Positions 1 to 64,000 of a stretch of DNA of 64,000 nucleotides are shown here, one piece after another (positions within the stretch are counted from its first letter, which is position 1; each line of letters opens with the position of its first letter). Source of the DNA: a virus; the IMG/VR virus record IMGVR_UViG_3300037963_004147, positions 1-64,000 of that record; one strand, given 5' to 3'. The position numbers were made by a program, and so were the translations under genes. The notes under the pieces are model-generated. The model searched no databases. It was not told where the DNA came from and worked only from the letters and a program-made list of their open reading frames with translations.

Positions 1-1767
1 AATAATAAACATTCTGCCATATTTAAAAAGAGGCAGATTGCATCATCTTATTTCCATATGGGTAAGATAATAAATCAATACTGGTTTGAAGAAGGATCCG
101 TATGCAAAATAGGTGCAAGTCTTAAAGATTATATAAATGATAAAGGTTCTTGGAAGTTTTTAGAAGAGTATAGAGACTTTCTTAATGAGCATACAGCTTG
201 GTATAGACCAAGTAATCCGGAAAAGGTTTTGCTTTGGCAACAACAAATAGAAGTTAGAGTAGGAAATAAAAAAACTAATAAAGGATTAAAGTCTAAAATA
301 CAAGGTGCATCTTTTGAAAAAAATGCAACAACTGGTGTTGGTGGACCTACAACATATTTCTTTCATGAAGAGGCTGGTATTGCCCCAAAGATGATGGATA
401 CATATGAATACCTTAGACCAGCAATGTCTTCAGGAATGATGACTACAGGTATGTTTATTGCAGCTGGATCTGTAGGTGATTTAGATCAATGTAATCCACT
501 AAAGGATATGATCCTTAATCCAACTAACAATGATATATATGCGGTTGAAACCAATCTTCTAGATAAAGATGGAACAAGAGGTCTTTCGGGTTTATTTATT
601 CCAGAACAATGGTCCATGCCACCGTATATTGATGATTATGGTAACTCTAAAGTAGAAGAGGCACTTGAAGCAATAATTAAAGAAAGGGAAGAGTGGAAAG
701 TAAAACTTAATCCAGAACAATACCAACTCAGAATATCTCAAAAGCCAACTAATATTGCAGAGGGATTTGCATATAGAAAAGAATCAATATTCCCACAAGG
801 AATTATCTCAAAACAATTGAAACGTATTGAAGATAAAGAATACAGTTATGAACACATTGAATTAGAAAGAACTCAAGAGGGTATTGAAGCTAAAAGAACT
901 TCTAGACTTCCAATATCTCAATTTCCAGTGGATAAAAAAATGGCTGATAAAAGAGGATGTTTAGTTGTTTGGGAAAGACCATCTAAAAATCCAAACTGGG
1001 GTGCTTACTATGCATCTATTGACCCCGTATCAGAAGGTAAGACTACAACTTCAGACTCATTATGTAGTATTTTTATTTATAAGAATCCTGTTGAAATAAC
1101 CAGGGAAACACCAGAAGGTGTAGAACATATAATAGAAAGAGATAAAATAGTTGCAGCATGGTGTGGTAGATATGATGATATAAATAAAACGCATGCACAA
1201 TTGTTATTAATAATTGAATGGTATAATGCTTGGACTATAGTTGAGAATAATATATCATTGTTTATTCAATACATGATATCAAAGAAAAAGCAAAAGTACT
1301 TAGTTCCTAAGCAACAGATTTTATTCTTAAAAGATATTGGTTCAAACAAAACTGTATATCAAGAATATGGATGGAAGAATACAGGAACATTATTTAAAAG
1401 TCATTTAATATCATATGCCTTAGAATACATAAGAGAAGAGATTCATGAGGAGACAGATGATGATGGAAATGTGTTATCTTCAATTTTAGGTGTTGATAGA
1501 ATACCAGATCCAATGTTATTAAAAGAGATGAAAGAATATTATCCAGGTTTAAACGTGGATAGGTTGGTAGCGTTTTCTGCACTTATAGCTTTTGCTAAGG
1601 TGCAACAATCAAATAGAGGGTATTTGAAAGTTAAAGAAACTGATTCTTCTTTGGAAAAGTCAGAAAATTTGTATAAATTAAAGTATAGTCCGTTTAAAAA
1701 TTTAGGACGTGGAAGAACTGCGTCTAATAAAAGGATTAAAAGATCAGGATATAAAAATTTTAGATAA
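1..1767 (+). CDS. terL: Terminase large subunit (TerL), 5' end outside window
   Basis: This is the ATPase-nuclease motor that packages DNA into the procapsid. The reading frame is open from base 1, so the first internal ATG (58) is probably not the true start; the 19 codons before it read on smoothly. They contain KKRQIASSYF, which resembles the deviant Walker A loop of large terminases. A Walker B-like stretch (YFFHEEAG, glutamates at 367-372) and an AAGSVGD coupling-type motif follow. The C-terminal half looks like the RNase H-fold nuclease: ASIDPVSEG (Asp codon at 1021), IVENN, and NVDRLVAFSAL near the end. The stop codon abuts the portal start, as expected in a packaging operon. The assignment is firm from motifs plus neighbourhood; the length of the missing N-terminus is unknown. 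Confidence 0.9.
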   Translation, partial: NNKHSAIFKKRQIASSYFHMGKIINQYWFEEGSVCKIGASLKDYINDKGSWKFLEEYRDFLNEHTAWYRPSNPEKVLLWQQQIEVRVGNKKTNKGLKSKIQGASFEKNATTGVGGPTTYFFHEEAGIAPKMMDTYEYLRPAMSSGMMTTGMFIAAGSVGDLDQCNPLKDMILNPTNNDIYAVETNLLDKDGTRGLSGLFIPEQWSMPPYIDDYGNSKVEEALEAIIKEREEWKVKLNPEQYQLRISQKPTNIAEGFAYRKESIFPQGIISKQLKRIEDKEYSYEHIELERTQEGIEAKRTSRLPISQFPVDKKMADKRGCLVVWERPSKNPNWGAYYASIDPVSEGKTTTSDSLCSIFIYKNPVEITRETPEGVEHIIERDKIVAAWCGRYDDINKTHAQLLLIIEWYNAWTIVENNISLFIQYMISKKKQKYLVPKQQILFLKDIGSNKTVYQEYGWKNTGTLFKSHLISYALEYIREEIHEETDDDGNVLSSILGVDRIPDPMLLKEMKEYYPGLNVDRLVAFSALIAFAKVQQSNRGYLKVKETDSSLEKSENLYKLKYSPFKNLGRGRTASNKRIKRSGYKNFR

Positions 1768-4524
1768 ATGAAGGTAGTAAATGCAATGCAATTAAAAGCT
1801 GGTGTAAAAGCTGAAGGTTATCCAACCTCATCTAGCCTTACACAACCAATACAATTCTTACCTACAAAAAAGAAAGATGATGATTGGGCAGCATGGAATT
1901 TAGATTGGTTAGAACTTCAAGGTATTCAGTTTTTAAGAAGTAATGCAAGACGTTTATTAAAAAATTATAAACTAGCAAAAGGAATAATTGATAAAACGGA
2001 TTACATTGTTGAAGAAGATAATGAGTATAAAGATTTAATGGATGTTTTAACAAAAGAAGATTCTTCAGCTTTAGAACTAAAATTTTATCCTATTATACCT
2101 AATGTAGTAAATGTTTTATGTGGCGAGTTTTCTAAAAGATATTCTAAAGTTCAATTTAGAGCAGTAGATAATACATCATATAATGAAATGCTTGAGCAAA
2201 AACGTGCTATGGTTGAAGAAAACTTATTAGCTGATGCTGAAGCTAAGTTAACAGCTAAGATGCTTGAGATGGGTATGGATCCTGCATCAGAAGAAGCACA
2301 ACAACAACTATCTCCAGAAAATATAAAATCATTACCTGAAATAGAGGACTTCTTTTCTATGGACTATAGAAGTATGGTAGAAGAATGGGCATCTCATCAA
2401 TTAAATGTTGATGAAGAAAGATTTAAGATGCAAGAACTAGAAGAAAGAGGATTTAGAGATTCTCTTATTTCAGATAGAGAATTCTGGCATTTTAAAATGA
2501 TGGAAGATGATTATGATGTAGAGCTGTGGAATCCTGTGTTAACATTCTACCAAAAATCTCCAGACACTAGATATATATCAAATTCTAATTATGCAGGTAA
2601 AGTAGATTTAATGACTGTAGCGGATGTTATAGATAAATATGGATATCTTATGACAGAAAAACAATTGCATTCATTACAAGAAATATATCCTGCAAGATCT
2701 GCAATGTACCAAGTTGGAGGAATGCAAAATGATGGTTCATATTATGATCCTTCTAGATCTCATGAATGGAATACACAAATGCCAGGACTAGCTTATAGAC
2801 AATATGTAAGTAACTGGTCTGATGATCCAGCTAAAGGTGGTGATATTGTTAGTGCTATTTTAAATGAAAGTGAAGATTTAGAAATGTGGGGTGAATCAGA
2901 ACTAATGCGTGTTACAACAGTATACTGGAAAACACAACGTAAGTTAGGTCATCTTACTAGAATTAAACCTGATGGTGAGATTATTCAAGAAATAATTGAT
3001 GAAAATTATAAGGTTACAGAAAAACCTATATATGATACTTCAGTATTTAAACAAAAATCAAAAGAAAACTTATTAGAGGGAGAGCATATTGATTGGATAT
3101 GGATTAATGAAGTATGGGGTGGTGTAAAAATTGGTCCTAATTTGCCAGCATTTTGGAGATCAAATATGGCTGATAATATAAATCCAATATACTTAGGTAT
3201 AAATAGAACTAAACCTGGAAGAGTTCCTTTCCAATTTAAAGGAGACAGTACTCTTTATGGATGTAAGCTTCCAATTGAAGGTAGAGTATTTTCTGATAGA
3301 AATACTAGATCTACATCATTAGTTGATTTAATGAAAGCATATCAAGTAGGTTATAATATGGTTAATAACCAAATTGCTGATATATTAATAGATGAACTTG
3401 GAACAGTAATTATGTTTGATCAAAATGCTTTACCAAGACATTCTATGGGTGAAGATTGGGGTAAGCATAATTATGCTAAGGCGTATGTAGCCATGAAAGA
3501 TTTTCAAATGCTTCCTTTAGATACATCTATTACTAATACAGAAAATGCTACAAACTTCAATCATTATCAAACTCTAAACATGGAGCAAACTAATAGATTG
3601 ATGTCAAGAATCCAACTAGCAAATTACTTTAAACAACAAGCTTTTGATGCAATAGGTGTAAATCCTCAACGTTTAGGGGCTCCTATGGGTAATGAGACTG
3701 CAACTGGTGTTGTTAATGCAATGAATCAATCTTATGCACAAACAGAGATATATTTTACACAGCATGCAGATCAACTTATGCCAAGAGTACATCAGATGCG
3801 TACAGATCTAGCTCAATTTTATCATAGCACTAATCCAAGTGTTAGATTAAGTTATATAACAACAGAAGCTGAAAAAGTAAACTTTGTAATTAATGGCACA
3901 GATCTTTTACTTAGAGATTTTAATATATTCTCTACAACTAAAACTAATCATAGACAAATTCTTGAGCAATTAAAACAAATGGCTCTTCAGAATAATACTA
4001 CTGGTGCTAGCATTTATGATCTTGGAAATATTATAAAAGCTGAGTCAATTGCTGAGGTATCAGACATTCTTAAAGATGCTGAGATAAAAACTCAAGCTCA
4101 GAGACAAGAGGAAATGCAGCAACAAGAAAGAATGCAGCAAGAGCAAATTCAAGCTAGACAACAAGAAGAGCAAATGAAACTTGCAATGCAACAAGAAGAA
4201 GCAGATAAAGAAAGACAAAAAGATATTATGGTTGCTGAGATAAGAGCTGCTGGCTATGGATCAATGCAAGATATAAATGAAAATCAAGTATCTGACTTTA
4301 AAGATGCAATGGATGATATGAAAGAAACAGCACGTTACAGAGAACAAATGGATATGAAACGTGAAGAAAGTGTCATGAAGAGAGGTGAGAATAGAGAGAA
4401 AATGCAGATTGAAAGAGAAAGATTAAATACTCAAAAGAGTATAGCTCAAACTAATTTAGAGATTGCTAGAGAAAATAAGAATAAGTATGATGTTAAACCT
4501 AACAAGGATAAAAAGAAAAAGTAA
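1768..4524 (+). CDS. Portal protein, long form (918 aa)
   Basis: This is the probable dodecameric portal at the unique vertex, through which DNA is packaged and ejected. The ATG follows the TerL stop with no gap. The protein is largely helical, with segments typical of portals of this phage group, such as NVVNVLCGEFSKR near residue 111 and a central region with LTFYQKSPDTRYISNSNY. The last roughly 170 residues are an extremely Gln/Glu/Met/Arg-rich coiled coil ending in a lysine run, which could form a barrel or crown extension inside the head. At 918 residues it is longer than common portals. Support comes from position between TerL and the scaffold/capsid pair and from overall character; there is no single diagnostic catalytic motif. 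Confidence 0.82.
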   Translation: MKVVNAMQLKAGVKAEGYPTSSSLTQPIQFLPTKKKDDDWAAWNLDWLELQGIQFLRSNARRLLKNYKLAKGIIDKTDYIVEEDNEYKDLMDVLTKEDSSALELKFYPIIPNVVNVLCGEFSKRYSKVQFRAVDNTSYNEMLEQKRAMVEENLLADAEAKLTAKMLEMGMDPASEEAQQQLSPENIKSLPEIEDFFSMDYRSMVEEWASHQLNVDEERFKMQELEERGFRDSLISDREFWHFKMMEDDYDVELWNPVLTFYQKSPDTRYISNSNYAGKVDLMTVADVIDKYGYLMTEKQLHSLQEIYPARSAMYQVGGMQNDGSYYDPSRSHEWNTQMPGLAYRQYVSNWSDDPAKGGDIVSAILNESEDLEMWGESELMRVTTVYWKTQRKLGHLTRIKPDGEIIQEIIDENYKVTEKPIYDTSVFKQKSKENLLEGEHIDWIWINEVWGGVKIGPNLPAFWRSNMADNINPIYLGINRTKPGRVPFQFKGDSTLYGCKLPIEGRVFSDRNTRSTSLVDLMKAYQVGYNMVNNQIADILIDELGTVIMFDQNALPRHSMGEDWGKHNYAKAYVAMKDFQMLPLDTSITNTENATNFNHYQTLNMEQTNRLMSRIQLANYFKQQAFDAIGVNPQRLGAPMGNETATGVVNAMNQSYAQTEIYFTQHADQLMPRVHQMRTDLAQFYHSTNPSVRLSYITTEAEKVNFVINGTDLLLRDFNIFSTTKTNHRQILEQLKQMALQNNTTGASIYDLGNIIKAESIAEVSDILKDAEIKTQAQRQEEMQQQERMQQEQIQARQQEEQMKLAMQQEEADKERQKDIMVAEIRAAGYGSMQDINENQVSDFKDAMDDMKETARYREQMDMKREESVMKRGENREKMQIERERLNTQKSIAQTNLEIARENKNKYDVKPNKDKKKK

Positions 4525-4632
4525 CATTAACTTATCATTTCATAAATAAAGTTTATGTAAAATCAACGTTAGCTATTATATTGCAAAAAATAATTTATTT
4601 ATTTCAAATTTTGTAAGTTTATTTAAAAAGAT

Positions 4633-4655
4633 TGTTTTATATTATATATGATAGT
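4633..4655 (+). promoter_or_regulatory. Possible phage promoter in 170-base gap before scaffold gene
   Basis: The gap 4525-4694 contains no gene and is very AT-rich. Within it, TGTTTTATATTATATATGAT loosely resembles the 20-base element found before 10965, 12624 and 32397. It lies 40 bases before the scaffold ATG, whose leader is A-rich (AAAACCAACATAAA). The match is imperfect and in low-complexity DNA, so this is a suggestion only. Confidence 0.3.
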
Positions 4656-4694
4656 ATTTCAATTTTGAATATTAATTTTTAAAACCAACATAAA

Positions 4695-6002
4695 ATGAGT
4701 GAAGAAAATAACACTGTGGAAAGTAAAGTAGAAACTGTAGATGTAGATATTGATGCAATATTTGGTGCAACAACTGATAGTGTTGTAGTACCAGAAGAAA
4801 AGAAGCCCAATGTCATGAGCCGTCCATCAACTGAGGTTGATATGAACTTTACTGAACCTACAAAAAATACAGAAACTATTGATAATACTAATGATTCAGA
4901 AACTCCAGAAGCAGAGAAAGGCGGAGAAGAACCTACAGCATCTGAAACACAAGTTAAAGCTGAAGGTAATGATATCATTGATACCTTTACAGAAATTGAT
5001 GAAGAATTAGATGAGACAGAAGAAGTTAAATCTGAAACTAAGAAAACAGAAACAAGAGGTAGAAAAAAAATAGAAGGTATATCAGATGTTTTTAATTCTT
5101 TAATTAAGAAAGAAAAAGTATTTGCTTTTGAAGATGATAAGGGATTTGAAGAATATTCAGCTAAAGACTGGGAAGAACTTATTGAAGCAAATATTGAAGA
5201 AGCTAAAAATCAAGTTAGACGTGAAACACCAAAGCAATTTTTTGAAGCATTACCTAATGAATTAAAGGTGGCTGCTAGATATGTTGCTGATGGAGGAACA
5301 GATTTAAAAGGATTATTTAGAACTTTAGCTCAAGCTGAAGAAACTTATGATTTAGACGTTAGTACTACCAAGGGTCAAGAAGATATTATAATGCAATATC
5401 TATCTGCCACAGGTTATGGTACTCAAGAAGAAATCAACGAAGAAATTGAAATTTGGAAGGATTTAGGTAAACTAGAACAACAAGCTTCCAAGTTTAAACC
5501 AAAATTGGATAAGATGCAAGAAAAAGTTGTAGCTCAAAAATTGCAAGAGCAAGAAATGAAGCAGAAGCAACAAGAGAAAGCATCTAAACAATACATGCAC
5601 AATGTTTATGAAACTTTAAAAGGTGGAGCAATTGGTGATCTAAAGTTAGATAAAAGAACACAGTCATTATTATATAATGGTTTGGTTCAACCAGCATATC
5701 CATCTGTAAGTGGAAAAAACACTAACCTATTAGGTCATTTATTAGAAAAGTATCAATTCCAGGAGCCAAATTATCAATTGATAAGTGAAGCTCTATGGTT
5801 ACTTGCAGATCCGAAAGGATATAAAAGTAAGATAATGGAAAAAGGTGCCAAAGCAAGTGTAGAGAAAACAGTTAGAAAATTAAAAACTGAACAAGCAAAT
5901 AGAAGCGGTGCTTCTATGGGAGTTCAGGAAACTGAAGCTAAAAGAACTGCTCCTGCTAAGAAAAAACTAAAAAGAGCTAATAATTTTTTCAAACGGATTT
6001 AA
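4695..6002 (+). CDS. Putative capsid scaffolding protein
   Basis: This 435-residue protein sits exactly between portal and major capsid genes, the usual place of the scaffold. The first roughly 110 residues are acidic and low-complexity (Glu, Asp, Thr, Val rich) and probably disordered. A central segment around residues 255-300 is a Gln/Glu/Lys coiled coil (KLDKMQEKVVAQKLQEQEMK), and the C-terminus is strongly basic. An acidic start, a helical middle and a basic end match the behaviour of scaffold proteins, whose basic tail contacts the capsid protein. I see no protease motif. The role is inferred from position and composition. Confidence 0.68.
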   Translation: MSEENNTVESKVETVDVDIDAIFGATTDSVVVPEEKKPNVMSRPSTEVDMNFTEPTKNTETIDNTNDSETPEAEKGGEEPTASETQVKAEGNDIIDTFTEIDEELDETEEVKSETKKTETRGRKKIEGISDVFNSLIKKEKVFAFEDDKGFEEYSAKDWEELIEANIEEAKNQVRRETPKQFFEALPNELKVAARYVADGGTDLKGLFRTLAQAEETYDLDVSTTKGQEDIIMQYLSATGYGTQEEINEEIEIWKDLGKLEQQASKFKPKLDKMQEKVVAQKLQEQEMKQKQQEKASKQYMHNVYETLKGGAIGDLKLDKRTQSLLYNGLVQPAYPSVSGKNTNLLGHLLEKYQFQEPNYQLISEALWLLADPKGYKSKIMEKGAKASVEKTVRKLKTEQANRSGASMGVQETEAKRTAPAKKKLKRANNFFKRI

Positions 6003-6044
6003 TAATCAATAATATAAATTAATAACAATCAAAAACAATCAATT

Positions 6045-7664
6045 ATGGCAACTCCAGTATTAAACAATGGAATTTTCCTTAGAGATACAGCTTATAAAGC
6101 TAGTTCTCACATTGATTCTTATCACTTGTCTCAGATGCTTGGTAGCTCTGAGCCTATGGATATGGGTCCAGTTGATTTGTGGGCAATGACTCAAAAAGTT
6201 GAAATGCCTCTTTATCAAATGGCTTCATTCGGTGGTAAGAACACAATTATGGTAGACAATGCTCGCGGTGAGTATAAGTGGCAAACACCTATTGCACAAG
6301 ATCTTCCTTTTGTAGTTTCAAACATTGAAGCTTCAACTGATCTTGGTGGTGATGGTACTACTTTTAGAATTAAACTTTCTAAGAGAGCTTTTGGTCACGG
6401 TGACATTATTACCTATGATAAGTATAATGGTTTAGAACTTTATATCACTGCTGAGGATATTATTCCTGCAGGTGATGGTTTTATCTACACTTGTCAATTA
6501 GTAAATAACAATAGTGCTGCTACGTTAGACGCTACTAAGTATCTAGTTTCTGGAACTAAGTACTTTAGAAAAGGTTCTGCACGTGGTGAGTACGGTGAAA
6601 GATTTTCTGACATTGAGACAGGATCTGGTTTCCGTGAGTTCTACAACTTTGTAGGAGGAGCTGAAGCACACGTTCACTATTCTATTTCTTCTAGAGCTGA
6701 TTTGATGCTTAAAGGTGGAATGAATGCTGATGGTACTGTTCCTGTAACAGAGATCTGGAGAAACTTTAACCAAGATCCTAACAATCCTTCTGTTTCTTCT
6801 ATTGAAGAATTAGTAGCTAATATGGGTAAAGCAGGTGCTAGAGAAGCATTTGAAAGTGGTCAATTATCAAGAACCTTCCTTACAAATATGGAAGCTGCAC
6901 ATCTTTCTAAGATTGCAAATGATATTGAAACTTACCTAATGTGGGGTAAAGGTGGTAGAGTTAAACAAGACGGTCCAGATGATATTAGATTATCTGTTGG
7001 TTTATGGTCACAGTTGGATAACTCATTTAAAAGAGTATACAACAAGTCATCATTTACACTTGACATGTTTAAATCTGAGCTTTACAACTTCTACCAAGGA
7101 AAAGTTGAGTTCAAAGGGCCAGACCCACAGAGACAACTTATTGTACAAACAGGTATTGGAGGAATGCAATTAATTAACAAAGCTATTGCTGATGAAGTAT
7201 ATGGTTCTGGATTAGTTCAAAATGCTTCTGATATTGGTGCAGTAACTGGACAGGGTATGGATCTTGACTTTGGTTTTGCTTATACAAGCTTTACTATTCC
7301 TTTCCTTGCTAATGTTAAGTTTGTACTTAACCCAGCATTTGATAACTTACACACTAATGATATTGAGAATCCATTAATTGATGGAAGACCATTGAGCTCA
7401 TTTAGCTTTATCATTTTTGATGTAACTGATGGAGGAAATGACAACATTCACTTGTTGAAGCTTTCTTGGGATAATCAACTTAAATGGTTCTACCAAAATG
7501 GTACAATGGATTATATGGGAAGAACGCAAGGATTTGCTTCTACCGGACAATTCAATGGATATAGAGTTTATATGACTCAGTCCATGCCTGCTGTTTGGGT
7601 TAAGGATCCAACTAAAGTTCTAAAAATTGTAATGAGAAACCCAGTTACGGGAGGATCATTCTAA
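6045..7664 (+). CDS. Major capsid protein
   Basis: This 539-residue protein is the likely HK97-fold shell subunit. It follows the scaffold-like gene and is followed by a strong intrinsic terminator, the classic layout for a capsid gene. Codon choice is visibly different from its neighbours, with more C-ending codons (AAC, TTC, CTT) as expected for the most abundant virion protein. The leader is A-rich (ATAACAATCAAAAACAATCA) with no Shine-Dalgarno. The sequence is globular and evenly mixed, without low-complexity parts, and includes VEMPLYQMASFGGKNTIMV near the N-terminus and a Phe/Asn-rich beta-type C-terminal third. The call rests on position, size and codon bias; fold confirmation would need a structure-based search. 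Confidence 0.82.
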   Translation: MATPVLNNGIFLRDTAYKASSHIDSYHLSQMLGSSEPMDMGPVDLWAMTQKVEMPLYQMASFGGKNTIMVDNARGEYKWQTPIAQDLPFVVSNIEASTDLGGDGTTFRIKLSKRAFGHGDIITYDKYNGLELYITAEDIIPAGDGFIYTCQLVNNNSAATLDATKYLVSGTKYFRKGSARGEYGERFSDIETGSGFREFYNFVGGAEAHVHYSISSRADLMLKGGMNADGTVPVTEIWRNFNQDPNNPSVSSIEELVANMGKAGAREAFESGQLSRTFLTNMEAAHLSKIANDIETYLMWGKGGRVKQDGPDDIRLSVGLWSQLDNSFKRVYNKSSFTLDMFKSELYNFYQGKVEFKGPDPQRQLIVQTGIGGMQLINKAIADEVYGSGLVQNASDIGAVTGQGMDLDFGFAYTSFTIPFLANVKFVLNPAFDNLHTNDIENPLIDGRPLSSFSFIIFDVTDGGNDNIHLLKLSWDNQLKWFYQNGTMDYMGRTQGFASTGQFNGYRVYMTQSMPAVWVKDPTKVLKIVMRNPVTGGSF

Positions 7665-7674
7665 ATTAATATAA

Positions 7675-7702
7675 GGGGGAGGTTATCCTCCCCTTTTTTT
7701 TT
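7675..7702 (+). terminator. Strong Rho-independent terminator after capsid gene
   Basis: GGGGAGG (7676-7682) pairs with CCTCCCC (7687-7693) around a TTAT loop, followed by nine T residues. It sits 11 bases after the capsid stop and would end or attenuate the head operon transcript. Confidence 0.93.
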
Positions 7703-7722
7703 AACTTATAAAATTAGAACAA

Positions 7723-8406
7723 ATGAAATTCCTAAAAAAAATAATTAAACAAAAACCTGATAAATATATCAAGGATGCACCAGGAGCAAATCTTGCAACA
7801 ATTGCTTCTGTAAACAATGTGGTTGATGAAAGCAACGCAGCACTAGATTTAGTTGCTGATAAGGTAATTATACCTGCAGGAAATTCATCTGCAGATTTAC
7901 CTCCAATAACTCTTAAAAAAACTTCAACATCTTTTACTTATCCGGATGGAACTAAGTTGCAGGGATATTCAATACTTGGTTCTGCTTTGTTAAGTGGACA
8001 AAGTACATATAGTATACCTCAGTGTACACTAACTATTCCTTGTGTAGTAGCTCCAAATCTTGAGCCAGATTCTGATGACGAAGAATTATGTTTAGCTGGA
8101 TTTTATATTGCATATAAAACAACTGGTGCAGTAAAATGTATGGTAAATGATGGTGAAGATGAACCTACTGAATTTGAAATAGTAAATGATTTTTCATCAG
8201 GTGCAGATTTAAGAAGAGAATCTGATGGTCAAGCTCAACAAACAGCATACGTAGGTCTTTTCCTTGAAGAGACTGAAGCAGGATCTGGTATTTATACTGT
8301 AAGTCTTGATGTAGAAGCTGGTGCAGGTGCTGGACCTTCATCTGGTGAAGTATTTTATCAGTTTGAATTCTTAGTGTATGATGATATTACACCTTCAATT
8401 ACTTAA
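7723..8406 (+). CDS. Head-associated protein, unknown (227 aa)
   Basis: I do not recognise a family. A basic N-terminus (MKFLKKIIKQKPDKYIK) is followed by a protein rich in Ala, Gly, Ser, Thr and acidic residues, with the alternating pattern of beta-sheet proteins. It contains three cysteines close together (CTLTIPC around residues 105-111, and CLAG near 125). The position directly after the major capsid gene is typical of auxiliary capsid, vertex or head-fibre proteins in crAss-like phages. It starts 20 bases after the terminator T-run with an A-rich leader, so it is expressed either by read-through or from an undetected promoter. Structural role inferred from context only. Confidence 0.6.
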   Translation: MKFLKKIIKQKPDKYIKDAPGANLATIASVNNVVDESNAALDLVADKVIIPAGNSSADLPPITLKKTSTSFTYPDGTKLQGYSILGSALLSGQSTYSIPQCTLTIPCVVAPNLEPDSDDEELCLAGFYIAYKTTGAVKCMVNDGEDEPTEFEIVNDFSSGADLRRESDGQAQQTAYVGLFLEETEAGSGIYTVSLDVEAGAGAGPSSGEVFYQFEFLVYDDITPSIT

Positions 8407-8425
8407 CTTATAAAAATTAGAAATT

Positions 8426-9034
8426 ATGCCAGAAATAGAAAAATACGCACCAGAGGTGTACGCAGAAAAAAGAGTTCAAGAGTTGGCTTTCAAAGAAGAT
8501 GCGGATCTTACAACAAACTTTGCAACTGAAGATAGAGCTGTAGCTTTTGTATATGATGCAGAACTGACTCCTGCTCAATTAGAAAAGAGAAGAGAGGCTG
8601 GTCTTGATGTACCAGGTTTAACTAGGCCTACAGAGAAAGTTCTTCAAGTAGCAGAAGGAGAGTTTACAGTAATTAAAGATGATGCAACTAAAAGTGATGA
8701 TATAAGAGCAGCTGCAGAAATTCTTAAGAGGAGATCAAGCATAGATAGAGAAAGAGTGATCAGAGAAAGACTTAAAAAACCTTTTAGGTTTGCAAAGTCA
8801 GCTGACATGTTTAGAAGTATGTCTTTAACTGTGAAGCCTGCTCCAGATACTGCAGAATTTGCAAAAATAGAGAGATATAGTGCACATTATGAAAAGATGG
8901 TAAGCTATTTATCTACTAGATTTTCTTCAACTGCAGGATTTGCTGATAGGCTTTTATCAGCTAAAGAAGGTGCTGACAAAGATCTTACAGCTCCTGTTGA
9001 GAAAAAAATCAAGTATTCAGCAATACCTGCATAA
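8426..9034 (+). CDS. Head-module protein, unknown (202 aa)
   Basis: This is a charged, mostly helical protein rich in Ala, Glu, Lys and Arg, with no cysteine and no membrane segment. Residues 90-130 (AAAEILKRRSSIDRERVI) look like a long amphipathic helix or short coiled coil. It lies 19 bases after the preceding gene, so it is probably co-transcribed with it, and it is followed by a hairpin at 9056-9075. I recognise no family; a structural or assembly role in the head is likely from position alone. Confidence 0.6.
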   Translation: MPEIEKYAPEVYAEKRVQELAFKEDADLTTNFATEDRAVAFVYDAELTPAQLEKRREAGLDVPGLTRPTEKVLQVAEGEFTVIKDDATKSDDIRAAAEILKRRSSIDRERVIRERLKKPFRFAKSADMFRSMSLTVKPAPDTAEFAKIERYSAHYEKMVSYLSTRFSSTAGFADRLLSAKEGADKDLTAPVEKKIKYSAIPA

Positions 9035-9055
9035 CTTTATTACTCAAATAACTAT

Positions 9056-9075
9056 TGCCGGTTTAATTACCGGCA
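9056..9075 (+). terminator. Hairpin, possible weak terminator
   Basis: TGCCGGT (9056-9062) pairs perfectly with ACCGGCA (9069-9075) around a six-base loop. It is the only GC-rich patch in this gap and lies 22 bases after a stop codon. There is no T-run behind it, so it may be a weak terminator, or an RNA-processing or stability element. Confidence 0.55.
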
Positions 9076-9097
9076 TTAGAAATATTAATTAATAAGT

Positions 9098-9118
9098 GTA
9101 CATAATTATGTACTTTTG
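9098..9118. promoter_or_regulatory. Perfect 16-base palindrome overlapping a host-type -7 box
   Basis: GTACATAATTATGTAC (9098-9113) is a perfect inverted repeat. It overlaps TACTTTTG (9111-9118), which fits the Bacteroidota -7 consensus TAnnTTTG. No clear -33 TTTG is visible at the expected distance. The site lies 36 bases before the ATG at 9154, a plausible place for a promoter with an overlapping operator. Confidence 0.4.
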
Positions 9119-9153
9119 AGTAAATAATAATTAATAATTAAAACCAAACAAAA

Positions 9154-10170
9154 ATGGAAGAATACACAATTGTAGAAAAATACCAACAAGGTAAAGACAA
9201 AACTATTGCAATAAGACCTTACTTTAACGCTGATAAAGAAAATATGGGTCTTGAAAATTATGGAATGTCACTTCATGATGGAGTATGGCATGAAGAAAGT
9301 TTAGCATGTTTAGAAATGAATGGTGTTAAAAGATATGTTACAGGACTAAATGAATTTGCACCAGAAGTTAAAAGATTATCTCCTGGTGAAAAAGAGATTA
9401 AAGTTAAAGAGATTAGGGGTGTTGTTGCACAACTAGAAGCTGAACTTGCAGCTAATATTATTGATCCAGAAGATAAAGACTTTTGGAACAAGGTTAATTT
9501 ACTTAAACCAGATAATGATAAATTTTGGTCAAAAATTAGTTTACGTTGTGGTAATGATCCTGTGTATTTAGATCCTGCTAAAGACCCGTATGATTTAATT
9601 AAATTATATGCAATTAATGCGGGTGGATTTTCAATGATATCTAGATCACTTAAAGATGCTAAAAAGAAACCAAATCCAACTAAATTTTATTTAGATCAGC
9701 TAGAAGAAAGTGTATCTACAAGAACTGAATATAAAAAGCTTAAGAATAAAGCTCTTGTTGAACTAGAAAAACTTTATGATAAATCATCTACAAAACTAAT
9801 GTATGTTGCAAAAGTTGTTGATGCAGATAGTGTTCAATATACAGAGACTTTATCTAAAGAGATCATATATGAAAACATGGATATGTTTATAAATGGTGAA
9901 GGTACTGAATCTAATAGAAAAAGAGCAGCTCAGTCATTTATTGATGCTTCTAAATCAAAAATGGAAGATTTAAAAATTAGAGCTTTAGTTAAAGATGCAA
10001 TGTTCTATAGATTTATTTTAGCAAAACCATCAGGATGGATTGAAACATTAGATAGTGGTATTAGATTAGGAAAAGTTCCTAGTGAAGTACTAACTTTCTT
10101 AAAGAATCCAGAACATGATGAAATATTAAAAACATTAATGGATAAGGTTGAACCTTATTGGAAATCATAA
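9154..10170 (+). CDS. Structural-module protein, unknown (338 aa)
   Basis: This is a soluble, predominantly helical protein rich in Lys and Glu, without membrane segments, signal peptide or recognisable catalytic motifs. It is preceded by its own regulatory-looking region (hairpin, palindrome, -7-like box) and an A-rich leader (AATTAAAACCAAACAAAA). Four bases separate its stop from the ring-type gene downstream, so the two are translated together. The interrupted alternation of charged helices around residues 90-250 suggests an assembly or connector component. No family recognised; it could be a head-completion or internal head protein. Confidence 0.6.
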   Translation: MEEYTIVEKYQQGKDKTIAIRPYFNADKENMGLENYGMSLHDGVWHEESLACLEMNGVKRYVTGLNEFAPEVKRLSPGEKEIKVKEIRGVVAQLEAELAANIIDPEDKDFWNKVNLLKPDNDKFWSKISLRCGNDPVYLDPAKDPYDLIKLYAINAGGFSMISRSLKDAKKKPNPTKFYLDQLEESVSTRTEYKKLKNKALVELEKLYDKSSTKLMYVAKVVDADSVQYTETLSKEIIYENMDMFINGEGTESNRKRAAQSFIDASKSKMEDLKIRALVKDAMFYRFILAKPSGWIETLDSGIRLGKVPSEVLTFLKNPEHDEILKTLMDKVEPYWKS

Positions 10171-10174
10171 TTAA

Positions 10175-10882
10175 ATGGATAACTCAACGGTAAAAATAAA
10201 ACTTCAGCAAAGATTAAATAAATTATCTAGTAATGACTATGATAATATAGAAGATTGGCAAGTAACAGAAGCTTTTAATAAAGCTGCTGTGGAATGGTCT
10301 AGAAGACAATTACATGGTGGAAATATTTATAAAGAAGGCGATGAATTCTCAAAAAGAAGGATTGATGATATGCAAGTTTTATTAAGAGAATTACCGTTAA
10401 CTGGTGTTCAGAATGATGATTATTTTGAAACAACAAATTTTCCAATAGATGAATATCTTGAGTTCAAAAGAGTAACCACAAAAGCTAAAGATGAATGTTG
10501 CCCAGATCCAAGGACAATGACAGTATATTTAGCTGAGGAGGCAAATGTAAATCAAATATTAAGAGATCCTTTAAAGAATCCTAATTTTGATTGGGCAGAA
10601 ACCTTTTGTACTATACTTGGAAATAAAATTAGAATATACAAAAATAAAGATTTTAGCATTGTTGAACCGGTCTTAACTTACTATAAAAGACCTACATACA
10701 TACAATTTGCAAATGTTTTAGATCCATACTCTGGAACTGTTTCTCCTGTAGATGTTGAATCAGACTTCAAAGATGATATTGTAGAATTAATATTAGATGA
10801 AGCTGCTGCAATTATATCAGGTGATATTGATAACTATAACCAAATGCAAAGAGATCAGCAAGCTGCAGAAAGATCAAATTAA
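10175..10882 (+). CDS. Putative head-tail ring (connector) protein 1
   Basis: The N-terminal segment, with KIKLQQRLNKLSSNDYDNI (residues 7-25) followed by an AFNKAAVEWSRRQLHG helix, matches a pattern I associate with ring/connector proteins of Bacteroidota podoviruses, which stack below the portal as adaptor-like helical bundles. Around residues 95-190 comes a beta-rich part (NKIRIYKNKDFSIVEPVLTY), then a C-terminal helix containing DDIVELILDEAAAII. The same architecture (N-terminal helices, beta region, C-terminal helix) recurs in the proteins at 19813 and 21596. It lies four bases after its upstream neighbour. The assignment is by pattern recognition, not alignment. Confidence 0.65.
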   Translation: MDNSTVKIKLQQRLNKLSSNDYDNIEDWQVTEAFNKAAVEWSRRQLHGGNIYKEGDEFSKRRIDDMQVLLRELPLTGVQNDDYFETTNFPIDEYLEFKRVTTKAKDECCPDPRTMTVYLAEEANVNQILRDPLKNPNFDWAETFCTILGNKIRIYKNKDFSIVEPVLTYYKRPTYIQFANVLDPYSGTVSPVDVESDFKDDIVELILDEAAAIISGDIDNYNQMQRDQQAAERSN

Positions 10883-10902
10883 TATTTGTTAATTCAAAAA
10901 AC

Positions 10903-10923
10903 TTTTGTATATTATAGTGTATT
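10903..10923 (+). promoter_or_regulatory. Candidate phage promoter, copy A
   Basis: TTTGTATATTATAGTGTATT lies 41 bases before the ATG of a presumed abundant virion protein. It differs by one base from the element just before 32397 and by a one-base insertion plus minor changes from that before 12624. Near-identity of 20 bases in three separate intergenic positions argues for a shared promoter rather than chance AT-richness. Confidence 0.6.
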
Positions 10924-10964
10924 ACAAATACAAACAATTATATATAACTTTTAAATTTTAAAAA

Positions 10965-12509
10965 ATGGCTTATTTTAATCACGCTTTTAAAAAGAGTTTC
11001 CTAGTTGACGGAACAGTCACAGCTGGTGGAACTGCAACATCTGCTCTTGGAGCAGGAAAGTTGGCTATTATTGACGGATCTGATTGGGAAGTTGATACAA
11101 TAGCTAACATATCAAATGCCGGTAACTTAGCTTACTTAGTAGGTGGTAGTTACAGACAATCTGATACTATTGGTAATAACCCAGGACACGGAGGGTATGC
11201 TGAATCAATTAAATCAAAAGGTATCAACCTAAGATATCTTCATAGATTAGGAATTTCTAAATGTGAAGAAGGTTCTGCTGCTACATCTGAAATTTGTGTA
11301 GCTTCTGATTGTGCTCCTTGTGGACAAAACTTATTTGTACGTATTGACGTTAAAGGTTCTCCTGCATTACGTTTCTTAAATCACAATGCTTATGCAATTG
11401 GTGATAGTTCAGGTGATGCTGCCGCTAACGGTGGACCACTTCCAGGACTTTGCTGTACTGGTCAAACTAATGCTGGTGATCCTCAGACACATTTAGATCC
11501 AGCTATGGCTCTTGCTGCTGCTATGCAAATGGTATTGGCAGATCCAATTATCAAACCTTTTGTTAGAGAAGGTGTTGATTCTGCTGCTGGTATTCCTATT
11601 GATCTTGAGAATATTTCTGGTACTGCTGCAGCATATACACCAAGTACAACATTTACTGCTGTTGCTACTTCTGCATCAGCTTCTGGTACAGGTGCTACTG
11701 TAACAGTTGTAATTGATGGTGCTGGTACAATAGATACAATCACATTTGATTCTGCTGCTGGTGCTGCTAAAGATTATGTAGTTGGTGAAACTCTTACAGT
11801 ATTAGGAACTGCACTAGGTGGTGCTTCTCCTGCTAATGATGTTACATTTGATGTTAAAACTCTTGCTTCATCAGGATTTGGTATAAAAGTAACAACATCT
11901 GGTGTTGATGCTTACTATTCAATTGATCAAATTCTTAATGGTGGGTATACTGCATCAACTGATCCAGTTGATGATGAAGTTTCAGCTTGTGCAACTGTAG
12001 AAGGTGCTTATGTAGAAACTCAGTTTGGTGATTGTTCATTTGATACTAGAGATTTTTACGGGAAAGAGCCTGTAAGTATTATTACTTCTCTTTTAGATGA
12101 GACTGGTGATCCATGTAATGATTGTGGTGTTGTTACTAATACTCCTGGTTTAATGCGTCAAACTTCTGGTGAGACAGTTATTAGAGAGTTATTATTAACT
12201 GAATCATACATGCAAAATCCATTTAATCAAGGAAACAGAGATTCTTCTAGAATCCGTGAAATTGAAGGATTTGATCCTATCTTAGCTGCAATTGATAGAT
12301 CAGCTTTATACAAGGTATATTATTTACAACACAGTGTTCCAAGATGGAATAACCCAACTGGTGTATTTGATAATGATCAATACTTATACCAAGTGTTTGT
12401 AAAATGTTCTGACAATGCGGCTAACACAGCAATGACTACAATGTGGAATGCAATTTCTGCACAAGCCGATGCTATGAATAACCCAGTAAGCGTAGAAACA
12501 GACATATAA
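10965..12509 (+). CDS. Abundant structural protein with inserted decoration-type domain
   Basis: This 514-residue protein has the same capsid-like, C-ending codon bias as the major capsid gene and its own candidate promoter and terminator, so it is probably made in large amounts. It is rich in Ala, Gly, Ser and Thr and has cysteine clusters (CEEGS...EICVASDCAPCG near residues 98-120; LPGLCCTGQ near 165). Residues about 218-302 form a separable beta-rich segment (SGTGATVTVVIDGAGTIDTI ... VGETLTV) similar to a decoration module seen in many marine phage virion proteins; the flanking sequence reads as one continuous domain. Candidates are an auxiliary capsid/head-fibre protein or a tail-tube-like protein. 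I cannot decide between them from sequence. Confidence 0.65.
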   Translation: MAYFNHAFKKSFLVDGTVTAGGTATSALGAGKLAIIDGSDWEVDTIANISNAGNLAYLVGGSYRQSDTIGNNPGHGGYAESIKSKGINLRYLHRLGISKCEEGSAATSEICVASDCAPCGQNLFVRIDVKGSPALRFLNHNAYAIGDSSGDAAANGGPLPGLCCTGQTNAGDPQTHLDPAMALAAAMQMVLADPIIKPFVREGVDSAAGIPIDLENISGTAAAYTPSTTFTAVATSASASGTGATVTVVIDGAGTIDTITFDSAAGAAKDYVVGETLTVLGTALGGASPANDVTFDVKTLASSGFGIKVTTSGVDAYYSIDQILNGGYTASTDPVDDEVSACATVEGAYVETQFGDCSFDTRDFYGKEPVSIITSLLDETGDPCNDCGVVTNTPGLMRQTSGETVIRELLLTESYMQNPFNQGNRDSSRIREIEGFDPILAAIDRSALYKVYYLQHSVPRWNNPTGVFDNDQYLYQVFVKCSDNAANTAMTTMWNAISAQADAMNNPVSVETDI

Positions 12510-12533
12510 AATATCTAAATATATGCTAATAAG

Positions 12534-12569
12534 GAAAAGGTGAGATATTAAGTCTTGCCTTTTCTTTTT
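12534..12569 (+). terminator. Rho-independent terminator
   Basis: GAAAAGGTGAGA (12534-12545) pairs with TCTTGCCTTTTC (12553-12564), including two G-T pairs, around a seven-base loop and is followed by five T residues. It closes the single-gene unit that starts at 10965. Confidence 0.82.
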
Positions 12570-12583
12570 ATATTCCATCTTTT

Positions 12584-12604
12584 TTTTGTATATTATTAAT
12601 GTAT
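12584..12604 (+). promoter_or_regulatory. Candidate phage promoter, copy B
   Basis: TTTTGTATATTATTAATGTAT lies directly after a terminator and 19 bases before the ATG at 12624. It matches copies A (10903) and C (32377) apart from one extra base in the middle. Its place between a terminator and a start codon is where a promoter is required. Confidence 0.6.
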
Positions 12605-12623
12605 ATCTATAAAATTATATTCT

Positions 12624-13178
12624 ATGGCTGATAAGCATAAATTGAGTTTAGAAGTTCCTACAGTTGCAGATTGTACAATATTATCTGTAAATGATACTAG
12701 TCAATATACGCCTTTATTACCTGTAGACTGTCCCGAACTATTAATAACTGTTCCAGGATTTAATTCTCCTGCCCTTATTTCCGTTACCCAAGATTTTAGT
12801 TTAAATCTAGTTGCATGCAACTTAGGTGTTCAAACTGTAGATTGTGGTACAACAAATACAGATTTACCAGATGGTGTTTATATTATAAAATATAGTGTAG
12901 CACCTAATGATGAAGTATTTGTAGAATATAATCATCTTAGAATTACTAAAATTCTTAATCTTTATCATGAAGTTTTATGTGGTTTACATGTAGATACATG
13001 CGAGCCTTCATCAGAGAGATGGGAATTAATAGGTGAAATTCATTATATAAGAACCTTAATAGATGCAGCTGTATCTCAGGTTGAATATTGTTGTTCACCA
13101 ACAAAGGGTATGGATATGTATAATTATGCTTTAAAAAGATTACAAAAGATATTATGCTTAACATCCTCTAATTGTTAA
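12624..13178 (+). CDS. Cysteine-containing structural protein, unknown (184 aa)
   Basis: The first roughly 110 residues have a beta-sandwich-like alternation (PLLPVDCPELLITVPGF, then VYIIKYSVAPNDEVFVEYN), and the last roughly 70 are helical with a cluster of cysteines (VEYCCSPTKG, ILCLTSSNC). Nine or so cysteines in 184 residues are far more than in the head proteins upstream. It is the first gene of a new transcription unit running into the large adhesin-like gene at 13636. A small tail or fibre-base protein, perhaps an adaptor or chaperone for the adhesins, is a reasonable guess. No family recognised. Confidence 0.55.
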   Translation: MADKHKLSLEVPTVADCTILSVNDTSQYTPLLPVDCPELLITVPGFNSPALISVTQDFSLNLVACNLGVQTVDCGTTNTDLPDGVYIIKYSVAPNDEVFVEYNHLRITKILNLYHEVLCGLHVDTCEPSSERWELIGEIHYIRTLIDAAVSQVEYCCSPTKGMDMYNYALKRLQKILCLTSSNC

Positions 13179-13199
13179 AAAAATTTTAAAACCAAATAT

Positions 13200-13367
13200 A
13201 TGAACTGTGTTTATTGCGGAAAAGGATTTAGCTGCGGTTGCCAGAGAACAAGAACACCAGATGGTAAACCCATACATAAGTCTTGTTTAACAGCATATAA
13301 TAATAGCAAAAAAGCAAAAGTGGATCCTTTAACGGCAAAGATTAATAAAGCAAAAAGAAACTTTTAA
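13200..13367 (+). CDS. 55-residue zinc-ribbon-like protein
   Basis: This very short gene fills the gap between two others: ATG at 13200, TAA at 13365-13367, and the next gene's GTG starts at the following base. The product begins MNCVYCGKGFSCGCQRTRT and continues to HKSCLTAYN before a lysine-rich tail. Cys3, Cys6, Cys12 and Cys14, plus the later His-x2-Cys, could coordinate one zinc ion. The A-rich leader (AAAATTTTAAAACCAAATAT) is like those of its neighbours. Tight packing, a sensible composition and a plausible metal site support a real gene; the function is unknown, possibly nucleic-acid or protein binding. Confidence 0.7.
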   Translation: MNCVYCGKGFSCGCQRTRTPDGKPIHKSCLTAYNNSKKAKVDPLTAKINKAKRNF

Positions 13368-13595
13368 GTGGATAGTAATAAAAAAATAGGGTTAGAAACA
13401 GAATTTGCTAATGCATCTTACCAAGATTTTAAAGCAAAAAGGTTTGGATTAACACCATGTTGTTATTCTGATTTACAATTAATATCTCTTAAAAAAGAGA
13501 TTTGTGATTGGGAAGAATTGCAAGCAGAAGTTTTAACCCCAACAGAAGGTCTAGTTACAAAAATTGTAGACTGTGATACACTTACTGCTAGTTAG
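13368..13595 (+). CDS. Small protein with GTG start (75 aa)
   Basis: The start chosen is GTG at 13368, immediately after the TAA of the 55-residue gene; no ATG is available near the 5' end of this frame. The product is acidic to neutral, mostly helical (LQLISLKKEICDWEELQAEV), with a CC pair near residue 32. The order structural protein - zinc-ribbon peptide - this gene - large adhesin suggests it is a small adaptor or assembly factor for the fibre genes, translated by coupling. I recognise no family. GTG use is unusual here, since nearly all other genes start with ATG. Confidence 0.55.
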   Translation: MDSNKKIGLETEFANASYQDFKAKRFGLTPCCYSDLQLISLKKEICDWEELQAEVLTPTEGLVTKIVDCDTLTAS

Positions 13596-13611
13596 GATAA
13601 ATGAATAAAAA

Positions 13612-13631
13612 TGATTATATTATATATAGAG
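13612..13631 (+). promoter_or_regulatory. Weak promoter-like element before adhesin gene
   Basis: TGATTATATTATATATAGAG lies five bases before the ATG at 13636. It shares the TATATTATA core with the stronger candidate promoters but lacks the TTTG and TGTAT ends. It may be only AT-rich spacer. Confidence 0.2.
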
Positions 13632-13635
13632 AATT

Positions 13636-16600
13636 ATGATACCAACTAATAATAATACACCTTCGCCTTGTAATCCAATTTCTTCAAATTGTGTTATATG
13701 GCAGGGTCCGGATATTTCATGTATTAACTTATGCAATGGTGATACAGTAAGTGATGTTGTAGCAGCATTAGCAGAAAAGCTATGCGAAATAATTGATCAG
13801 GCATGTGCTTGTGATCCAGATTTAACTGGTTTAGAACTTAAATGTGCATTACCTCAAGCAGGTATGCCAGACACATTTGTTGAAACATTACAAGCTATTA
13901 TAGATTATATGTGTAATATTACTCCTGGTAGTAGTGATGTAGTTGTAGTTGAATTACCTCCATGTTTAAGATATACAGATAACCTTGGAAATATTGTTTC
14001 TCAACTACCATTAACAGACTGGGCGGATCTTGTAAATAATAAGATATGTGATATAATTAATGCAATTAGTATTATAAATCAAAATATTACAAATCTTGAA
14101 AATAGAGTTGCTATATTAGAATCATGCGTTCTTCCATGTACTCCAGCTCAAGCTCCTGACTTTGATATTATACCACAATGTATATTACCTTCTACAACTG
14201 CTGTACCTGTATCTACATTAGTTCTTGCTATTGAAATAGCTTTTTGTAACTTAAGAGATGTTGTAGGAACTGTCACTGAAGTAACGTCTGCAATTGCAGC
14301 ACAATGTTTAACACCAACAATGTCTTCATTATCCGGAAGTGGGGCAAATTATGGATCTCTTCCTGGATGGATTATGACACCTAATACTTTAGCTGGTTCA
14401 CATATAAATCAATGGATTGCTATTTGTGATTTATATACAGCAGTTTCAGATATACAACAAAACTGTTGTGATGATTCTGGATGTGATGGTGTTGACTTTA
14501 AGTATAGTTATATATTAGAAGATTCTAACGGTGATGGTATTCCGGATGCTTTAAAACTTGGATTTTCAGGATCAACTATACCTGTAGGATATGCTGATTG
14601 TGGTGGAACAACAACAATAACAGTGACAGATGCTGCTGGGCAAACAGTAAGTCAAAATGCTATTATTACTACTTTAGCATCTTCAGGTGCTTATGTTAGT
14701 ATTGCATTGGGAACTTTAAATGTATTATCTTCACTTACAGTTTCAATACCTTTTTGTGTAACCAATGGTACTAATCAATGTGCAGATACACAATCATTAA
14801 TAATTCCTGGTAATGTTCCATGTCCTACCCTTATAGTAACTCAAGCAGCAACAGATATTATAACTAGTTGGACATCTCCAATAAGTGCTGGTTCTACATT
14901 TGAAATTGATGCTGTAGATTCTTTATCTGGTGTTTCATTAGGTTCAGCAACTATAAATGCTCTAGGTGGTATGAATACTTATAATCATACTTTTGCAGGT
15001 GCATCACCCGGAAGTACATATATTATAAGTTTAAATATTATAGTAAATGGAGCAATAACAGCTTGTCCTCCTGTAACAATTACCATGAATGGAGATTTAT
15101 GTAGTGATTTAGAAGTAACATCTTTAAGTGTTGGTGCTCCTAGTCCAACAGATAGAATGTACTTAGGTTTATATGATGATGGAGTAACTGTATCTAGATA
15201 TTATTATGACTATAGTACTTTTGGTTTTGAAGTTATTAAACGAGAAGATATTGCTGGTTCAGTACCGTGTGAATCTGTAAGTTTAACTAATCAATCAATG
15301 AATACAGGAACAGGTGAAATTACAGTTACAGTAACATATAATGATGCTTCTCCTGTAAGTTGTGAATTATCATATAGTTCTGATGGTGTAACTTACTCAG
15401 CTCCTGCAACAGGTGCGGATGGTGTAAGAACACTAGCTACCGGAATTACTTCAGGATCTGTTTATTTAAAAGCACAACAAACATGTACTGGTCCAATAGA
15501 AGGTTTACCTACAATCATGAGATATGATTTTAATACAGGTACATGGATGGTATTACAATCTCCTGCAGATTGTCAATCATCACATATTCTTGCAGCATGT
15601 CCTTCAGGTCAAGAAGTTAGTAGATTAACTTTAGAATGTGGTTTAAATACATATACAACTCCTGGAGCATCTGCACAGTCATGGTGGTTCTATGTAGGAA
15701 AAAGAACTGTAGGTCCTGGCATAATGAGATATATTTATGCTTCATGGGATAATGCAACTAGTACGGTAAGAAGTGTTGTTGAGTGTTGTGCTTGTCCAAC
15801 ATTTATATTATCAGATAAGATTCAAGCATTGTGCGGTGAAGCTGGAGATGCTGTTGAAATAACATTCCCATATGTATTGGGTGGTGGCATTCCTGATTTT
15901 ACTTTAGGACCTGGTCCAGTATTAGGTGGTGTAGTACAAGATGCAACGCAAAAGAATAAGTTTACTTATACATCAGCGGGAGTTGCTACTTCTGATAATT
16001 ACGCAGATACATTCCAAGTACAGCTTCAACCAACTATTCCAGGAACTGAGGGATGTGGAGTATATCAATTAACAGCACAAGTTGGAATGGTTAATTGCGG
16101 TGTTACATTAAAATATACAGCTCAGCCAATATTTGCTTTTATAAATACAAATAGTTTTACACCTACTGAAGGTGGTATGATAAAACAAGGATTAATTCAA
16201 TTAGCTGCCGATTGGGCTGTAGACTTTGGATATTCTGGTAGTGTTTATTTTATTCCAATGGATGAAACAAACTGGTTAGGATATAGTCAAAAAATTGTAG
16301 AAGATGGTTCTAGTTATGTTAATCCTGTAGATCCTTTATGGGATGCAATGAAATCATTACCAAGTTCTTGGACAGGTGGTGCATCTATATATAAAAATGC
16401 AGCATGTGTAATTATATTTTCAAATGGTTCTGAAGGTGTGTATCATGATGCAACAATAGCTGCTGGATTTGGAGCAGGTGTAACTGCACAACCAACATCT
16501 CAATATAAAGCTGATTATGATGCTCATCTTGACATGTTAAATGGTACTGCTTTAAGTGCTTGGGCAATAGGTCAGGGTATTTCAAGTCCTCAGTTTCCAG

Positions 16601-17283
16601 ATGGTTTATCAACAATCCTTTATCCAATGGCTGTTGCAAACTCTGCAGGTGCTGATACTGCAAATTTATTGCAAATGATGGCTGCATATACATCTGAAAC
16701 AATTCCTGCTGCTAAATATGGTATTAAAACTTTACCAGATCTTACTAACTATTTATTACAAGGTCTTTCTCCAGGTAATCCATATGCAGGAGCACCTACT
16801 ATAGTTGGTAACTTTACATCTCAATTATATAGAACAGAAGATGGTGGAGGTGCAACAATATCTGGAATGCTTGCATTACTAAGTCAAGAAAAGAATAATA
16901 AAATTCTAAATGAAATAAATACAAATAGCAATGCTCAATTTAAAGAAACATTGACAAGAGCTATAAAGAGTTGTGGTGATGCATTTACTGCAGATCCTTT
17001 ACCAACATCAAATTCATATTTAGTAGAATGGTGTAAAAAGACATCAGCCGATAGATATAATGTTACTATACCTGGACATAGTTGTGGTACATTAGCTAAC
17101 GGAACTGTTTTAAAATTAACAAATAATTCAGGAGGAGATTATTCTCCACCAGGTGCTGATGTTTGGCCAGATACAGAAGAACACTGCTTTACAATAATTG
17201 ATAACTGTGATTCAACTGCAGCTTTAGGTACTACTACCATGGGTACTATTCATGTAGATTGTGATGATTGTCTAACGCCTTAA
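13636..17283 (+). CDS. Large cysteine-rich fibre/adhesin-like protein (1215 aa)
   Basis: The N-terminal roughly 60 residues are Cys-rich (SNCVIWQGPDISCINLCNGD, then SDVVAALAEKLCEIIDQ) and look like an attachment module. A short coiled coil follows at about residues 127-155 (IINAISIINQNITNLENRV). Residues 285-700 resemble a string of Ig/Fn3-type beta domains rich in Thr, Ser and Val; DSNGDGIPD at residues 296-304 is a calcium-loop-like motif of the thrombospondin type 3 kind. Residues about 835-1130 form a mixed alpha/beta domain starting AFINTNSFTPTEGG that I cannot place; a degenerate von Willebrand A-like fold is one possibility. The C-terminus again has many cysteines. A surface fibre or receptor-binding role is likely; it shares the N-terminal theme with the gene at 17294. 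Confidence 0.65.
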   Translation: MIPTNNNTPSPCNPISSNCVIWQGPDISCINLCNGDTVSDVVAALAEKLCEIIDQACACDPDLTGLELKCALPQAGMPDTFVETLQAIIDYMCNITPGSSDVVVVELPPCLRYTDNLGNIVSQLPLTDWADLVNNKICDIINAISIINQNITNLENRVAILESCVLPCTPAQAPDFDIIPQCILPSTTAVPVSTLVLAIEIAFCNLRDVVGTVTEVTSAIAAQCLTPTMSSLSGSGANYGSLPGWIMTPNTLAGSHINQWIAICDLYTAVSDIQQNCCDDSGCDGVDFKYSYILEDSNGDGIPDALKLGFSGSTIPVGYADCGGTTTITVTDAAGQTVSQNAIITTLASSGAYVSIALGTLNVLSSLTVSIPFCVTNGTNQCADTQSLIIPGNVPCPTLIVTQAATDIITSWTSPISAGSTFEIDAVDSLSGVSLGSATINALGGMNTYNHTFAGASPGSTYIISLNIIVNGAITACPPVTITMNGDLCSDLEVTSLSVGAPSPTDRMYLGLYDDGVTVSRYYYDYSTFGFEVIKREDIAGSVPCESVSLTNQSMNTGTGEITVTVTYNDASPVSCELSYSSDGVTYSAPATGADGVRTLATGITSGSVYLKAQQTCTGPIEGLPTIMRYDFNTGTWMVLQSPADCQSSHILAACPSGQEVSRLTLECGLNTYTTPGASAQSWWFYVGKRTVGPGIMRYIYASWDNATSTVRSVVECCACPTFILSDKIQALCGEAGDAVEITFPYVLGGGIPDFTLGPGPVLGGVVQDATQKNKFTYTSAGVATSDNYADTFQVQLQPTIPGTEGCGVYQLTAQVGMVNCGVTLKYTAQPIFAFINTNSFTPTEGGMIKQGLIQLAADWAVDFGYSGSVYFIPMDETNWLGYSQKIVEDGSSYVNPVDPLWDAMKSLPSSWTGGASIYKNAACVIIFSNGSEGVYHDATIAAGFGAGVTAQPTSQYKADYDAHLDMLNGTALSAWAIGQGISSPQFPDGLSTILYPMAVANSAGADTANLLQMMAAYTSETIPAAKYGIKTLPDLTNYLLQGLSPGNPYAGAPTIVGNFTSQLYRTEDGGGATISGMLALLSQEKNNKILNEINTNSNAQFKETLTRAIKSCGDAFTADPLPTSNSYLVEWCKKTSADRYNVTIPGHSCGTLANGTVLKLTNNSGGDYSPPGADVWPDTEEHCFTIIDNCDSTAALGTTTMGTIHVDCDDCLTP

Positions 17284-17293
17284 AAATATAAAA

Positions 17294-17854
17294 ATGAATT
17301 GTAATTGTACTAAATGTAGTCCTAGTAAACCTTGCGGATGTAATGATACAGCGTTAACTAATCCATGTACTTATACTGATTGTAGTATAGGTAGTGAAAG
17401 ATGTTCTGATATTCAATGTGCAGAATGTGTAAGTTATTGTGGTACAACATTTCAAATTGGAGGTTTAACGGAAGTAATAAGAATAGAAAAAGGAGAAAGA
17501 TTAGATTCAATTATTCAAAAATTTGCTCTTATGTTAAGTCAAGGTGTAGGAGCTTGTACTGCAAATGATGTTAATCATGCACCTTATAATGTATATGCTA
17601 CAACAATTACTAATAGTAGTATTACTGTTGTTTGGAATGGTGAATCAGCTGTTTCAGCAGGAATTAATGTATACTATGATGATGGTATTACTGGTTATTT
17701 ATTAGCAAATGCAAGTCCAATTGCACTAGGTGTAAATACATTTACTATTCCACTATTAACACCTTCAACAGATTATACTATAAAGCTAACCTCAATTGAT
17801 GGTCTTGGAGGATCTTGCGATAGTGTTGAGCTTATTGTTAGTACAATAGCATAA
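17294..17854 (+). CDS. Small Cys-rich protein with fibronectin type III domain
   Basis: Residues 1-50 are exceptionally cysteine-rich (MNCNCTKCSPSKPCGCND, then CSDIQCAECVSYCG), as in metal-binding or disulfide-knotted caps. Residues 51-80 (IEKGERLDSIIQKFALML) parallel the GDTVSDVVAALAEKL segment of the large upstream adhesin, suggesting a common attachment module. Residues about 95-186 have the strand pattern of a single Fn3 domain (APYNVYATTITNSSITVVW ... LTPSTDYTIKLTSID). It starts 10 bases after the large adhesin stop and ends before a strong terminator, so it closes this operon. It probably is a short fibre, an alternative tip or a decoration protein. Confidence 0.65.
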   Translation: MNCNCTKCSPSKPCGCNDTALTNPCTYTDCSIGSERCSDIQCAECVSYCGTTFQIGGLTEVIRIEKGERLDSIIQKFALMLSQGVGACTANDVNHAPYNVYATTITNSSITVVWNGESAVSAGINVYYDDGITGYLLANASPIALGVNTFTIPLLTPSTDYTIKLTSIDGLGGSCDSVELIVSTIA

Positions 17855-17901
17855 AATTAAACAGAGGTGATAATTTGTTGGTTTTTTATTGCCAAGTTTG
17901 G

Positions 17902-17935
17902 GAAGCTCAGTAAGTACTACTGGGCTTCTTTTTTC
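17902..17935 (+). terminator. Strong Rho-independent terminator after fibre operon
   Basis: GAAGCTCAGT (17902-17911) pairs with ACTGGGCTTC (17919-17928), with one G-T pair, around a seven-base loop, followed by six T residues. It separates the fibre genes from the metallophosphoesterase gene. The rest of the 125-base gap holds nothing I can name. Confidence 0.93.
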
Positions 17936-17978
17936 TATAATAAAATTTTCTTAAATTAGTGAGCCTTAAATTTTTAAC

Positions 17979-19196
17979 ATGAATAATAAAGAAATTAGAG
18001 AAAAAGTGAAAGAATCTTTTAGCTGGAAGAAAAATTCAGCAATATGTGCTAAAAGGGTTGGCATTTCACTTTCAAAATATCTTAGGATTAAACAAGAACT
18101 TAAGACAGAATCAAAAAATTTAAAAAGAGCAAAACAAGGTAGAACTGAAAGCTTTAATTTAGAAAAAGGTGAAGGTACTATATCAACTCTAGCTGCAAAT
18201 GAACCTAAAAATCCAAAGGAGATAATTAAACTTTTAAAGATAGATACATCCAAATGGAAGTTATCTCAATACTGGAATAAACAAATGGGAGATCATTGGA
18301 GAGTATCTGCTCTTGTTTCAAAACTTAAAGAATCTGAACAAAGTCATATTGAAGAATTATTAAAAAAATGGAAACCTAAAAAACACAATATACCAAATTT
18401 GTCTAGACCAAAAGGTTATTCTTTATCACCAGATAGGGATCAAGTTTGTGGTATTATGTCTTTACAAGATATCCATTTTGGAAAAGAAGGTAATGAAACT
18501 ATAGATAAAGACTTTGAAGATACAGTAATGGACCTTATAAAAAGAGGAACAGCTTCACATAATATTGAAAACTTATATTTTGTAGTTGGAGGTGATTTAA
18601 TTAATATGGATACCTTTTCAGGTACAACTACTAGCGGTACACCATTAGATAACTGTTCAACAGCTACAGAAGCATATATACAAGCGTTTGACGCAATGCA
18701 TTGGGCTATCCAACTTATTATGCAGCATGTAGGTCATTTAACTGTGGTGTATATACCGGGTAATCATGATAGATTATCATCATTTCATTTAGTACATGCT
18801 TTATCTAAATCAATATCTGATCATCCTAATATAACATGGGATATTGAATATGCAGAAAGAAAGGTTCATGTATGGCATGATAACTTTAATGCTTTTGAAC
18901 ACGGAGATGCTACAAGCAAAAATACAGCTGTTGTGTATGCAACAGAGTTTGCTAATGAGTGGGGTTCTACAACAAATAGAACATTATTCACAGGGCATTT
19001 TCATCAAAATAAAAAAATAGAATATATAACAACTAGTGAGACTGCAGGTTTTATTCATAAAACTTTACCCAGTTTATCTAAAACAGATTATTACCATTAT
19101 CATAAAAAGTATGTAGGTAATAGAAGATCAGGTAAGTTAGAATTGCAATCACCTACTAAAGGTAATATTTGTGAACTAACTTATTTGGCAGATTAA
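17979..19196 (+). CDS. Calcineurin-like metallophosphoesterase with N-terminal HTH-like segment
   Basis: All five signature blocks of two-metal phosphoesterases are present in order: D164-I-H166 (SLQDIHFG), G-G-D206 (VVGGDLIN), G-N262-H263-D264 (IPGNHDR), H308-G-D (FEHGD) and G-H340-F-H342 (FTGHFHQ). The active site is therefore complete, and an enzyme acting on nucleic acid or another phosphodiester is likely; SbcD/Mre11-type nucleases share this layout. The first roughly 45 residues (EIREKVKESFSWKKNSAICAKRVGISLSKYL) are basic and resemble a helix-turn-helix. The gene is bounded by terminators on both sides, giving a single-gene unit inside the virion module. The substrate is unknown. Confidence 0.85.
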   Translation: MNNKEIREKVKESFSWKKNSAICAKRVGISLSKYLRIKQELKTESKNLKRAKQGRTESFNLEKGEGTISTLAANEPKNPKEIIKLLKIDTSKWKLSQYWNKQMGDHWRVSALVSKLKESEQSHIEELLKKWKPKKHNIPNLSRPKGYSLSPDRDQVCGIMSLQDIHFGKEGNETIDKDFEDTVMDLIKRGTASHNIENLYFVVGGDLINMDTFSGTTTSGTPLDNCSTATEAYIQAFDAMHWAIQLIMQHVGHLTVVYIPGNHDRLSSFHLVHALSKSISDHPNITWDIEYAERKVHVWHDNFNAFEHGDATSKNTAVVYATEFANEWGSTTNRTLFTGHFHQNKKIEYITTSETAGFIHKTLPSLSKTDYYHYHKKYVGNRRSGKLELQSPTKGNICELTYLAD

Positions 19197-19200
19197 TATA

Positions 19201-19232
19201 AGGATTTAACTTTTTTAAGTCCTGTTTTTTTT
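19201..19232 (+). terminator. Rho-independent terminator after phosphoesterase gene
   Basis: AGGATTTAA (19201-19209) pairs with TTAAGTCCT (19215-19223), with one G-T pair, followed by G and eight T residues. It begins five bases after the stop codon. Confidence 0.85.
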
Positions 19233-19248
19233 GTAAATTATAATAGAA
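19229..19248 (+). promoter_or_regulatory. Possible promoter, diverged copy
   Basis: TTTTGTAAATTATAATAGAA overlaps the T-run of the preceding terminator and ends four bases before the ATG at 19253. It keeps TTTGTA-ATTATAAT of the candidate promoter but not the final TGTATT. A promoter is expected here because the next operon starts after a terminator. Confidence 0.4.
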
Positions 19249-19252
19249 GACT

Positions 19253-19810
19253 ATGGTTAGAACATTTAACAAACCTAATTTAAAAGCTCCAAGATATAGA
19301 GAAAAGAGATTAGGGCTTTTAAATAAGCATACAATTAGAGAGTTTAAAGATAAATACCCTCTCTATGAGAACATTGATAATGACAAGCTAAAGTCTATAA
19401 TAAAGTTGTATAATAAAAATTTATGGAATGCAGTAATTAAGTATAGAGAAGGTGTTGAATTACCAGATTCTTTAGGTTATATTTTTATAGGTACTTGTAA
19501 AGCATCTAATTATAATATAGACTTTAGAAAATCTTCAGAGTATGGTAAAATATTACAGAATAAAAATTGGGAGACTGATGGTAATATAGCTAAAATATTT
19601 TACTCAAACTGTTCAACAAAATATAAATTTAAGAACAGAGAGCTGTGGAAGTTTGAAGCAGTAAGAGATTTTAAAAGATCAGTAGCAACACAATATCCTG
19701 AAGACTGGACTAAATATATTGTTATACAAAATAAGTATCAGATGACCCATCTTTATAAGGGTAACATTGATGAAAAGAGTTTAGAAGATTATAATGAATT
19801 TGAAATATAA
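19253..19810 (+). CDS. Conserved-type structural-module protein, unknown (185 aa)
   Basis: This is a basic, soluble protein rich in Lys, Tyr and Asn. The middle stretch (LPDSLGYIFIGTCKASNYNID, about residues 65-85, quoted in part) reads like a small beta-rich core, with helices before and after. There is no membrane segment or known active site. It opens the operon that runs without real gaps to the giant genes; its stop is two bases before the next ATG. Position just before a ring-type protein suggests a tail-assembly or DNA-binding role, but I do not recognise the family. Confidence 0.6.
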   Translation: MVRTFNKPNLKAPRYREKRLGLLNKHTIREFKDKYPLYENIDNDKLKSIIKLYNKNLWNAVIKYREGVELPDSLGYIFIGTCKASNYNIDFRKSSEYGKILQNKNWETDGNIAKIFYSNCSTKYKFKNRELWKFEAVRDFKRSVATQYPEDWTKYIVIQNKYQMTHLYKGNIDEKSLEDYNEFEI

Positions 19811-19812
19811 TT

Positions 19813-20484
19813 ATGGCAACAATAGGTGAAGTTATATCAAGAGTAAGAGGTCAGGTAAAGGCAGAAGTACAAGATGCTTTTGTTACTGATAGATACGTAT
19901 ATAGCTTAATAGTGAAATTTGCTCAAGTACTAATGAGAAGGCAAGATTTTGCAAATAAGCTAATGAAATTTAATGCTGTATGGAAAACTTTACCATATAT
20001 TGAATTAATTGAAGTTGATAAAGTAGAGGCACATTGTTCTGGTATTCAAAGCGGATGTACTATTAAAAGAAGTAAAAATAGACTTCCTGAAATGATAGAA
20101 GGTTATTGGGGTCCGTTAATTAGAACAGTTAGCTCATTAGATGGATCTATTGAAGTTCAACCAACGCAACCTGGTACTTATACTTCAATGACTAAAACAA
20201 CATCATTTAAATATAATAAGAAAAAATACTTTTGGTATTTAGATGGATATATTTATTTGCCAAATGTTGATTGGGATGCAATTAAATTAGAAGGTGTATT
20301 TGATGATGAAATAGGATTTTGGTTGTGTGAAAAAGATGAACAGTGTATTCCAAGATATAAACAAGAAGTTTATATACCGGAAGCATTGTTTGCTGAAATA
20401 GAAACACAAGTGGTACAAGCAATGATGCTTACAGTGCAAGTTCCACCAGAAGATGGAGATAATAAAGTAAATGTTAATAGATAA
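19813..20484 (+). CDS. Putative head-tail ring (connector) protein 2
   Basis: The N-terminal helices (TIGEVISRVRGQVKAEVQD, then FVTDRYVYSLIVKFAQVLMRRQ) resemble head-completion/connector proteins that form helical-bundle rings under the portal. Residues 60-175 are beta-rich (YIELIEVDKVEAHCSG ... KKYFWYLDGYIYLPN), followed by a C-terminal helix (EIETQVVQAMMLTVQV). This helix-beta-helix order is shared with the proteins at 10175 and 21596, suggesting three members of a stacked ring set. It lies two bases after its upstream neighbour and four before the first small basic gene. Assignment is by architecture and context. Confidence 0.62.
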   Translation: MATIGEVISRVRGQVKAEVQDAFVTDRYVYSLIVKFAQVLMRRQDFANKLMKFNAVWKTLPYIELIEVDKVEAHCSGIQSGCTIKRSKNRLPEMIEGYWGPLIRTVSSLDGSIEVQPTQPGTYTSMTKTTSFKYNKKKYFWYLDGYIYLPNVDWDAIKLEGVFDDEIGFWLCEKDEQCIPRYKQEVYIPEALFAEIETQVVQAMMLTVQVPPEDGDNKVNVNR

Positions 20485-20487
20485 GAT

Positions 20488-20763
20488 ATGAAAGCAGTTT
20501 ATAACAATAGGGGTGTTAAAGTTCCTGGAATGATAATGAAAGAAGGCGGCTCATTTCCAGATTTATCCGGTGATGGTAAAGTTACCAAGAAAGATATTTT
20601 AATGGGTAGAGGTGTCATTAAGAAAAAGAAAGGTGGATCAACAAAGAAATTAGATCGTTGTGCTAGAATAGCTAAAAGGAAATATAAAGTTTGGCCTTCA
20701 GCTTATGCATCTGGTGCTGCTGTTAAGTGCCGTAAAGGAAAAATTTGGAAAGGACAAAGCTAA
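20488..20763 (+). CDS. Small basic tagged protein with EF-hand-like loop (91 aa)
   Basis: The product starts MKAVYNNRGVKVPGM, a peptide that recurs in the next gene but one and at the C-terminus of the next gene. It continues with KEGGSFP and then DLSGDGKVTKKD (residues 25-36), which meets the EF-hand loop pattern at positions 1, 3, 5, 6, 8 and 12. KKKKGGSTKK follows, then a basic module (CARIAKRKYKVWPSAYASGA, then KCRKGKIW) that I have seen as a repeated small module in marine phage proteins. Strong positive charge suggests binding to DNA or to an acidic partner. It sits between ring-type genes, so it is probably a virion or internal head component; function unknown. Confidence 0.7.
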   Translation: MKAVYNNRGVKVPGMIMKEGGSFPDLSGDGKVTKKDILMGRGVIKKKKGGSTKKLDRCARIAKRKYKVWPSAYASGAAVKCRKGKIWKGQS

Positions 20764-21020
20764 TGGCTAAAGAAAGTTTACATAAATGGTTTAGCAGAAA
20801 TAAAGGTAAAGGTTGGATAGATTGTAAAACCGGCAAGCCTTGTGGTAGACAAAAGGGAGAAAAAAGAAAAGGTTATCCTGCTTGTAGACCAACTAAAGCA
20901 CAATGTACATCTGCAGCTAGAAAGAAGACTAGTTCAAAAAGAATTAGTTGGAAAAAAGAATATGGCGGAGAGCCGGTATATAATAATATGGGAACAAGAG
21001 TTCCTGGAATGTATAAATAA
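20763..21020 (+). CDS. Small basic tagged protein (85 aa)
   Basis: I choose the ATG at 20763, which overlaps the upstream stop as TAATG and gives MAKESLHKWFSRNKGKGW; a start at 20745 inside the upstream gene would add six residues and is less likely. The protein is lysine- and arginine-rich with four or five cysteines (DCKTGKPCGRQKGEKRKGYP, then ACRPTKAQC), a possible metal knuckle. It ends in YGGEPVYNNMGTRVPGMYK, so here the YNN...VPGM tag is C-terminal whereas its neighbours carry it at the N-terminus. Translation is probably coupled to the gene before. A DNA-compacting or packaged peptide role is a guess. Confidence 0.7.
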   Translation: MAKESLHKWFSRNKGKGWIDCKTGKPCGRQKGEKRKGYPACRPTKAQCTSAARKKTSSKRISWKKEYGGEPVYNNMGTRVPGMYK

Positions 21021-21034
21021 TAAAAGTAAAAATC

Positions 21035-21268
21035 ATGCCAGCAAAAAAAATAAAAGCAGCAAAGAAAAAAGGTACAATGCCTAAAAGTGTTACAACCTAT
21101 AAAAAAGGAGGATCAACAACAAAATCTGTAAAAGCCCCAGCAGGCTTTCATTGGATGAAAGATGGATCTGGATTTAAATTAATGAAACATTCAGGTAAAT
21201 TTAAAGCACATCCTGGAGGATCTCTTACTGCAAAATTTAAAATACAAAAAAGACATAAAAAGAAATAA
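21035..21268 (+). CDS. Very basic small protein with GG motifs (77 aa)
   Basis: Nearly a third of the residues are lysine or arginine, at both ends (MPAKKIKAAKKKGTMPK and KFKIQKRHKKK). A YKKGGSTTKS segment mirrors KKKKGGSTKK of the protein at 20488. The middle (APAGFHWMKDGSGFKLMKHS, residues about 31-50) looks like a small folded hairpin. It lacks the YNN...VPGM tag but shares the GG neighbourhood and the operon. The lysine-rich, histone-like composition suggests nucleic-acid binding, perhaps inside the head. Function not known. Confidence 0.65.
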   Translation: MPAKKIKAAKKKGTMPKSVTTYKKGGSTTKSVKAPAGFHWMKDGSGFKLMKHSGKFKAHPGGSLTAKFKIQKRHKKK

Positions 21269-21269
21269 A

Positions 21270-21584
21270 ATGAATCCAATTTATAATAATGTAGGAGTAA
21301 AAGTTCCCGGTATGTATGACCTTGATAAAATGAAAAAAGGTGGTATGGCTGGTTGTAGTATAAAGAATGGATGTAAAAGTAAAGCTGGAGGTTTAACAGC
21401 TAAAGGGCGTAGAATGATTAACCGTAAAACAGGATCTAAACTTAAAGCACCACAGCCAGGTGGGGGTCCACGTAAAAGATCTTTTTGTGCTAGAAACTTA
21501 GGTCAAATTAAAAAATTTAATATTGATTGTAGAAAAACTCCAAAGAAAAGAGCTTGTCTTGCAAGAAAACGTTGGAAATGTTAA
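21270..21584 (+). CDS. Small basic tagged protein with Cys motifs (104 aa)
   Basis: It begins MNPIYNNVGVKVPGMYD, a clear relative of the tags in the two genes at 20488 and 20763, followed by MKKGGMAGCS. The rest is strongly basic: a GGLTAKGRRMINRKTGSKLK segment (residues about 46-65), then RKRSFCARNLGQIKKFN and a CLARKRWKC end. This GGLTA...CAR...W-x-C arrangement resembles a small-protein family seen in marine phages and large DNA viruses, of unknown role. The start lies one base after the preceding stop. Its cysteines could bind zinc. It probably acts with the other three small proteins. Confidence 0.7.
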   Translation: MNPIYNNVGVKVPGMYDLDKMKKGGMAGCSIKNGCKSKAGGLTAKGRRMINRKTGSKLKAPQPGGGPRKRSFCARNLGQIKKFNIDCRKTPKKRACLARKRWKC

Positions 21585-21595
21585 AAATTTGAATA

Positions 21596-22480
21596 ATGAG
21601 TATATCACATAAATATAGAACTTTTGACCAATTACTTGAAGATGTATCAGTTGATTTTTCAAACTATGCACTTGAAGGGATGATTGAACCTCAGCAATTA
21701 ATTAAAGTTGCTACAAGAGTTAACTATGATTTAGGATTAAGAATTCATAGAACTAAAGAGATAATTTTAGAAGTAGAGCATGGTAAAGCAAAGTTGCCTT
21801 ATGACTTTGCATATTTAAATTATGCTTTTTTATGTGGTGACTATACTATTGCTGATAGACCACCTTCAGGAACTCATATAGAAACTTTTAATGATGTACC
21901 ATATGTACCAGCTCCAGGAGAGTCTGGACCTTGTGAAGATCCTGAATGTAGAGATGTTTGTGTTATAAAAACTTGTGATGATAAAAATGAGTATCAATTA
22001 ATACAAAGAGTTAATCCATCAAGTTATAGAACTTTTACAGCATTTTTACCATTAAGAATTGCTAATGTAAATGATCAAACATGTGATTGCCCAAACTTAA
22101 GTGTGCAGTCTACAGATATAGCTGAAATTAAAGATGGCTTTATAATGACAAGTTTTACAAAAGGTAAAGTATATATAAGCTATCAAGGTGCAATGGAAGA
22201 TCATAATGGAAATCTTTTGGTTTTAGATCATCCATATTGCAATGAATATTATGAGTATGCTTTAAAACAAAGAATTTTAGAGAATATGGTTTTTGCTGGG
22301 GAAAATGTTTCTAATCAATTAGGTTTAATTGAAGGGCGTTTAAGAGCTTCAAGAAATAATGCTCTTGGATTTATTAATACACCTGATTTTGCAGAGATGC
22401 GGAAAGTTTGGACAATGAATAGACGAGCACAATATCATAATTACTATAATATGTTTAAAAGCTATCCTGTAGCTGGTTAA
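21596..22480 (+). CDS. Putative head-tail ring (connector) protein 3
   Basis: The N-terminus (TFDQLLEDVSVDFSNYALEG, then MIEPQQLIKVATRVNYDLGL) and the sequence after it (EVEHGKAKLPYDFAYLNYAF) match a pattern I associate with a ring protein adjoining the muzzle gene in Bacteroidota podoviruses. The middle is Cys- and Pro-containing and beta-rich; the C-terminal 90 residues are helical, with YYEYALKQRILENMVFAGEN. It sits directly before the muzzle-like gene, with nine bases between, the expected order for tail-assembly partners. Cysteines at residues 102-130 (CEDPECRDVCVIKTC) are numerous for a connector. Confidence 0.68.
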   Translation: MSISHKYRTFDQLLEDVSVDFSNYALEGMIEPQQLIKVATRVNYDLGLRIHRTKEIILEVEHGKAKLPYDFAYLNYAFLCGDYTIADRPPSGTHIETFNDVPYVPAPGESGPCEDPECRDVCVIKTCDDKNEYQLIQRVNPSSYRTFTAFLPLRIANVNDQTCDCPNLSVQSTDIAEIKDGFIMTSFTKGKVYISYQGAMEDHNGNLLVLDHPYCNEYYEYALKQRILENMVFAGENVSNQLGLIEGRLRASRNNALGFINTPDFAEMRKVWTMNRRAQYHNYYNMFKSYPVAG

Positions 22481-22489
22481 ATTTGAGCA

Positions 22490-25400
22490 ATGGCAAAACA
22501 AAATAAAAGTACTAAGTATAACCTTCAAGGTTCTTCTATTGAAACTAATAGCTTTGCTAAAGGAATGTCTAAAGACATTTATAAAGGTGTAGTTCCAAAA
22601 ACAATGTGGGGTCATGCACGAAATGCTGCAAATAATTCTGTAGATGGAGATATAGGAATTATTGGAAATGAACCTGCTAATTTAGAATGTGGAAGAGTAC
22701 CTTATACTGTAATTGGTACAATTCATAAACAAGGTGATCACTGGATTATTTATTCTACAGATGATATTAGTTCTGAAATAGGTTTATTTGATGACAGCAA
22801 ATGTGAATATAAAACTTTAGTAAATGATCCCTGTCTATCTTTTAATAGGCAATTTTTAATAACGGGTGCAGCAAAAGAAAATTATGATTGTACTTGGCAA
22901 GTATATTGGGATGATGGTTTAAATCCATCTAGAACTTTAAATTTAGATGATATTCCTTATATACAAGTTGTTACATCACCTCCAAATGATCCTTGTGTTA
23001 TTTATGAAGACACTGATAAATTAGATTGTGAAAAAATAAGATTAGCTCCTTTATTAGATATACCTTGTATTGATTTATCAAAATCAACTGATGGAGGTCA
23101 GTTAAGAAATGGATCTTATCAAGCATATATTGCTTATACTTTAAATGATCAAAAAGTAACTGATTATATTGGAGTATCTCAAATTCAAAGTTTATTTGCA
23201 CATGAGAGTAATGATGGTGGTCTAGATGTTAAAGTTAGCAATTTAGATAAAGAATTTGAAGAATATGAATTAGTTATATTATCAGATAATCAAGGTCAAA
23301 AGGTTGCAAAAAAAATTGGAACATATAGTACTGAGCAAACAGATATTAATATAGATTTTATTGATCCTGCTTTAGTAAGTGTTCCGCTTAATTTATTATT
23401 TCAAAGAAGTCCTGCTTATGAGAAATCTGAATCAATGTATGTGGTTAATGATTATCTTATAAGACAAGGACCTACAGAACAGTTTGATTTTAACTATCAG
23501 CCATTAGCTAATGAAATTAAAACAAGATGGGTTGTGGCAGAATACAATGCTGATTATTATTACAAAGGTGGTAATAAAACACAATTCATGCGTGATGAGC
23601 AATATGCTTTTTTTATAAGATGGATTTATAATACAGGAGAAAGATCTTCCTCTTATCATATTCCTGGTAGAGATCCTGATCCATCTTCACAAAATCAATA
23701 TTCACAAAATATAACACCTAACCCTGGAGATTTAGGACAAAATTCAGGAGTTAATGTAATTTCAAATTCTGGACTTGAATATAACTTTCAAGTTTATAAC
23801 ACAGCTAGTGTAACACAGGCAGGTTTAAATATACCAACTGGTGATGGAGGTACTGTGATTGCTAAAGGTAAAATGGGTTACTGGCAATCAACTGAAAAGT
23901 ATCCTGCAACTAAACCAGAAATATGGGCTGATTTATGTGGTAAACATATTAGACATCATAAAATGCCTACTGAAGAATTACATGAAAGTTTACATCTTTG
24001 TGCAAATGATGGAAGTACTATTAGACTTTTAGGTGTTGAGTTTGATAATATTGCTAGACCTGTTGATAACGATGGTAATGTAATTACTAATATTATAGGT
24101 TATGAAATATTAAGAGGATCAAGAGAAGGGGCTAAATCAATTCTTGCTAAGGGTATTTATAGAAATATGAGAGCTTACAAAGTACCTGAAGGAGATCAAG
24201 GTATGTTAGGTGAAAGTATTAATGAAACTATTTTATATCCAAACTTTCCATATAATTCTTTACATGGAGATGTATACCATTGGTTTGATTCAGCAGCTTT
24301 AGGTATTTCAGGTGATGGTAATATAGGTGGGGCATTAACGCAAGCATTTATTGCAGATCCATTTCCAAGAACAGATGGATGTGATGACTTTATGGATAGT
24401 ATAACAGATTATCCTCCTTTAAGACTTACAAAGAGAGATTTCTTTACATTCCACTCTCCAGAACTAATGTTTAAAAGACCATTTTTAAATGCTTATGAAA
24501 CTAGAATATATGGAGCATATGGTGGAATTAGTGAGGGTCACTTTATAAAATCAGAACTACATCCTCAAAATAAATTATTAAGAAACTCAGGTGCTATTAT
24601 AGGAGGTATCTTAGGTATTGGCTATGCAATAGGTCAAATGCAAGGTAAGAAAGAAAGAAATTATACAAAAGCATCAACTCAAACTATTCCATTTGATCCT
24701 TATTACATTCAAGCTGGTGCTTCTAATGGTAGCAATATGCCTGTTCCTCCTGTCAGTCTTTTTCCAGTATCTCCTGTTTGGGTTGGTACAACAGCTACAA
24801 TGACTGCTAATAACCCTGGTACGACTGCTGCAAATCAAATTATGGATACAGTTGGTGGAGTTGGAGAATTAATTACAGGAGGTGCCCTTTCTAATGCTTT
24901 TATCAATACTTTAGGTAGTATTGAAGCAAATTTAAATTTACAACCTGGTTTCTCAGGAGGTCAAGATAACTATACGTATAAAAAAGAGGATGATGCTGCA
25001 CAACTACCTGCTCCTATGCAATTAGTAATGGGTGCTATCTATGCAAGAGAAAAAATGGCAGATGGTGCACAAATTGTTATAGACTCATTATATAATATGG
25101 TATCTGCAGAAGATTTTGCTTATAAGCATAATTCTCATGGATTTTATTCAGATTATTTTAGAGGTAATGTTGGAGATGTGTTTAGAGTCAGAAATACAGC
25201 TTCAAATTATTTAGGTAGTTCATTTCAAATATTTGGTGAAAATCATTTAGGTAATCCATCTCATAAGATTAATAATTTATTTAGACCTGATACTGTAGCT
25301 ATACAAACTCTTAGTCCATCTCAAGGAGGAGCTTATTTACCTTATCCTTCTTCTATGGGTGCACCTATTGATAAATCTCTATATGTTATAGGTGGTGATG

Positions 25401-28400
25401 GTGATGCATCTACACCAGGTATGATTGGTACAAGTTTTGGAAATGAATATTTAAAAAGTCCTCAAAGAAAACAGTTTAAAGATATTAATGCATTATATGG
25501 AGCATTAAAATTTAATTTTGATAATCAGTATGGTCAACTGGAAGGAATTAAACAAGTTAGAATGGCAGGCTGTACATATTTTATTGATAATACTGCAGCT
25601 GCAATACCGGGACAAATATATAGAACAACACCAATATTTAGCGGAGATACTTATTTAAATAGGTATACAGAAAAGGTTATAATGCCAATCTTTACTGATT
25701 TCTTGTTAGGTCAACCAGATCAGTTCCCATTTAACTATTTACAAAGAGTAAATATACCATATCCTAGATATTGGATGAACACTAGAAAATATGATACTAC
25801 TGCATTAGCAGATGCATTATTTGGTTTATTAAATCCTCAAAATTTAATTGGTGCATTACTTACTGGTGGAGGTACCCTTAGCAGTCTTTGGGAAAATGCA
25901 TTACCTGGTGATTTATTCTATTTAGATAGAGGTGAAGGTAGTTGTGTTCAAGGTGCTCTAAGTATGTTTAGCAATAAAGGAGCAAACCCAATGTTTGCAA
26001 TGAGATATGGTTATATGTATACTCATTGTAATGGTATATTAGATTTTTATGTTGAATCTGAAGTAAACTTAGCAAATAGAGATTGGACAGATGTACCAGA
26101 AGGAAGACACTATGATACTTTTAGATATAATAATACAGATGATTTATTTCAAGCTGAGATTATAAAAAAAGATAATCTTTACAAATATGACTATTCATTA
26201 AGTGCTAGTAGATTTGTTACAAATTTAACTTCGGGTGGAGCTATTCAACCAAGAGATTATGATCCTTTGATAGCAGAAACATGTTTTACTAATTATCCTA
26301 AAAGATTAATTTATTCATTACAAGCACAAGAAGAAGCTAAAAAAGATTACTGGAGAGTTTTCTTAGCAAATAATTATAGAGACTTTAAAGATAAGGTTAA
26401 TGTAATTAAGCCAATTAATAAGAATGGTGCTGTTATATTTTTCCCATATCAATCACCTCAAATGTTTCAAGGTGTAGATACTTTACAAACAGATATGGGT
26501 ACTAAAATAACTATTGGAGATGGTGGATTATTTAATCAAGCTTTCCAAAATTTAGTTAACTCTGATATGGCTAATGAATATGGATCTTGTGAAAGTCAAA
26601 GAGGTATTATTAATACTCCATATGGTTTCTTCTTTATATCACAAGCACAAGGTAAGATCTTCCAACAACAAGGGCAAACTTTAAATCCAATATCTAATCA
26701 AGGTATGAAGTGGTGGTTTAATAAATATTTACCATCTAGTTTAGTTAAACAGTTCCCTGAATTAGAATATCATACATTAGGTGATAATCCTGTTGTAGGT
26801 GTTGGTTGTCAAGTTATATATGATATAAATGATGATATAGTTTATTTCTGTAAAAAAGATTATAAACTAAAAGAAGAACATATTGGAAGTATTGAATTTG
26901 ATGCTGAACAAGGTGTATTTGTAACTGTAGATACACCTCCAGATGTAGCTACACCATCGGATGTAGCTGAAGGTAAACAACCAAATACATCTTCATTAAT
27001 TCAACAATCTGCAATAAAAAATGAGCAAAAATTTGCAACTGGTGATATAATACCTGATCCAGATTTAGATGATCCAATTATTGTTGATGATAACTGGATG
27101 CCTCAACCAATTACTGGAATAGAAATAACAATAGGAGATCCTTTCTACTTTGATGACTGTTCTTGGACTGTAAGTTATGATCCTAAAGTTAAAGCTTGGA
27201 TATCGTTTCATGATTGGCATCCTGAATTATGTATGCCAAGTATTAATCATTTTTTAACTACAAAAACATTACCTACAACTACACCTCAATGTCCACCAGG
27301 ATATTCATTTAATTCTGAAACAGGAATGTGTGAAAATCTATTAGATGTTCAAAATTTAGCAACTGTTACTGTAGATGAATTACCTTCACAAGCTGTTGGT
27401 GGAGGATGTCCTCCTGGTTACACATTTAATCCTGTAACTAACACATGTGAAAATATTACTGTAGTACCTATTATATGTGGAGGTACAATATTTAATGTTG
27501 TAGAAGGATTAGATAATCCTGCGTATGGTCAATATGGTACAAAGTTTTATGAAGATGCAACATTAAGACCAAAACCAATAGAAGCTATAGGTTCTCCACA
27601 ACAACTAAAAGATAATGGTGGAGCTGGTAATATTTTAAATTATTCAACTCTACCTGCCGGAACTACACCATGGGATAGATTGAATCAAGCTGGAGTATGG
27701 ACAACCAATTCTGGTGGTACTCACGATCCTGTTGGTCAATGGATTGGATTTGTTGTATGTATTGAAATTTCAGAAACTAAAACATATTCGGTTGGTATAG
27801 CTGGTGATAATAAAGTTAGATTTGGTGTTGATGGTGATCAGTATGTAGTAATTGATACACCTGATGTTGATAATTTTAGATCATGGCATGTTATACCTTT
27901 TGAGTTAACTGCAGGTACTCATATCATATCATTAGAAGGAAAAAATGATGGTTCAGTTGCTTCATTTGCTGCAGAAGTATATGATGCAGATATTACAACA
28001 TTACAAGCAATAACAACAGAAGCCGCATTATCTGCCGTTACTGTATTTACTACTAAAGATTTACCGGGTAGCGGAGCAACATTTACTTTGGGTGATCCTA
28101 ATGATCCAACAACACCTAGTGGTTGTAATTGTCCTGACGGATTTGTACTCTCTCCTTGTGGAGATGAACTTCAATGTGTTAGTATTGATACTGTTCCTGC
28201 AGAAAGCGGATGTAGTTGTCCAGATGGTTATACTCTAGTATTTCCTGATTATTTAGGTAACTATATTGAATCAGAAGGTGATTGCGATAAAGAACCTATA
28301 TGTAGAAAAGTAGATTGTGAATGTCCTGATCCACCAATACCAGGATTATTTCCAACACTAACTGGAATGTGTGATAATTTATTCCTTGTAAATAGCCCTA

Positions 28401-29086
28401 CATATGTAAATTTAAATCCTTTAACTTGTTCATACTTTCAATTAGAACAAATACCACCAAGCTATATTGTAGGTGGTATATGGAGACATAATTATAGATG
28501 TGATCTTTTTGCTAATTACTATGGTACAGATTATCCATGGGAAATTGAGTTGATTGAGAATTCAGGGCAAAACGTAAATACAGTACGTAGTATTGAGTAT
28601 CAATTAGAATCTTATGTTTATAAAGGAGATATGTTTAATGGTTGTGGAGATGATAGATGGCATGATTTAGATTTTAATTTTGATGAAGCTATTTTACATA
28701 ATACTGAACAAGTATCTGGGTTACTTAAATTAAATCTTACCCCTAAAGAAGATCCAATAACTGGATTAAGCTATCCAATAATTAATCCTAACTCAATTGA
28801 TATTTTATATTCTAAAGTAGAACAGAAGTATAGATTTAATCAGTTCTTTGATATTACAAATGATAGAGGTGAGTTCTCTAATGCTGAACAAGAAATATTT
28901 AATACTGCATGTAATGGATATGTAAGAAACTTAAATGAGTTAAACCTTAATTATAATAAAGCTGTTGATCAACGTAAAAAGTTTAGACATTATTATAATA
29001 GCGTGGTTTTACGAAGAGTATTATCAAATGATAGGAAAATGCTCTTAAAATTAGTAAATTCAAAACTTAATTTGTCATTTAGATAA
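22490..29086 (+). CDS. Tail stabilization / muzzle-like protein with lectin-like insertion (2198 aa)
   Basis: The first roughly 180 residues (NSFAKGMSKDIYKG, WGHARNAANNSVDGDIG, GNEPANLECGRVPYTVIG, ENYDCTWQVYWDDGLNPS) are characteristic of the crAss-like stabilization protein, which closes the tail as a beta-propeller-like muzzle. The body up to about residue 1550 continues in that style, with a hydrophobic glycine-rich helix near 700 (AIIGGILGIGYAIGQM). Residues about 1600-1930 look inserted: four Cys-rich CP(P/D)G(Y/F) units at about 1600, 1639, 1880 and 1907, enclosing a PA14/GLEYA-like lectin-type beta domain at about 1665-1830. The end (GGIWRHNYRCDLFANYYGTD onward) returns to the muzzle type. 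Receptor or glycan contact is inferred for the insertion. Confidence 0.8.
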   Translation: MAKQNKSTKYNLQGSSIETNSFAKGMSKDIYKGVVPKTMWGHARNAANNSVDGDIGIIGNEPANLECGRVPYTVIGTIHKQGDHWIIYSTDDISSEIGLFDDSKCEYKTLVNDPCLSFNRQFLITGAAKENYDCTWQVYWDDGLNPSRTLNLDDIPYIQVVTSPPNDPCVIYEDTDKLDCEKIRLAPLLDIPCIDLSKSTDGGQLRNGSYQAYIAYTLNDQKVTDYIGVSQIQSLFAHESNDGGLDVKVSNLDKEFEEYELVILSDNQGQKVAKKIGTYSTEQTDINIDFIDPALVSVPLNLLFQRSPAYEKSESMYVVNDYLIRQGPTEQFDFNYQPLANEIKTRWVVAEYNADYYYKGGNKTQFMRDEQYAFFIRWIYNTGERSSSYHIPGRDPDPSSQNQYSQNITPNPGDLGQNSGVNVISNSGLEYNFQVYNTASVTQAGLNIPTGDGGTVIAKGKMGYWQSTEKYPATKPEIWADLCGKHIRHHKMPTEELHESLHLCANDGSTIRLLGVEFDNIARPVDNDGNVITNIIGYEILRGSREGAKSILAKGIYRNMRAYKVPEGDQGMLGESINETILYPNFPYNSLHGDVYHWFDSAALGISGDGNIGGALTQAFIADPFPRTDGCDDFMDSITDYPPLRLTKRDFFTFHSPELMFKRPFLNAYETRIYGAYGGISEGHFIKSELHPQNKLLRNSGAIIGGILGIGYAIGQMQGKKERNYTKASTQTIPFDPYYIQAGASNGSNMPVPPVSLFPVSPVWVGTTATMTANNPGTTAANQIMDTVGGVGELITGGALSNAFINTLGSIEANLNLQPGFSGGQDNYTYKKEDDAAQLPAPMQLVMGAIYAREKMADGAQIVIDSLYNMVSAEDFAYKHNSHGFYSDYFRGNVGDVFRVRNTASNYLGSSFQIFGENHLGNPSHKINNLFRPDTVAIQTLSPSQGGAYLPYPSSMGAPIDKSLYVIGGDGDASTPGMIGTSFGNEYLKSPQRKQFKDINALYGALKFNFDNQYGQLEGIKQVRMAGCTYFIDNTAAAIPGQIYRTTPIFSGDTYLNRYTEKVIMPIFTDFLLGQPDQFPFNYLQRVNIPYPRYWMNTRKYDTTALADALFGLLNPQNLIGALLTGGGTLSSLWENALPGDLFYLDRGEGSCVQGALSMFSNKGANPMFAMRYGYMYTHCNGILDFYVESEVNLANRDWTDVPEGRHYDTFRYNNTDDLFQAEIIKKDNLYKYDYSLSASRFVTNLTSGGAIQPRDYDPLIAETCFTNYPKRLIYSLQAQEEAKKDYWRVFLANNYRDFKDKVNVIKPINKNGAVIFFPYQSPQMFQGVDTLQTDMGTKITIGDGGLFNQAFQNLVNSDMANEYGSCESQRGIINTPYGFFFISQAQGKIFQQQGQTLNPISNQGMKWWFNKYLPSSLVKQFPELEYHTLGDNPVVGVGCQVIYDINDDIVYFCKKDYKLKEEHIGSIEFDAEQGVFVTVDTPPDVATPSDVAEGKQPNTSSLIQQSAIKNEQKFATGDIIPDPDLDDPIIVDDNWMPQPITGIEITIGDPFYFDDCSWTVSYDPKVKAWISFHDWHPELCMPSINHFLTTKTLPTTTPQCPPGYSFNSETGMCENLLDVQNLATVTVDELPSQAVGGGCPPGYTFNPVTNTCENITVVPIICGGTIFNVVEGLDNPAYGQYGTKFYEDATLRPKPIEAIGSPQQLKDNGGAGNILNYSTLPAGTTPWDRLNQAGVWTTNSGGTHDPVGQWIGFVVCIEISETKTYSVGIAGDNKVRFGVDGDQYVVIDTPDVDNFRSWHVIPFELTAGTHIISLEGKNDGSVASFAAEVYDADITTLQAITTEAALSAVTVFTTKDLPGSGATFTLGDPNDPTTPSGCNCPDGFVLSPCGDELQCVSIDTVPAESGCSCPDGYTLVFPDYLGNYIESEGDCDKEPICRKVDCECPDPPIPGLFPTLTGMCDNLFLVNSPTYVNLNPLTCSYFQLEQIPPSYIVGGIWRHNYRCDLFANYYGTDYPWEIELIENSGQNVNTVRSIEYQLESYVYKGDMFNGCGDDRWHDLDFNFDEAILHNTEQVSGLLKLNLTPKEDPITGLSYPIINPNSIDILYSKVEQKYRFNQFFDITNDRGEFSNAEQEIFNTACNGYVRNLNELNLNYNKAVDQRKKFRHYYNSVVLRRVLSNDRKMLLKLVNSKLNLSFR

Positions 29087-32000
29087 TGGAAAAGAAATTT
29101 ACAAATATGGAAAGGCGAGGTTTACCAGGTGGACCTAATGAAGTATTCTCTTATATTACAGGTGTATTTTCAACAGAAGGTTATAAAAAAGATAGCCCTG
29201 ATATAAATAACTTATTTAATATTATTGATTCTTCAGATATTTCTATGAAGGATGTAGAGTTTCCTGTTATGGGTTATGATGAATTAGGTAACTCACAACT
29301 TATGATGCCTGGTGGAGAATATAAATTTCCAGGAAATCAAGTGCTTGAAATACCAATGGCACAAAATGGTAATGGAGAATTTAGAGATTTTAAAGGTATT
29401 CCTTTTTTAAGTTCTATAGCTGCAGGAGATTTTTTAAATAATCAACATTATAATAGTAAATTAGCTGACTTATATAGATACTATTCTGGTACACCATTAG
29501 AAGATAATATTCTTCAAGTTAGTAATACTAAACCTGCAAAATCAAAAGATTCAGATGTTAAATATATATCACTAAATAAAAATCAACAGCTTGTTCAAGA
29601 AGTTATTGATAATTATAATAGAGTTAGTGATGGAAATTTTTATACTACAGAAACTAGACCTGATTTAATACTAGATGCAAGTGATAATGAAAGACAATTA
29701 GATAAAAATAATTATAAAGTTACAGGCTATAGAGAAGTAGATAATATTGATGATTACCAATTAAATGCTATTGGTAATTATATTACAGGATTTGGGGAAG
29801 ATGAAAAGGGTGCATATATATCTTATTATGATAAGTTTGACCAAGCCGGAGGTTTAGGTGGTAGTATAAACATTGGTGAGCAATTAGGTTTAACTAAACC
29901 TTTTGAAATATATGATAGGATATATGTAGAAAAAGATAAAGATTCAGGAAAATATATTCAAAAGCAAAATGGTGGAGATGTTATAGCACCCGGTGATGGA
30001 TATGAATATGTTGAAGATAATGGAAAATATTATACACGTAAGAAAGGTAGCAAAAATTGGACTGAAGCTAAAGGAAAAGCATTAGCGAATATAAAGTATA
30101 AAATTTATAATATAGGTGATGATCCAATTTCTCAGTCAGAAAAAGATGCTAAAGTTATAGAAAGAATGCGTAGCATTTTACCTGACATTAATAATCTTGG
30201 TTTTGGTGATGAAGGATATTGGTCTGGGGAGTTTGAAGATATGAGTCCAGAAATGCAGCAAATTGTATCATATGGAAATAGTCTTGGTAATGGTGCAATA
30301 GATCATGATCCTAATTCTCCTGAAGGTAAAGCTTTTGAAAAATATGCTAGAAGAATTGCTTCACCAGAGGCGTGGATGAGATTATATCCTGAAACAATGG
30401 GTAAAATATTTGATCCAAATAATGATCCAGATAAGTTCAAGTCTATTAAAAAGGAGTGGGGTAAAGCATCTCCAAAAGATGTAGAGCTTTCACAAATGGA
30501 TGCAACATCTTTTAGTCTAGGTTCAGAAGAACAAATGATAGATGCAGGAAAAGATTATGAAGCACAAGAAAATTATTTTGATGAAATAAATGAAGCATCA
30601 ACACAAGCACAGTACAAACGGGATGAGGAATATAGAATAGCACAAGAGGCACAAGAACTTGAAGATGGAGTAGATAGATTTGGAAATCCAATACCTCAGT
30701 GGAAGTTAGCAGGGTATGATAATCCTGATGATTATTATAATTATTTACAAGAAGGAGATCTTGATCCTATTATTGATGCTGTAGAACCTTACATTACACC
30801 TATACTAGAAAGCCCTATACAAAATCTTAATCCATTTAATACTAGTTCTGATAGAGGTTTTAAAGGCTATGTAAGTGATATTTTAAACTTTGTACCTGAC
30901 TATAGTAATGAAGAAAGTAGAGATGCTGCATTATTAAGAGCAAGACAAGAAGGTCTACCTTCAATTAAATATAAAGGTGAACGTTATAGTACAGCAACAG
31001 ATATGCGTCCTGGGCAAGAAGCACAAGCTATGGGTATGGATATAGAAGGGAAACATCCTGTAGTAGTTAATTATTATCCTGTTGGTACAGAAGGAATGTT
31101 TCCTAGTCATATAGAAGCATATTCTCTTGATGATCCAAATCTTCAAATAAATCCTTGGCCTACTGATACTGACAAACCTATTTTTGATACAGATAACTAT
31201 CGTAATAGACGTATAAGTAATCAAGATCAAGATAGACAGAGTAAAACTATATATCTTACTGATGATGAATTTGATCACTTTAAAAAAGTAACTGGTGAAT
31301 ATAAGGGAAAAAACTTTGTTGAGGGAGAATTAACTCCAGACAGATATGATTTTTATGCACAAAATTGTGCTAAAGGAGTATGTCAAGCTTTAAACATTGG
31401 TCCTAGAAAAGGTACATCATGGCTTCATGATGCAACACTACCTTTTCAAAATATGGCATATGGAATAGGTGCATCAGATATGTCAGCTAGAGAGGTATTA
31501 ACTCAACCCAATTTAGTGTTTAGTGAAATTGATGATCAATTTAAAGGACGTGTTCAAAATACAACGGGGAGAGCGGGTCAAACTGGACGTGATGGCAACT
31601 ATGTAAAAAGTCAACTAAAAGATGGTAAAGGAACAGTATGGAAGCCATACACTGATCCTGCATTTGCTGTATTAAATGCTGAAAATTTAGTTGGTGATAA
31701 ACATACAGCATATGTTCAAAAAGGTTTAGATGAAATTTTTCAAAGCAATGATGTTTTAAAGAATGATCCTGAAACTAAAAAATTATATAATAAATTTAAA
31801 AGTAGTTCATTTAAAGATGGTAAGTGGGATGCTACATATGGTCAAGAAGGAAGTGATACAAGAAATTTAAGAAATAGAATTTTACAATTAAATAAAGAGG
31901 GTAAAATTAATCTTGAAATAGATCCAGAAATAAAGAGTGATTTTAATATGTATAATAGGACTGATACTCCTGGAGAAACTTTACTAAATGCTGCTGGAGA

Positions 32001-32352
32001 TGCAATATACTCAGGACTAACAGATCAAAGAAAAGGTGGAGAATTAGAAAAAGTACTTCAACAATCAATTTCCAATATTGAAAATTCTGACAATACACTA
32101 ATGAAAAAACATGAGGGCATACAAAGATTAGTGGATGCATATAATTCAATGGTTCCTGATAAATTTAAAAAGGGTGGTCCTGTTTTAAGTGATAATGTAA
32201 AACTTTATCAAATGTATATTAATGGAGATAAAGAAAATTCAAAAGCAAAAGAAGTATATGATAAACTTAATAGAGTTTACTACAATAAAGCTAAAGAAAA
32301 AGGTATGTCTCCTCAAAATTATATAATGAGTTATGTTATTGGCACAAGCTAG
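29086..32352 (+). CDS. Large virion/ejection protein with permuted papain-like motifs (1088 aa)
   Basis: The ATG overlaps the muzzle stop (TAATG), so translation is coupled. The protein is hydrophilic and rich in Asp, Asn, Tyr and Lys. Residues 92-98 are AQNGNGE, a peptide shared with the next two giant proteins. Around residues 650-790 there is H675 (PSHIEAYSL) followed by QNC761AKGVC (YDFYAQNCAKGVCQAL); His before an NC motif is the order of permuted NlpC/P60-papain folds such as the LRAT or PPPDE types. A KKGGPV segment lies near residue 1030. If active, the domain could cleave peptidoglycan or phage proteins. Cargo/ejection role inferred from size and position after the muzzle gene. Confidence 0.65.
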   Translation: MEKKFTNMERRGLPGGPNEVFSYITGVFSTEGYKKDSPDINNLFNIIDSSDISMKDVEFPVMGYDELGNSQLMMPGGEYKFPGNQVLEIPMAQNGNGEFRDFKGIPFLSSIAAGDFLNNQHYNSKLADLYRYYSGTPLEDNILQVSNTKPAKSKDSDVKYISLNKNQQLVQEVIDNYNRVSDGNFYTTETRPDLILDASDNERQLDKNNYKVTGYREVDNIDDYQLNAIGNYITGFGEDEKGAYISYYDKFDQAGGLGGSINIGEQLGLTKPFEIYDRIYVEKDKDSGKYIQKQNGGDVIAPGDGYEYVEDNGKYYTRKKGSKNWTEAKGKALANIKYKIYNIGDDPISQSEKDAKVIERMRSILPDINNLGFGDEGYWSGEFEDMSPEMQQIVSYGNSLGNGAIDHDPNSPEGKAFEKYARRIASPEAWMRLYPETMGKIFDPNNDPDKFKSIKKEWGKASPKDVELSQMDATSFSLGSEEQMIDAGKDYEAQENYFDEINEASTQAQYKRDEEYRIAQEAQELEDGVDRFGNPIPQWKLAGYDNPDDYYNYLQEGDLDPIIDAVEPYITPILESPIQNLNPFNTSSDRGFKGYVSDILNFVPDYSNEESRDAALLRARQEGLPSIKYKGERYSTATDMRPGQEAQAMGMDIEGKHPVVVNYYPVGTEGMFPSHIEAYSLDDPNLQINPWPTDTDKPIFDTDNYRNRRISNQDQDRQSKTIYLTDDEFDHFKKVTGEYKGKNFVEGELTPDRYDFYAQNCAKGVCQALNIGPRKGTSWLHDATLPFQNMAYGIGASDMSAREVLTQPNLVFSEIDDQFKGRVQNTTGRAGQTGRDGNYVKSQLKDGKGTVWKPYTDPAFAVLNAENLVGDKHTAYVQKGLDEIFQSNDVLKNDPETKKLYNKFKSSSFKDGKWDATYGQEGSDTRNLRNRILQLNKEGKINLEIDPEIKSDFNMYNRTDTPGETLLNAAGDAIYSGLTDQRKGGELEKVLQQSISNIENSDNTLMKKHEGIQRLVDAYNSMVPDKFKKGGPVLSDNVKLYQMYINGDKENSKAKEVYDKLNRVYYNKAKEKGMSPQNYIMSYVIGTS

Positions 32353-32376
32353 TTTATTAGCAAATGTCCATATTTA

Positions 32377-32396
32377 TTTGTATATTATAATGTATT
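32377..32396 (+). promoter_or_regulatory. Candidate phage promoter, copy C
   Basis: TTTGTATATTATAATGTATT is identical in 19 of 20 positions to copy A at 10903. It ends directly at the ATG of the next gene, leaving almost no leader, so the transcript may be leaderless, or transcription may begin just after TTTG inside the motif. Confidence 0.6.
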
Positions 32397-35300
32397 ATGA
32401 AGTCAAAAAAAGTAAATAAAAAAAGTTTATACCAAGAAGGTGGTCCAATGGAAGGAATGCCTCCATCAGTTGAAGATATGCCTGCAGAAGAACAAGCTAT
32501 AAATTTACAGGAAGAAATTACAGCTATGTTAGAACAAGGTGTATCTATGCCTGATATAATTAAAGGTTTAGCAGAAAGAGGATTTTCAGATGAAGAGATT
32601 ATAGAAGTTTTAGTATCTACAGGTGTACCTGAAGAGGAAGTGGTGACTGTAATGAATCAGATGAGTGAAGGATCTCAAGAAGAGATGCCTCCTGCTGAAG
32701 GTGAAGAACAAATGGTAGAAGGTCCTCCTCCACCACAGGCTATGCCACCACAGGCTATGCCACCTGAAATGGCAATGGGTATGCCGCAACCAATGATGGA
32801 AGATGGTGGTGAAGATCCTGTACCTGGAACTAGAGATTTTACTACACATTTTACAAATGCTTTTTCTCCAAACGTATTGAGAGAACAGCCCGTGTATGAT
32901 CCATCTACAGATCCTAATCTTACCAAAACATACATGACAGATAAAGATGGCAACATCACTGGACAAACTTATGTACGTGCTGGAAAAACTTATAATACTA
33001 GAAAGTTAAATAAACTGTTTCAAAAGGGAAAGATTCCTGGTGAGTCTTTTTATGATGGCCAATACCGTGAAGGTGGCGAAGGTGGAAATAATCCTTATGG
33101 GGCAGATGTCTATAAAGATATAGAATTAATATACCCGGATGGATCAATCCAGACACAAAGCTTAAATGAAAAAATGTTTAAGTCTGGTTATATTGATTAT
33201 AAAAAACCTGTTAAGAAAAATTTTTCAGATGGTACTTCTAAAACTCAATATAGATATAATCCAAAAGGAATAGATGGTCTTCCAAGAGTAAACTATAATT
33301 ATACTGGTTCTGTACAATATGGTGGAGAAGAATTACCTGAAGCTAGAACAGGTATGGGTCTTGATAGAGATCAGCAAGGTTTAGCAGGAAAAATGCTAAA
33401 ATATAGTGATGGTAGTTTAAATCAATTCTTTTCAGATAGAGATGGTTATAGAGCAAACCCATTAGCAGATTATACTCCTGTACAACTTGATGAAGGAACT
33501 CCAGGTGAAGGTCTAATGAAGATGATTCAATTTGGTCAAAATTTATTTAGTGGTGATATAGATCCTGAAACCGGTTTTATGAAAGGTTCTTTTAGAGATA
33601 GAAAGAGAAAAAACAAAGCACAAAAAGATGCACTTGCAAGTACATATGACTATAATGTAAAGTTTGATCCTAACGATCCAAATAAACCTGAAGATTACCA
33701 TACAAGTTATAAAAGTTTATATGAAGCATCTCAAGGAGAGATGCCATTAAGAACTAAAGATCAATTCAAAGAAGATGTGCAAAAATATAGCCGTATTGAT
33801 TTTGATCCAGAAAGTCAAAGATATAATACTTTTTTCTCTGATAGAGAAATAGACTTTGAAAATGTTCCTTCAAAATATAGAGAAGATTTGCAAGATAGAT
33901 ATAATAAATCTGAAGAACTTTCAAAATTTGTAGGTAGAGTGGGATCACTTACAGATGAAGATAAAACAAAGATGACTAACATTGGTAAAGATTTAGTAGA
34001 TTTTCAATCAAACCAAGATATGCCAGAAGATACTAAATTTGGTGTAGATGAATCAGGCAATGCTGTTTATTATAATCCTAATTTAGTTGGTGAAACAGGA
34101 ACTCAAAATTTTGTTGATAATACTGCAGGTTATATGTCAGGTAATAAATTTTTTGATTTTGGTGGCTTAGATGGAAAGAAGGCTGGAGGATCATTTGATA
34201 ATGAAGGATTTAGAGCACTTCCAGAAAAGGTTCAGATGAAAATTATGAAAGCTCAAAATGGTAACGGTGAAGAAAGAGGATTTGTAGAAGAAGATTTAAA
34301 TATACCTCAACCTAAGATGGATGCTTACATGAATTATTTAGATCAAAAAGCTGCACATGAGAAAGAGCTACAAGAAGTTCAAGCTATTAGGCAAAATATT
34401 GGGCAAAGAGCTACAGATCTTGGAACCGCAAATGCTTCACCATCAGAGGTTGGTTTATCAAGTAGTCTTGTTCGTAGTGTAGACGAATTAGGGTTTGGAT
34501 GTAATACATACTCTTGTCAAATAGCTAGAGATGCAGGTGTTACAATTCCAGATGGTGCCCCACCTGTTACAATTAATAAAAGAACTTATGAAGCAGGAGA
34601 TAAATTGCCAATGATACCAGGTAATGCTCAATTTAATTCTTACGCTACAAAATATTTAGGTTTTGAACTTTTACCTAAAGGTACTTTACCAACTGAACCT
34701 GGAGACTTAGGTAGAGGTCATATATATAATCAAGGTCCTGGTGGCCCAAGTAGTGGTTCACAACATAGTTACATTTTAGGAACTGATGGTAAATTTTATA
34801 ATAATCCAGGTAATGTTACAAGAGGATATATGGAGTATGATCATACACCTACAGAACAGTATTATACAACTGATTCTGGAGTAATGAGATATGTTAGAAA
34901 TTTACCAGCTACAGAAAAAGCAATGAATGAAGCTTTGGCTGCTTATGAAGCATTACCAGAAGATCAACTACGGAGACTTAAAACTTTACAACCTGAACTT
35001 TTAGCTGGAGCTGCAGATACTCAACCTGGTGCTTTAGCACAAATGGAATATAAAGATGTTCAATTACCGGAAGTTTCTAAAAGAGAAATGAGAAGGTTAA
35101 AAAAGGAAAACCCAGAATTGTATAGACTTTATGAGAATCCAGAATTATATAATGAGCAACAAAAAGCTCAAGCTTTAATTCAATATGATCCAAGATATAG
35201 ACAAATGATAGATGCAAGTATAACTGCATCTAGACAATATGGTGGGGGAGATATTCAAATGAATCCTTATCAAGAATTATTAATGAATCTACAACAAAGA

Positions 35301-35441
35301 AAAAACCAGCTGAATCCTTTACATAAACACAGAGTTGATTTTGATTCTGTATATAAAAAACGTGGAGGACAAACTGTAGATTTAGATATCAATACAATAG
35401 CAAAATTAATATCCGCTGGAGCAGACATTAAAATATTATAA
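32397..35441 (+). CDS. Large virion/ejection protein with NlpC/P60-like motifs (1014 aa)
   Basis: The N-terminal 150 residues are acidic, Met/Pro/Glu-rich and low-complexity with helical EEEI-type repeats and a duplicated PPQAM unit. QEGGPMEG and EDGGEDPV motifs occur here, and YGGGD and KRGGQ near the end. AQNGNGE stands at residues 619-625, just before the C-terminal part. That part has C702-N-T-Y-S-C707, then PGDLGRGH775 and SQH790SYILGTDGKFYNN, the Cys-then-His order of NlpC/P60 or CHAP peptidoglycan hydrolases. A wall-cleaving enzyme carried in the virion would fit DNA entry. The next gene starts two bases after the stop. Start codon choice is uncertain because the promoter-like element touches it. 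Confidence 0.65.
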   Translation: MKSKKVNKKSLYQEGGPMEGMPPSVEDMPAEEQAINLQEEITAMLEQGVSMPDIIKGLAERGFSDEEIIEVLVSTGVPEEEVVTVMNQMSEGSQEEMPPAEGEEQMVEGPPPPQAMPPQAMPPEMAMGMPQPMMEDGGEDPVPGTRDFTTHFTNAFSPNVLREQPVYDPSTDPNLTKTYMTDKDGNITGQTYVRAGKTYNTRKLNKLFQKGKIPGESFYDGQYREGGEGGNNPYGADVYKDIELIYPDGSIQTQSLNEKMFKSGYIDYKKPVKKNFSDGTSKTQYRYNPKGIDGLPRVNYNYTGSVQYGGEELPEARTGMGLDRDQQGLAGKMLKYSDGSLNQFFSDRDGYRANPLADYTPVQLDEGTPGEGLMKMIQFGQNLFSGDIDPETGFMKGSFRDRKRKNKAQKDALASTYDYNVKFDPNDPNKPEDYHTSYKSLYEASQGEMPLRTKDQFKEDVQKYSRIDFDPESQRYNTFFSDREIDFENVPSKYREDLQDRYNKSEELSKFVGRVGSLTDEDKTKMTNIGKDLVDFQSNQDMPEDTKFGVDESGNAVYYNPNLVGETGTQNFVDNTAGYMSGNKFFDFGGLDGKKAGGSFDNEGFRALPEKVQMKIMKAQNGNGEERGFVEEDLNIPQPKMDAYMNYLDQKAAHEKELQEVQAIRQNIGQRATDLGTANASPSEVGLSSSLVRSVDELGFGCNTYSCQIARDAGVTIPDGAPPVTINKRTYEAGDKLPMIPGNAQFNSYATKYLGFELLPKGTLPTEPGDLGRGHIYNQGPGGPSSGSQHSYILGTDGKFYNNPGNVTRGYMEYDHTPTEQYYTTDSGVMRYVRNLPATEKAMNEALAAYEALPEDQLRRLKTLQPELLAGAADTQPGALAQMEYKDVQLPEVSKREMRRLKKENPELYRLYENPELYNEQQKAQALIQYDPRYRQMIDASITASRQYGGGDIQMNPYQELLMNLQQRKNQLNPLHKHRVDFDSVYKKRGGQTVDLDINTIAKLISAGADIKIL
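32731..32760 (+). repeat. Two perfect tandem copies of a 15-base unit
   Basis: CACCACAGGCTATGC is repeated twice without change inside the gene at 32397, encoding a doubled Pro-Pro-Gln-Ala-Met. It lies in a disordered Pro/Met/Glu-rich linker where length variation would be tolerated. Confidence 0.9.
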
Positions 35442-35443
35442 AG

Positions 35444-38400
35444 ATGGCGAAAGTAAAAATAAATAGTTTACCTGATGGTTTTGAATTAGTAGATGGTAAG
35501 GTTAGACAAAAAAAATCACATGGTGGTGGTATTACCGGAGATCAAAGTGATTATGGTTTAGTTACTTATGGTTCTACAAATATGTCATCAGGCCCCGATG
35601 ATACAGATGTAAGATATAGTTTATCTTCTGTACCAAGAGAAGAGGCAAATATAGAAGCTGAAGGTGGGGAAACTGTTTTAACAGATTTGAATAATGATGG
35701 AAGCTTTGGTCTTTATGATATAAAAGGACCAAGACACAGTAGTGGTGGAGTTCCAATGTTTTTGCCAGAACAATCATTTATATATTCTGATACAAATGAT
35801 TTGAAATTTAATAAATCAGAGCTTGAGGATTTTGATATTTCATCAAGAAAGAAAATGACTCCTGCTAGTATATCTAGAAAGTATCAACTTAATAAATACT
35901 ACGGTTTATTAAATGATGAATATGCTGATGATATTCAAGCTAAAACAGCTGAGTTAATGTTAGATAAAAATAAAATGAGTTTATCTAAATTAGCATTTAC
36001 TCAGGAAATGAAAAAAGATTTTGAAGAAGGTGTGCCTTTAGCATCACATCCTTATCTACAATCTATTGGAGAAGATCCAATAGCTTTTACTTCACAGGTT
36101 GAGCAAATTTCTATGCAACAAGCTCAAGATCAAACTATAATGGGTATGCCACCAGATCAACAAGCTCAATTGATGGCAATACAACAAATGCTAGAACAAC
36201 AGCAAGGTATGGCACCTGAAGGTATGGAAAATCCTGCTGCACAAGAAATGCAAGCTCCTGTTATGGATACTGCACAAGATGGAACGGAATTCACTGCAAA
36301 CAATCAAGGTGCCAATCAATGTGGGCCTGGTGAAGTATATGATTTTATGCAGCAAAAATGTGTACCTAGTGGTGGTATAGATCAGTCTGGAGCAGGTTAT
36401 GATAACTTAACAACTGATCCAGGTCAACTTACAGCTAATCTAATAAACGCTGATGCCAATAATTTAAATGTTAATAATGATCCAAGTGCAACATTTAATC
36501 AAGTTGCTAATATGGGTAATAACATTCTTGACCGAGATTCTGAAGATCCTAATGCTCCTGTAGATCCTGCTGCTCCAGAGGTTACACTTGATAAAGGTGA
36601 TTTTGAAGATAAAGCTGGAAGATTATATAATAGAATTGCAGGCAGTAATCAATTAAAACAATTTACTGATCTATCAACAGGAGCTATTGAAATGTTTGAT
36701 TCATTTAATAAAAGAATGAATAAGCAGACTAATTTACTTACTGATAAACAACAAAATGCTAAGCTTATGGCCCATAATCAGTTTGGAACTAACTTTGATA
36801 AAATGGGCAAAGAAGGGTTTACTGATGTTAATACAGGTTTAGATAAAAGAATTATTGCTCCTGATGCTAATGCACCTTCTGGATTTAATAACTATATGAA
36901 GTTTGGTCAAGATGGAATGGAAATTCTTGATGAAGCAGCATATGGAATAGAAATACCTAAAGCACAAGATGGTAATGGCGAAGACTCAGGAATGAATCAA
37001 TCGTATGTGTTTACTGATCCTGGCAGTGGGAAAACTATTACTTTAACAAGACAACAAATAATTGATGCATTCCCAACACTTAAGGATGAAACAGCATTTC
37101 AATTTTATTTAACAAATAATAATATGACTCCTGCAAATTCTGATGATGCACCAGAAGGAGGAGAAAAAGAAGAAAAAGTAATTACTGTTGATGATGACGG
37201 TAAAAAACTTAAAGTTACTGAGGTTACTATTTATGATAAGAATAGACAAGAACTTAAAAAGATTTATAAAGATTCAAATACAGGTGAAATAATTGAAGGT
37301 GCCTTAGTTAAAGAAGGTAAATTAAATAGACCTAAGTTCCAAAGTAGAGTTGATACAAAAGGTGGCGGTACATATTATGGAGAATATGATTTAAGTGAAG
37401 AAGGAAAACAAGAAGACTTTGAACAAAGATTTCCTTGGGTTAAAGATTTAAAAGGTTATGACTATAGTAAAGGAAATGCTGCTTGGGTTGGAGAGTTTCA
37501 AAAAGAGTATGAAAAGCGTATGTATGAAAGCCTTAAGGAAAGAGGTTTAGAAAAAGATTATGTACCATACTTTAAAACTAAAAGTAAAGCTTCCTTTATA
37601 AAGAAGAATCCGTGGGCTAAAGATATAGACTTTGGGGGAATGAAAAATAAGTCTGGAGATTGGTATGATTATAGAGATGGAGAAGGCTTTGATAGTAAAC
37701 TAGGAGCACATACATATAGTGCCCCTCTTTATAAAGCGGAGGATCCCCTTAATTTACCAGAACCTTGTCCAGCTTGTCCAGAAGGATATGAAAGACAACC
37801 AACTGCTGATGATAAATGTAACTGTGAATTAAAAGCAGTAACAAAACTTGATGTTCCGGATATAGTTGATAATTATGTTCCGCCTAGAGCAGACTGGTGG
37901 TCACAAGATGTAATTAAAGCAAAAGCAATTGCAGACAGGGAAAGAAAAATGCTATTGCCATATCAACCACCTGTTAGAAGAACTTCTTATGATGTTGTAT
38001 TAGAAGATCCAACTAGAGCAATTGCTGCAATTAATGAACAATTAAATATTAATAGTCAAGCTGCAGGTGCATTTGGAGGACCTCAATCATTACAAGCAAG
38101 AACTGCAAATTTACAAGGTCAAGCTGCATTGAATATTGCAAATGAAGTAGCTAGAGTTAATCAAAGAAATGTTTCAACAATAAATCAAGGTTTAGCTCAG
38201 CAAGCTCAAATGGATCAGATGGCTAATATGGAAGAGGATAGAAGGAATGTAAAAATGTATGATGATACTCAAAAAGTTTTACAAACTTATATGGATGAGA
38301 AAAACTTTGACAGAGAGCAATATGCCGATGCTATAGCTAATGCAATAACTAATAGAGCTAATACATATAATCTTAATTCTATACAAGATTATTATAACAT

Positions 38401-38731
38401 TGATCCTGAAAGTGGTGGAATGATTAAGCTTACTAATACTAAAGCATTACAGCCTGTTGCTCAACCAGGTGAGTATGATTTTATAAATAACTATGCAGAA
38501 GTAGCAAAAAGATATAAAGCTGCAACTGGTGCAGATCCAACAAATGAGATAATGCAAGGTTTACTAAATCAACAAGCTCAACGTAATGCAGGTATTCAAC
38601 CAAAGCAAACTAATTTGCAGGCTGCGGTAGCAAATAATCCATTTGGGTTAGGATATCAAGGAGGTGGTAAAAAAGGAAAAGAATTAAAGAGGTGGGCATC
38701 TCCATTCTATGTAGGAAAAACAGGAATGTAA
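35444..38731 (+). CDS. Large virion/cargo protein (1095 aa)
   Basis: Residues about 63-130 form a compact segment (VPREEANIEAEGGETVLTDL, GPRHSSGGVPMFLPEQSF) that I associate with internal virion proteins of Bacteroidota and marine phages. It includes DLNNDGSFGLYD (81-92), which fits an EF-hand-type loop. Residues 220-330 are Gln/Met/Pro-rich with an AQDG motif and a CGPGEVYDFMQQKC loop; AQDGNGE recurs at 507-513. Around residue 775 is CPACPEGYERQPT, recalling the Cys-rich units of the muzzle-like protein. The last 280 residues are helical and Gln/Asn-rich (AAGAFGGPQSLQARTANLQG), ending YQGGGKKGKEL. A packaged, injected protein is the best guess; no enzyme motif seen. Confidence 0.62.
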   Translation: MAKVKINSLPDGFELVDGKVRQKKSHGGGITGDQSDYGLVTYGSTNMSSGPDDTDVRYSLSSVPREEANIEAEGGETVLTDLNNDGSFGLYDIKGPRHSSGGVPMFLPEQSFIYSDTNDLKFNKSELEDFDISSRKKMTPASISRKYQLNKYYGLLNDEYADDIQAKTAELMLDKNKMSLSKLAFTQEMKKDFEEGVPLASHPYLQSIGEDPIAFTSQVEQISMQQAQDQTIMGMPPDQQAQLMAIQQMLEQQQGMAPEGMENPAAQEMQAPVMDTAQDGTEFTANNQGANQCGPGEVYDFMQQKCVPSGGIDQSGAGYDNLTTDPGQLTANLINADANNLNVNNDPSATFNQVANMGNNILDRDSEDPNAPVDPAAPEVTLDKGDFEDKAGRLYNRIAGSNQLKQFTDLSTGAIEMFDSFNKRMNKQTNLLTDKQQNAKLMAHNQFGTNFDKMGKEGFTDVNTGLDKRIIAPDANAPSGFNNYMKFGQDGMEILDEAAYGIEIPKAQDGNGEDSGMNQSYVFTDPGSGKTITLTRQQIIDAFPTLKDETAFQFYLTNNNMTPANSDDAPEGGEKEEKVITVDDDGKKLKVTEVTIYDKNRQELKKIYKDSNTGEIIEGALVKEGKLNRPKFQSRVDTKGGGTYYGEYDLSEEGKQEDFEQRFPWVKDLKGYDYSKGNAAWVGEFQKEYEKRMYESLKERGLEKDYVPYFKTKSKASFIKKNPWAKDIDFGGMKNKSGDWYDYRDGEGFDSKLGAHTYSAPLYKAEDPLNLPEPCPACPEGYERQPTADDKCNCELKAVTKLDVPDIVDNYVPPRADWWSQDVIKAKAIADRERKMLLPYQPPVRRTSYDVVLEDPTRAIAAINEQLNINSQAAGAFGGPQSLQARTANLQGQAALNIANEVARVNQRNVSTINQGLAQQAQMDQMANMEEDRRNVKMYDDTQKVLQTYMDEKNFDREQYADAIANAITNRANTYNLNSIQDYYNIDPESGGMIKLTNTKALQPVAQPGEYDFINNYAEVAKRYKAATGADPTNEIMQGLLNQQAQRNAGIQPKQTNLQAAVANNPFGLGYQGGGKKGKELKRWASPFYVGKTGM

Positions 38732-38790
38732 ACTTTAAAAGTGTTATGTGTTTACTATTTAAACTGATAAAATTTAATTAATTTAGTATT

Positions 38791-41700
38791 ATGGCAACGT
38801 ATGTACCAGGAGTAGGAAGTTATTTACCAGATTTTAAGCCGTTTACACCGGACTATAAGTTTTTATCTAATGTATTAGATACAAAGACTAATAGATATAA
38901 TACAAACTATAAAGCAGTAAATGATTTATATAGTAAAGTTGTATATGGTGATTTATCAAGAGGTGATACTCAAGCAATGAGAGATCAGTATGCTGAGAAC
39001 TTAGGACCTAAACTTCAACAAATTTCAGGAATGGATTTATCTGTTATGCAAAATGCTCAAGCAGCTCAATCAATATTTAAACCATTTTTTGAAGATGATC
39101 TTATTGTAAAGGATTTAGTTACAACTAAGCATTACAAAAATGAAATGGGTTATGCTAATATGTTACAAAATTCACCAGACCGTGAACAAAGAGAAATGTA
39201 TTGGACTACTGGAATACAGAAGATGAAATATCAAATGGAAGACTTTATTAATGCATCTCAAGATGAAGCATTAAATATGGCAGTTCCTAAATATACTCCT
39301 GATGCTGATTTATATGAGATGGCTATGAAGTATCTTAAAGAATCAGGTTTAGAAGCAGAAATTGATATGCCAACTCCAGATGGTATGTGGATTGTTAAAA
39401 AGAAGAATGGTGATATTATTACTAGACAAGCACTTCAAATGGTTCAAAAAGCACTTAAGGATGACCCAAGAGTTGTTAATGCATATCATGCACAATCTTT
39501 TGTTACAGCAAGAAGTTTTGCAGAAAGTGGAATGCAAGCCGGCAAGTTTACAACTATTGATGAAGGGCAGAGAGCTTGGGCTACTGAACAAATTGGTAGA
39601 ATGGAAGAACTAATAGCTGATAGAAATAAGAAGCTTGAAGATAGACAAATGAAAGAAAAAAATATTGTTGTTTCATGGCAGAACTATGAAGCTCAATATG
39701 GTATTACGGATGGTTCAAAAGCTCAACAAGAACAAGCAGAAGCAGCATCTAATTTTGAAGCAACCACTGAAGCCTTAGAAGGAAATAGAAATGTATTATC
39801 TGATAATAAAGGAATAAGTGATGAGTCTAATACAAATCAACTATTAAATAGAGCTTATGGATTGTTAATGAATTATAATATGGAAAGTGATCTTCAAGCC
39901 GCAGCTATAGGATATAGTAATATTGGTAAAAAGATTGGTTTAGAAGTTAATCCATATGGTAAAATGAAAGCTCAATATCAATATGATGTAGCTTTAGAAA
40001 ATCTTAAGAATAGAAATAAATTAATGCAAATAGCTGCTAGGAAAAAAGCAGATGAAGAGGATGAAAAGGATGAAAATGATTTAAAAAATAAGTTAGCTTT
40101 AAAAATTACCAACAATGAAATGAACACTGAAACAAGTGGTGCAAAAGATGAAGATGGTGAATTTAATCCAAACTATAATCATGAGGAAGATCAAAATGAA
40201 AAGTTAGTTGGTTATAATGAAAAGGTAACTAATCAAGAAATTGATTGGGCTTTAAAAATGTATCAACATTTAGAGGCTGATAAAAAAACAGGTGTAGTTG
40301 AGATAGGAGGAATGAAGGGTAATCTTCAAGAATTATCTGCAAGACTTAAGGAGCAATATACAGAAGGAGATAAGAAAGGTCAGTACATTCATCAAGAAGC
40401 AATAGATAATTTATTTGGTGATATGGAATCTAAATTTATTAATTTAAAAGCTGATGCTAGTTCATTTCCAGATAAATCAGGACCTGTCTTTTTAAGACAA
40501 AATAATGGTGAAGACTATCTTAAAGCTTTAAGTCAGTTATCAGAACTGAAAGCTACAAGACATGCTTTGGATTATGTAAACCAAGGTCTTACAAATGCTA
40601 AAGCTAACAACTTAGAAACAGCTTTAAAATTAGAGGGTGTTTTTGAAGAAATTGATGATGGTGAAGGTTATTCAACATTATTTAAAAATGGCATGCCAAC
40701 TATGTATACAAGAGATGCAAAGGGCAATGCTACCCAAATGACTGAAGATGAATATGTCAAAGCATTTAATGATTGGGCAAGAACAAAAGGTAAGAATATA
40801 GATATTAGAAATACACCATTTGATGAAACTGGAGTTTTGAGTTCTGATAATGAAGAGTGGCAACAAGATGATGATGGTAACTATGCAGGTGTAGGTTGGG
40901 GTCAAGAAGGAACAAAATATATTTATCCTCAATACAATGGTGGAAGTACAGTAGTAATTAAGTATGACGATGATACACCATTTACTTTTAATGAAGCTAA
41001 ATCAAGTGAGTATGCAAGACGTTCATATCAAAAATTAAAAGAAGTACAGAATGCAACTATGAATGGAGGTTTAAAGAGTATAGCTACTGAAGCTGACTTT
41101 AAAGTCTATGATGTCGCTCAAGCAATGAGAGGTATTAGAAATATGACACAAGGAGATATAAATAAAAATCAAGTTTATAGTGTACAATTTAATGCTAAAG
41201 ATTTAACTGAACCGGCTGTAGAGATGTATAGTGCTTTACTTGATCAAGAAAACGAAACACCGTCACAAGAGTTTTATGTTTATGCAAATAAATATCAGCA
41301 TAATGAAATACAAGAGGATGACTTTGTAACAACAGATGAAGATATTGAAATTTTAACAGAAGGTGGTCAAGGTGTAAGTGATGAACAAAGATCTAATGGA
41401 AAATTACTTTTGAGAGATTTAAAGATGATGATTGCTGAAAATATGAGAGATAAATCAGGTAATGCTTCTAAAGATGTTGCTAATTTTGAAATAAAATATT
41501 TTAATACATGGACAGCTGATTCTGATAATGTTACTAGAGCAGATGGCGATTATGCAGGTTATGTAATAAAACCAAGTCTAGACTTTTTAGGAAGATATAT
41601 AGGTAAAGGTAAATTATTAGAAAAAGCTAAAATTGAAGATTACATGAATATTAATATTGTATTTAAAAAAGAAAAAGATATTAATCCATTAAGATATGGT

Positions 41701-42024
41701 CAATTTGAATTTTCTGCTACAGCAGCTGAAATAGCATCAAGTCAAAATCAAGTATACACAAATAATACATCAGGTGGTGGAGATATATATGTTCAGCAAA
41801 ATGGTGGTGATAATTTAAATGATTATGTCTTAACATATAAACCTTTAGCATTAAATGAAGAAACAGGAGACTTTGAATATATAGGAGAAGAGTATATTAA
41901 TTTAGGTAATGATAAAAATCTGCTTGATGCTCAAGTTCAACAATATATTATTGGTATGCAACAACTTTCTATAACAAATAAAAGAGCTAAAGATGCCTGG
42001 GATTTAAAAAATAAAAATAAATAA
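38791..42024 (+). CDS. Large helical virion/cargo protein, unknown (1077 aa)
   Basis: This is a hydrophilic, mostly alpha-helical protein with several long coiled-coil-like stretches (for example ARKKADEEDEKDENDLKNKL around residue 417) and no cysteine clusters or membrane segments. It has no GG or AQNG motif, unlike the three large proteins before it. The 59 bases in front contain no clear promoter. Its stop lies two bases before the 5,082-residue gene, so the two are probably made together. In crAss-like phages helical proteins of about this size next to the virion polymerase gene are cargo proteins in the tail barrel and head; that role is inferred here. Confidence 0.6.
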   Translation: MATYVPGVGSYLPDFKPFTPDYKFLSNVLDTKTNRYNTNYKAVNDLYSKVVYGDLSRGDTQAMRDQYAENLGPKLQQISGMDLSVMQNAQAAQSIFKPFFEDDLIVKDLVTTKHYKNEMGYANMLQNSPDREQREMYWTTGIQKMKYQMEDFINASQDEALNMAVPKYTPDADLYEMAMKYLKESGLEAEIDMPTPDGMWIVKKKNGDIITRQALQMVQKALKDDPRVVNAYHAQSFVTARSFAESGMQAGKFTTIDEGQRAWATEQIGRMEELIADRNKKLEDRQMKEKNIVVSWQNYEAQYGITDGSKAQQEQAEAASNFEATTEALEGNRNVLSDNKGISDESNTNQLLNRAYGLLMNYNMESDLQAAAIGYSNIGKKIGLEVNPYGKMKAQYQYDVALENLKNRNKLMQIAARKKADEEDEKDENDLKNKLALKITNNEMNTETSGAKDEDGEFNPNYNHEEDQNEKLVGYNEKVTNQEIDWALKMYQHLEADKKTGVVEIGGMKGNLQELSARLKEQYTEGDKKGQYIHQEAIDNLFGDMESKFINLKADASSFPDKSGPVFLRQNNGEDYLKALSQLSELKATRHALDYVNQGLTNAKANNLETALKLEGVFEEIDDGEGYSTLFKNGMPTMYTRDAKGNATQMTEDEYVKAFNDWARTKGKNIDIRNTPFDETGVLSSDNEEWQQDDDGNYAGVGWGQEGTKYIYPQYNGGSTVVIKYDDDTPFTFNEAKSSEYARRSYQKLKEVQNATMNGGLKSIATEADFKVYDVAQAMRGIRNMTQGDINKNQVYSVQFNAKDLTEPAVEMYSALLDQENETPSQEFYVYANKYQHNEIQEDDFVTTDEDIEILTEGGQGVSDEQRSNGKLLLRDLKMMIAENMRDKSGNASKDVANFEIKYFNTWTADSDNVTRADGDYAGYVIKPSLDFLGRYIGKGKLLEKAKIEDYMNINIVFKKEKDINPLRYGQFEFSATAAEIASSQNQVYTNNTSGGGDIYVQQNGGDNLNDYVLTYKPLALNEETGDFEYIGEEYINLGNDKNLLDAQVQQYIIGMQQLSITNKRAKDAWDLKNKNK

Positions 42025-42026
42025 TT

Positions 42027-45000
42027 ATGTCAGATTTTGAAAAAGATGTAAAGAGTAATGCCGTTAACTCAATAGCACCTGGTGTTCCTCAAGATATGTT
42101 TGTTTTTGAATCTATTTCTGATTTAGAGACTCCACCTGATATTGCTGAGTTTGATCCAAATCTAGATCAAGGATATTTAGATATGCTATCTGCAGCTGCA
42201 CCAATTATAAATCAATTTTCACCTAATCCAACATCTAATATGAGGTCCCCTTTTCCTGGACCTGCAACAGATACATATAATCCTGTAGCACAAAAAGTAC
42301 CAAAAGCTAGTGGTAATGAATCTATAATGAATAAGTTTAGGCAAATAGGTGAGGTTGCAAAAAACTTAAATCCTGAAAATCCTGAAAATAAAAATACAAC
42401 TTTCGGAAAGAGTATGAACTCTATAAAAATTGCAGATCCTATATTTTCTAGTATAAGAGAAAGTCAATTTGATAGATACTATGAACATGGTGAGTTTGGT
42501 AAATTAGGATGGCACCCATATGCAGATAATGAAACTTATTATAATGAAAATTCATCATGGTGGGATAATGCAGGAAGAATGTTTGGTGAGATGGGTAGAC
42601 TTGCATGGACTGGTATGAAAGCCAACTATAGTAGTTGGGGCTCTGCAGATTCAATGGATCTTAATGCTGCTGTAGAATTTGAAGATGCAATGAGAATTGG
42701 TAGTTCTACAACAGGTGGTTTTGGTGGAGGTCTTAATAATTTACTTCTTCAGTCTGGATATACATTTGGAATTATTGGTACAATTGCACTTGAAGAACTT
42801 GCAATGTGGGGAGCTACTGCGGCATTGGCTGCCGCAACTCCATTTACTGCTGGTGCTTCTGGTGCTGGTGCTGTTGCCACAGGTACAGCTGCTACTGTTA
42901 GAACAGGGTACAATATGGCTAAGTTAGCTAAACTTGGTAGAAGAATAGCTGATTCATTTGATGTTTCTAGAATGCTACGAGGAACAAGAAGCATGATGAA
43001 GAATATGAATAAAGCAGATAATGCTAGAGGTTTTTGGAATAGTGTAAGATCAGGAGGAAACGTACTTGGAAACTTTGTAGCTCCTGAAACTATGGCAGCA
43101 TTTAAAGCTCTTAAGTCAGCTGAAAAAGCAGGAGATAATCTTACATCAATGGCAAAAATTTCTAAAGGTGTAGGAGGATTTTATAGAGATCTTCGTTCAT
43201 TAAACTTTGCACTATCAGAAGGTAGAATGGAAGCTGGATCTACATATATGGATGTCTTGAACAGATCTATGGCTCAGATGAAAGAGAATAATTTAGCTGA
43301 AGGTTTAAGTGAAAATTTAACAGATTCTCAAATAGCAATGGCAGACGCAAGAGCTCAAGAAGCTGCATTTGCTACAACATCTTGGAATGCACCTTTAATT
43401 TATTTATCTAATCAATTGCTTCTTGGTAATTCTATGGGAGGTTTTAAAAGAACTCTTAATCAAGCAATGCGTGATAATATTGAGGGTGTTGGAAGACGTA
43501 TTCTTAAAACTAAAGCTGCAGTTAAAACTGGAAAAGATGGTGCAAAGACAATTGCAAAAGATGTCTTTGAAGATGTAGGTGAAAGTTTTATGAATTATAA
43601 ATACTTATATAAATCTGTAAAAGCTGGAGGAATAAAAGGTGGAGCAACAATGGCTGCAGGTGCAGGTTTAAGATTTTTTGCAGCGAATGTTGGAGAAGGT
43701 TTACAAGAAGTTTATCAAGAAGCTGTAGCTAAAGGTGTAAGTGATTACTATACTGCTTTAGCCACAGATCCAATGGCAGGTGGTAGTGAGTTATTTCAAA
43801 CTTCAGCACTAGCAGGTTTATCAGAACAATTTAGCGGTCAAGGTCTTCATACTTTTATGTCTGGTTTCTTGATGGGTGGTGTAGTAGCAGGTCCTCAAAA
43901 GTTAGTATTTCAAGGTATGCCAATGTTATATCAAAAAACATTTAACAAAAAGGAATACGCAGAATATAAAGCAAATAAAGAAAAATTAGTTGCAGACTTA
44001 GTAAATACATATAATAGTGCATGGAATTCTCAAGCAGATGATGTTCAAAATATGTTTGACTCAACTAAATTAAACTTTTTAAATCAAAAGCAAGAAGCAT
44101 CTGAAATGGTTGCAGCACAACTAGAAGATTCAATGTTTAACTTTATTGATGCAAAAGATAATGCTAAATTCCAACAGTTAAATACTATATTTAAAACAGG
44201 TAGACAAGATTTTTACAGAGAGCAGTTAGAAGATTATTTACAATTAACAGACGAAGAACTTGCAGAAGCATTTCCACAAGAAGCTTCTAGAGCTAAGTCT
44301 GGTAAATTAAGATCAACCATTCAAGATCAGATAAAGAAGATTGATGAAATGGAAGTGACTTATGAAAAAAATTTAGAAGACTTTGTAAATCCATTTGATC
44401 CAAAAGCATTTAAACCAGGTTCAAGAGAACAGAATGATGAAGCATTAAAACATTTTGCATTTGAACATGCTAGAATGTTATATCTATTTACTAAAGATGG
44501 ATTCCAAAGAGCTCTAGAAAGATCTGAAAGTATCTTTAGTGAATTAGAATCTGATCCTGTTATTTCAAAAATGGCAGCTAATGATGTAACTGTATTACTT
44601 AATAAAGATACATTACAACAAGAGATATCTCAATTAAAAGCTGAGATTCCAGGTTTAGGTGAAGCAGGAACAAAAAGACTAAAAAAGGATAAAGAGAAAA
44701 AATTAGAAGCACTAGAAGCTGTAGCTGATGTTTTATATAATGAAGAATATCAAACAAAAACTGGAAGGTTTGATAGAAGACGTATACAAAAATTAACACC
44801 AACTATATTAAACTATTTAAAAACTGTAGCTAGATCTAAAGATGCTTTTGTAAATCCAGAACTTATTCAAGAAACAATTAAAAAGATTGTAGATCATAAC
44901 CATCTTAGTAATAGACAAAAGGTTTATGATAAGAGTATTCAGTTTTTAAATAACCCTGATCAGTTTGATGCAATAGTTAGAAGATCTTATGAGTATTTAA

Positions 45001-48000
45001 AATATGCACATAAGAATCAACTTGAAATGTATGAAAAAGCTATTAGAAAATTTATTAATAAAAAAGAAATTAATCAGTTTTTAAATCAATTAGCTAAAGT
45101 AGGAGTTTATGCAGATATGAGTGAAACTTTAGAGTTTGCAGAGACTGGAAATATTGATAGTTTAACTGTATTCTATTCAGAGAGTGGTATGGTTAATAAA
45201 GTAAATGATCCTGAATTATTTGCCGAGATTCAAAATTTAATACAAACATATAGACAAACAGCTCAACCCCAAGTTCAATCAGATATAGCAGAATCAAAAT
45301 CATCAGAAGTTAAGAAGAGTAAAAAAGCTCAAGCTGTACAAGAAGAAGTTGATGAAATTTTAGAGGATGCTGAAATATCTGGACCAGAAGCTGAGGTTTA
45401 TGGTAAAGCAAAAGATGAGTCTCCAATTCTTGAAAAATTATTAAAACAAAAATATCAAGAGGTTAGAGCTTTTGCTATACAAAAAGGAGTTAAGAAAATA
45501 CCAAGCTTTAATGATTATATTAAAACACCTGCGGCACAATCATATATATCAGCATATGTAGCATTAAAGAAAATGTGGTATCAAACTTTAACTGGTATAG
45601 AGGATGAAGGAATTAGAATGGAAAGGTTTAAAAAAGACCAAGGTTTTTTATCATGGTTAAAGTTACAACAAACTAATGATAAAGTTGTAGATGTACTTTC
45701 TGTTACTAATACAAAATTTAATGACTTTATAAAAGGGATGGCTGAGGATGTAGGAAGTACTCCTGAGCAAGATAAAAAAAATAAAGTTGCGGGTCTTGAA
45801 GGTCCTTCACAAATTGTAGAAGTAAAGAGTACAGATGATCAAGGAAACCCTGTTACTTTCTATCAAATATTAGATAAGTTTGGTGAACCGGTTGCATATG
45901 AATTAACTGAAGAAGCTGGCTTACCAGTTGGTTTATCATTTACAGATTTAGGAAAAGCAAAACAAGCAAAAGCTAAGTTAGATGCATCTATTCCAGATAC
46001 TGCTGAAATGGAAATAAGAAACAGTAAAGGTGAAGTTGTTGAGAAGTTAGTATTTGGACAAGAGGTTATTGAAAAATCAACTGGTAATAAATACATTGTT
46101 GTTAGTACTCCTAGTAAATTATCAAAAGGAGGTAAATTATATTTATTTCCTGCTAGTCTTGCAGGTACAGTAACGCAATTGCAAGCAAGAAGAAATAAAT
46201 CAGAGAAAATAAATCCTGCTGATTTTGCGGGTAGATTTAAAGCATCAAGTTATTCTTTAACTGATGTTTCATTACCTGCTAATGTAAGTAAATTAAATAT
46301 TGATGAGGCAACTAAAATTCAATATCAACAAAATGGCAGATTTACAAAAGACAAAGAATGGGAAGGGAATTCAAAGAAAAGATTTCAGTTAATACTTCAA
46401 AATCTATCAGAAGAACAGTTTAATAAATTAGAAGTTGTAGTTAAAAGAAATATTGATGGAGGTAAAGTAACTCAAGAAAAATTTACATTTCCTGAAAAAG
46501 CACCAAATAGACTTATAAAAAGAACTAAACAATCATATAGTATAGCACTAAGAATACCGGCTGATATTATGAAAACATTGGAGCCTAAAATTTTAGATGC
46601 TGATTTAGCTCTTCCTGAAAATAATATCTTAGGTTATATACCAAATACAGATGTTCAGTTATATGATACTAATGGAGCAAGAATAAATCCATTAAATATA
46701 ACAACTGATCAGATTGGAAATTTATTTCAAATTTCAGGCAAGACAAAAGAAAATGCAGCCAAAGAAATAAGAAGAAACTTTGCTATACAACAATCAATTG
46801 TAAATGATATAAATAAGAAGTTAGGTAAAGATGAGAGTGGAACTTTAACTTTAGAAGATATAGGTGGTGTTAACTTTGTAGCAACTGCAGGACAAATGCA
46901 GTTTTTACCAACAGGAGTCACTAATAAAATAGAAAACTTACAATATAATACCGTTGATGGTACAATGGTTATATTAGATAATGGCAATAATAGATTTGTC
47001 ACAGATATGACCGGTAGTGTAGAAGATCAAATTGATTTTGAAGATAAGGTTAAAGCTGATATGCAAGCTCAAAACACAAATATATTTGAGAATGCTAAGA
47101 AAGCTGGTAGATATGTAATGATTGTTAAGCAACCTAATGGAATGTTTTCTTACTTTCCAATCAAAACAGATGTTCTAGAAAAAAGTACATTAAATGATAT
47201 TGCTAATGAAATTATAGAAAGATCAGCATTAAGTCAAAAAGACAACACTAAAAAAATTGAAGGTGCAACAACTCCAGTTATTAATGACATGGAATTTAAT
47301 AGTGAGTTTAATCAAGAACTCAATAATAAATTTTATATTGCATCTACTCCTGGTTATTCATTTGATATTAATGTAAATGCAAATGGTGCAGTAGAATTAA
47401 GAGTTTTTGATAGAGACAATAAACAAGTTGTAAAATATATCCAAAACGATAAAGCTGCTATTGAAGCTTGGGGTAAAGTTGAAGATAAAACTCAACTTTT
47501 AAATGAATTATTTGAGAATGCTGATAAAAGTTTTAAAGAACAATATTCAAAAGTAACTTCAAAAACACCAGCTATAAGAAAGCAAGTTTTAAAAGATGTT
47601 GCTAATCTAAAATTAAATTTAGGATCTATAAGAAAAAGTTTTCCTGTAACAGCTTCAGCGTCAGAAATTGCAGAAACATCTGTAACAACTGTAGGTTCTC
47701 AAGTAAGAAAAGATTCTAAATTAAGAGTTAATATTAATGGTATAGATGTAAGCCAGATAGAAACTGCAGGAGTGTTTACTCCTAGTGAGGTATTTACAGA
47801 TGCAAATGGAAATCCTATACCTAAAGGTGGACCATTAACAACATCTTCAGAAAGTATGAATAATATTGAGATTGAAGGTGCTGAGTTAGACGCAATGTCT
47901 AAAGAAGATTTTGAAGCATTAAAAGCTGATAATTTTAAAGGTCTTACTGAGGCACAAATTACAGCTATTGCAATAAAACTAAGCGATCCTTCAAGTCTTA

Positions 48001-51000
48001 CTGCTAGAGAAGGTCAAGTAATGAGCAATGTAGTATCTTCAGGTATAGTGCAGATGAAACATCTTTCTTTAAAGAAAAATAACCCTGCTTCAGAAAATAC
48101 AACTCCCGGTGAAACCGGTAGTGCACAAATGGATAGAAGTGCTTTAATGAAAAAAGCAGCTTCACTTAGATCAAAGATAGAAGCTTTAGAAGATGCCATT
48201 GCAGATAGAGGTTTGTCTACTACAGCTGAAGAAGAAGCTATAGCAAATGATCCAGAAATTAAAAAATTAACTAAGGAACGTAATGATATATTAGATAAGT
48301 TAAGTGCTAATAAAATTGTAGCTGAGAATTTATCTGAAGAAGATGTTAATAATATTGATGAGTTTTTAGCTTGGGCAGAATCTGCATTACCTGGTTTTAT
48401 TACAACTCAAGATATTAATACACTAGGTAATAATACAAAAGCAGGAGGGAAGAGAGTTGGTGCATTTGTAATGGATATGCATAATATTGCTGGAGGTATG
48501 AACATTGCTGGTACGATCTATGCTGATCAAACTAAATATGCATACCATGAAGCTTTTCATGCTGTATTTAGAATGTTATTAACAGAAGAACAACAACAAA
48601 AGTTTTATACTATTGCAAGAAAAGAAGTTAGAGCTAAGTTGCGTGCTGAAGGAAAAAGTTTTAAAGAAGAGATTGAGAAACTTAAAAATTCAGATCTCAC
48701 TAGATATGCAAACTATTCACAAAAAGCATTAGAAAATTTATACTATGAGGAATACATGGCTGATGAATTTCAAAAATTCAAAACAGATCCAAAAAGTACT
48801 AAAACAGATTCTTTCATTAAGTCTTTCTTTAATAAACTTATGGAGTGGCTTAGATCTATTTTCAAAAAATACAACGCCAATGAGCTTAAGTTTTTATTTG
48901 AAGAGGTTGATGCAGGAAAATTTAAGACGGCAGATGTTGCTGTTAATTCTTTTACGGAAGAAGCAGGTATGGGTGTCACGATACAGGCCAATAAGATATT
49001 ACGTACTAAAGAAATATCATTAGACTCTGGTAAAAAAGAATATGAATATTTAGATTCAAAAACTAGTAGGGCTATTATATCTGCAATTAGTGCAAGAGTT
49101 ATTAATGAACAATTAAAATCTGATAATCCTGAATTTGATATAGTAGAGTCTGTAAAAGAGTCTTTAAATCTTTATAAGAATCTATATAATAATGATACTG
49201 AACTTTATAGAAGTTTAAATTCTTCAGATAAAAGAAAATTAAGAGCTGTAAGAAAAGCATTTAATGAATATGGTAAAGATATAGTTGATGGTGTTCTTGA
49301 GGAGTTAGCTTTATATGATATTAAGCTTGAAACAGCAGAAGATGAAAATGGAATGTTTGAAGAAGCATTTGGTTTAAGAACAACAAGTGATTGGGATAAA
49401 GATGCATCAATGACTGGAGGATTTAGGTCATTACCTTCTTTCCTTAGAAAGTATATAGGAACCACTGTTTTTGTTGATGAGGTAAATGGAAAACCTAAAA
49501 CAGATATGTTTGGTAATTTGCATTTACCTGTAAGTGATATAGGAACACAGAAGCAAGAAAACGTTTTAACTACAGTTGACTTTGGTGTAGCATATTCAGG
49601 TTTCTTAAAAGCATCAAGCGGTCAAACAGATCCTGTTAAAGTAATGCAGCAATTATATTTATTTGGTAAAAATAATCCTCAAACTCAAGCTGTAGTTCGG
49701 AGACTTATGGATGATGTTGGTCTTGTTTGGGAAGGTCAACTTGAGGAAGGTATTATTCCAGATAACTTAAAAGACCCTAGTTTATTTCAAGCAATTATAA
49801 AAGGCTTTTCAAACTTTAAAGTTGATTATTTATTTATACATAGACGTACATCAGATAACCAGGTATTTACATATAATGCAGCAAATAGGGATGATGCACA
49901 TACACAAATTGAAAAGTGGTCAGAGGCTTACAGACAGTTAAGAGTATTACAAGCAAATAATCCAGATAAGTTAAATGCTTCTTTAAAAGATCTAAGAAAA
50001 CTTTTAGGATACTTAGATCCAAATAAACCACAAAATAAAATATCAAATGGTAAGTTAGATGTTCTTTCAAATAATATAGCTAAGTCATTAAAAGAAGCAA
50101 CCGGTATATCATTAAGTCCACAATATATTGAATTTAGTATTGCTAGTAATATTTTAGAACCAACAGCTAATCAAAAATCTATTATAAATGCAAATTCAGA
50201 TGTCAAAGCAATAGAGTATGAGGACGTTATGTATTTGAGAAATGGTCTTGAAGAAGGTTCAAATATAATGTCTGAAAGTGATGAGGGTGTTTATAATAGA
50301 TTAAGACAAATGGCATTGGGTAATGCTCCATTTGATGAAAATATTGGAGCATCAGTATTTAAAAATCCAAATGGAGATTTAGTATATGCTCATCAATTAC
50401 CAACATTTCATTTAAAACAAATAGCTAAACTAAATGATGTAAAAGGTGCTGGTGAAGTAATAAAACAACTAAAAGAAAAAGATTATTTAGAACAAAACTC
50501 TCTTGTAAATAGTCCTTGGTTTAAACAACTTTCTGCAGAAGGAAGATTAAAAGTAACAAGGATTGCGGGTACTAAAGCTAGTAAAAACATTAGACAAGAT
50601 GATGCTGGTGGTATTGAAGAAGGTTATGATAAAAATGAGACAGGTACTACTTATGGTGAATTAAGTAAAGCTGATATTATAAATTCTTTAGTTAGTTCAT
50701 ATATTGCAAATGTAAATGCTGTTTCAGGAAAAGTTAATGGTGTATTTGCAGAAGGTGAAGAAAGAGCTTTAGCTCCTTCATTATTGAGGGTAATTGAAGC
50801 ATCAAGTACAGGAGATATGGTATCTCTTCCTGTGATGAAAACTGTTGAAAAAGGTGAAGGCGGATCAATACAACTTACAGATGAAGCATTAACAGCCTAT
50901 ATAAATAATATTCAAGCAGAAGCTAATAGAATTGCTTCTGAACATAAAGGCAAAACTTATGATAATGTTAAAGAAGAAGGTGACTTAATTGCAGGATATA

Positions 51001-54000
51001 ATGCTGATAAGTCAGGACAAAAGTTTGATCCAGATGGCAGAGCATTTAAATTTCATAATACAGGAAATTTATTAACTGCTATAAAACTTAAAAGTTTAGA
51101 TAAATCCGGTATACCGCAGTTTTTAACTAAAACTGAAGTGTCAGATAGGCTTCGTAATAATAATGAAGGCTCACAAAAAATGTGGATGGCTTCAGATACA
51201 GCAGTTGAAAAATCAGGTCATAACCAAAGAGGTACTATAGTTCAAGTTATATTACAGGGAGCTGAAAGTGTAGAGTATACAAATAAGAAAGGTAAAAAAG
51301 GTACAAAGCTTGAAGCTAATAAAGGTGATGATGGTACATTACACAATGTTAAGTATTGGGGTAAGATTAATTTTAAAGAACAAAGTGCTGAAGATAGACA
51401 AACTATTATACAAGCTTTAGGTAATGCTATAGTGCCACAATCTTTTGAAAGTGAAACTCATACAAATAAAGTTGTAATAGGAGATAAAGTATTTAAAGTA
51501 GAATCAAAAGGTTTAGCACAATGGTTAAGAGGTACTGGATCTCAACATTTTTATCAAGTTGTTGAGGAAGCTGGAGAAGTAAATGAAAATTTAAAAGACT
51601 TAAAAGGTCAATTAGAAGAAGCAATTAAAGAGAATCCAGATGCATCATTTGATGAACATTTAAAAGCAATTGGTGAATCAAGAGAGAGTTTAAAAAATTA
51701 TGTTTCTAATAGATTAATAAGTGAGTTTAGACAATTTGATAAAGAAATTAAAGATAGTAAAATTGAATTACCATCATTCTTAAAGACTGGTATTACTAGA
51801 CCAAAAGATGGAACTACTGATGCCGGTAATTTTGCTGCAACAAATAGAAAGTTAAATCTAATTAAGGATAAAGATTATAACTTAATGCAAATATTTTTTA
51901 ATGATTGGTTAAATACAACTGCTTTAAATGATGTTATACTTGGCGATCAAGCAATATCATTAAAGGATGCAGTTGATCAAGTTAAAAGGGCTAAGATGCA
52001 AAATGCTGCATATTATAGTGCTAAAAGTGATATAGTAGCTCCTGATTTAGGTATTAACGAAAAGGTTAGTAATATAGCATTGTTTCCTACCACAGAACCA
52101 ACCGCACCTTCAAGACATACAAAGGCTAAGATTGATCAAGCAGATGCTCAGTTATGGATGACACCAAAAGCATTCAAACATATGTGGTTTGGTTTTGGTA
52201 AACTAACACCATCACAAAGTGCATTATTTGATAAAGTAATGAAAGGGGAAAAGGTAAATGTGGAAGATATCTATGGTAAGAATGGTGCAGCTAAGAAAGG
52301 GGAAATGTTAAACTCTAAAAAACTTGTGTATGGCGATGGTCAAACATTTGTTAAGATGTCTGCATTCATGCTTTCAAAAGAATATACATCATATCAAAAT
52401 GAAAAAGGTGATTGGGTAGCTAGACCAGATAAAGTAAAACTCCATAATATGAGGGAAAAAATGGAGGCCTATGAAAGAAAGCATAAAACAATTGCTGTAT
52501 CAGCTCCTCTATCTGCATTAAAAATGATGAAGAAAAATGTCAATGACATTGATTCTATGATTGATTTCTCTGGTGAATTAACTGAAAAGAATGCAATGAA
52601 TCTTGATGCAGAGTACATGGGCCTTCAAGTATTAAATCCATCTAATAAATTAGAGATAGTTGATCCAACTCAAATTAGAACTATTGTTACTGGAGAACAA
52701 GAATTTCCTGATGATTTAACAGTTACATTGCCAGATGGTAATGAGATGTCTGTTCTACAATTAAGATCAGCATATAATCAAGCTGTTAGTGATAGACAAA
52801 CTCAAAAGTATCTTGATAAAAGAAATTTAATTTTTGATATTGACTATGCAATGGATGAATTACATAAGGGAATGGCAGAAAATAAAATATCTGCAAATCT
52901 ATTAAGTTATCTTCAATATGCTCAAACATCACTAAGCTCAAGTCAATCATCTAGTGAGTTATTAGAGTTCTTTAGTTTTGATCCAGATACTGGACAGCAA
53001 AATTATAATTTAGATAATCCAATAACTAAACAAAAATTTGAACAGTTATTTTTAAGCTATTTTAGTAAGAGTGTATTCTCTGAAAAAATACCAGGTACAT
53101 CTGCTGCATTAGTTTCAGATTATGGAGTTAATGTTTATAGAAGAGTTTTAAGTGTTGATGAAAATGGATATCCGGATCAACAAGAAATAATAAGATCTGA
53201 AGATTTTATTCAAAACTACTCTGTTACAGATTTAGTTCAAGGTAAAGAAGGACCTTTGGACTTTTCAAATGATGATCAATTTGGAAGATTAAAGACTGAG
53301 GTTGAAGCTTCAAAGGGTAAGGGTGTAATTATAATGGATAGACTTAGACCTGATATGAAAGAGTATATAAATGGAAAATATACCGGTATAAAATATAGCG
53401 AATCAATAATGCCTGCTCATCATAGAGAAGTAATGGAATTAGTAGGAGATACTGGTCCTATTCCTGAAGCTGTTGCAAAAATGTTTGGTATACGTATACC
53501 ATCTCAAGATAATCATTCTACTATAAGTATAAAATTAGTGGATATGATGCCAGCTTATTATGGATCAAGTATTATTTCACCAAGAGAATTAGTAGAGGTA
53601 TCAGGAGCTGACTTTGATATTGATAAATTATATCTTCAAATGAAGGAATGGTTTGTTGATGACAATGGTAATTTTAAAGAGTATTCAAATTCTTTTGAGG
53701 ATTATGTTAGATATATAAATAGTAAAGTAGGTACAAAAGGTACGAGTTATGCAGAGGCTCTTGCAAAATCAAAATTTAATTTAGATAACTCTTATACTGA
53801 AGCACAAAAGAAAGAAGCTATAGATGCAGGATTAACAGTTAGATCTTTAAATGCATTATCTGAATTAGGATTACCTATTTCAAAAAAAGAATACAATGCA
53901 TATGTAAAGAAAAATGAAAGAGCACCTTTTGCAGCTGGATATAATAATGAAATATTAGATTATAAAACAGCTTTGATGAGTCATGAAGGTGTTACAAGTA

Positions 54001-57000
54001 AAACAGGTGAGAATTCTGCAATATCATATGAACCTGCAGATATAGAAGTATTAACTGATCTTTGGGATGAAATACAAGAAGAAGTTCCTGAGTTAGCTGA
54101 ATTAGTTAATGAAGATGGTTTAGATGCAAATAACCTTCTTGGTAAATGGAGAGGTTACACGAATAACCATGAAGGTGCAAGATCTATTGGTTCAGCTGTA
54201 CTACCTAATTTATATTTAAGTTTATTACAAGAATATAATACTAAGTTTAAAAGTTTAAAAGTAGCAGGTGAAGAAACAGGTCCTAGATTTGTATTTAATG
54301 GTATAGTATATGATAAATTTACAAATAAGGTAGAGGATGGAATAGATTGGTCAAGAGAAGTTAACGCAGATGGTAGTCCTGGTAGAAGAAAACAATATAT
54401 TATCTCTGCATTAATTACAGCAATGACTGATAATGCTAAAGAAAGATTAGCAGCTAAATTAGGATTAACTAGAGATTCATTAGGTGGAGTTACAATGTTA
54501 ACTGCAATGGGTGTTCCAATTAGAACAAGTATATTATTATTTAATAATCCAAATGTTAAAGAAGCATATTATCAAAAATCATTAGATGATTCATTTGATT
54601 TACAATCATACTTTAGAAAGAAAAGTCAACAGTATAAAAGAATTGCAAATAGCATAGGTGGTGTTGATACTAATTTTGAATTAACTGATGATGCATTATT
54701 AGATGCTATACGTGATCCTGGACCAACATGGGGTAGCAATATAGAGTTAGGTATTAAACTAAATGAAGCTCAAGAAGCTGGGCAAGATTTTATAACTGCA
54801 AAACAGTTAGTAACTCAAATGAAAGTTCTTGAAACAATGTATAAGCCGGCTAGATCAAAGAAAAAATCTTCTAAAGCTACTGGTATAATTCCAATATCTT
54901 CAGAGTTTTTAAGTTTAGGTACATTAGTGTCTTTATCAAAAGGTATAGGAGGAAGTTTATCAGAAGCTGCTAGAATTGATAAGGCTATAAAAGATTTAAA
55001 ACTTGATTTAACTGATGAAGCATATTCAAAACTTGACTTTAATGAAAAGCCTTATGTAGATGTTAGAAAAATATTTAAAGGTAAAACTCATCAAGCTCAA
55101 ACATTAAAAATGTTTCAAGAGTTTTATAATGAATTATTACCAAATGTTTTTATTTCTCAATCAGAGCAGTTTAAGCAATTGATGGCTGCCATTCAAGCAA
55201 ATGGTAATCCTGCAGCTTTTAGAGATGCTGAAGTTAGAGATATGGTAGAAAGAGATTTGCTTTCATACTTAACTTTAAAGTCTTATATGCATACTACCCA
55301 GCAAGAAAAAGATAATAGTTTTATAGGTCATTTATCTAATGATTTACTATATGGTATTAATGGTAAAACAATTGCAGATATAATTGATGAAGCTAGAGAA
55401 GCATTGGATGGAAAATATAATTATTTCATTCAAGACTTTATAAAACTAGAAAGAGCAACTGATACTGGTAATAAGACTGGTGTTGACATGGCTACTACAA
55501 ATACTTTAACTAGATTAACTGACTCTGAGAAGGTAGACATACAAAATGGATTTAAAGAGTTATACAGTAATCCTGAGACAAGAGATTATGCTGTTTCAAT
55601 TATAAATTACTTAATGGTAAAAGATGGATTGCAACCAACATATAAAACATTATTAGCAGCTGTTGCACCTGCCGCATTAGGTAGATATTTAGATAATATT
55701 AATAATGTTAAAGCAGCATTTGCAAGAGGAAACTCTACATTATTTAAAAGTGTATTTGGCTTAGATAAGTTTGAGTTAGGTCAAGACTTTTTAGATAACT
55801 ACTATAGGTCAGCTAAATCTAGTAGAATAGTACCTTCAGTAGGAGATGACGTTGCAATTCCTGTATTTAATCCTAAATCTAAAGTAAATGTAGCAAAAGG
55901 TAATTTTACTGTAGATGAAGTTGCAAGTAATCCAAATACATTATATGTTATATTTGATAATGAAGCTAATGTAGGAAGTGCTAATAGTAAAGCTGTTAGA
56001 GGAATGGATAATGTAATTTCTATTAACATTAAAAAATCTGATGCAAATATTCCAGAAAACTTTTATGATCAAACAGAAGAGGATACGGTAAAGCAATATC
56101 TTGCAGATAAGGTTAATGAAATATTATCTGAAAGATCTATAAAAGATGATATTGTATTTCAAAGTTCAATTGATAAAGCAACAAGGGATGCACTAAAGAA
56201 AAATAGTGAACCTGTATATAATGAGCTTATATCATTAATGACCAATAATTTTAAGTATAATATTGCAGGTTATAAAACAGAACAAGAAAGAGAAGGAGAA
56301 AAAATAAATAAACAAGCATTAGAATCTCCTATAAGAATTGAAAAGACTGGAGATAGAAACTACTTGTACATTGATCTTTATAAAGGTATTGTTGCTACTC
56401 CTGAAATGCCTAACGCTGTTAATTATAAAGCAGCTCCAAGAAAAATGACAAAAGCAGGTCAAACTAAACTTTTAGAAAATAAAAATCTAATAAGCTCTAG
56501 AGGGTTTAAATTAAAAGGATTTCAAATAGATAATAAATATAATGAAGAAGTTCAACTGCCATTTACTGTTAGACATAAAGGTGTACTATACCAGTTAGTT
56601 AAAAAGACTAGTAGTGAAAAAGCTCCTATTAATACATCATCTGATATTATTTATGATGGTAGCTCTTTTGCACAAGGTAGTAGTGCAGTTTATGTAGAAT
56701 TACCTGCGATGGGATCTGTAGCACAATTTGGACCAGGATTTATATTTGGAGAGCAGAAAAAATATTCTCAAGTTAAAGAACTTATTGAAACCGCAAATGC
56801 ACCAGAAGATGTACCTGCAGATGATTCAACAAATCCAAAAGCAAAAGAACAAAGTGACGATGATTTCTTAAAACAATTTAGTAATAAGGTATCAAGAGAG
56901 TATAATGAAAATACTAAAAAAGTTACTTTTACATCTAAAAATAAATCTGCAAATGAGGTTACTGAATCTGATTATAAAAATGATATAGGAGATCCTAATA

Positions 57001-57275
57001 ATGTAATAGATAGTTCTATTGATATAGGAGGTTCTGTAGATACAGCGGGTGACAGTACATTTATATCTGAAGAGTCTGAAGGAGATGGAATGAATGTATC
57101 TATAGATGAACAAATAGAAAATTTCTGGGATAGTTTAGCAATACCGCAACTAAGAACACTTAAACAAGCAACTGGTATTGATACTGTAGCAGATATGAAA
57201 AAGGAATTTAAGAAACCATTTTATAAAGGAAATATTGATACCTTTATGGAAGTTATAAAATCATGTTTTAGTTAA
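42027..57275 (+). CDS. Giant protein containing virion RNA polymerase (5082 aa)
   Basis: The key motif is GA-D3862-F-D-I-D3866-KLY. DFDID is the metal-binding catalytic signature of crAss-like virion RNA polymerases, as in Cellulophaga phage phi14:2 gp66. In front lie typical companion blocks: a DAQLWMTPKAF block (D3373), VKMSAFML with K3443, and IRIPSQDNHSTISIKLVDMM. The polymerase core is probably about residues 3250-4350. Farther upstream, Y-H2174-E-A-F-H2178 matches the zinc-protease HExxH motif. The N-terminal 600 residues have hydrophobic segments (about 247-290) and an EGLQEVYQEAV helix, possibly for membrane passage. Such a polymerase would be packaged and injected to transcribe early genes. 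This protein is more than twice the roughly 2,200 residues I recall for gp66, so it is probably a fusion or polyprotein. Confidence 0.85.
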   Translation: MSDFEKDVKSNAVNSIAPGVPQDMFVFESISDLETPPDIAEFDPNLDQGYLDMLSAAAPIINQFSPNPTSNMRSPFPGPATDTYNPVAQKVPKASGNESIMNKFRQIGEVAKNLNPENPENKNTTFGKSMNSIKIADPIFSSIRESQFDRYYEHGEFGKLGWHPYADNETYYNENSSWWDNAGRMFGEMGRLAWTGMKANYSSWGSADSMDLNAAVEFEDAMRIGSSTTGGFGGGLNNLLLQSGYTFGIIGTIALEELAMWGATAALAAATPFTAGASGAGAVATGTAATVRTGYNMAKLAKLGRRIADSFDVSRMLRGTRSMMKNMNKADNARGFWNSVRSGGNVLGNFVAPETMAAFKALKSAEKAGDNLTSMAKISKGVGGFYRDLRSLNFALSEGRMEAGSTYMDVLNRSMAQMKENNLAEGLSENLTDSQIAMADARAQEAAFATTSWNAPLIYLSNQLLLGNSMGGFKRTLNQAMRDNIEGVGRRILKTKAAVKTGKDGAKTIAKDVFEDVGESFMNYKYLYKSVKAGGIKGGATMAAGAGLRFFAANVGEGLQEVYQEAVAKGVSDYYTALATDPMAGGSELFQTSALAGLSEQFSGQGLHTFMSGFLMGGVVAGPQKLVFQGMPMLYQKTFNKKEYAEYKANKEKLVADLVNTYNSAWNSQADDVQNMFDSTKLNFLNQKQEASEMVAAQLEDSMFNFIDAKDNAKFQQLNTIFKTGRQDFYREQLEDYLQLTDEELAEAFPQEASRAKSGKLRSTIQDQIKKIDEMEVTYEKNLEDFVNPFDPKAFKPGSREQNDEALKHFAFEHARMLYLFTKDGFQRALERSESIFSELESDPVISKMAANDVTVLLNKDTLQQEISQLKAEIPGLGEAGTKRLKKDKEKKLEALEAVADVLYNEEYQTKTGRFDRRRIQKLTPTILNYLKTVARSKDAFVNPELIQETIKKIVDHNHLSNRQKVYDKSIQFLNNPDQFDAIVRRSYEYLKYAHKNQLEMYEKAIRKFINKKEINQFLNQLAKVGVYADMSETLEFAETGNIDSLTVFYSESGMVNKVNDPELFAEIQNLIQTYRQTAQPQVQSDIAESKSSEVKKSKKAQAVQEEVDEILEDAEISGPEAEVYGKAKDESPILEKLLKQKYQEVRAFAIQKGVKKIPSFNDYIKTPAAQSYISAYVALKKMWYQTLTGIEDEGIRMERFKKDQGFLSWLKLQQTNDKVVDVLSVTNTKFNDFIKGMAEDVGSTPEQDKKNKVAGLEGPSQIVEVKSTDDQGNPVTFYQILDKFGEPVAYELTEEAGLPVGLSFTDLGKAKQAKAKLDASIPDTAEMEIRNSKGEVVEKLVFGQEVIEKSTGNKYIVVSTPSKLSKGGKLYLFPASLAGTVTQLQARRNKSEKINPADFAGRFKASSYSLTDVSLPANVSKLNIDEATKIQYQQNGRFTKDKEWEGNSKKRFQLILQNLSEEQFNKLEVVVKRNIDGGKVTQEKFTFPEKAPNRLIKRTKQSYSIALRIPADIMKTLEPKILDADLALPENNILGYIPNTDVQLYDTNGARINPLNITTDQIGNLFQISGKTKENAAKEIRRNFAIQQSIVNDINKKLGKDESGTLTLEDIGGVNFVATAGQMQFLPTGVTNKIENLQYNTVDGTMVILDNGNNRFVTDMTGSVEDQIDFEDKVKADMQAQNTNIFENAKKAGRYVMIVKQPNGMFSYFPIKTDVLEKSTLNDIANEIIERSALSQKDNTKKIEGATTPVINDMEFNSEFNQELNNKFYIASTPGYSFDINVNANGAVELRVFDRDNKQVVKYIQNDKAAIEAWGKVEDKTQLLNELFENADKSFKEQYSKVTSKTPAIRKQVLKDVANLKLNLGSIRKSFPVTASASEIAETSVTTVGSQVRKDSKLRVNINGIDVSQIETAGVFTPSEVFTDANGNPIPKGGPLTTSSESMNNIEIEGAELDAMSKEDFEALKADNFKGLTEAQITAIAIKLSDPSSLTAREGQVMSNVVSSGIVQMKHLSLKKNNPASENTTPGETGSAQMDRSALMKKAASLRSKIEALEDAIADRGLSTTAEEEAIANDPEIKKLTKERNDILDKLSANKIVAENLSEEDVNNIDEFLAWAESALPGFITTQDINTLGNNTKAGGKRVGAFVMDMHNIAGGMNIAGTIYADQTKYAYHEAFHAVFRMLLTEEQQQKFYTIARKEVRAKLRAEGKSFKEEIEKLKNSDLTRYANYSQKALENLYYEEYMADEFQKFKTDPKSTKTDSFIKSFFNKLMEWLRSIFKKYNANELKFLFEEVDAGKFKTADVAVNSFTEEAGMGVTIQANKILRTKEISLDSGKKEYEYLDSKTSRAIISAISARVINEQLKSDNPEFDIVESVKESLNLYKNLYNNDTELYRSLNSSDKRKLRAVRKAFNEYGKDIVDGVLEELALYDIKLETAEDENGMFEEAFGLRTTSDWDKDASMTGGFRSLPSFLRKYIGTTVFVDEVNGKPKTDMFGNLHLPVSDIGTQKQENVLTTVDFGVAYSGFLKASSGQTDPVKVMQQLYLFGKNNPQTQAVVRRLMDDVGLVWEGQLEEGIIPDNLKDPSLFQAIIKGFSNFKVDYLFIHRRTSDNQVFTYNAANRDDAHTQIEKWSEAYRQLRVLQANNPDKLNASLKDLRKLLGYLDPNKPQNKISNGKLDVLSNNIAKSLKEATGISLSPQYIEFSIASNILEPTANQKSIINANSDVKAIEYEDVMYLRNGLEEGSNIMSESDEGVYNRLRQMALGNAPFDENIGASVFKNPNGDLVYAHQLPTFHLKQIAKLNDVKGAGEVIKQLKEKDYLEQNSLVNSPWFKQLSAEGRLKVTRIAGTKASKNIRQDDAGGIEEGYDKNETGTTYGELSKADIINSLVSSYIANVNAVSGKVNGVFAEGEERALAPSLLRVIEASSTGDMVSLPVMKTVEKGEGGSIQLTDEALTAYINNIQAEANRIASEHKGKTYDNVKEEGDLIAGYNADKSGQKFDPDGRAFKFHNTGNLLTAIKLKSLDKSGIPQFLTKTEVSDRLRNNNEGSQKMWMASDTAVEKSGHNQRGTIVQVILQGAESVEYTNKKGKKGTKLEANKGDDGTLHNVKYWGKINFKEQSAEDRQTIIQALGNAIVPQSFESETHTNKVVIGDKVFKVESKGLAQWLRGTGSQHFYQVVEEAGEVNENLKDLKGQLEEAIKENPDASFDEHLKAIGESRESLKNYVSNRLISEFRQFDKEIKDSKIELPSFLKTGITRPKDGTTDAGNFAATNRKLNLIKDKDYNLMQIFFNDWLNTTALNDVILGDQAISLKDAVDQVKRAKMQNAAYYSAKSDIVAPDLGINEKVSNIALFPTTEPTAPSRHTKAKIDQADAQLWMTPKAFKHMWFGFGKLTPSQSALFDKVMKGEKVNVEDIYGKNGAAKKGEMLNSKKLVYGDGQTFVKMSAFMLSKEYTSYQNEKGDWVARPDKVKLHNMREKMEAYERKHKTIAVSAPLSALKMMKKNVNDIDSMIDFSGELTEKNAMNLDAEYMGLQVLNPSNKLEIVDPTQIRTIVTGEQEFPDDLTVTLPDGNEMSVLQLRSAYNQAVSDRQTQKYLDKRNLIFDIDYAMDELHKGMAENKISANLLSYLQYAQTSLSSSQSSSELLEFFSFDPDTGQQNYNLDNPITKQKFEQLFLSYFSKSVFSEKIPGTSAALVSDYGVNVYRRVLSVDENGYPDQQEIIRSEDFIQNYSVTDLVQGKEGPLDFSNDDQFGRLKTEVEASKGKGVIIMDRLRPDMKEYINGKYTGIKYSESIMPAHHREVMELVGDTGPIPEAVAKMFGIRIPSQDNHSTISIKLVDMMPAYYGSSIISPRELVEVSGADFDIDKLYLQMKEWFVDDNGNFKEYSNSFEDYVRYINSKVGTKGTSYAEALAKSKFNLDNSYTEAQKKEAIDAGLTVRSLNALSELGLPISKKEYNAYVKKNERAPFAAGYNNEILDYKTALMSHEGVTSKTGENSAISYEPADIEVLTDLWDEIQEEVPELAELVNEDGLDANNLLGKWRGYTNNHEGARSIGSAVLPNLYLSLLQEYNTKFKSLKVAGEETGPRFVFNGIVYDKFTNKVEDGIDWSREVNADGSPGRRKQYIISALITAMTDNAKERLAAKLGLTRDSLGGVTMLTAMGVPIRTSILLFNNPNVKEAYYQKSLDDSFDLQSYFRKKSQQYKRIANSIGGVDTNFELTDDALLDAIRDPGPTWGSNIELGIKLNEAQEAGQDFITAKQLVTQMKVLETMYKPARSKKKSSKATGIIPISSEFLSLGTLVSLSKGIGGSLSEAARIDKAIKDLKLDLTDEAYSKLDFNEKPYVDVRKIFKGKTHQAQTLKMFQEFYNELLPNVFISQSEQFKQLMAAIQANGNPAAFRDAEVRDMVERDLLSYLTLKSYMHTTQQEKDNSFIGHLSNDLLYGINGKTIADIIDEAREALDGKYNYFIQDFIKLERATDTGNKTGVDMATTNTLTRLTDSEKVDIQNGFKELYSNPETRDYAVSIINYLMVKDGLQPTYKTLLAAVAPAALGRYLDNINNVKAAFARGNSTLFKSVFGLDKFELGQDFLDNYYRSAKSSRIVPSVGDDVAIPVFNPKSKVNVAKGNFTVDEVASNPNTLYVIFDNEANVGSANSKAVRGMDNVISINIKKSDANIPENFYDQTEEDTVKQYLADKVNEILSERSIKDDIVFQSSIDKATRDALKKNSEPVYNELISLMTNNFKYNIAGYKTEQEREGEKINKQALESPIRIEKTGDRNYLYIDLYKGIVATPEMPNAVNYKAAPRKMTKAGQTKLLENKNLISSRGFKLKGFQIDNKYNEEVQLPFTVRHKGVLYQLVKKTSSEKAPINTSSDIIYDGSSFAQGSSAVYVELPAMGSVAQFGPGFIFGEQKKYSQVKELIETANAPEDVPADDSTNPKAKEQSDDDFLKQFSNKVSREYNENTKKVTFTSKNKSANEVTESDYKNDIGDPNNVIDSSIDIGGSVDTAGDSTFISEESEGDGMNVSIDEQIENFWDSLAIPQLRTLKQATGIDTVADMKKEFKKPFYKGNIDTFMEVIKSCFS

Positions 57276-57279
57276 TATT

Positions 57280-60200
57280 ATGGCAAGGTGTATAAATAAA
57301 AATTTACAGGAATTTAAGAATATAGCTGAGGTGTTTAAGTCACCTATTGTAGCAAATATTGTTATAACCGGTTGGCAAGACTTAAATAGTACCGATCAAA
57401 TTCCTACTATTCAACAAGCTAGTGAGTTTGCTAAAAATTCAGAGACAGCATATAATTTAAAAAGAAAAGATTTTGCAGAGGCTGTATATAATAATTTATC
57501 TAACAAAGGGATAATAACTAAGTTTAAAGGTAGATACTTTATAGTACAATCTAATAATGCTGTTTATGATCCAGGTATAAGAAAGTTTAATTTAAATAGA
57601 CTTAAAGGATATCTTAGAGCAAATAATATTCCTTTAAATGTAGTATCAACAGCTGTTAGAGGTAAAGCAATGGAGGTTAAAATACATGATGATTTATTTA
57701 CACCTTCTGATATTTTACCTGAGTCAAGAAGTTATGGTACTCCTCATACTAGACAAGTAGTAGCTCATTTACTAAAATTATTTCCGCAAGTAAATGTAGA
57801 ATTTTTGTCTGTAAAAGATGCTAAAAAATTACACGATAAATTACCAGAAAGTCAAAAAGCAAATGTAAATTTTGATAATGTTAATTCATTTTTTGTTAAT
57901 GGTACAGCCGTCCTTATAAAGGGTAGGGTAACCGATACTACTGCTATAGAAGAAATTTTACATCCATTTGTAGATGGATTTTATACAAGTAAGCCTGAGA
58001 TATTTAATAGTTTATATAATGAAGCTGTTAAAAACTTTCCTGAACTAAATGCTGGAATACAAAGTGCTTATTCAGATAGAAGAGGATTTAGTGAAAGACA
58101 TAGACAATTAGAACTTGTTACTCAAGCTTTATCTAGACATTTTAATAATGAATATGAGAATAACCCAACAAAATCTTTTAAAGATAGAATTAAAGATTTT
58201 ATAGATTGGTTTGTTTCTATTATTGAAAATTTAAGTAGTGTCTTTAATGGTAGAAATATAGATTACTTTAGAGGAGATCAAGCTTTATTAGAACAAGAAC
58301 AAAGAGAAGATAGATTAGAACAAGAAGATGTTGTTGCAGTAAAAAGAATTAACGTTAATTCAATATCAGGTAATCCAACACTATCTGATATTGCTAAACT
58401 TTTAAATACAAGTGACATTGAATTTGATGTCAATGCTGCACCTAAAGTTGATACTAAAGTTAGATATAACTTATCAGAAGAAAAATCAAGAATTTATGAT
58501 TATGTAATAAAAAGATCTAATGGTATACAACAAGAACTAATAGAAAACTTTTTCTTAGCTGCAAGAGAGACTAATAAATTGGTTGATGAATTAAGTGTTG
58601 GAACAATTGAGAGAGATGCAGATGGTAATTTAATATCTCCAATTATAGTTTTAGATGAAGCTACTCATACTTATATGGATTTAACTGATCCATCTAAAAA
58701 AATAACAAGTACTACTCAAGCCATTAAGGGTCAAATGTCAAGAGAAAAGCAAGAAGAAAATGATCTTAATCTTAAATTAGGAAATGATTTTGATAAAATT
58801 CTTGAAGGTTTAGTAACAGATGTTACCTCTGCAGAATTATTTGATAAAATGGAAATCTTAAATGAAGAGCAGTTTGGTAAAGCATATGCATCAATGCAAG
58901 CTTCTTTAGCTGGACTTATGAAAGATAATACGGTGGCAATTCCTCAAGTTGTTGTTTATGATAAAGCAACTGGAATAGCTGGTAGTATAGATTTATTATT
59001 AATTGAACCTGATGGTAAAGTTAGAGTTGTAGATTTAAAAACATCTAAGTATAGTAAGAATGATCCTTTTTATAAGACTATCTTAAAAGAAGTAAATGCT
59101 AAAGATCCAAACTTTGGAATACTTCCTGAAGATAGCGTACTAAAACAAAAAGGTATTGCAGATTCATTGTCAATAGAGCAAACACATAATTTACAAGTAA
59201 ATCTTTATGGTAGAATGCTTGAGAATATGGGATATACTTTATCAGAAAAACCTGCAAGTACATATCACATAAAAGTTGATGTAACAGGAAAAGGTAAGAA
59301 TCAAAAGTTTCAAGGAGAGTTTAAACCGGAAGGTGAAGAGCTCCATAAGATGAGTGAAAATGTACCATATCTAGATGCTATTATCCCATATAATGTAGAT
59401 GTAGTATCTAAAGAAAGAATTGATGAAGCTAGAAAAGGTAAAGAAGATTCTACTTATGATACTACCTTACCTCCAGATCAACAGAATCCTCTTGATGATG
59501 CTCCAACATCTCCTGAGTTTGAAGTAATAACACAAGCTCTTAGAGATTATAGAAAAGGTTTAATAAAAAGACAGGATGCTCTATCAATGTTAAAAGGAAA
59601 TGTATTCTTAGGTAGACATAAGACTGTTGAACAATTACAAGAATCTATTCAAAACTCAATTAATGTTATTACAGTAGCTATGACTCAAGGTCCAAAAACT
59701 AGATCTGCAGTTTATGCTTCACTTATGAGAGATGCTTTAAGACAGGTTGATGAGTTTCAACAATATGTAGAAGATCCAATTAATTTCTCAAAGCCTGAGT
59801 ACATAAGTTATGTCTTAAATTTTGATGAATTTATAAAAACATTTGAAGGTTTATATAGCTTGCAAAATTCTAAAGAACTTAATAGAACTCAAGTAAGATT
59901 AGCTTTTAAGCTTCAAACTAGATTTAATGAGTTGGTTGGCGTGGGTGATAAAGAAGGTGTTATAGATAAAGCTGTTACAGACTATGTTAGAGATACTGTA
60001 GCTAGAAGATCAAGTTATAACTTTACAGAAGATCAACTTGATAATATCATGAAGTTAGGTAAAGATATAGGTGTTATTGATTATCAAGCTAGAGATCTTG
60101 CAACTACTGCTACATTATTAAATGATGGTACTCCGGATACTCTTCTATCTATAATGGATAAGATCTATAAAGCTAAAAAGCAAGAGTTACTGGATAAAAT

Positions 60201-63069
60201 TGAAACTAGAGAAATGCTAATTAATAAGGCAGCTCAGAAAGTTTTAGAATTATCAACAGAAAAAGATCCTCAAAAGTTATTTGAGTTTATGTTAGAATTT
60301 GATAATGAAGGTTTATTTACTGGTAGATATGTTAAAGAGGTTGGAAGTAAATACTATAATATAATGAAAGAATTAAGGAAACCATTATATGATGATAATG
60401 GTCAACCTTATCAATATAGAGATGTTACTGATATAAATGAAGCTGATCCTGCAGATGTTGAATATAATATAAGATTAGCTAAAGCTAAACAAAGATATGG
60501 TGATTTTTGGAGTGCTGAAACAATAGGTCCTGATGGAACGCCAGTTCATGGAAAATATCATAAGTATACTGATGAGTTTATTGCTGCAAGAAAAAAACAT
60601 GAATACTTTGTTGCAGTAGGTAGAAATGGTATATGGAAAAGAAAGCCTGAAATATCTGATGCTGCTTGGGGTAAGTATACAGCTAAGTATAAAGTTAGTG
60701 GTCTTGAGCAAGAGAGTAGAACTTTTTCTGTTAATGATGCAGATGGAAATCCAACAGGAGCAATTAGAAAAGATGAGCTTTTTCCACAGGTTAGAAAAGA
60801 ATTTATAGAAAAAATAATTACTGAGGATCTAAAAAGTGAAAAGTATAAAGCAATTCAAGCAGATAAAAGTGCATTAGGTTTAGCACGTAAAGAGTTCTAT
60901 GATTTATTTGTAGATCTTTATGAGAATCAATTATTAACAAAATTACCTAAAGCCACACGACATCAAATGTTAGGAAAAGTACCTTTGATTAGAGGTAGAT
61001 GGGCACAAGATCTTAAAGGTAAAGGTAATGTATTTACAAAAATGTATGCTAAAACAAGTAGAGGTGTTAAAAATTTCTTTACTACAACGCAGCAACAAAA
61101 GGTTATTCAACTTGATTCTGACAATAATTTAATAGATCAGCTACCTATATTTTATACCGGAAATCCTAGAAGTGATGAGGCACTAGCTGCGATAGATGAT
61201 CAGATTCAAGCTTTAAAAGATAAAAGACAAAATGGTGATATTAAAATAGAACCTTATAAAAAAGAGCTTGCACTACTAGAAGGGCAAAGAAAAAAGATAG
61301 AAAATAAACCATCTTTAGGTGAAGTAAATAAAGATATGGGTAACGGTCTTCTTAAGTTTGCTGCAATGGCTGAACATTATGAAACCATGTCTACTGTAGA
61401 AGATACAATGCAAGCATTCTTAAGAGTGTTAAAAAAGAGATCTTATGAAAGTGCTGATAATATTAAAACAGATGTTAAAGATGCACTTGGTAAATTAACA
61501 CCAGTAGGTACAATTAAAGGTGAAGATTCAAAAACATTTCAGAGAGCTAAGAAATGGATGAATATGGTTTATTATGATAATGATCAATTAACTCAAGGCT
61601 TTATAGATAAAGCAGCATCTGGTCTTATTAAGTTTTCTTCTTTATCTTATGTAGCATTTAACCCTTTTGGTAACTTTAATAATTATGTTCTAGGCCGTGT
61701 CAATGATAATATTGAAGCAATAGGTGGTAGATTTTATTCTGCTCAAGCATATAAAAGAGCTAGTATAGAATATAATAAAAGAGCGATTCCAGATTTAATC
61801 CATAGACTTGCATCTGCAAATCCTAAAGATAAACTTCTTAATAGAGGAGATTATGATCCAAGACTACCATCAAGTAAATATGAAGCATTTGTTGAATACT
61901 ATAGAATGATGGATGAGTCAACAGATATACGTGAATCTGGATCACAAGTAGATAGAATCCAAAAATCAAGATTTGCTAAAATGATGGATTGGGGTTATAC
62001 TTTGCAGGATGCAGCTGAGTGGAATGTTCAAACTAAAGTAGGTATGGCAATGTTAATGGATACTTATATTATGAATAAGAAGACTGGTAAAATCTTGAGT
62101 TTGTATGATGCTCATACATTTGATGCAAAAGATAAAAGACCTAAGCTAATAGATGGCTTTACTACTATAGTTAAATATAATCCAAAGAATGTTGATGAAA
62201 ATGGTAAACCTAAACAAATTGAAGAAATAGGTGAGTATAATGATGAGTTTAGATATGACCTTAGAAATAAAATCCGTGAGGTTAATAAACAAATTCATGG
62301 TAACTATGCTGAAGAAGATAGAATGGTTTTACAATCTAGCACAGTTGGTAAGTTAGGAGCACAGTTTCACAAGTGGGTTATGCCTGCAGCTAGAGCTAGA
62401 TTTCAAAGAGAATACTTTGATGAGAATTTAGGTTGGATGGAAGGTAGATATCTATCTTGGTTTAAGTTCATGGCCTGGTCTACAAAAGAGATGGCAAAAG
62501 GTAATATGAAATTCAATAAGTATAAAGATGATTTCTTAGAAGATTATGGTTATATAGAAGATGGAGATGTTCAAGAAAATCAAAGAGCTATGAATAAACT
62601 ATTTGGTTTCTATAGAACTATGGGAGAAATAGGAATTATAATGCTAACGGTATTGTTAAAAGATCTTTTAATAGCTGCATTCCACGGTGATGATGATGAT
62701 AGTGACACTGTAAAAAGACTTAAAAATATTGCAATGTATCAGGCAGATAGAACTTATAAAGAATTAATATTATTTGTTCCTGTTCCTGATGGTTTACAAC
62801 AAATGATGCAAATGGTTAAGTCTCCAATAGCTTCTACAAGAACACTGGGTGAACTAGGTGAAGCATTATCTTTAACATATATGACTCCTCTATCATGGCT
62901 TACTTCTAGTGATGATGAGTTTTATGCTAATTCAGATTATGTTTATCAAAGAGGATCTAGAGCTGGTGAATTGAAAGTATTTAAAAACTGGCAAGATGCA
63001 TTACCTGCTATATACACATATAAAAAGTGGATTAACTATCTTGAAATGCAAAACTTCTTCATTAAGTAA
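57280..63069 (+). CDS. Giant virion protein with PD-(D/E)XK nuclease-like domain (1929 aa)
   Basis: This is the last gene of the plus-strand module, four bases after the polymerase gene. Residues 224-229 read EEILHP, resembling a metalloprotease helix without the full HExxH. Around residues 455-700 is a RecB/Cas4-type pattern: TSTTQAIKGQ, GNDFDKILEGL, then GSID571LL and VVD585LK587TSK, the order expected of PD-(D/E)XK nucleases. The middle is helical. Residues about 1450-1800 contain SLSYVAFNPFGNFNNYVLG, of a type found in other crAss-like giant proteins, and a hydrophobic helix (GIIMLTVLLKDLLIAAF, about 1783-1800). It is likely ejected with the polymerase; the nuclease could act on host DNA or on phage DNA processing. 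Confidence 0.7.
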   Translation: MARCINKNLQEFKNIAEVFKSPIVANIVITGWQDLNSTDQIPTIQQASEFAKNSETAYNLKRKDFAEAVYNNLSNKGIITKFKGRYFIVQSNNAVYDPGIRKFNLNRLKGYLRANNIPLNVVSTAVRGKAMEVKIHDDLFTPSDILPESRSYGTPHTRQVVAHLLKLFPQVNVEFLSVKDAKKLHDKLPESQKANVNFDNVNSFFVNGTAVLIKGRVTDTTAIEEILHPFVDGFYTSKPEIFNSLYNEAVKNFPELNAGIQSAYSDRRGFSERHRQLELVTQALSRHFNNEYENNPTKSFKDRIKDFIDWFVSIIENLSSVFNGRNIDYFRGDQALLEQEQREDRLEQEDVVAVKRINVNSISGNPTLSDIAKLLNTSDIEFDVNAAPKVDTKVRYNLSEEKSRIYDYVIKRSNGIQQELIENFFLAARETNKLVDELSVGTIERDADGNLISPIIVLDEATHTYMDLTDPSKKITSTTQAIKGQMSREKQEENDLNLKLGNDFDKILEGLVTDVTSAELFDKMEILNEEQFGKAYASMQASLAGLMKDNTVAIPQVVVYDKATGIAGSIDLLLIEPDGKVRVVDLKTSKYSKNDPFYKTILKEVNAKDPNFGILPEDSVLKQKGIADSLSIEQTHNLQVNLYGRMLENMGYTLSEKPASTYHIKVDVTGKGKNQKFQGEFKPEGEELHKMSENVPYLDAIIPYNVDVVSKERIDEARKGKEDSTYDTTLPPDQQNPLDDAPTSPEFEVITQALRDYRKGLIKRQDALSMLKGNVFLGRHKTVEQLQESIQNSINVITVAMTQGPKTRSAVYASLMRDALRQVDEFQQYVEDPINFSKPEYISYVLNFDEFIKTFEGLYSLQNSKELNRTQVRLAFKLQTRFNELVGVGDKEGVIDKAVTDYVRDTVARRSSYNFTEDQLDNIMKLGKDIGVIDYQARDLATTATLLNDGTPDTLLSIMDKIYKAKKQELLDKIETREMLINKAAQKVLELSTEKDPQKLFEFMLEFDNEGLFTGRYVKEVGSKYYNIMKELRKPLYDDNGQPYQYRDVTDINEADPADVEYNIRLAKAKQRYGDFWSAETIGPDGTPVHGKYHKYTDEFIAARKKHEYFVAVGRNGIWKRKPEISDAAWGKYTAKYKVSGLEQESRTFSVNDADGNPTGAIRKDELFPQVRKEFIEKIITEDLKSEKYKAIQADKSALGLARKEFYDLFVDLYENQLLTKLPKATRHQMLGKVPLIRGRWAQDLKGKGNVFTKMYAKTSRGVKNFFTTTQQQKVIQLDSDNNLIDQLPIFYTGNPRSDEALAAIDDQIQALKDKRQNGDIKIEPYKKELALLEGQRKKIENKPSLGEVNKDMGNGLLKFAAMAEHYETMSTVEDTMQAFLRVLKKRSYESADNIKTDVKDALGKLTPVGTIKGEDSKTFQRAKKWMNMVYYDNDQLTQGFIDKAASGLIKFSSLSYVAFNPFGNFNNYVLGRVNDNIEAIGGRFYSAQAYKRASIEYNKRAIPDLIHRLASANPKDKLLNRGDYDPRLPSSKYEAFVEYYRMMDESTDIRESGSQVDRIQKSRFAKMMDWGYTLQDAAEWNVQTKVGMAMLMDTYIMNKKTGKILSLYDAHTFDAKDKRPKLIDGFTTIVKYNPKNVDENGKPKQIEEIGEYNDEFRYDLRNKIREVNKQIHGNYAEEDRMVLQSSTVGKLGAQFHKWVMPAARARFQREYFDENLGWMEGRYLSWFKFMAWSTKEMAKGNMKFNKYKDDFLEDYGYIEDGDVQENQRAMNKLFGFYRTMGEIGIIMLTVLLKDLLIAAFHGDDDDSDTVKRLKNIAMYQADRTYKELILFVPVPDGLQQMMQMVKSPIASTRTLGELGEALSLTYMTPLSWLTSSDDEFYANSDYVYQRGSRAGELKVFKNWQDALPAIYTYKKWINYLEMQNFFIK

Positions 63070-63070
63070 A

Positions 63071-63106
63071 ATGAAAAGGGGAGATTATCTCTCCCCTCCA
63101 TTTCAT
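63071..63106. terminator. Hairpin at convergent junction, probable bidirectional terminator
   Basis: ATGAAAAGGGGAGA (63071-63084) pairs with TCTCCCCT (63090-63097) plus TTTCAT (63101-63106), with a three-base bulge and a five-base loop. It follows the last plus-strand stop by two bases and has A-rich sequence before and after it, so it could also stop minus-strand transcription. Bases 63107-63165 contain nothing I can name. Confidence 0.7.
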
Positions 63107-63165
63107 GCAAAAAAATACAAAGTATCCACATACCTTGTATTGTCACTTTATATGTAGCAAAGTAG

Positions 63166-63239
63166 AGGTCCATCTAGGACTTGAACCTAGAACCTACAGC
63201 TTAGAAGGCTGTTGCTCTATCCGATTGAGCTAATGAACC
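63166..63239 (-). tRNA. tRNA-Arg (anticodon UCU)
   Basis: On the minus strand the cloverleaf is complete: acceptor GGTTCAT/ATGGACC with one G-T pair, D-stem GCTC/GAGC, anticodon stem ACAGC/GCTGT with loop CTTCTAA (anticodon TCT), T-stem CTAGG/CCTAG with loop TTCAAGT. The CCA end is not encoded, and the discriminator base reads T. It would decode AGA, which is by far the commonest Arg codon in the phage genes here. It lies downstream of the ribonucleotide reductase gene on the same strand. Confidence 0.9.
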
Positions 63240-63293
63240 AAAAAAACAGAATGAGGTTGGGGCTTTAACCCTCTAGGCTTTACACTCCCTCAC
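63240..63293 (-). terminator. Possible structured terminator after ribonucleotide reductase gene
   Basis: Read on the minus strand, GGTGAGG pairs with CCTCATT (two G-T pairs) enclosing an inner GGG-TTAAAG-CCC hairpin, and seven T residues follow four bases later, abutting the tRNA. A second hairpin, AGTCTGG/CCAGACT (63303-63325), follows the stop codon directly. The long loop makes this a weak call. Confidence 0.35.
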
Positions 63294-63325
63294 CCTGCTT
63301 TCAGTCTGGTGTAACAAGCCAGACT

Positions 63326-64000
63326 TTAACCCTCACAAGATGCACATTCAAGAATGTTTCTTGAAAAGGATTGTGCTGAACTTTGACTAAATTGATAGTA
63401 CAATGTTTTAACACCTTCTTTCCAAGCATATAGATATAGTTGGTTTATATCTCTTGCGGGTATACTAGGATCAATCATTAAGTTTAAACTTTGTGCTTGA
63501 TCAATGTATTTCTGTCTTTGAGCTGCTTGAAGTACAAGTTCTTTTGGAGTGATCTCAACAAAAGACTTAAATACAGCTTTAGTAGGGAAGTCAAGATGTT
63601 GAACTGATCCATCCTTCTTTAAGATACTATCCCAGGTTTCTGGGGTATCTAAACCATACTTTTTCAACTCCTCCTTTAAGAAAGGATTCTGATATATAGT
63701 TTTACTCTTAGCCAAATCCTTTATAAAGTAATTAGACTTTATAGGTTCTATACCCATGCTTACAGCACCGTGTATAAAAGAACTAGATTTAGTTGGAGCT
63801 ATTGCTAATAGAGTTGTATTAGCATAACCTTTACGTATAGACTTATAACCGAAGTTATCATGCAACCATTCAGAGGCTGCCTCCGCTTTAGTCTTTATCA
63901 GTTTAAACATATGCTCATTAAGACTCTTAGCTTGCAAAGATTCAAATTCAATCAGCTTAGATTGGAATAACGAATGATATCCGAGTACACCTAAGCCAAT
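63326..64000 (-). CDS. nrdA: Class I ribonucleoside-diphosphate reductase large subunit, C-terminal part
   Basis: This enzyme reduces ribonucleotides to deoxyribonucleotides, supplying DNA precursors. The minus-strand frame is open to the window edge, so the gene continues beyond 64000; residues before 63937 read IGLGVLGYHSLFQSK, typical of the catalytic barrel. Farther on, APTKSSSF matches the phosphate/active-site segment, PSIPARDINQLYLYAWKEGV and KTLYYQ match the conserved C-terminal barrel, and the end (LECASCEG) carries a CxxC pair like the redox-active tail cysteines that reload the active site. All visible motifs are intact. It is transcribed towards the structural genes, marking the start of the nucleotide-metabolism module. 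A small-subunit gene is expected outside the window. Confidence 0.92.
   Translation of the reverse strand: MGLGVLGYHSLFQSKLIEFESLQAKSLNEHMFKLIKTKAEAASEWLHDNFGYKSIRKGYANTTLLAIAPTKSSSFIHGAVSMGIEPIKSNYFIKDLAKSKTIYQNPFLKEELKKYGLDTPETWDSILKKDGSVQHLDFPTKAVFKSFVEITPKELVLQAAQRQKYIDQAQSLNLMIDPSIPARDINQLYLYAWKEGVKTLYYQFSQSSAQSFSRNILECASCEG

Follow-up and report, generated by a model that had tools for sequence, protein, structure and literature searches.

We analyzed a 64,000-nt stretch of viral DNA (the window) taken from a 114,909-base virus record. The source phage is a marine, environmental member of Crassvirales, identified by its major capsid protein, which matches Crass_capsid (Pfam PF23898, E = 6e-30), together with the tail ring proteins R1 and R2. 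Long records of its marine crAss-like family have 56–84 proteins in common with the source record, and the closest isolates are the Cellulophaga phages phi17:2 and phi4:1 (R2 identity 28%). The gap between R2 and R1 is filled by four consecutive + strand ORFs, placed head to tail, all with basic bodies. A six-frame scan found an 11-residue peptide, YN[NS]xG[VMT][KR]VPGM (tag A), on three of the four; as had been noticed at the outset, it begins two proteins (20488 and 21270) and ends a third (20763). The features of the site are:

19813..20484, + strand: tail ring protein R2 (CrAss_Ring_2; Pfam PF25702, E = 1.2e-16), upstream flank of the site
20488-20763, + strand: small basic protein 1, 91 aa, K+R/D+E 25/5; in order, N-terminal tag A, GG hinge, EF-hand-like stretch, C-terminal CARx(5)Y-VWPSAYASG basic body
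20500..20532, + strand: tag A copy 1, YNNRGVKVPGM, aa 5-15 of protein 1
20763-21020, + strand: small basic protein 2, 85 aa, K+R/D+E 23/5, its ATG overlapping the preceding stop; LHKWFSRNKGKGW...CRPTKAQC body with tag A at the C-terminus
20964..20969, + strand: GG joining the body of protein 2 to its C-terminal tag
20979..21011, + strand: tag A copy 2, YNNMGTRVPGM, aa 73-83 of 85, two residues before the stop; predicted beta-hairpin (E71-73/E79-84)
21035-21268, + strand: small basic protein 3, 77 aa, K+R/D+E 23/1, tag absent; APAGFHWMKDG...LMKHSGKFK body with a YKKGGST stretch at the N-terminus
21270-21584, + strand: small basic protein 4, 104 aa, K+R/D+E 29/3; N-terminal tag A, KKGG, DUF6321 body
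21282..21314, + strand: tag A copy 3, YNNVGVKVPGM, aa 5-15 of protein 4; predicted strands E3-5 and E11-16
21339..21344, + strand: GG joining the N-terminal tag to the DUF6321 body
21375..21575, + strand: DUF6321 domain (Pfam PF19846, E = 1.3e-14)
21596..22480, + strand: tail ring protein R1 (CrAss_Ring_1; Pfam PF24228, E = 3e-9), downstream flank

Protein 4 is a DUF6321 protein by Pfam (PF19846, 55 bits against a cut-off of 28.5), and AlphaFold2 predicted helices at residues 44-54, 67-82, and 94-102 of its body. Protein 1 matches phrog_727 (E = 1.3e-8). The stretch that separates its tag from its basic body, PDLSGDGKVTKKDIL, is EF-hand or dockerin-like, the Pfam dockerin match (E = 0.078) being under the cut-off. 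The tail gene block also holds a metallophosphatase/exonuclease-like gene (17979-19196, phrog_704, E = 7e-45).

An insertion site for small basic proteins

We surveyed the site by tblastn in the best 80 relatives by R2, of which 77 had both ring genes. R2 and R1 lie at most 15 bases apart in 68 of these 77, and the remaining nine carry an insert of 288–2,235 bp in the gap. The R2-R1 junction (20484-21596 in the window) is a hotspot for inserted cassettes of small basic proteins. A cassette like that of the window, with tags in the same two orientations, was found at five loci (L081, L088, L084, L166, and L168; L084 ends before R1), and at four others (L109, L133, L136, and L142) the site is filled by other small basic proteins from which the tag is absent. 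One of these, the tag-negative relative L133, has a close homologue of protein 3 at the same site. Cellulophaga phage phi17:2 has a single 163-aa ORF in the gap. Gene sets vary among inserts (L109, L133-L136, L138, and L142), and some add nonbasic genes without known function.

Sequence, placement, and spread of tag A

Tag A exceeds its chance level by a wide margin: by composition, 1.8e-4 copies are expected in the 36,452 ORF residues of the genome and 3.5e-6 within the four small proteins, against three seen. The strict tag has no further copy in the 114.9 kb record (six-frame scan). A DNA-pattern search of IMG/VR confined it to contigs of the source family, except for two chance-like hits (L172 and L174); a stricter pattern was absent from 84,980 bacterial and archaeal genomes, and annotated phage records gave chance-level matches only. 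A profile search of ~12,000 ORFs returned ~30 distinct tags, none of them on a large virion protein. At least 10 unrelated small basic proteins of the source family bear tag A or a degenerate form of it, and those compared with Pfam and PHROGs gave no family match beyond the four bodies. The original prediction had staked itself on recurrence of the tag in related phages, and there the tag does recur. No description of tag A was found in the literature searched, which did not extend to preprints and most subscription journals, and the tag is apparently undescribed so far.

The placement of the tag is not random. None of the 15 strict or near-strict tags is more than 13 aa from a terminus, a pattern with a joint probability of 2e-8 if tags were placed randomly. 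In all 14 strict cases GG stands between tag and body, after N-terminal tags and before C-terminal ones; GG also precedes tag B, a second, C-terminal tag described below. In degenerate tags such as RYGGKKVPGM, GG falls inside the tag. Three of the four small proteins contain KKGG (KKKGGS, YKKGGS, and MKKGGM), as first noted, and the second protein has EYGGEP. The further suggestion that GG motifs recur in the giant proteins as part of the same system did not hold, because these motifs were not enriched over shuffles in the muzzle and cargo proteins (z = -2.1 to +2.4). Their flanks showed no strong preference beyond a weak [YM]xxGG (Y at -3, P = 0.03, uncorrected), and GG counts within the four small proteins gave no excess over chance. 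The nonrandom feature is the position of GG relative to the tag, not the number of GG motifs.

Inside large cargo proteins, a search for the strict tag found no match. One large cargo protein of a relative (G001, 114656-118045, - strand) starts with RYQTGGVEPGMYDPD, which resembles a degenerate tag A. The window protein at 32397, in the same relative place, has LYQEGGPMEGM after 11 residues.

A recombination remnant or mobile DNA repeat would also produce scattered copies with no function at the protein level, and the R2-R1 junction, with its inserts of 288–2,235 bp in nine of 77 relatives, fits that explanation. We compared 22 distinct tags and obtained pS = 0.63 and pN = 0.18, pN being an underestimate, since a pattern was used to pick the tags; for pairs of tags within one genome the values were 0.60 and 0.16. 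Tags of one genome that differ at pS 0.60 are therefore not recent DNA copies, and near-saturated synonymous sites together with kept residues point to selection on the peptide instead of a copied DNA repeat. These values largely refute the remnant or repeat, against which the terminal placement and the order of GG also speak, and we regard it as highly improbable. Tag A is a genuine modular tag.

The idea that the tag spread separately from the proteins bearing it is strongly supported, since the same bodies are seen with either tag or with none, and many unrelated bodies bear tag A. The same kinds of bodies are found at other genome positions in five relatives (G001, G013, G015, G018, and G019) and two fragments (G006 and G010); some of them have no tag, others have tag A, and others have tag B at the C-terminus (for example, GGSVQGCGCPYGMQIGPNNVL). 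The general pattern of tag B is GG[SQA]V...GPN[NGS][VIL]L. The KWF-type body ends in three ways (tag A, tag B, or bare) and DUF6321 starts in three (tag A, bare, or the T4 targeting sequence). G013 and G019 have the body of protein 2 without a tag, and G001 has a related body with tag B. Tag A is optional for this class of small basic proteins, given the bare bodies and the untagged cassettes found at the R2-R1 site.

Tag B comes in a long form, GG[SQA]V...CGCP[YF]GMxxGPN[NSGR][VIL]L, and as the shorter GGAVGPNGIL. It occurs on many unrelated small proteins of the source family (L170, at about 2078-2377 in - strand coordinates, L165, L037, and L177-L199), and on one body it replaces tag A. A small nuclease-like gene (VVDGDTIDA...GINAPESR) adjoins the cassette in four relatives (G001, 39646-40026; G018, 24301-24663; G019, 105412-105774; G015, 56607-57035).

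The body family of protein 1 and the CYxKV body were present in all eight tag-positive long records and in none of the seven tag-negative ones, a co-occurrence that is not an independent statistic, because these are related genomes, retrieved in part by way of the tag or the bodies. Beyond the bodies, no protein family was present in all tag-positive and absent from all tag-negative genomes. Any partner of the tag would therefore be a conserved virion or host protein.

DUF6321 bodies and the T4 targeting sequence

In phage T4, a targeting sequence of roughly 10 residues sends proteins into the head, where they are then trimmed by gp21, and this sequence carries foreign proteins into the head as well (PMC9958956). 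The T4 internal proteins IPII and IPIII start with MKTYQEFIAEA, and DUF6321 proteins of T4-like phages start with MKTFKQYITEA (S-SZBM1), MKSFKQLRIDINE (Syn1), and MKNFAQYIEE (P-TIM40). We defined the T4-type signal as an N-terminal M[KI][TSDN][FY]x[EQDK][FY] and counted it in 80 IMG/VR loci. It was present in 12 of 32 N-terminally extended DUF6321 ORFs, compared with 8 of the 789 other ORFs at these loci (Fisher P = 1.3e-13), and Glu directly precedes the body in 30 of the 32. Since the DUF6321 body bears the T4 targeting signal in T4-like phages, the bodies are, judging from sequence, probably internal virion proteins. At T4-like loci (L306-L385), the T4-type signal is also borne by a separate MKS[FY]x[EQ]FLSES[VI][NT]I family, a further candidate for an internal head protein.

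Annotation of T4-like phages offers further observations. The homologous T4-GC119 has the annotation "structural protein" in S-P4; the note "similar to S-SM1 protein", which we read as proteome-based, is attached to virion genes and to GC119 and is absent from terminases. T4-like cyanophages have DUF6321, CYxKV, and KWF modules joined in long proteins, and CYxKV and KWF modules are also present in Flavobacterium phage immuto. Sequence and fold searches of the DUF6321 body against PDB gave nothing significant, and a viral library returned other DUF6321 proteins. The bodies are probably nucleic-acid-binding proteins of the kind that T4-like phages carry in their heads.

The T4-type signal was found in none of 1,807 ORFs of the source crAss family, and in place of an [LI]xE cleavage site GG separates strict tags from bodies. 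This GG might itself be a cleavage site for a phage or host protease, the tag being removed once loading is done, as happens to T4 internal proteins. Such a removable tag would account for GG lying on the correct side in both orientations in 14 of 14 strict cases and for GG before tag B, and the related bodies of T4-like phages are preceded by sites of the prohead-protease type. However, the residues flanking GG vary, so that GG could be a plain flexible hinge, and degenerate tags (RYGGKKVPGM) have GG within the tag. No protease was matched by Pfam among the head-module, cargo, and giant proteins, nor by PHROGs, many of these proteins being unassigned, and no protease family tracks the tag. 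We consider removal of the tag unlikely.

A proposed docking peptide and known systems

AlphaFold2 modeled the tag as a beta-hairpin about an NNxG turn in both the N-terminal copy (21270) and the C-terminal copy (20763), and in the model of 20763 the hairpin is the top-scored part. With pLDDT of about 57–81, the prediction is of moderate confidence.

We propose that tag A is a docking peptide movable between proteins, a hairpin of ~16 residues ([EN]P[VI]YN[NS]xG[VM][KR]VPGM[YF]) that a Gly-Gly hinge would join to small basic proteins at one end or the other. The hairpin would bind a conserved virion or assembly protein and in this way bring the basic proteins into the assembling capsid or tail, much as the T4 targeting sequence does for T4 internal proteins. 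Unlike that sequence, it would work from either terminus and need no [LI]xE cleavage motif. We infer DNA binding by the bodies, binding of the tag to a virion protein, and packaging. By analogy with T4, we give about an even chance to tag A loading small basic proteins into the virion. Against it stand the untagged basic cassettes that fill this site in other relatives and the finding that no partner family tracks the tag. Somewhat short of even is the wider proposal that this marine crassvirus family owns a loading system, made of tag A and the C-terminal tag B, which could be put on any small basic protein at either of its ends to dock it to the virion, and which would have arisen independently of the T4 signal and replaced it on the same bodies. 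The original prediction of a targeting system for small basic peptides is supported only by analogy, through the T4 signal on DUF6321 in T4-like phages, and neither a partner nor a protease was found among the families and proteins scanned.

The hairpins might instead bind each other. If tags of different small proteins paired by strand exchange, basic proteins would be bundled with no separate receptor; predicted hairpins could pair edge to edge, no receptor family tracks the tag, and tag-positive genomes hold at least two tags of type A or B. Two of them (G001 and G015), however, have a single strict tag A apiece, and we take self-association to be decidedly unlikely. Tag A could also act in the cell, where it would bind a phage or host target (polymerase, nucleoid, or replication site) once the basic proteins have been made or injected. 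Scanning of families across genomes found no virion partner, and the tagged set is specific to the phage lineage and lies in part outside the structural block. T4 internal proteins such as IPI act in the host once injected (PMC9958956, PMC9391042), which would suit this explanation. On the other hand, the window copies sit between two tail ring genes, and the same bodies carry a head-targeting signal in T4-like phages, so action in the cell seems to us unlikely.

How crassviruses choose their cargo is an open question, and tag A, if confirmed as a docking peptide, would give a direct handle on it in an abundant phage order. It would then be a short, end-independent address tag for placing proteins in phage particles. 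Short signals known to load proteins into phage particles are few outside T4 and its relatives. Hundreds of marine phages carry DUF6321, a domain of unknown function, and the link between DUF6321-type modules and the T4 signal gives it a testable role, that of an internal head protein. The same DUF6321 body comes with an established loading signal in T4-like phages and with tag A in the source family.

The crassvirus cargo proteins are one of the nearest comparisons. Phage crAss001 holds cargo proteins in capsid and tail (PMC10172136), and these virion-stored proteins (gp45, gp46, gp47, gp49, and gp50) belong to the same order as the source phage; their likely equivalents in the window lie at 29086-63069, downstream of the muzzle gene. 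They differ in being large and without tag A, and the parts of the crAss001 account consulted mention no short common targeting tag (PMC10172136). The DUF6321 (PF19846) proteins of cyanophages and T4-like marine phages (T4-GC119, phrog_727, and phrog_10346) include protein 4 by Pfam, and proteins 1 and 2 are similar to other modules of the multi-module members. Unlike in those proteins, the modules are separate genes in the source family, and tag A, tag B, or no tag replaces the T4-type signal. An encapsulin cargo-loading peptide is a short terminal peptide that docks unrelated cargo onto a shell protein; likened by description only, it shares general features with tag A as proposed here. The T4 capsid-targeting sequence (IPI, IPII, and IPIII) is, like tag A, a short terminal peptide common to unrelated small proteins, and both are found on the DUF6321 body. 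Tag A has other residues, occurs at either terminus, is predicted to form a hairpin, and lacks the [LI]xE motif, and Pfam matched no prohead protease among the head-module and cargo proteins of the source phage. On present evidence, tag A would be an analog of the T4 capsid-targeting sequence, working like it without being one of its members.
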